Positions 1 through 24,157 of a stretch of 24,157 bases of DNA are shown here, one piece after another. Made by a program: the position numbers and the translations under genes. The stretch spans positions 1-24,157 of the forward strand of contig JALGVQ010000012.1 of the NCBI GenBank assembly GCA_025774615.1, given 5' to 3'. The stretch is from a bacterium (GTDB lineage: Bacteria; Blakebacterota; Blakebacteria; Blakebacterales; Blakebacteraceae). Positions within the stretch are counted from its first letter, which is position 1. Each line of letters opens with the position of its first letter. The notes below the pieces were generated by a model. It saw only the letters and a list, made by a program, of their open reading frames with translations, had not been told where the DNA came from and did no database searches.

Positions 1-2
1 AT

Positions 3-404
3 GAATCGCAGTTCTACGATGATGAGAAGGGTCGTCATTACATCGACCTTAACCCCCTTATTGACAATGGTCTCATCACAATCTGCCAGGCAACTATCGA
101 GGAAGTGAAAGCCTTCCGTAAACGCTTCGATGAAGACTATTTTGCGCGCCTCGATGCCGGTGAGGCCGAGTCTTTGACCATTCTATTAACGGAGGACGTG
201 GAGTATCTCATATGCTCGGCGGATGGAATAGTACTCAAAGTCCTGGGAAATCTTAGAAAGTCTGACCTCAGTATCTCTCTGGAAAGGGTCTTATCGGAAG
301 TTGGACTGGGGCGAAAACTAGAATGGCCCTACACCGAGGCTTTTCGGCAGCAATGGCTCAACGTTGGCGCCCAGGATCGAATCCAGGACCGGGGTCTGAA
401 GTAA
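3..404 (+). CDS. PIN-domain-like protein, C-terminal part (5' end cut by window edge)
   Basis: The frame is open from base 3 to the TAA at 402-404, so the gene enters from the left. The GTG at 105 is probably internal. About 133 residues are visible. The segment LDAGEAESLTILL followed by YLICSADGIVLKVL resembles the second half of PIN nucleases, where a conserved Glu in a GEAE motif is followed about 20 residues later by an acidic residue in a strand ending in D. The N-terminal half that would carry the first catalytic Asp lies outside the window, so the family call is inference. The base composition looks more AT-rich than most of the window, as often seen for toxin-antitoxin or transferred genes. 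No antitoxin lies directly downstream. It could instead be an unrelated hypothetical protein. Confidence 0.6.
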   Translation, partial: ESQFYDDEKGRHYIDLNPLIDNGLITICQATIEEVKAFRKRFDEDYFARLDAGEAESLTILLTEDVEYLICSADGIVLKVLGNLRKSDLSISLERVLSEVGLGRKLEWPYTEAFRQQWLNVGAQDRIQDRGLK

Positions 405-406
405 TA

Positions 407-436
407 GCACCTTTGTAAGCATTTGTTCAAAGGTGC
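407..436 (+). terminator. Hairpin just after the PIN-like gene, possible terminator without U-tract
   Basis: A perfect 9-bp inverted repeat (GCACCTTTG / CAAAGGTGC) with a 12-nt loop starts 3 bp after the stop codon. No run of T follows, so it is either an atypical terminator or a 3'-end stabilising hairpin. Confidence 0.35.
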
Positions 437-507
437 GCAATCCCACTGAATGATTGCAGTTAATACTCTTGATTTGATGATATCCAGCACACTCAGTGTT
501 TTCGTAA

Positions 508-549
508 GGAAAGCTCTATATTGTACTAATTGTACGTTTAGTACTTTCC
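508..549. promoter_or_regulatory. Operator-like GTAC dyad in a convergent intergenic gap
   Basis: GTACTAA (523-529) and TTAGTAC (538-544) form an inverted repeat around a central GTAC (532-535), so three GTAC cores are spaced exactly 9 bp apart. An outer GGAAAG (508-513) / CTTTCC (544-549) pair flanks it. The same three-core geometry appears upstream of the antitoxin gene at 3079-3108. The site lies between two convergent genes, so it is not an obvious promoter for either. Beyond it I see nothing coding in 405-582. Confidence 0.4.
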
Positions 550-582
550 ATAAAATATCTGCTGTTTCTCACCGAACTCCTG

Positions 583-1629
583 TCACAACTCGGTAGCGCA
601 ACTAGGACAGTAGTGCCAGTTGAGTCCGACCGTTTGACCACACGTCGAGCAGGTGCCCTTCAGTTCCGTCTGACAGTATGGACACACTACGAATCGCGTC
701 GAGATCCGTTCACCACACTCAGGACAGTTTGGGCCCTCCTCACGCGTAACCAGGGCATAAATCAGGGCTCCGAGCGCGCTTGTCAGCAGGGCAAACAGGC
801 CCCACAGAGGCGCCGGAAGTCTCTTCTTTCTCGCATCGAGATACACCCACAAGGGTGGTAACACCAGGAGCAGGATCAGACCGAGCAGGCCGATCCGGTT
901 TAATATTGCGGCGGTAATCCCGGGTACACCGACCGGGAGTTCCTGCCATTCCAGATGGCAGATGAGCCTGACGCTCGCGGGAATACCGATCGGCTGCTCA
1001 TTCCCGACGACATCGATGATATTCAGGGGAGTACCTCTGAATTTGGTATTCAGAATATCCCATACCTTGCGGAATTCATCGGCTTCCAGATCATCTGGTA
1101 TCAGGAAATCAATATGATCAACAGAAGTAGCTCCATATTCCAGCGAAGGGAGGAATGCCCCGGGATCTCTCAGGGCCTCTTCCGGAAGGCCGGGACTCAT
1201 TGAATTCCATTCTGGTCGATCAATATCATGCACTCTTGAAGTTACATATTCATAATACCTGAGCCTGGCCCTGACAATGTACCGGCGATCAGGGAATCGC
1301 TCGACTATTTCACTCGTTGTCGCTTCAACAGTGGAACCGATCAGATGTACCAGCTTCTCATCGAATATCGGATCAAATCTACTGGAGGAACCATTACCAA
1401 ACCTGAGTTCCTGCGGACCCAGCATCCGGAGTTCCTGCTTCAGAATGGCGGTCTGAATGTTCCAGATCTTCCCAATTTCTCTTGCATCCTGATTGGCGCT
1501 TTCCTTTTGTCGTTCCTTCTCCTGTTTCTCGAAAACGGGTCCGCCAAGGTAGCCTGCGACAACCATCAACAGGGCCACGATAATGAGGCCCGGACCCCAC
1601 AGTGAACCTGGGTTGTGATCCCTTATCAT
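583..1629 (-). CDS. Membrane protein with C-terminal double zinc ribbon
   Basis: 348 residues with no named family that I recognise. There is a transmembrane segment near residues 10-28, an extracytoplasmic-looking region of about 200 residues, two more transmembrane helices near 240-295, and a cytoplasmic C-terminus. That tail has four Cys pairs (CPEC, CPYC, CSTC, CPSC) typical of a double zinc ribbon. The ATG overlaps the stop of the anti-sigma gene as ATGA (1626-1629), so it is the third gene of a translationally coupled operon: sigma, anti-sigma, this protein. The context suggests a membrane component linked to that sigma system, for example a sensor or accessory factor, but this is inference. 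The topology is predicted by eye. Confidence 0.8.
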   Translation of the reverse strand: MIRDHNPGSLWGPGLIIVALLMVVAGYLGGPVFEKQEKERQKESANQDAREIGKIWNIQTAILKQELRMLGPQELRFGNGSSSRFDPIFDEKLVHLIGSTVEATTSEIVERFPDRRYIVRARLRYYEYVTSRVHDIDRPEWNSMSPGLPEEALRDPGAFLPSLEYGATSVDHIDFLIPDDLEADEFRKVWDILNTKFRGTPLNIIDVVGNEQPIGIPASVRLICHLEWQELPVGVPGITAAILNRIGLLGLILLLVLPPLWVYLDARKKRLPAPLWGLFALLTSALGALIYALVTREEGPNCPECGERISTRFVVCPYCQTELKGTCSTCGQTVGLNWHYCPSCATEL

Positions 1630-2096
1630 GATTCCTCAATCCGGTTTCTGGATATATGGAAAAGGAGTGGACTCGAAAGGATGAGTATCACAGAGGCGCC
1701 GAGACCTGCGATGGCGAGTTCCACGAGTTGGAGGTTCCCGAGCCAAACAAGCGATTCCCGGACCGTCGGCAGAAACCCTCCAGCCAGGGTAATTCCGACA
1801 ACAGTAGCGGCGATAAACCTGGTTATGAACCTCCGCTGGAAGCGGCCCGGAACGACTCTCGATTCCGCCTCTCCGGCAACAATCTCCAGTCGATTTTCGA
1901 AGCCGAGACGGGCGCCAGGTTCATTCGCCAGGTATTCATCCTCCACCGCACGGATGAATCCGGCCCACTCCCGACACTCCCCGCATCCGGAGAGATGGCG
2001 ATCGATCCTTCCCCGCCATCGCCCTGAACGGCCGTGGCTGTGATCCACCAACCAGAGACGTATCTCACTGCATTCCGTGTTATTCTGATTATCCAT
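1626..2096 (-). CDS. Anti-sigma factor with zinc-finger (ZAS-like) N-terminus
   Basis: 156 residues. Near residues 33-41 there is an H-x3-C-x2-C motif (HLSGCGEC), the signature of zinc-binding anti-sigma domains that hold ECF sigma factors inactive. Two hydrophobic stretches follow, around residues 90-110 and 125-147, so the protein is probably anchored in the inner membrane. Its ATG lies 8 bp inside the end of the ECF sigma gene, and its stop overlaps the start of the zinc-ribbon membrane gene by 4 bp. This coupling strongly supports its being the cognate anti-sigma factor of the upstream gene. The signal that releases the sigma factor is not evident from sequence. Confidence 0.8.
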   Translation of the reverse strand: MDNQNNTECSEIRLWLVDHSHGRSGRWRGRIDRHLSGCGECREWAGFIRAVEDEYLANEPGARLGFENRLEIVAGEAESRVVPGRFQRRFITRFIAATVVGITLAGGFLPTVRESLVWLGNLQLVELAIAGLGASVILILSSPLLFHISRNRIEES

Positions 2097-2700
2097 GCCG
2101 CTTCATCCCATCCTGTTCGTTCATATCTGCTGTATCCGTCTTGAGCATCACCCGCCGGATCTTCTCGAGCGCCTGGAATCGCCGGGTTCGGATTGTTGTA
2201 CGCGAGCACCGCTGCAGTTCCGCTATCTGCCCGGTCGTCCATTCAGCGAAGAACGTCAGCTGGATGGTCTCCGCCTCCAGCGGTGTCAGCACCTCCAGCG
2301 CCGCTTTCAATGATTCTTTGAATATCCCCGATTCGAAGATATCAGGCGCCTCAGGAGAGACCCCCATGGTGGATTCAGTGATACTCTCCTCTCTACCCTT
2401 CCAGAGATTGGTCCGCTTTCGAACCGACTTCATCCGATCGAATGCGAGGTTCCTGGCGATGGTATAGATCCAAGTCGAGAACCGGGCTGTCGCCCGGTAC
2501 GTTGGCGCTGATCTGATCGCCCGCAGGAAGGTCTCCTGAACCAGGTCCTCAGCTTCTTCCTCGGTTTCTACGAATCCCCGGCAGAAGTGCAGCAAGCGTA
2601 TGGCATACCGAGCCATCAGGATCCTGAACGCTTCTCCATCACCCTCGGAATACCGGATGAAGAGCCTCTCATCGCTTATCTGATCGGAGTTCACATTCAT
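2089..2700 (-). CDS. ECF-family RNA polymerase sigma factor
   Basis: 203 residues, a normal length for an ECF sigma factor. Region 2 runs from about residue 12 to 95: the EDLVQETFLRAIR stretch is the region 2.2 core-binding helix, and FSTWIYTIARNLAFDRMKS matches the -10 recognition helix. Region 4 covers roughly 130-190, with a helix-turn-helix around TTGQIAELQRCSRTTIRTR. It sits first in an overlapping minus-strand operon with a zinc-finger anti-sigma gene and a zinc-ribbon membrane protein. The leader 2701-2783 contains an AT-rich TATATA, but no -35 box at normal spacing was convincing. ECF genes commonly autoregulate; that is not shown here. Target genes are unknown. Confidence 0.9.
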   Translation of the reverse strand: MNVNSDQISDERLFIRYSEGDGEAFRILMARYAIRLLHFCRGFVETEEEAEDLVQETFLRAIRSAPTYRATARFSTWIYTIARNLAFDRMKSVRKRTNLWKGREESITESTMGVSPEAPDIFESGIFKESLKAALEVLTPLEAETIQLTFFAEWTTGQIAELQRCSRTTIRTRRFQALEKIRRVMLKTDTADMNEQDGMKRHG

Positions 2701-2783
2701 ACGTCTTCTTGTACCGGGTGAGGAAATGGAGTGTTTATATAAATCTGCCTCCAGGACCCTGCCGGGTTCAACTCTGGATCAGG

Positions 2784-3041
2784 CTATCCCAGCCCCAGCT
2801 CTGCCCGCAGGTCATCGAGGGAGGTCGTACCCTGTTTCAGAGCTTCGGTAATGGATGTCCGGGTATCGGCAATGTCTAACTGGTTCTCCAGAAGTTCGAG
2901 CATGATCAGGTCCACGATCGGGACCACGGCGGCGACTTCGCGTCCGTGTTTCTCGAGAATGACCCGTTCTCCAGCGTATCCCGCCCGGTTGATCAGTTCG
3001 GCGAATCCCCGGCGTGCCTCTGAGGCAGCTATTCGAAGCAT
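2784..3041 (-). CDS. Phd/YefM-family antitoxin-like protein, no adjacent toxin
   Basis: 85 residues. The N-terminal stretch IAASEARRGFAELINRA, followed by G-x-RVILEKHGREVAAVVP, is the DNA-binding and dimerisation fold of Phd/YefM antitoxins, which neutralise RelE/YoeB- or Doc-type toxins and repress their own operon. The open frame reaches 3161, but the ATG at 3041 is chosen because GGAGGAG lies 4 bp upstream and the homologous region begins right after it. The C-terminal 35 residues would be the toxin-binding part. No toxin ORF lies in the 83 bp before the downstream sigma gene or just upstream, so it appears orphaned. An operator-like dyad lies 38-67 bp upstream. Confidence 0.8.
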   Translation of the reverse strand: MLRIAASEARRGFAELINRAGYAGERVILEKHGREVAAVVPIVDLIMLELLENQLDIADTRTSITEALKQGTTSLDDLRAELGLG

Positions 3042-3078
3042 GGTTCTCCTCCAGTCCATGAAAACCGTCAAGGCCATG

Positions 3079-3108
3079 ATATGTACGTTTTGTAAGAATT
3101 GTACATAT
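3079..3108 (-). promoter_or_regulatory. Operator-like dyad upstream of the antitoxin gene
   Basis: ATATGTAC (3079-3086) and GTACATAT (3101-3108) are a perfect 8-bp inverted repeat with a 14-bp spacer. A degenerate core GTAA (3092-3095) sits exactly at the centre, giving three cores 9 bp apart. YefM operators are known to carry palindromes built on TGTACA, so this is a good candidate for the antitoxin's autoregulatory site. It would cover or adjoin the promoter. Confidence 0.5.
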
Positions 3109-3162
3109 TGGTAAATCTGCAGTGTACTACCGACAACCTGCGGGAGGTGGAGTGGTTTCAAC

Positions 3163-3210
3163 GGTACCAGTGGAAAGTGGTATCAGTGGTAAGCGGTACC
3201 AGTGGCACAG
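3163..3210. repeat. Three tandem 16-bp repeats (GGTACCAGTGG core)
   Basis: Units begin at 3163, 3179 and 3195: GGTACCAGTGGAAAGT, GGTATCAGTGGTAAGC, GGTACCAGTGGCACAG. A weaker related copy may precede them near 3146. The array lies between the end of apgM and the antitoxin operator, outside any gene. Its role is unknown; it could be a binding array or a slipped repeat. Confidence 0.65.
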
Positions 3211-3225
3211 GAAAACACCCGAGGT

Positions 3226-4437
3226 TCAGGCGCCGAACTTGTTGAGCCTCCCCGCGTGCCCCAGAACCAGCCCCATGAGATGCCGGGCGGGGAAGGTGCC
3301 GAGGGTGCCCTGCCGGGCGCAGGTGATCTCGTCGAAACGGTCCATGCCGCTGTGACGCGCAACCGGAGATGAGAGGATGACCGGTACGGAATGCCAGGAG
3401 TGCTCGCCCATCAGGGCCGGTGTCGAGTGGTCACCCGTTACCACGACAACATCAGGTTCCAGGGCCAGAAAGCCTGTCAATGCCGTGTCCACATCCTCGA
3501 TCGCGGCTACCTTGGCGTCGAAATCTCCATCCTCACCCCGTGCGTCGGGAGCCTTGTAGTGCAGGAAGAAGAAATCGTGGTCATCCCACCCCGATCTGAC
3601 TGCTTCGAGCTGCTCTTCGAGGTTCCTGGCCCCCTCATGCACATCCATACCGAGAAGCCGGCTGATCCCCTTGTACATCGGGTAGGTGGCGACAGCGAGC
3701 GCTCTCAGGCCGAAACGTTCGCGCATGGAGGGGTAGACCCGGTATTTCGCAATCCCTCTCAGCAGGGGGAAGTAGGCGGGTGTACCCGCCCCGGCCAGTG
3801 GTCCGGAGGCCTGGATGAGGAATTCACGCAGAAGCAACGCGACTTTTTCAGCTCCGGGATGATCTGCCACCGGTTCGAGCGGAAACGCTCCGGCAACCTG
3901 CGGATCGGTGTCTGCTACACCCTCCTCAAGCCCCTCTCCGGGGGCGCGCAGGACGATTGCCGCCCGATGCTCCTTGACCGGTCTGATGAAGAATTCTACA
4001 CCGGGGATGCTCACCGCGGTTGACACGATCTCGCACAACCGTTCGCATTCTTCGGTCGGTATCCTTCCGGCGCGTCGATCGATGATCCTGCCCTCACCAT
4101 CGACGGTTGCGAAGTTCACGCGGATGGCGATATCGCCCTCCTGGAGGGGGAAATCGATCCCGGCCGCTTCCAGTACCCCGCGACCGATATTGTTCTCCTC
4201 TGGATCGTATCCGAAGAGAGCGAAATGACCCGGCCCGCTCCCCGGCGTGATACCCGGCAGTACCGGCACGATCAACCCCGTATCACTTCGCGCAGCCAGT
4301 GCGTCCAGAACGGGGGTACGCGCTGCCTGGAGTTCGGTGAGCCCCCGGGAGGGATCGGTGGTTCCACCCAGCCCGTCAAGTACCGCAAAGAGGATCCTGC
4401 TCTCGTTGTCATGCACCAGGTCATCGGGCAGTCTCAC
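3226..4437 (-). CDS. apgM: 2,3-bisphosphoglycerate-independent phosphoglycerate mutase, archaeal-type
   Basis: 403 residues, within the usual 400-415 for the ApgM family. It interconverts 3- and 2-phosphoglycerate in cytosolic glycolysis/gluconeogenesis using two metal ions, as in the alkaline phosphatase superfamily. Visible motifs: N-terminal metal-binding AVLDGLGG, then ITPGSGPGHFALFGYDP near the nucleophile Ser, HYKAPDARGEDGD, and the C-terminal metal site VVVTGDHSTPALMGEHSWHS. The C-terminus ends in the family's typical KFGA. The frame extends to a GTG at 4482, but I chose GTG 4437 because GGAGG lies 5 bp upstream and homology starts just after. A promoter-like pair fits this start. Upstream ATGs at 4470 and 4449 lack a ribosome-binding site. 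Confidence 0.92.
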   Translation of the reverse strand: MRLPDDLVHDNESRILFAVLDGLGGTTDPSRGLTELQAARTPVLDALAARSDTGLIVPVLPGITPGSGPGHFALFGYDPEENNIGRGVLEAAGIDFPLQEGDIAIRVNFATVDGEGRIIDRRAGRIPTEECERLCEIVSTAVSIPGVEFFIRPVKEHRAAIVLRAPGEGLEEGVADTDPQVAGAFPLEPVADHPGAEKVALLLREFLIQASGPLAGAGTPAYFPLLRGIAKYRVYPSMRERFGLRALAVATYPMYKGISRLLGMDVHEGARNLEEQLEAVRSGWDDHDFFFLHYKAPDARGEDGDFDAKVAAIEDVDTALTGFLALEPDVVVVTGDHSTPALMGEHSWHSVPVILSSPVARHSGMDRFDEITCARQGTLGTFPARHLMGLVLGHAGRLNKFGA

Positions 4438-4473
4438 TGGAACCTCCATGTGCGGGTTGCGAGTACACATGTT

Positions 4474-4502
4474 ATTATCCACACTGCAACGGTACCTGCC
4501 AC
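4474..4502 (-). promoter_or_regulatory. Candidate sigma-70-type promoter of apgM
   Basis: On the minus strand, GTGGCA (4502-4497) and GATAAT (4479-4474) are separated by 17 bp. They match the -35 and -10 consensus in 4 and 5 of 6 bases. The predicted start would leave a leader of about 30 nt before the GTG at 4437, which supports that start over the upstream ones. Confidence 0.35.
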
Positions 4503-4579
4503 TGAAAAAGCCGGCTTTGCAACATTAGGGGAACTAATTACGTATAGTGTAAGGCCCTGAATCATGAGGTGAGGTGGAA

Positions 4580-5401
4580 ATGCCTGATAACCAGCCGGAC
4601 GAAAACTGGCGACACGACGATTCGTATTACAATCTCCCGGGCAGGGAAGGTGTGCCTCCGGAGAGAGAGGATCGGAGTATGCCGGGGTCAGAGTCCGACC
4701 CTCCCCTCGATAACCCGCCTCCTGAGACGCCGGAGAAGGAATTCGATCTCGGTCGCTGGGTCCGGGATGGATGGAACCTGATCAGGGATGAGCTTCCCGG
4801 TTATATAATCGCGGGATTGATATATCTCGCCGCCATCATCATTTCATCCCGAATCCACGGGATCGTCTTTCTTGCGCTGATGGGCCCCATTACGGCGGGC
4901 TTTTTCCTCATGACCGTCAATCACATGCGCGGCGGGGATAATCCCCTCATGGGGGACATCTTTCAGGCGTTTCAGAAATACGTGCCGATCACGCTGGCCC
5001 ACCTGATCCTGTCGATGTTCCTCGCAGTGGGCTTCGTCCTCTGTTTCGTTCCCGGACTGATCATCTGGGGGATCTATCTTTTTACGTTCATCTTCATCGT
5101 CGATCGCGGATTTGATTTCTGGGAGGCAATGGAGGCCAGCCGTCACCTGACGGCAGGGAACATCCTGGAATTCACTCTGTTCGCGCTGGTATTGATCGTG
5201 CTGAATATCGGGGGCCTTCTCTGTTTCGGCATCGGGGTACTGGTGACGATACCACTCACCTTTGCCTCTGTGGCGTGCGCGTATCGCGATCTTTCCGGTC
5301 TGGCCGCCGAGCCTGCCATCAAGACTCCGCCGCCGCCGGAGCGGTACACACCATCATCGGGAAATCCGTCTCCACCGCAGCCGCCGAGTATTATTTCATA
5401 A
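4580..5401 (+). CDS. Polytopic inner-membrane protein with proline-rich tails, function unknown
   Basis: 273 residues. The first 60 or so are acidic, Pro-rich and probably disordered. A hydrophobic core follows with about five transmembrane helices (near 75-95, 97-117, 135-155, 157-175 and 205-245). The last 30 residues are again Pro-rich. The layout, including a WEAMEASRHL segment between helices, resembles the broad family of bacterial membrane proteins related to DUF975/YciC, but I cannot assign a function. ATG 4580 is preferred; a GTG two codons upstream is possible because both share the GAGGTGAGGTGG ribosome-binding region. It is divergent from apgM and convergent with lepB. The 43 bp after it hold only a weak 5-bp hairpin. 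Confidence 0.85.
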   Translation: MPDNQPDENWRHDDSYYNLPGREGVPPEREDRSMPGSESDPPLDNPPPETPEKEFDLGRWVRDGWNLIRDELPGYIIAGLIYLAAIIISSRIHGIVFLALMGPITAGFFLMTVNHMRGGDNPLMGDIFQAFQKYVPITLAHLILSMFLAVGFVLCFVPGLIIWGIYLFTFIFIVDRGFDFWEAMEASRHLTAGNILEFTLFALVLIVLNIGGLLCFGIGVLVTIPLTFASVACAYRDLSGLAAEPAIKTPPPPERYTPSSGNPSPPQPPSIIS

Positions 5402-5444
5402 ACATCCCACTCGGCGGATTCGGGAGCATGTTGGAGAAACGCTC

Positions 5445-6185
5445 CTAACGTACCCTTCGGAAAAGATGTCCCCATCGGATCTTGCTGATCAGGTCGAACC
5501 ATTTGATGGATGGATCCGGATTCCAGGAGAGGTACACGATCGTCGCCTTCCCTTTGATGTTTTCCTCGGGCACGAACCCCCATTCGCGGCTGTCCTTGCT
5601 GTTCTCCCGGTTGTCCCCCATGAAGAAATAGTGCCCCTCGGGGACCGTGACCGGGCCGAAGTTATCCCGATTCGAATATGACCCGGGCAGGACGCGGGGA
5701 TCGCCATGCTTCAATGTCTCCGGTTCCGGAACAAGCGTATCATCTACATAGACGTTCCGATCCTCGATCCTCACCGTCTGTCCGGGGCCGGCGATGAGCC
5801 GCTTGACGAAATCTTTGGTGGTATCGAGCGGGTAGCGGAATACGATGACATCGCCGGTTCTCGGTTTCCGCAGGCCGGGAAGACGTCCATCAAGAGGACC
5901 GAAATCGATCCTCGGGCCGAAGGTGACCTTGTCGACCAGGATGAAATCCCCCACCAGCAGTGTGTCCTCCATCGAGCTGGAAGGGATCCGGAAGGCCTGG
6001 ATCACGAAAGCGCGGAGCACGAGGGCGATAATAACGGCGAATACGATCAGTTCGACCGTTTCACGCACAACCGACCGGCGGCGGGTATCTCCGGAATGGT
6101 CTACATATTCAACGTCGGGGTTGACTTCCTGTTCGATTTCAGCAGGGGTCAGATCCTCCCGATCGGCGGATCTCCTCACCCTCAA
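5445..6185 (-). CDS. lepB: Signal peptidase I
   Basis: 246 residues. It cleaves signal peptides from exported proteins at the outer face of the inner membrane through a Ser-Lys dyad. One transmembrane helix spans about residues 43-63. [10 protein letters not shown] provides the nucleophile Ser71, and [11 protein letters not shown] carries the general base Lys128. The [14 protein letters not shown] box lies near the C-terminus. The start is a TTG at 6185 whose bases overlap the lepA stop (TTGA); a GTG two codons later is an equally reasonable start. The overlap implies translational coupling to lepA, the classic lepA-lepB order. The short N-terminal cytoplasmic extension is acidic. Confidence 0.93.
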
Positions 6186-7987
6186 TCCTCATCGTTCATC
6201 GAAAGGAAGGCCAGGAACGCTTCCTGTGGGATCTCGACGCTCCCGACCATCTTCATCCGTTTCTTCCCTTCCTTCTGCCGTTCGAGAAGCTTCCGCTTTC
6301 TCGTGATATCACCGCCGTAGCACTTGGCCGTGACATGCTTCCGGAAGGCACTCACTGTCTCACGCGCGATGATCTTGTTGCCTATCGCCGCCTGGACAGC
6401 GACCGAGAACTGTTGTCGCGGGATGAGTTTTTTGAGACGCTGGGTGAGCTTGCGGCCCCACTCGTAGGCCTTGTCGGCGTGCACGATCATGCTCAGGGTG
6501 TCGACCGGTTCACCATTAAGCATGATGTCGAGTTTCTGGACCGAGTTCCTTCGCCAATTGTCGAATTCGTAATCGAGGCTGGCGTACCCCCGACTCACCG
6601 ATTTCATGCGGTCGTAGAAGTCGAAAACGATCTCTGCCAGGGGAAGATCGAAGGAGATCAGAACCCTGTCGCCCCCCATATACTCCATACTCTGGTAATC
6701 TCCCCGCCGGTCCTGGCAGAGCGTCATCATGTTCCCGATGTATGCCTGCGGTGTGGCGATGAGAGCTTTCACGTACGGCTCTTCGATGTAGTCGATCTCC
6801 TGGGGTGGCGGGAGATGGGCCGGATTGTCAACCGGCAGAATCTCTCCATTGGTCGTATGGACCCGGAACTCCACACTCGGTATCGTGGCGATGATAGCGA
6901 GCCCGTGTTCCCGCGAGAGCCGTTCCTGCACGATCTCCATATGCAGAAGACCGAGGAATCCGCACCAGAATCCGAAACCGAGCGCCGCGCTCGATTCGGC
7001 TTCGTAGGTGAGTGCCGCGTCATTCAGCTTGAGACGCTCGAGAGCGTCACTGAGGTTCTGATGGTCCTCACTGTCCATCGGATATAGTCCGCTGAAAACC
7101 ATCGATTTCACCTGCTTGTACCCGGGCAGGGGCTCGACGTGAGGATGATCCGCGTCGGCGATCGTATCGCCCACCCGGGCATCCCGGATGGTCTTGATCG
7201 AAGCGATGAGGTACCCGACCTCACCGGCCCGGAGAACATCGACCTTCTCCTTGCCGAGGCGCAGAACACCCACTTCGTCCACCTCCGCCTTCTTACCCGA
7301 CCCGAGCAGATGTATCCGCTGCCCCTTCCTGAATTCCCCGTCCACGACCCGCAGATAGGGAATGGCCCCCCGGTAGGTGTCGAAGATCGAATCGAAGATC
7401 AGCGCGCGGGCAGGGGCCTCCGGATCGCCCGAGGGAGGAGTTATCCGATCAACGATGGCCTCGAGCACCGCCTGGACGTTCGTACCCTCTTTGGCCGAAA
7501 CCGCAATGATTTCATCGGGATCAACACCGAGAAGATCGATCAGGTCCTCCGTTACGGAATCAACCCGGGCACTCGGCAGATCGATCTTGTTCAGGACAGG
7601 GATGATCTCCAGGTCGTACTCGAGGGCCAGGTAGAGGTTGCTGAGGGTCTGGGCCTCGATCCCCTGGCTCGCGTCGACGACCAGCACGGCGCCTTCGCAG
7701 GCCGCAAGTGACCGGCTGACTTCGTAGGTGAAGTCGACATGTCCCGGTGTGTCGATCAGATTGAGGATGTACTCTGTGCCGTCCGGCGCGGTGTGGTGCA
7801 TCCTGACGGGGTGCATCTTGATCGTGATGCCCCGTTCCCGCTCCAGGTCCATGTCATCGAGGACCTGATCGACCTTGCCGAGCCGTTCAAGGGTACCGGT
7901 CTCCTCCAGAAGCCGATCCGCGAGGGTGGACTTCCCGTGGTCGATATGCGCCACGATGCAGAAATTGCGGATATGCGTCTGATTCAT
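6182..7987 (-). CDS. lepA: Translation elongation factor 4 (LepA/EF4)
   Basis: 601 residues, the standard length. It is a ribosome-binding GTPase thought to act on stalled or mispositioned ribosomes and in ribosome biogenesis. The G1 motif AHIDHGKST begins near residue 13, followed by RGITIK (G2), DTPGH (G3) and NKID (G4). EF-G-like domains follow, then the LepA-specific C-terminal domain with [14 protein letters not shown] and the basic [20 protein letters not shown] segment. The gene starts 43 bp after the amidase gene and overlaps lepB, so smpB, amidase, lepA and lepB probably form one transcriptional unit. Nothing appears damaged. Confidence 0.97.
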
Positions 7988-8030
7988 CCGGTTCCGGTGG
8001 AGTAACGAGTGTAAGGGAGTGGCCGGCCTC

Positions 8031-9644
8031 TCAATTCGGGGGCACTTCTACCCGGCCTCTATACACAATAATAGCCTCATGCAGAGCCTCCGCGACCCTG
8101 TTTTTGAAGCTGTTCTGTCTCAGAAAATTCTCCTCGGCCCGATTGGAGATGAAGGCGGTCTCCACCAGAACACTGGGCATGCTGGCCCCGTTGAGCACCA
8201 GGAAAGGAGCCTGGTCGACAAAGCGGGGCATGACCTGATGCCTGATCCGGCCGGTCAGTTCATCCTGTACAGTCGCTGCCAGGACCTGGCTCTCCTCGAG
8301 ATATTTCGTACTGATCAGCTCACCGAGGATCCCTGCCAGCATCGGCTCACCGGCATCGATGGAGAGCGCCGGGTTGGTGTCTTCATATTTCAGGACCGAG
8401 TTCTCGAGCTGTGCCATCTGGCGCGCTTCATCATTCTTGGCTTCAGCGAGGAAAAATGTCATGAACCCGCTGACCGAGGGATCGTGCCACGAATTTGTGT
8501 GGATACTGATGAACAGATCACCCTTACTCTGATTTGCATTTCTGAAGCGGTCAGGCAGGGGGACGAAGGTGTCATCCTCACGGGTCATGATGATGTTTAT
8601 GTCAGCGGTCCGTGGATCCTGCTGGAGGAGTTCACGAAGACGCAGGGCGATATCGAGGACCACGTCTTTCTCCAGAAGACCGGTCCCTCCAACGCTTCCG
8701 GGGTCTTTCCCGCCATGCCCGGGATCGATGATCACCGTCTGGATCCCTCCTCTGCGCGGGGCGGTGATGCGGTCGGAGGAAGCATCCACCGGCTCACCCG
8801 CGGCGGCATTCCTGAGCACGAAGAGTATCCCGTTCCCTGTTTGATAGAAGTCGGGTATCTCCTTGTAGCGGCGGGAGAGAAGGAATCCGATCTGCAGGAC
8901 GTCGTCTCTGAGCTCGAGGACTTCCACGCGCCTCACTAATCCCACACCCCGGGTTCGCTTGAGCGCCGCTACATCGGCGCGGGCACCGGTCATCGTCAGG
9001 TAGAGCCAGCTTTCAGCTTCAGAGAAATGTTCGTAGGCGATCGGTTCGGTTGTGAGGATCTCCACCTCGGTCCCCTGGTCCTGGTGGTGTGTCATGCTGA
9101 TCCCGAGGACATTAAGACCGGTACCGCCGTAATTCAGCCACTCCTGTTCCTGCACGTACTCGCAGTTTCTTCCCGTGAACCTGGTAAGCAGTGACGCGAT
9201 CCCCGCAGCCGGAGCGTAGAAATCTCCCCTGTGAAGCACGACCGGATGGGGCAGGTTCACGGCCTGATCGGACTGTTTGTCAATGATTACAACCGGTGAA
9301 CCAATAGTGAATCGCAGTTGTCGGCTATCGATCGTGAGCACGTATTTGTTCTTGATATCCCACTGGTCGCGAGCACCCAGATACAAACCGAGGTCATAGA
9401 GTCTGAGGTAGAGTTCTCCTCCCTCCATGTAGACCCCGCGCAGCCGGTCCTGCGTTGGCATGCCGTTTCGCGCGATGACCGCCATCGGCACCCCGCGTGC
9501 AGCCTCATCCCCGTCCTGGATCTGCCGGGGCACATCCCGGGTGCCCTGAGCGCCGGCATGGGAGGGCACGAACGCAACGGACGCCACGATCGCCATCATG
9601 GCGGCTCCCACCCGGATCGATCTGAACGTTGTTCTCTCTGTCAT
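8031..9644 (-). CDS. Secreted N-acetylmuramoyl-L-alanine amidase (AMIN-like + Amidase_3)
   Basis: 537 residues. It removes peptide stems from peptidoglycan in the periplasm, probably in septal splitting or turnover. A signal peptide is seen after the chosen ATG ([20 protein letters not shown], cleavage near AGA). The middle part contains copper-amine-oxidase-N-like and AMIN-like beta-rich segments. The catalytic Amidase_3 domain begins at [14 protein letters not shown] and includes zinc ligands in DPGHGG, a downstream Glu in GLLEKD, His in [10 protein letters not shown], and the catalytic Glu in LVETAFISN. The frame stays open to 9752, overlapping smpB. ATGs at 9659 and 9644 are the realistic starts, neither with a strong ribosome-binding site. 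Confidence 0.92.
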
Positions 9645-9696
9645 GTTCTGTCTGATCATCCTGAATTTGAAACGATCGTGTACCCCTTGTTGTTCC

Positions 9697-10152
9697 TTAT
9701 TCCCGGTCACGTTCTGTTGCCTGCCGCATCTCGCGCCGCGCCTCATCATCATCGATCACCCGGCGCTTGTCTCCCTTTTTCCGTCCGCGGGCAAGAGCGA
9801 TCAATGCTTTGACGTACCCCCCGCTGAAGTAGATCTTCAGTGGTATGAGCGTTACACCACCCCGGGACGTTTTACCGATGAGTCGTCGGATCTCCGCGCG
9901 GTGGAGGAGCAGTTTCCGCGACCGCTTCGGTTCATGATTTGCGTATCCTCCCTGCTCATACGGCGGGATGTGGCAGTCGAAGAGCCAGATCTCACCGCCC
10001 TCGATACGGGCATAGCTGCCAGTGAGGTCCGCCCGGCCCATCCTGAGACTTTTCACTTCTGTCCCCTGCAGAACGATACCTGCTTCGAACGTTTCGAGGA
10101 TCTCGTAGTCCCGTCGAGCCCGTTTATTTGTTGCTACTTGACGCTCAGCCAT
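9697..10152 (-). CDS. smpB: SsrA-binding protein SmpB
   Basis: 151 residues, normal for SmpB. It binds tmRNA and delivers it to stalled ribosomes for trans-translation. Characteristic motifs are NKRARRDYEILETFEAGI at the N-terminus, GTEVKSLR, the YEQGGYANHEPKRSRKLLLH segment, and a basic C-terminal tail (ARGRKKGDKRR) that enters the mRNA channel. It is first in the minus-strand cluster with the amidase, lepA and lepB. GGTGG precedes the ATG. An AT-rich TATATC lies about 10 bp upstream of the gene, without a convincing -35. No tmRNA gene was seen in this window. Confidence 0.96.
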   Translation of the reverse strand: MAERQVATNKRARRDYEILETFEAGIVLQGTEVKSLRMGRADLTGSYARIEGGEIWLFDCHIPPYEQGGYANHEPKRSRKLLLHRAEIRRLIGKTSRGGVTLIPLKIYFSGGYVKALIALARGRKKGDKRRVIDDDEARREMRQATERDRE

Positions 10153-10196
10153 ACCACCAATGATATAAAGGTCTGACCATTACACGACAGGGAATC

Positions 10197-10223
10197 TTGA
10201 CGTAGGGGCATCTGACAGATAAT
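10197..10223 (+). promoter_or_regulatory. Candidate promoter of tRNA-Leu
   Basis: TTGACG (10197-10202) and GATAAT (10218-10223) resemble -35 and -10 boxes with a 15-bp spacer, slightly short. Transcription would start near 10230, about 35 nt before the mature tRNA. Confidence 0.4.
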
Positions 10224-10233
10224 TTCCCAATGC

Positions 10234-10252
10234 TCCACATCGTACATGTGGA
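10234..10252 (+). repeat. Inverted repeat in the tRNA-Leu leader
   Basis: TCCACAT and ATGTGGA flank a 5-nt CGTAC, giving a perfect 7-bp stem 12 bp before the tRNA 5' end. It could be a leader hairpin guiding tRNA processing or a protein site; neither is shown. Confidence 0.45.
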
Positions 10253-10264
10253 CCGGTGATTACT

Positions 10265-10351
10265 GCCGAAGTGGTGGAATTGGTAGACACGCTGCGTTCA
10301 GGACGCAGTGGGCGAAAGCTCGTGTGGGTTCAAATCCCTCCTTCGGCACCA
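10265..10351 (+). tRNA. tRNA-Leu (anticodon CAG)
   Basis: 87 nt including an encoded CCA. The acceptor stem GCCGAAG pairs with CTTCGGC (10341-10347). The D-arm is GGTGGAATTGGTAGACAC. The anticodon stem CTGCG/CGCAG holds the loop TTCAGGA with CAG at 10299-10301, which reads CUG leucine codons. A long variable arm (TGGGCGAAAGCTCGT) marks a class II tRNA, and GGTTCAAATCC forms the T-arm. It stands alone between smpB and the response regulator. Confidence 0.97.
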
Positions 10352-10362
10352 TATTGGCTGTA

Positions 10363-10391
10363 AGCCCCCGGGGCGAGCAACCCCGGGGGTT
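10363..10391 (+). terminator. GC-rich terminator after tRNA-Leu
   Basis: CCCCCGGGG and CCCCGGGGG form a 9-bp perfect stem around a 7-nt loop, extended by a G-U and an A-T pair. It is followed by TTATCTGTT, a weak T-rich tail. It begins 12 bp after the CCA end. Confidence 0.7.
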
Positions 10392-10474
10392 ATCTGTTAA
10401 ACGGGGTTGCCGCCGTTCGGAAATCACGTTATACCATCAATGATTGCCGTACATCGCCAGCCCGGGGACATACA

Positions 10475-10843
10475 ATGGCAAGAATTCTGGTTGTTGATGA
10501 TGAGATCGCTATCGTTGATGTCCTGACTGCATTCCTTGAGGACAAGGATCACAAGGTCTTTGCCGCCTACGATGGTCTTGAGGCCGTTGAGGCCGCCAAG
10601 CGGGAGCGGCCCCACCTGATCCTGCTTGACATCTACCTGCCTAAAATGGATGGGATCGAGGTCCTGAAGACAGTCAAGGAATTCGATGAATCGATCGGTG
10701 TGATAATGATCACAGCCTTTCGGGAGGAAGATGTGGCACGACACGCCCTCGAACTCGGAGCCTTCGATTACATCAATAAACCGTTCGATTTTGATTATCT
10801 GGAAAGATCACTTGATACCAAACTGCAACTGATGTTGATGTAG
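10475..10843 (+). CDS. Single-domain response regulator (CheY-like receiver)
   Basis: 122 residues, only a receiver domain. The acidic pair Asp8/Asp9, phosphoacceptor Asp52 (LILLDIYLPKMDG), Thr80 and Lys102 (INKPF) are all present, so phosphorylation by a histidine kinase is expected. There is no output domain, so it must signal by protein contact or in a phosphorelay. No kinase is encoded nearby. GGGGA precedes the ATG. The OmpA-family gene begins only 8 bp after its stop, so the two are probably co-transcribed, an uncommon pairing whose meaning is unclear. Confidence 0.93.
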   Translation: MARILVVDDEIAIVDVLTAFLEDKDHKVFAAYDGLEAVEAAKRERPHLILLDIYLPKMDGIEVLKTVKEFDESIGVIMITAFREEDVARHALELGAFDYINKPFDFDYLERSLDTKLQLMLM

Positions 10844-10851
10844 GTGCTCTG

Positions 10852-12600
10852 TTGCTGCAATCTCTTAAAAAAATTCACTCTGTGCGCTCCTTCTGTTTTT
10901 TAAGTGCCACCCTGTTCGCGCTCTGTGCTGGTCCGCTCTGTGAGGCTCAGACCGCGCATCCCACCGGCCTCCGCGGTGGACTCCTCACACCATCAGGAGA
11001 GACACTGCCGCGCGGGGCATTCGCCGTCGGCATCTTTTCCACTTTGAACAGGGACAGCACCGAAAACACCGGTCTGGGCGCATTGGGCCTGTCATACGGC
11101 CTGTCCGACAACATCCAGATGAGTGTCGTCGTGAGCGGGTATTCGACTGCTACCAGTTCTAATCTGTTCGGATTCACCGGCGGCACTACCGGATATTCTG
11201 TCGGGCCGATCAGCCTGACATTCGGGTTGCCCGGTCGCCCGGAGAGAGCGTTCCACTTTGCATTCAACGCGTCCCTGACACCCGGGGTCGCGGGGACAGC
11301 GCTGTCTGGACATAATGTCGCCTATGCTCGGGACACCTTTGATATCTCTCTCGGCATGATGCAGGGACTCCGCAAAGGCTCTATCGATTTCCGGATGGTC
11401 GAGGCCGTGATCATCACAGAGGATACGCCGGTTAATATCCCCAACCACGCCCTGCTCGGACTCGGCTTCACCTGGTGGCCGATCGACAGGATTGGACTTG
11501 AGGCGGAGATCCTCGCCCGACCTGAACTGGCGCAGGGCAATGAGATCAGTGACGATTACATCGCCGCCAGTACGGGCGCCCTATTCCGTGCCCTCCCCTG
11601 GCTCAATGTCAGGGGTGGATACCTGACGAGCCTTGCCAAATACCGGCTCGATGAGATGAACGGCTCCGGAAGCTGGATGATCTATGTGAGCCTTGAAGCT
11701 GTTTTCGGCGGCATGGATCGTCCCGAACAGGCAGAGAAGCCTCCCCGGACTCCGAGAGAGAAACCGGAACATCCCCGTACCCGACGCCGGACAGAGGAAC
11801 CTGCAGGAACAGAGGCTGTCGTTACCGACAGCGATGGTGACGGCGTACCCGATGCGGTCGATCTGGAGCCCGACACACCGCAGGGTGCCCTGGTCGACAG
11901 TGAGGGAAAGGCGCTCGACGGCGACAGTGACGGGGTTCCCGATGGTATCGATCAGGAACCGCAGACACCCGCCGGCGTGCGTGTCGACAGTGATGGACGC
12001 GCGGTCGACAGTGATGGTGACGGCGTTCCCGACGGAATCGACCAGGAGCCGGGTACCCCGAGCGGCGCTTCGGTCGACAGTTCCGGCAGAGCCGTTGACT
12101 CCGATGATGATGGTGTACCCGACGGGATCGACGTGGAACCGAACACCCCGCAGGGGATCCCGGTCACCGCCGAGGGGCGGGGTCTTTACGGTATGGAGGC
12201 CGAGCTGATCACCAGAGGCCTCCTCACGCTGAACACCATCTACTTCGATTACAACACGACGAACATCAAACCTGAATCGTTCCAGACACTGGAAGAGGTC
12301 GGTCTCATTCTGGCCAGATATAATGAGCTGAGGATCGAGATCGGCGGCCACACTGATGACGTTGGATCAGCCACGTACAACCAGCAGCTGAGCAGGGTAC
12401 GGGCTCAAGCGGTACTCAACTGGCTGCTGGAGAATATCCCCGAACTCTCTCTGAGCCAGTTCACTGTTGTCGGATACGGGGAATCAAAGCCCTATACGGC
12501 AAATGATACCGACACGGGGCGCACCCTGAATCGCCGGGTGGAATTCAGGGTACTCAATACCGGGGAGTTGGCGAAGTATCGCCGCATCCCCCCCGAATAG
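10852..12600 (+). CDS. OmpA-family outer-membrane protein with TSP3-like repeats
   Basis: 582 residues. A signal peptide (residues 1 to about 32) precedes a beta-strand-rich region of about 250 residues likely to form an outer-membrane barrel. A Pro/Arg/Glu-rich linker (about 290-325) follows. Residues about 326-440 contain four 30-residue calcium-binding repeats with DSDGDGVPD-type motifs. The C-terminal OmpA domain (about 460-575) binds peptidoglycan: IYFDYNTTNIKPES, GGHTDDVGSATYNQQLSRVRA and NRRVEF are conserved. The start is TTG 10852, chosen because AGGTG lies 5 bp upstream and the signal peptide begins there. The repeats lack the cysteines found in most bacterial versions. Likely role: linking outer membrane and cell wall. 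Confidence 0.9.
   Translation: MLQSLKKIHSVRSFCFLSATLFALCAGPLCEAQTAHPTGLRGGLLTPSGETLPRGAFAVGIFSTLNRDSTENTGLGALGLSYGLSDNIQMSVVVSGYSTATSSNLFGFTGGTTGYSVGPISLTFGLPGRPERAFHFAFNASLTPGVAGTALSGHNVAYARDTFDISLGMMQGLRKGSIDFRMVEAVIITEDTPVNIPNHALLGLGFTWWPIDRIGLEAEILARPELAQGNEISDDYIAASTGALFRALPWLNVRGGYLTSLAKYRLDEMNGSGSWMIYVSLEAVFGGMDRPEQAEKPPRTPREKPEHPRTRRRTEEPAGTEAVVTDSDGDGVPDAVDLEPDTPQGALVDSEGKALDGDSDGVPDGIDQEPQTPAGVRVDSDGRAVDSDGDGVPDGIDQEPGTPSGASVDSSGRAVDSDDDGVPDGIDVEPNTPQGIPVTAEGRGLYGMEAELITRGLLTLNTIYFDYNTTNIKPESFQTLEEVGLILARYNELRIEIGGHTDDVGSATYNQQLSRVRAQAVLNWLLENIPELSLSQFTVVGYGESKPYTANDTDTGRTLNRRVEFRVLNTGELAKYRRIPPE
11827..12168 (+). repeat. Four in-frame 90-bp repeats coding TSP3-like units
   Basis: DGVPD motifs recur at 11839, 11929, 12019 and 12109, exactly 90 bp (30 residues) apart. 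Each unit reads roughly DGVPDGIDxEPxTPxG followed by a VDSxGRAVDSD-type link. The Asp-rich loops should bind calcium and form a rigid spacer. Confidence 0.85.
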
Positions 12601-12657
12601 CCGTCTGAACCGGCCCTTCAACTGTATCTCATCGTCAGGCTTCAGATCTCCTTGTGC

Positions 12658-12677
12658 GACGTACGGACCCGTACGTC
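12658..12677. terminator. 20-bp dyad between convergent genes, possible bidirectional terminator
   Basis: GACGTACGG and CCGTACGTC are perfect 9-bp arms separated by 2 bp (an 8-bp stem with a GACC loop as RNA). It lies in the 146-bp gap between the OmpA gene and the M14 peptidase gene, which converge here. No T-tract follows on either side, so a protein-binding site is also possible. Confidence 0.4.
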
Positions 12678-12746
12678 TCCGCGTCGATCCTCGCCTTTCT
12701 CGATCTCCAGTCGAATGACTCGTCTCAGATGGCTATTTCCCCGGAC

Positions 12747-15407
12747 TCAGTAGCCGGGACCCAGGATCAGCGCGTTCAGCACGAACTGGTGCTCTCCTTC
12801 GATGAACATTCTCCAGAGTGGGTCATCAGCGAAGAGCACGACCTTGCCCCGGCCGACGTTTCCCACGATCAGCCAGGCCTGGGTCGAGAGCCCTTCGGCA
12901 AAATCGGGTGCGGCGTAACCGCACAGCAGCGGTTCCGGCATGAACACGCCCACGTTCACACCCCGTTCGGCGATATCGAAACTCGTACCACCCCGCTTGA
13001 GGATCCCCATCCGTTCCGGCATGCCGAAGGCGAGCCAGTGGTCAGGGTCGAGCACGATCCCATACATTCCGCCTGGAGTGCGGCGTAATTTCGACTCCTG
13101 TTCACGCTCAGCCAGTGTCCGGCGGGCATTGATCGCCAGTTGATCCTCTTCGTCCGAATCCTGCGGCCTCCCACCACCTGCCGCACCGCTGCCCGGTGCT
13201 CCTCCACCCGGCTGACCGCCGCCCATCTGGCCACCACCACGACCACCACCCGATCCTCCCGCCATCGTGACACCGGCCATCGTGCTTGCGGTGCGGGCAC
13301 CGCCCCCCCATGCCAGGAGAACACCTCCGCCCTGCAGCCACGTAGTCACCGCAGCTGTTTCCTGCTCGTTCAATGAACCAGAGAGGATGATGGCGTTGTA
13401 ATCACTCAGATCCGTGCGACCAAGCCGTGAGGCATCAATATTGGTATAGTCGAACCACGGGTATCGCTGGTCGAAGAAGTGCCACGCCTGCCCGAATGAG
13501 CCGCCGGCCGATTCGCCTGCCAGGACCGCCACCCGCGGCTTTTTCAGCTGCCGATAGAGTCCCGCACCCAGATCGGTTCCCTCTTCCACGAGGCCGGTAT
13601 TCAGGGGATAGGCGGCCACTCCATGCTCGGCGACGATCTCTGCGATGATTTCCTGCAGATTATCCGGATTACGGTAGAGCGGTATCACGAAGGTCCCCGC
13701 CGGGTATTCGCGACCGCCGACGGTAAACGATTCCCCCGCCGAATTCACTCTGATGTCGCGATTGAGCAGATGGAGCGCTGCCAGAAGCGCTGACGCGCCG
13801 TCATAGGGTATGGCCCAGGCGTATTCCGCCCGACCACCTTCAATACCACCAGCACGTGTGGGCAGGCCGGTCACCGGGGTCCGATCGACTCCAGGGACCT
13901 CTGAGAGAGTGTACGCTTCTACATTGTACACCAGCGGCAGTGCCCATCCTGAAAGATCATAGAAACTGGTGTCTTCCAGCGTCGGTTGGACCTCGAGGAG
14001 TACCTGGACGGCGACCCCCCTGGGCTGTCCCGCCTCCACCAGGTAGGTTCCGGCAGGGAAATCGATCGTGGATTCTTCCGGGTAGACGCCATAGCCGCCT
14101 GCCACCCTGGCGCGGAAAGATTCTGTGGCCGAACTCACCTCGAGCCCGTTCCGTACCAGAAGATCCACCAGCCGATCGGCATTGTAGGGATCCTTCGCAG
14201 GAACGAACGCATATGATTTCACCTCTGCATCTCCAAGGCTGATGGCATGCCTGAAGAACGCCAGGAAATCCTGGAGCCGTTCCTGCCGCTTTTCTGCGGT
14301 CGTGCGGAGCGTGGCGATCGAGGTGGTGAAGTGCCCGTGTGCTCTCTGCCTGAGCGTATGTACGGTTCCGTCGTCCCGTTCCAGTGCGATGGCGACCCCT
14401 CCACCGCCACCCTGCTCATATGTCATGCCTATCGAACCCATCATGCTCGGCCACGAATCACCGAAGGCAGGGTAATACATGTCGAATCCCACTTTGGTGT
14501 AGTAGGGCCATCCATAATGGTCGAAAGCCGCCGCGTTCCCCTCTCCGTAGTACTTCTGCCACTTCATCACGACATCCGGGAACGCGTCATGCACGGGAGT
14601 TGCGGCCGGGAAGAAGAAGTAGGAGTCGCCTCCCATCTCGTGGAAATCGACGTGCACCACCGGATTCCACCGCAGGAGCTCGGATACGATCGCCTGTATC
14701 TCGATCTGGGTCTGCCACGCCCAGTCGCGATTGAGATCGAACATGAAGTGATTGGTGCGTCCGCCGGGCCAGTCGGAGCCATGTTCCCACGATTCGGGAG
14801 TGGCGTCAGGATTCGAGCCACTCCGTTTCTTGTAACTGGCCACAACCCGGTCGCGTCCATCGGGGTTGAGCAGGGGAGCGACCATCACCACCAGTTCATC
14901 CAGGATGTTCCTCGTCACCTGGTCGGTCCCGGCCGCCAGTTGATAGACGGTCAGGATTGCGGCTTCCGTACCCGCGGATTCACTGCCGTGGACGTTGTAG
15001 GTGAGCCAGGCCACAGCCGGGCTGTTCTCGATGATCGATTCCAGACTGCTGTTCTGAACTCCCCGCGGATCGGCGAGGGTCGCCATGTCCCGGCGGATCT
15101 CCTCCACTCTTGCGAGGTTCTGCGGTGTCGAGATCGTGAGCAGAAGCAGGTCACGTCCTTCATAGGTCTTCCCGAATGAGCGGATCGTGACCCGATCACT
15201 GGCTTCGGCCACCGCCTCCATGTAGGCCTTCATCTCATGGTGCCAGGTGTAATCATCACCGATCTGGTAACCGAGGAAGTCCCATGGCGTGGGGATCGAG
15301 GTGTCGTATGTCCCATCCGGGTACCATTCGAACGGCTCGATCGTCTGTGCCTGTGCGCATATGGGAAGGATGAGCAGAACGATCAGAGTGGAGAGTGCTT
15401 TCTTCAT
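12747..15407 (-). CDS. Large secreted M14-family zinc carboxypeptidase
   Basis: 886 residues. A signal peptide (residues 1-20, AQA cleavage) precedes a metallocarboxypeptidase domain at about 45-375. The zinc ligands are visible as His140 and Glu143 (NVHGSESAG) and His256 (VDFHEMGG). NPDGRDR and DLNRDW form the substrate pocket, and Glu331 (MTYEQGG) is the expected general base. The second half carries a glutamine-amidotransferase-like Rossmann segment (RVAVLAGESAGGSFG through GGGVLLAWGGG) and a Gly/Pro-rich linker near residues 722-754. Such long M14 proteins are common in Gemmatimonadota and relatives; the substrate is unknown. CGGAGGA lies 6 bp before the ATG. It is divergent from the lytic transglycosylase across a 370-bp gap. 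Confidence 0.92.
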   Translation of the reverse strand: MKKALSTLIVLLILPICAQAQTIEPFEWYPDGTYDTSIPTPWDFLGYQIGDDYTWHHEMKAYMEAVAEASDRVTIRSFGKTYEGRDLLLLTISTPQNLARVEEIRRDMATLADPRGVQNSSLESIIENSPAVAWLTYNVHGSESAGTEAAILTVYQLAAGTDQVTRNILDELVVMVAPLLNPDGRDRVVASYKKRSGSNPDATPESWEHGSDWPGGRTNHFMFDLNRDWAWQTQIEIQAIVSELLRWNPVVHVDFHEMGGDSYFFFPAATPVHDAFPDVVMKWQKYYGEGNAAAFDHYGWPYYTKVGFDMYYPAFGDSWPSMMGSIGMTYEQGGGGGVAIALERDDGTVHTLRQRAHGHFTTSIATLRTTAEKRQERLQDFLAFFRHAISLGDAEVKSYAFVPAKDPYNADRLVDLLVRNGLEVSSATESFRARVAGGYGVYPEESTIDFPAGTYLVEAGQPRGVAVQVLLEVQPTLEDTSFYDLSGWALPLVYNVEAYTLSEVPGVDRTPVTGLPTRAGGIEGGRAEYAWAIPYDGASALLAALHLLNRDIRVNSAGESFTVGGREYPAGTFVIPLYRNPDNLQEIIAEIVAEHGVAAYPLNTGLVEEGTDLGAGLYRQLKKPRVAVLAGESAGGSFGQAWHFFDQRYPWFDYTNIDASRLGRTDLSDYNAIILSGSLNEQETAAVTTWLQGGGVLLAWGGGARTASTMAGVTMAGGSGGGRGGGQMGGGQPGGGAPGSGAAGGGRPQDSDEEDQLAINARRTLAEREQESKLRRTPGGMYGIVLDPDHWLAFGMPERMGILKRGGTSFDIAERGVNVGVFMPEPLLCGYAAPDFAEGLSTQAWLIVGNVGRGKVVLFADDPLWRMFIEGEHQFVLNALILGPGY

Positions 15408-15628
15408 CCGGATTCCTCCGCGGTTCGTCAGATGAGCAGGTAGAATTGTCCTTTTGGTCAGTGAAAGTGATCACTACCTTCGTACTGTATCTACAGCGGG
15501 ATAACAACGACAATTCAGGTGATTCTGGGACACCGGAAAGGCTTCCCGGTACGAACGAGCGTGAATTGTAAAAGATTCGTCGGAATGTTTTTATAACTGA
15601 ACAGGACTGAATACCTGTAACAACTACT

Positions 15629-15679
15629 ACTCATGACACACTGATGAGTGTCAGATTGAACACTCATGAGTGTCAGATT
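15629..15679. promoter_or_regulatory. Cluster of direct and inverted repeats upstream of the lytic transglycosylase
   Basis: ATGAGTGTCAGATT occurs twice (15644-15657 and 15666-15679), 22 bp apart. ACACTCATGAGTGT (15660-15673) is a perfect 14-bp palindrome, and TGACAC (15634-15639) is the inverse of GTGTCA (15648-15653). This looks like a multi-site operator. It lies about 30 bp after a -10-like TATAAC (15592-15597) in the 370-bp gap 15408-15777. The rest of the gap holds the peptidase leader, with no other gene or RNA that I can recognise. Confidence 0.5.
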
Positions 15680-15777
15680 CCCCCGTTACCTTAATACTGT
15701 CAAAGTCGGGGCCGACCGGGTTCAATCAAGAGCCCGCGATCGGCCCTTGCTATAACTGGCGAGGTGGTTTGAGTACG

Positions 15778-16380
15778 ATGAGATATAAACAGATAGATCG
15801 GCCGTCCATCATGCGGTCGATCGTCTTCATCGGGGTGGCCGTCCTGGTCTCGGTTCTCGTTCTCCAGCAACAGGAAATCGATCGTCTGCGCAAGCTGTCG
15901 AAAACGCAGACTGAGATCGTGGCACACCATCAGGCGTGGGCAACTACGGCTGTCTCCCACCTTGATCTCATCAGAAGATATAATATTCCCTACCGGTATC
16001 TGGAGATCCTTGCCGAGGTCAGCAGAGAACATGACCTCGACCTGGAATTCATGGTGGGGCTGATGCAGGTGGAGAGTTCATTCAATCAGAATGCCGTGAG
16101 CGACAAGGATGCCTACGGACTCATGCAGGTGCGTTTCAGCACCGCCCTGGAACTCGATCCCACGATCGAGACCTTCTGGCAACTGTACAGTCCGGAACGG
16201 AACATCCGTCTCGGTTCGGAATATTTCAGGAAACTGCTCGACCGCTACGGTGGTGACTACCGGATGGCGGCTCTGGCGTATAATCGGGGGCCGACCCGGC
16301 TCGACACTGAACTTTCAGACAATATTGACATCTCTGACCATTACTATCGCAAGATCCGTACCGCCGGGAATATGGATTAG
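15778..16380 (+). CDS. Membrane-anchored lytic transglycosylase (SLT domain)
   Basis: 200 residues from the chosen ATG. One N-terminal transmembrane segment (IVFIGVAVLVSVLVL) is followed by a short coiled stretch and an SLT domain over roughly residues 70-195. It should cleave the MurNAc-GlcNAc bond of peptidoglycan in the periplasm. GLMQVESSFN supplies the catalytic Glu, followed by the AYGLMQV and AYNRGP motifs typical of Slt/MltC-like enzymes. The frame is open to 15670. ATG 15778 and TTG 15769 both follow GAGGTGG; the ATG is preferred, though spacing is long. Its stop overlaps the end of the convergent SDR gene by 4 bp. Confidence 0.9.
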   Translation: MRYKQIDRPSIMRSIVFIGVAVLVSVLVLQQQEIDRLRKLSKTQTEIVAHHQAWATTAVSHLDLIRRYNIPYRYLEILAEVSREHDLDLEFMVGLMQVESSFNQNAVSDKDAYGLMQVRFSTALELDPTIETFWQLYSPERNIRLGSEYFRKLLDRYGGDYRMAALAYNRGPTRLDTELSDNIDISDHYYRKIRTAGNMD

Positions 16381-17369
16381 AGCCAGCCCATCCTTTGATA
16401 CCAGTCGGCAGTGTCCCTGATTCCTTCCTCCTGGGTCCGGGCCGGACTCCATTCGAGTTCGCGCCGGGCCCTGGCGCTATCGCACGTCCAGTAGCGTTCC
16501 GCGAAGTCCTTCATCCTCGTTCTGGTGAGAATCGCCGATCCCGCCCCCATCTTGCGCAGGAACCAGTTCACTCCGACCACTGCCCAGAGCAGCATGTCGG
16601 GGATCGGCACCAGGATCACCCGTCGATCAAGCGCTGATGCGATCTGGCGTGCCATATCTGCGGTCCAGCAATAGGTCTGATCGCTTGCCATATAGGTTCT
16701 ACCGGCGGCGATATCGAGCCTTCCGGCGCGTTCGATCAGATCTGCCAGGTCATCGGCATGTATCAGGCTGAGGCACTGATCACCCATCCTGAGCGGTAGA
16801 ATCCCCCGGCGAACCAGCTGAAACGCCTTGAGAAGATTCTGGTCTCCGGGACCATATACGATACCCGGTCTCACAATCGTGAGAGGACACCCCCCCACCA
16901 GACCCTCTCTGCAGGCAACTTCTCCGGCCAGTTTCGACTCTCCGTATGGTGTTATCGGAACCGTCGGGTCATCTTCGTTCAGTGGCTGTCCTTCACTGGA
17001 TGGACCATTGGCCGCGATACTCGATATGTAGACGAACCTTTTCAGGGACTGAATTTCCGAGCAGGCCTCGGCAAGATATCGTGACCCGTCAACATTTACG
17101 TCCCAGTATGCCTCCTTCGATCTGGCTCCAGTTACACCCGCCACATGGAAGATGACATCTGATCCTGCGATCTCATCCCGGTACGATCGGGGATCGGTGA
17201 AATTACCGATGACAAATTCAATATCGAGATCATCCAGGATTGAGAGATCTGAAGACGCCCGTACCAGTGCCCGGACCTGATATCCCCTCTCGAGCAGCGT
17301 CCGGATCAGATACGATCCGACGAAACCGTTCCCCCCCGTGACAAATGCTGTCCTGCATGCTCTTTCCAC
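16377..17369 (-). CDS. Extended SDR: NAD-dependent epimerase/dehydratase family oxidoreductase
   Basis: 330 residues. The Rossmann motif TGGNGFVGS has its three glycines at 12, 15 and 18. The catalytic Tyr142 and Lys146 lie in YGESK, with a Ser in FVYISSIAANG. RPGIVYGPGDQ and a hydrophobic segment near the C-terminus (LLWAVVGVNWFL) resemble the dihydroflavonol reductase/3-beta-HSD branch, which includes lipid-modifying enzymes. The frame runs to ATG 17447, but GTG 17369 is chosen because AGGAGAGGG lies 6 bp upstream and the fold begins immediately. It is divergent from a serine palmitoyltransferase-like gene. The bacterial ceramide pathway uses an SDR of this class (CerR), so that role is plausible but unproven. 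Confidence 0.88.
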   Translation of the reverse strand: MERACRTAFVTGGNGFVGSYLIRTLLERGYQVRALVRASSDLSILDDLDIEFVIGNFTDPRSYRDEIAGSDVIFHVAGVTGARSKEAYWDVNVDGSRYLAEACSEIQSLKRFVYISSIAANGPSSEGQPLNEDDPTVPITPYGESKLAGEVACREGLVGGCPLTIVRPGIVYGPGDQNLLKAFQLVRRGILPLRMGDQCLSLIHADDLADLIERAGRLDIAAGRTYMASDQTYCWTADMARQIASALDRRVILVPIPDMLLWAVVGVNWFLRKMGAGSAILTRTRMKDFAERYWTCDSARARRELEWSPARTQEEGIRDTADWYQRMGWL

Positions 17370-17594
17370 AGACGTCCCTCTCCTCATCCTGCCTGACCTG
17401 TCCGATGATGATGTCATACATTGACACTGAACGAAAAACGTGGTCATCGTCCGATGTCTGTCAGTACTTTATACTGGGCTGAAGCATCGGGAGGAAAGAG
17501 AGAACCCGGCGGAGCCGGTGAGTCAACCCACAACTCCTGTGGAGCTGAGGAGCGCGAACAACCAACCTTATACAGTCAGGAATAGCATACCGAG

Positions 17595-18779
17595 ATGGAT
17601 CTGTTCCGGAAATGTTTCCAGTGGAAAGACTGGAAAACGGCCCAGCAGTTCGGCTACTACCCCTATTTCACGCCGATAGAGAGTGAAGCGGGCCCTATCG
17701 TTGAAATCAATGGCGAGCGGAAAATCATGCTCGGCTCGAATAACTATATGGGTCTCACGAACCACCCTGAGGTCAAACAGGCCGCCTCCGATGCTGTACT
17801 GAAGTACGGATCGGGCTGTACAGGATCCCGGTTCCTCAATGGAACGCTTGATATCCATGTCGAACTGGAGGAATCGCTGGCCGCCTGGCTCGGCAAGGAA
17901 GCCGCGCTGGTGTTCTCAACCGGCTTCTTCGTGAATCAGGGGGTGATCTCGGCCCTCGTCAGCAGTGATGATGTGATCATCTCCGATCGACTCAACCATG
18001 CCAGCATCGTGGAGGGCAGCAAGCTGGCAGCCGGCGAGACCATCAGGTACAAGCACAATGACATGGAGGACCTGGAACGTATCCTGCAGAAAGTACCGGA
18101 TACGACCGGAAAATTCATTGTTACCGATGGTATATTCTCAGGCGAAGGAACGGTCGCCAATGTTCGCGGGATCGTGGAGCTGGCCAAGAAATATGGCGCC
18201 CGCGTCATGGTGGATGAGGCCCACTCTGTGGGTGTGTATGGTTCGGAGGGCAGGGGTATCGCCGATGAGCAGGGGCAGCTTGATGCAACAGATCTCTACA
18301 TGGCGACCTTCAGCAAATCATTCGGTGGGGTGGGCGGGTTCGTGGCGGGACCGTACGAGGTCATCATGTGGATCAAGCACAAAGCCCGGCCGATGATCTT
18401 CTCTGCCAGCCTCCCCCCGGCCTCGGTCGCGGGCGTCCGTAAAGCTCTCGATCTCATCAGGGAAGGCGATGACAGGCGCGCCAAGCTGATCGCGAATGCT
18501 GACAGAATGCGCACCGGCCTGCAGGAGATCGGGTTCGACATCGGTAATTCCGCCAGCCAGATCATCCCCCTGCAGGTAGGTGAGGATCTGAAGTGTGTGA
18601 AGTTCTGGAGGGCCCTTTTCAAGGCCGGCGTGTTCACCAACGCCTTTATCCATCCGGCAACCCCGCCGAACGGCGCCCTGATCAGGACATCATATATGCC
18701 CACACACACCGATGAGATGCTCGATGAAGCTCTCGACCTGTTGCAGCGTGTGGGGAAGAAACACAAGGTTATCAGATAG
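17595..18779 (+). CDS. spt: Serine palmitoyltransferase-like alpha-oxoamine synthase
   Basis: 394 residues. This is a PLP-dependent fold-type I enzyme that condenses an amino acid with an acyl-CoA. The PLP lysine is Lys241 (ATFSKSFGG). The ring-stacking His135 (NHASIVEG) and Asp207/His210 (VDEAHSVG) are present. YGSGCTGSRFLNGTLDIHVE and the FSTGF, KHNDM and IFSAS segments look closer, from memory, to Bacteroidetes serine palmitoyltransferases than to KBL or BioF, and no biotin or threonine genes lie nearby. The first step of sphingolipid synthesis is therefore the best call. The closely related 2-amino-3-ketobutyrate CoA ligase remains the alternative. The ribosome-binding site is weak. The gap 17370-17594 shared with the SDR gene has no confident promoter. 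Confidence 0.85.
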   Translation: MDLFRKCFQWKDWKTAQQFGYYPYFTPIESEAGPIVEINGERKIMLGSNNYMGLTNHPEVKQAASDAVLKYGSGCTGSRFLNGTLDIHVELEESLAAWLGKEAALVFSTGFFVNQGVISALVSSDDVIISDRLNHASIVEGSKLAAGETIRYKHNDMEDLERILQKVPDTTGKFIVTDGIFSGEGTVANVRGIVELAKKYGARVMVDEAHSVGVYGSEGRGIADEQGQLDATDLYMATFSKSFGGVGGFVAGPYEVIMWIKHKARPMIFSASLPPASVAGVRKALDLIREGDDRRAKLIANADRMRTGLQEIGFDIGNSASQIIPLQVGEDLKCVKFWRALFKAGVFTNAFIHPATPPNGALIRTSYMPTHTDEMLDEALDLLQRVGKKHKVIR

Positions 18780-18800
18780 CGGGATTATAACAGACTGATC

Positions 18801-19910
18801 TCAGTCGGTGGGCACCTCGAGCTTCGGCAGTTCATCTGTCCCATCAAGGCGCTTCAGCTTCAGGTCGAGTTTTCCCAACTGTTTCCTGCCCTGGTCATAT
18901 TTCTCGCCCGCGTTTTTCAGATGCTTGCCGAGGACTGAATATTCCTCGGTGAAGCGGTCCAGCTCGCCCTGAAGACGGTGCAGGTGGGTGAGGATCTCGT
19001 CTCCTCTCTTTTCCAGATCCATTCCCTTGAGTCCGTACAGAATGACCTGCAGGTATGCATAGAACGAATTTGGGCTGACCGGTATCACACGCCGTGTCAC
19101 GGCATAATGGAGCATCCCCGGCATGTCGGTCCCCTCACCCTCACTCTCATCTTTCACGATGGTCTCGTAGTAGACATTCTCGGCAGGGATATACATCAGG
19201 GCGAAGTTGAAGGTTCCCTCATCGGGTTGGATATACTTGGCGGCGATGTCATCGATCTTCTTTTCGACATTCTTGAGAAATACTCTTCTGGCCTTCTTGC
19301 GATCGGGCTCATCTGCCTCGAGGACCCGGCGGAAATCCTCGATCGGGAATTTCGAGTCGATCGGCACGATCATCTCACCGATCTTGATGATCGCGTCGAC
19401 CACAACGCCATTCGAGAACGCATACTGGGTCTCGAAGTGCGCCCTCGGGAAGATGTCGTCGAGCAGTTTCTCGAGGAAGATCTCCCCAACTCCCCCACGG
19501 AGTTTCGGCGAGCCGAGGATATCCTCCAGGCTGGCAATGTCCTTCCCGATATCCCGGATCTGCCCGGTCGCTTCGGAGAGGGCACCAAGTTCTTTCTTGA
19601 TACCCGCTACTGTATCGCTGCTGGAGGTGAGCTGTTTGGTGAGCAGTTCCTGCTGGCTCTTCAGCCGCTCATCAAGTGTGCTCTGCAGGCCCTGCAGGGT
19701 ACCGCTCATCCTGTCCATCTGGTCCTGGGCATGCTTCAGGGCATCGATCTGTCCTGTTTTGAGACCCGCACTCATTTCCTTTCCGGCATCTCTGACACTC
19801 TGTCCCACATCCCTGAGGCGGGTAAGCGCGCGAGTGACCAGCACGATGAGTACCGCTACCGGGAGAACGATGATGATGACGAGCGGCCAGAAATTTGTCG
19901 AGGGATCCAT
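18801..19910 (-). CDS. rmuC: RmuC-family protein (putative DNA recombination nuclease)
   Basis: 369 residues. One N-terminal transmembrane helix (about 9-27) is followed by a coiled-coil region (about 30-125), then the RmuC core. Core motifs are LRGGVGEIFLEKLLDDIFP, DAIIKIGEMIVPIDSKFP (a restriction-endonuclease-like acidic/Lys site) and FALMYIPAENVYYE. RmuC limits recombination at inverted repeats in E. coli and has been linked to defence against foreign DNA; biochemistry is sparse. It follows the lamin-tail gene on the same strand after a GC hairpin, and converges with spt with only 21 bp between them. Confidence 0.93.
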   Translation of the reverse strand: MDPSTNFWPLVIIIVLPVAVLIVLVTRALTRLRDVGQSVRDAGKEMSAGLKTGQIDALKHAQDQMDRMSGTLQGLQSTLDERLKSQQELLTKQLTSSSDTVAGIKKELGALSEATGQIRDIGKDIASLEDILGSPKLRGGVGEIFLEKLLDDIFPRAHFETQYAFSNGVVVDAIIKIGEMIVPIDSKFPIEDFRRVLEADEPDRKKARRVFLKNVEKKIDDIAAKYIQPDEGTFNFALMYIPAENVYYETIVKDESEGEGTDMPGMLHYAVTRRVIPVSPNSFYAYLQVILYGLKGMDLEKRGDEILTHLHRLQGELDRFTEEYSVLGKHLKNAGEKYDQGRKQLGKLDLKLKRLDGTDELPKLEVPTD

Positions 19911-19934
19911 GTGGTGAATCTACAACGGGTATCA

Positions 19935-19956
19935 GGCGGGGGCAATCGCCCCCGCC
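19935..19956 (-). terminator. GC-rich hairpin between the lamin-tail gene and rmuC
   Basis: GGCGGGGGC and GCCCCCGCC form a perfect 9-bp stem with a 4-nt loop, 27 bp past the stop of the lamin-tail gene and 25 bp before the rmuC start. No T-tract follows on the minus strand, so it may terminate, attenuate or stabilise the transcript. Confidence 0.5.
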
Positions 19957-19982
19957 CGATGACCGATCGTGTACCTGCTTTG

Positions 19983-22900
19983 CTATTTCAGGAGGATAAC
20001 CTTGCGCGAGGTGCGATCACCGTTGACCTCGAGCACAACCAGATAGACCCCCGCGGCAACCCTGGCGCCTGTTGCGTCGGTGCCATCCCACCGTATCTGC
20101 CAGGTCCCTCCAGGCTGCGTGGCATCCACGAGACTCTTGGTCAGGCGTCCCCGAACATCTCTCACTTCGAGAGAGACGATGTGTTCTCCCCCTGCGGGAA
20201 GGGTGTAGCGAAGCACGGTCTCCGGATTGAATGGGTTTGGAACGGCCGGCAGCAGCGCGAACCTGTCATTCTCCCCGGGTAGTGACAGCGCCGCGGGCCC
20301 GACCCACCGTTGCTGGCCATGAAATACCAGGCGCACCGCAACTGCCTCAGGCGCCAGCTGTCCCTCCGGTCCGGATGACGGCGTGAGTCCGACCATGAAA
20401 GTGGGTGGCAGGCCCGGTTCCCACATGAACTCATCCGCAGCCGGCATCCACAACCTCGGATCGCCGGCAGGCCCACCCCCACCCCGGTGTGAAGTGTATC
20501 CGAAATATGGCTGAAGGATGAGTGGCTCCTCACCATGCAGGACCTGCCAGCGCAACCTGATCGACAACGGTCCCATCTCCTCGATTTCGAGTCCGCTCAC
20601 AGATAACGGAGGGCCGGAGAACTCGAATACGCTGAGAGAGGATCTTCCCGACACCGCCTGGAGAGGCCAGCGCGTCCAGCCTCCATCTTCGGCGCATTCC
20701 ATGAGTGCCGGCGACCCGGAGCCCTCGACAGTCGGTACCGGATCACGGGGAAGGAGTGCATACCACCCTCCACCACCGGCAGGTGTGGTTGGAACAAGCC
20801 TCTCCCCGATCTCAAGGAGGAACAGGGCTTCGCCATCGGGAACCGGTCCCCAGGCCCACTTCGGCAGATCGGGAAGACCTCCCGCGTCAACGACCAGGTC
20901 TCTTATGAACCGGCGATCACCCTCATGACCGGGAATGCGCAGGACCGCCCGGTACCTCCCGCCGCTGAGGCCAGTCACCCGGGCTGTCTGCCAGCCCGAC
21001 CCTGTTGTTGGCGGGGTCTGCCACGCCAGCGCTCCGTCTTCCCGTTCCAGAATGGGCGTGACTGATACCGGAGCGGCCCAGCAGATCGTCACAGCGCCCG
21101 GACCATCTGGAAAAGCCAGCAGGGCACCCGGATCCTTCGTGATCACCCGTCGGGGAGCACCTGACGGCAAACCGGAGATCGCCCCGGATCCGGCCGATCC
21201 GTGAAGAGAGAGAGCTGCAGGCTGCCAGGCAGTCACCGTATCAACATCGATCGCGACCGCTTCTCCCCACTCGAGTGGGAAGTCAACGCCGACCGTTCTG
21301 CCATCAGGAAGGCGGAAAAGTCCGTCCCACGCCTGCCGGTGCCGGTCCCATCTGCTCACCGCGACGATCGCGGAATCGGTGAGAATGTCACCGGCCGACC
21401 GCACCGAAGTGGAGTCACTGATCCCCACCAGGGCCAGACCAGCCCCCTGCTGGATCGACGGGGGGGCATATCTGCGTGGTCCATGCACCTGGAGTGTTCC
21501 GCTTGTCGCGCTCACGAGTGCGTACCCCACTCCCGGCTCAAGGGTGAAATCGGTGCCGCTTATGGTTCCGTCGGTTAATCTCGCCGCTGAGACCCACGAC
21601 GCGGTAACGACGTCCCACCGCGCCATCTCACCTGGGCCCGGCAGGTTTCCCAACCAGTCATGAGCAGTCAGGAGCTGTGGGTCGATGAGAGTCGGAGTCA
21701 GAAGGTCGATCCCCTCGATGAGATCGATGCTCCGATAGATCTGGTGGGATATCCGTACCGGATCGGCGATTTCCATCTGTACCGGCGGATTGAGACCATC
21801 CTCCACCTCAGCCCCGATCCACCAGATCGTACCCTCGGGAAGATGGTCCAGATGAACCTCCACGATCCCCGGATTCCCTTTCGGGAGGATGGCGGGTACC
21901 GTTTCGACGGGGATACGCTCCTCTTCTCCTTCACCCCTCAGATAGACGCGCGCCCATGCCTCACCCGGATCGGTGAGCGTGTAACGCAGAATGATACTGC
22001 TGTCGACTGCCGTGCCGGCAGGGATCGCCTCCCACATAAAGGACGGGGCGGGATCGGGCAGCAGGCCGGGCAGAGTGACCTCCTGTGGTGATGAGGCGGC
22101 GATGAATCCTTCTGTAATAGCGACACCGGAACCGGCACCATCAGCATCCACGAACAGCGTATCTCCGGCGATCCAGGCCAACGGTCCGCCATCAGGAGAT
22201 CTCAGGTTGCCCAGGTTCAGGTTCCACCTGCCAGTGGAATCACTTACCGCGGCCAGCCATCCTGATCGACCTGCCATACCCCCCGATCTGAGGAACACAT
22301 GCGCCCCGGGTACCGGAAGACCACTTCCACCTGAGATGAGTAAACCGTACACCGTGAATGGGATCGAGGTAGACACACCCGCGGTCTGCTGGACCAGGAA
22401 GGTGTCTGCCGGCGCTACCGTTCCCCCGCTCACCACACGCCAGCGCGTTTCCGATCGGGGGTTTAGGCCGTAGATCCCTGCCAGATGGAGCACTCCCGCC
22501 GGAGTGGGATCGTATATATGCCTGATCGATCCATTCATTTCGACCTCGATCCTGCCGTCCGCCGCGCTTCCCGACCTCCAGGCAACCTGATATCCTGCGC
22601 TGGTGAGGTTGACAGTCCGAAGACGATACACCGTCGGATGTCCAGCTCCGGGACCGCCCCCGGACTCGGCCGGTCCGCCCGGACTGAAGAGTGTACCGGC
22701 GACCAGAGGGTGTTCTGTAAATTCTCCCCATCCTTCGGGAGAACGTGTCCAGGCACTATCGGTGTCCCACTCCCCGTACGAGATGTCCTGCACGGTATCG
22801 GCCGCAGCGGGATCCACCAGCAGGATGCGTCCACCCGTGTTGGTCAGACCCGATCCTATCCGGCCGCCAGCGGTGAACGCCAACCCCGGTGGGCTGACAG

Positions 22901-23240
22901 GAGAACCGCCGCCGAACACGACAGCATATTCTCCGGGAGCGAGCAGTGTTCCTTCCGGAAAAGTGAATGGAGTACTTCCCGAAGGCCCCGTCTCCCATCC
23001 GGAAATGTCCACCGGGGTCGTTCCCCGATTCACGAATTCGATGAATTCATCCTGATAGGTGTCGCGAACGCCATCTCCGTTCGCGTCTCCATCGAGATCG
23101 GAGGCCGGATCAGCCAGAATCTCGTTGATGACGATCTGTGGCGTTTCTGATCGGGGAAGAACGACAGCAAGGGGAATGGCGATTCCCAACAGTAATCCTC
23201 CCGCCACTGTCAGCAGGGAGGTACATTGTTTCTTCGGCAT
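19983..23240 (-). CDS. Large surface/secreted protein: lamin-tail domain plus FlgD-Ig-like C-terminus
   Basis: 1085 residues. An N-terminal signal or anchor helix (about 8-27) is followed by a lamin-tail domain: QIVINEILADP, an internal Asp-rich calcium-like loop DLDGDANGDGVRD, then DEFIEFVNRG and DISGWE. The middle is beta-rich, with fibronectin-like and carboxypeptidase-regulatory-like segments and two related modules with W-rich strands (around SGTDFTLEPGVGYAL and VGVDFPLEWGEAVAI). The C-terminus, PNPFNPETVLRYTLP through GVYLVVLEVNG, is a FlgD-Ig-like domain that often acts as a sorting or anchoring tail in FCB-type phyla. ATG 23240 is chosen because GGAG lies 6 bp upstream, rather than ATG 23261. 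It is divergent from an ECF sigma gene. Ligand and function are unknown. Confidence 0.88.
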   Translation of the reverse strand: MPKKQCTSLLTVAGGLLLGIAIPLAVVLPRSETPQIVINEILADPASDLDGDANGDGVRDTYQDEFIEFVNRGTTPVDISGWETGPSGSTPFTFPEGTLLAPGEYAVVFGGGSPVSPPGLAFTAGGRIGSGLTNTGGRILLVDPAAADTVQDISYGEWDTDSAWTRSPEGWGEFTEHPLVAGTLFSPGGPAESGGGPGAGHPTVYRLRTVNLTSAGYQVAWRSGSAADGRIEVEMNGSIRHIYDPTPAGVLHLAGIYGLNPRSETRWRVVSGGTVAPADTFLVQQTAGVSTSIPFTVYGLLISGGSGLPVPGAHVFLRSGGMAGRSGWLAAVSDSTGRWNLNLGNLRSPDGGPLAWIAGDTLFVDADGAGSGVAITEGFIAASSPQEVTLPGLLPDPAPSFMWEAIPAGTAVDSSIILRYTLTDPGEAWARVYLRGEGEEERIPVETVPAILPKGNPGIVEVHLDHLPEGTIWWIGAEVEDGLNPPVQMEIADPVRISHQIYRSIDLIEGIDLLTPTLIDPQLLTAHDWLGNLPGPGEMARWDVVTASWVSAARLTDGTISGTDFTLEPGVGYALVSATSGTLQVHGPRRYAPPSIQQGAGLALVGISDSTSVRSAGDILTDSAIVAVSRWDRHRQAWDGLFRLPDGRTVGVDFPLEWGEAVAIDVDTVTAWQPAALSLHGSAGSGAISGLPSGAPRRVITKDPGALLAFPDGPGAVTICWAAPVSVTPILEREDGALAWQTPPTTGSGWQTARVTGLSGGRYRAVLRIPGHEGDRRFIRDLVVDAGGLPDLPKWAWGPVPDGEALFLLEIGERLVPTTPAGGGGWYALLPRDPVPTVEGSGSPALMECAEDGGWTRWPLQAVSGRSSLSVFEFSGPPLSVSGLEIEEMGPLSIRLRWQVLHGEEPLILQPYFGYTSHRGGGGPAGDPRLWMPAADEFMWEPGLPPTFMVGLTPSSGPEGQLAPEAVAVRLVFHGQQRWVGPAALSLPGENDRFALLPAVPNPFNPETVLRYTLPAGGEHIVSLEVRDVRGRLTKSLVDATQPGGTWQIRWDGTDATGARVAAGVYLVVLEVNGDRTSRKVILLK

Positions 23241-23322
23241 GGATTGCTCCAATCGATCCATTGCCGGGGGTTGGCACTAAATCTGTTCAGGGGGTAAGGG
23301 GAGTAGTACAATCGGGAGAACA

Positions 23323-23409
23323 GTGATTGTAGCAGCGTTCCTGGCCCAGCACAACCCGCCGCCGCTGCCTGAGGAGGACCTGGAGATTTTCGTGATGGTT
23401 CGACACTGA
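23323..23409 (+). CDS. Possible 28-codon leader ORF coupled to the downstream sigma gene
   Basis: A GTG at 23323, preceded by GGGAG, opens a 28-codon frame containing HNPPPLPEEDLE. Its TGA (23407-23409) overlaps the ATG of the sigma gene by one base (TGATG). The sigma start has no clear ribosome-binding site of its own, as expected if it is reached by reinitiation. The three consecutive prolines would slow ribosomes lacking EF-P. It is too short for coding statistics, so it could be chance. Confidence 0.3.
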   Translation: MIVAAFLAQHNPPPLPEEDLEIFVMVRH

Positions 23410-23975
23410 TGATCACACAGGAAACAAACGAACTTATCACGCTTGCCTCATCTGGTGACCAGCAGGCGTTCACCGCACTGGTGCGTCGATTCGAGCCGCA
23501 GGTCCACGCAGTCTGTCTCAAAATGGTTCACAACCAGGAGACGGCTCGCGACCTTACCCAGGAGACATTCGTCAAGGCATTCGGGGCTCTTGATTCATTC
23601 GACCGGTCATACACTTTCTCCACATGGCTCTACAAGATCGCCCGAAACACCTGTATCGATCACTTCAGGCGACAGAAACTCGAGACATACAGCCTGGACG
23701 CTCCTCTGCAGACAAAAGAAGGGGAAATGCAGCGTGATTTCCCTTCTCCCATCAACTCTCCGGAGCGGCACCTGATTCTGAAGGAACGGGGACGATTGAT
23801 CGCCGACGCGATCGAGAGTCTGCCTGACAAGTACCGTGAGGTGATCCGATTGAGGCACAAGCAGGAGCTTCCCTACGAAGAGATAGCCGGGATACTGGAT
23901 GTACCACTTGGTACAGTGAAGGCGCGTCTCTTCCGGGCCCGTGAGCTGTTGAAAAAACGATTGAAATCGATCTGA
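23409..23975 (+). CDS. ECF-family RNA polymerase sigma factor (RpoE-like)
   Basis: 188 residues. Region 2 includes ARDLTQETFVKAFGALDSF (core binding) and FSTWLYKIARNTCIDHFRR (-10 recognition). The linker is about 40 residues. Region 4 includes LPDKYREVIRLRHKQELPYEEIAGILDVPLGTVKARLFRARELLKKRL, a canonical helix-turn-helix. It resembles general RpoE/SigW-type factors more than the sigma factor at 2089-2700. No anti-sigma gene is seen in the 182 bp that remain downstream, although one could lie beyond the window. It is divergent from the large lamin-tail protein gene, which may or may not be a target. A TACAAT at 23307-23312 could be a -10 box, but the -35 is poor. Confidence 0.94.
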   Translation: MITQETNELITLASSGDQQAFTALVRRFEPQVHAVCLKMVHNQETARDLTQETFVKAFGALDSFDRSYTFSTWLYKIARNTCIDHFRRQKLETYSLDAPLQTKEGEMQRDFPSPINSPERHLILKERGRLIADAIESLPDKYREVIRLRHKQELPYEEIAGILDVPLGTVKARLFRARELLKKRLKSI

Positions 23976-24070
23976 CACGCAGACCGACGGCTTGTGCTGA
24001 AACACTCATCTCCGCGGACTCGTATAAGGTAGTGCCATGTCAGGTGACAAACGTCGGCACCGAGAGTGAT

Positions 24071-24155
24071 GCCGGGCCCGGCCTGCAAGGCGCGGCGACG
24101 AGGCATAGCGGTGGCTATGGCGAGGAGGCGGAACGCAGCCGGTCGGGATTCGGCG
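24071..24155. repeat. Palindromic dispersed-repeat-like element at the right edge
   Basis: The element starts with a 12-bp palindrome (GCCGGGCCCGGC, 24071-24082). Its centre is CATAGC-GGTG-GCTATG (24104-24119), a perfect 6-bp hairpin. The left outer part (to CCTGC) is an imperfect inverse of the right outer part (GCAGCCGGTCGGG onward). Between them the arms are more mirror-like than complementary (GCAAGGCG on the left, GCGGAACGC on the right). No ORF is credible. The rest of 23976-24070 holds nothing that I recognise. Confidence 0.45.
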
Positions 24156-24157
24156 CC

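Follow-up and report, generated by a model that had tools for sequence, protein, structure and literature searches.

The Rhodobacterial cluster for ceramide synthesis consists of aasR-cerR-acpR-spt plus cerS (CC_1165-1162 and CC_1154 in Caulobacter; ECD_02850-02854 in E. coli B) and thus combines a serine palmitoyltransferase (SPT) with the reductase CerR, an acyl carrier protein, an acyl-ACP ligase and a bacterial ceramide synthase (bCerS); for the latter we follow the nomenclature of the YghO/CC_1154 family (PMC9386255, PMC11324152). The SPTs of Bacteroidetes use acyl-CoA (PMC11324152). Sulfonolipids have likewise been described from Bacteroidetes, together with the position that switches between SPT (Ala) and SulA (Lys281) (PMC9304779). 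Work on the Black Sea published in 2024 described Spt-like proteins from 38 phyla, with CerR and bCerS frequently encoded in the vicinity but unlinked in other cases (PMC11334938); the broad spread of the SPT-CerR-bCerS trio is therefore already on record. Zixibacteria are not named in the main text of that study, and our literature search found no paper in which Zixibacteria and serine palmitoyltransferase are both mentioned, a result that indicates only weakly that no such report exists.

The window, i.e. the whole stretch of 24,157 nucleotides analysed here, contains two divergently oriented genes. The first encodes an extended short-chain dehydrogenase/reductase (SDR) of the CerR type (positions 16377-17447, minus strand, 356 aa), predicted from homology, tree and catalytic residues to be a 3-ketosphinganine or 3-keto-ceramide reductase. 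The second encodes an SPT-type alpha-oxoamine synthase (AOS; 17595-18779, plus strand, 394 aa), for which homology, model scores, tree and active site predict the first step of long-chain base synthesis. Each reading frame is open at exactly these ends, which confirms the pair of SDR and SPT-like genes that an earlier note on this DNA had read at 16377-18779. The divergent starts are separated by 147 bp (17448-17594), which presumably harbour both promoters; a promoter scan of this gap found no consensus sigma-70 site. The adjacent genes, a lytic transglycosylase (15670-16380) overlapping the end of the SDR gene by 4 bp and an RmuC gene on the side of the AOS (18801-19910, minus strand), are both unrelated to the pathway. 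Further along, positions 19983-23261 (minus strand) encode a likely secreted protein of 1092 aa with a lamin-tail domain and an FlgD-type Ig domain. Comparison with a sister genome showed purifying selection on both genes of the pair (dN/dS of about 0.10 for the AOS and about 0.23 for the SDR), and both are therefore maintained as proteins. With a probability that we put at roughly 0.8, and judging from sequence, the pair represents two of the three enzymes of the bacterial ceramide backbone, the bCerS being encoded at an unlinked site.

The closest solved protein of the AOS is the SPT of Sphingobacterium multivorum (SmSPT; 3A2B, E 2e-108), which is matched over the full length (residues 5-390), followed by 2-amino-3-ketobutyrate CoA ligase (KBL; 1FC4, E 2e-82) and then by other SPTs, cysteate-fatty-acyltransferase (CFAT) and BioF. 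Among the NCBIfam models, SPT of the CFB type (SerpalmtaseCFB, NF047600) scored highest with 470.6 bits, ahead of KBL (384.5), BioF (373.1) and HemA (275.5). None of these four models reached its cut-off; that of NF047600 is 640 bits, and the AOS is therefore not filed as an equivalog of this model. Relatives of the AOS located beside genes of the CerR or bCerS type likewise miss the SPT cut-off (580 and 590 versus 640 bits). The nearest public AOS sequences show 83% and 77% identity, the latter from a metagenome-assembled genome (MAG) labelled Candidatus Zixiibacteriota, and are followed by Zixibacteria with about 52-55%.

The active site is complete. The PLP lysine K241 as well as H135, D207, H210, N49 and R364 are present, as the earlier note had stated for the catalytic residues of the family, and the intact set further includes S78, T238, S240 and A271. 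At three of these positions, S78, S240 and A271, the AOS agrees with SPT and differs from KBL, which has V, G and N there. In a tree of 98 rows, of which 80 were chosen by similarity to the AOS of the window and only nine represent KBL, BioF or HemA, the AOS groups with five Bacteroidota SPTs, SmSPT among them (support 98/97); KBL (100/100) and HemA are separate, BioF lies outside the SPT group, and the SPT of E. coli B is found outside it as well, on a long branch. The proposed resemblance to Bacteroidetes Spt is thus borne out, with the Sphingobacterium and Bacteroides-type SPTs as tree partners and not the KBL/BioF clade. That the AOS is nevertheless a KBL, a BioF or a related short-chain enzyme, with the SDR as an unrelated protein or a threonine dehydrogenase partner, could be argued from the fold and most catalytic residues, which are common to all AOS enzymes, and from the substantial bit scores with the KBL and BioF models. 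We regard this identity as contradicted by the tree, the model scores (384.5 bits against a KBL cut-off of 460) and the presence of a separate true KBL gene on contig C26 of the same genome (580 bits); in addition, tdh or bio neighbours, which the earlier note had named as partners that would speak against its reading, are absent, the actual partner being a relative of E. coli CerR, and relatives of the AOS show a conserved linkage to the bCerS family. This reading retains only a very small probability.

A role as SulA or CFAT, making capnine and sulfonolipids, is more improbable still: the AOS has Ala271, the SPT state, where SulA has Lys281, and scores 234 bits with CFAT 28EH versus 366 bits with SPT. 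We therefore reject this identity as well. Another gene of the genome fits CFAT. The AOS encoded on contig C132 (L141:1137-2339) scores 386 bits with CFAT 28EH, 374 with SulA 7U7H and 256 with SPT among the solved relatives, has Lys at the position of SulA Lys281, and possesses an ortholog with 91% identity in a sister genome of the same genus. These features suggest that it is CFAT-like and may serve sulfonolipid synthesis outside the Bacteroidota. A third AOS of the long-chain type, with the SPT state Ala and 43% identity to the AOS of the window, is located on contig C260, where it forms one gene run (L140:3550-7799) with genes for a ThiL-like protein, a UbiA prenyltransferase and a lipid kinase of the YegS type, possibly a second lipid cluster.

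The amino acid substrate is a different matter. The sequence is compatible with serine as well as alanine, and if the AOS used alanine or glycine, the products would be 1-deoxy-ceramides formed with the same SDR and acyltransferase in the subsequent steps. 1-Deoxyceramides are abundant in the Black Sea and have been linked to uncultured carriers of Spt-like proteins (PMC11334938), and the active-site residues checked do not separate serine from alanine. However, these positions are identical to those of SmSPT with the single exception of Met271, which is replaced by Ile as in a Bacteroides SPT. We therefore view alanine or glycine as an unlikely, though not negligible, choice and refer to the AOS as SPT in the following.

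The SDR matches the Pfam Epimerase family (121 bits) and retains the cofactor motif TGGNGFVG (TGxxGFxG), Ser142/143 and Tyr168-xxx-Lys172. Its start is uncertain and probably lies about 30 codons inside the annotated one, because aligned relatives point to roughly 30 surplus residues at the N-terminus. Aligned over 322 aa, the SDR is 30% identical to the CerR/epi protein encoded in the ceramide cluster of E. coli B; as reference sequences for CerR and bCerS we used the E. coli B orthologues as given in PMC9386255. In the SDR tree, the SDR of the window, E. coli CerR and all 31 of the 31 SPT-adjacent SDRs form one group of 38 rows, and 3WJ7 (HpnA-like), GalE and RfaD are placed outside; the SDR superfamily is broad, and the support for this group is moderate (87/94). 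The assignment to the class of CerR made in the earlier note is in agreement with this placement. The source genome encodes a second SDR of the CerR type, which is not linked to SPT (contig C159), and sister genome G002 has a tandem pair of such SDRs on one contig (L135:1226-3213), one of which groups with the C159 copy.

To what extent the SDR belongs functionally to its neighbour can be judged from the genomic context of related genes. A survey of 80 AOS relatives from several phyla covered 1009 other open reading frames; the SDR, GNAT and KdsR profiles were built from the surveyed loci themselves, so that the counts given below depend on the search, and loci that are related do not represent independent observations. 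SDR-family matches were found 39 times, and each of them occupies the position immediately upstream of the AOS, 22 divergent as in the window and 17 in tandem. With 39 of 39 matches among 1009 reading frames in this one position, adjacency of SDR and SPT is not due to chance. A GNAT-family gene is present downstream of the AOS in 33 of the 80 loci (position +1 in 31 and +2 in two), and 22 loci combine it with the SDR. E. coli CerR (206 bits) and YghO (363 bits) were both recognised although neither was used for profile building, and within the linked GNAT family identity to E. coli YghO reaches 38% (375 aa aligned). The match of YghO to the profile identifies the linked GNAT family as the bCerS family of YghO/CC_1154. 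According to the record labels, the SDR-SPT pair occurs in Zixibacteria, Nitrospirota, Acidobacteriota/Aminicenantes, Ignavibacteriota, Gemmatimonadota and Firestonebacteria, and a plasmid of Aureispira carries SDR, SPT and bCerS in the same divergent order as the window. A KdsR-type reductase, an assignment based on 250 bits with NCBIfam KdsR for one example, is located at position -1 or +1 of SPT in 10 of the 80 loci, all of which lack an SDR of the CerR type.

It could still be asked whether the SDR is an HpnA-like or sugar-type enzyme that lies next to a genuine SPT without any part in its pathway, as SDRs are abundant and the best curated model for this SDR is HpnA, far under its cut-off. 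HpnA, however, is the best-scoring model for E. coli CerR too, and the constant upstream position in the survey together with the substitution by KdsR at other loci speaks against such a coincidence, which we deem improbable. An SDR of the CerR type acting in the same pathway as SPT remains our interpretation.

Other arrangements were also noted during the survey. In nine loci of Aminicenantes/Acidobacteriota (L051, L055, L062, L070, L073, L075, L080, L096, L106) the upstream SDR of the CerR type is kept and bCerS is replaced; here SPT is followed by a protein of about 600 aa with a match to the SpoIVB peptidase S55 family and mostly also by a protein of about 720 aa, to which no function is assigned. 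Two MAGs labelled as Thermoplasmatota archaea, possibly as a result of mis-binning, encode an AOS of the SPT group that is a tree neighbour of the window clade (loci L044:731-6147 and L054), with a ketosynthase/ACP protein and an undecaprenyl diphosphate synthase as neighbours and, in L044, a patatin.

No bCerS gene is present beside the SPT of the window, whose source MAG (3.3 Mb, 324 contigs) is 82% complete, and genes for AasR and AcpR are also absent from the window; the earlier note was thus correct that ceramide synthase and acyl carrier or ligase are missing there, and its supposition of a split pathway, with a search for bCerS in the rest of the genome, has proved right. The source genome encodes two full-length bCerS homologues, on contigs C115 (277 bits, E 1e-82) and C47 (239 bits, E 5e-71), and each of the three sister genomes, which together with the source genome constitute the sparsely sampled phylum-level group examined here (four genomes of a single family), encodes one, the copy in G003 being partial. 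These homologues are divergent: of 37 invariant residues, the C115 copy keeps 21 and the C47 copy 18, and in the bCerS tree the C115 clade has a long branch and is placed together with G006 (support 88/87). Of 60 genomes, 18 encode a strong SPT-like AOS (E <= 1e-95), and bCerS was found in 16 of these compared with 7 of the remaining 42 (Fisher p 2e-7, and 6e-6 when the phylum of the window is left out); some of these seven carriers may have other types of SPT. At L137:3858-6073, the C115 bCerS gene is followed by a lipid kinase gene with a DAGK catalytic domain, and at two Bacteroides-type SPT loci (L148, L149) a gene of the diacylglycerol kinase family is divergent from SPT; a function of such genes as sphinganine or ceramide kinases is possible.

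With respect to the remaining components, a search of the whole genome for AasR, the acyl-ACP ligase of the Rhodobacterial type, yielded weak, partial and generic matches only (best 47.6 bits). With no convincing AasR, we reject the acyl-ACP-dependent Rhodobacterial type for this genome, and acyl-CoA or a housekeeping acyl-ACP probably serves as the donor. KdsR was rejected as the reductase of this genome, as only generic SDR matches were found (best 91 bits against a cut-off of 400).

From these components the following route can be proposed. SPT would form 3-ketosphinganine by condensation of L-serine and a long-chain acyl thioester, a bCerS-family N-acyltransferase, for which the divergent C115 protein is the best candidate, would add the second acyl chain, and the SDR of the CerR type would use NAD(P)H to reduce the keto group at C3, yielding dihydroceramide. 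This order, with acylation preceding reduction, is adopted by analogy to the proposal for Caulobacter; the reverse, with reduction first, has been described in Bacteroides with a KdsR-type reductase. Judged by gene content, sphingolipid synthesis along a known route is thus probable in this lineage. All four genomes of this phylum-level group encode SPT, an SDR of the CerR type and a bCerS homologue, and they join the predicted sphingolipid makers. Rather tentatively, one may go further and imagine a lineage outside the Bacteroidota that combines a ceramide pathway with the sulfonolipid enzyme on C132 in mixed membranes of ceramide and capnine type, and see in the choice of CerR or KdsR beside SPT two pathway orders in bacteria.

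In comparison with the described systems, the locus has a composite character. It resembles the SPTs of Sphingobacterium multivorum and of the Bacteroides type in its closest solved relative, its PLP- and carboxylate-binding residues and its tree group. In contrast to Bacteroidota SPTs, the AOS stays under the NCBI cut-off for the CFB type and forms a separate subgroup, and while the Bacteroides-type SPT is flanked by a gene of the diacylglycerol kinase family, the SPT of the window is flanked by an SDR of the CerR type. With the Rhodobacterial cluster it has in common an SPT, an SDR of the CerR type adjoining SPT and the bCerS family in the same genome, but it differs in that acpR and aasR are not among the neighbours, bCerS is unlinked and the AOS is nearer to Bacteroidota SPTs. 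CerR reduces oxidised ceramide and is periplasmic in Caulobacter; inspection of the SDR by eye showed no obvious signal sequence at its N-terminus. Close to the locus, too, is Spt-like clade B of the Black Sea MAGs, from the study in which Spt-like proteins often had CerR and bCerS nearby (PMC11334938). Finally, KdsR (BT_0972), the 3-ketosphinganine reductase, is predicted to perform the same step as the SDR of the window, reduction of the keto group of the long-chain base; unlike this extended SDR, KdsR is a classical SDR and is found beside SPT only where the extended SDR is missing. In none of the 80 loci do the CerR and KdsR types occur together, and the bCerS family accompanies the CerR type in 22 loci but KdsR in none. 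A comparison of these two architectures can therefore test which of acylation and reduction comes first, a matter of dispute.
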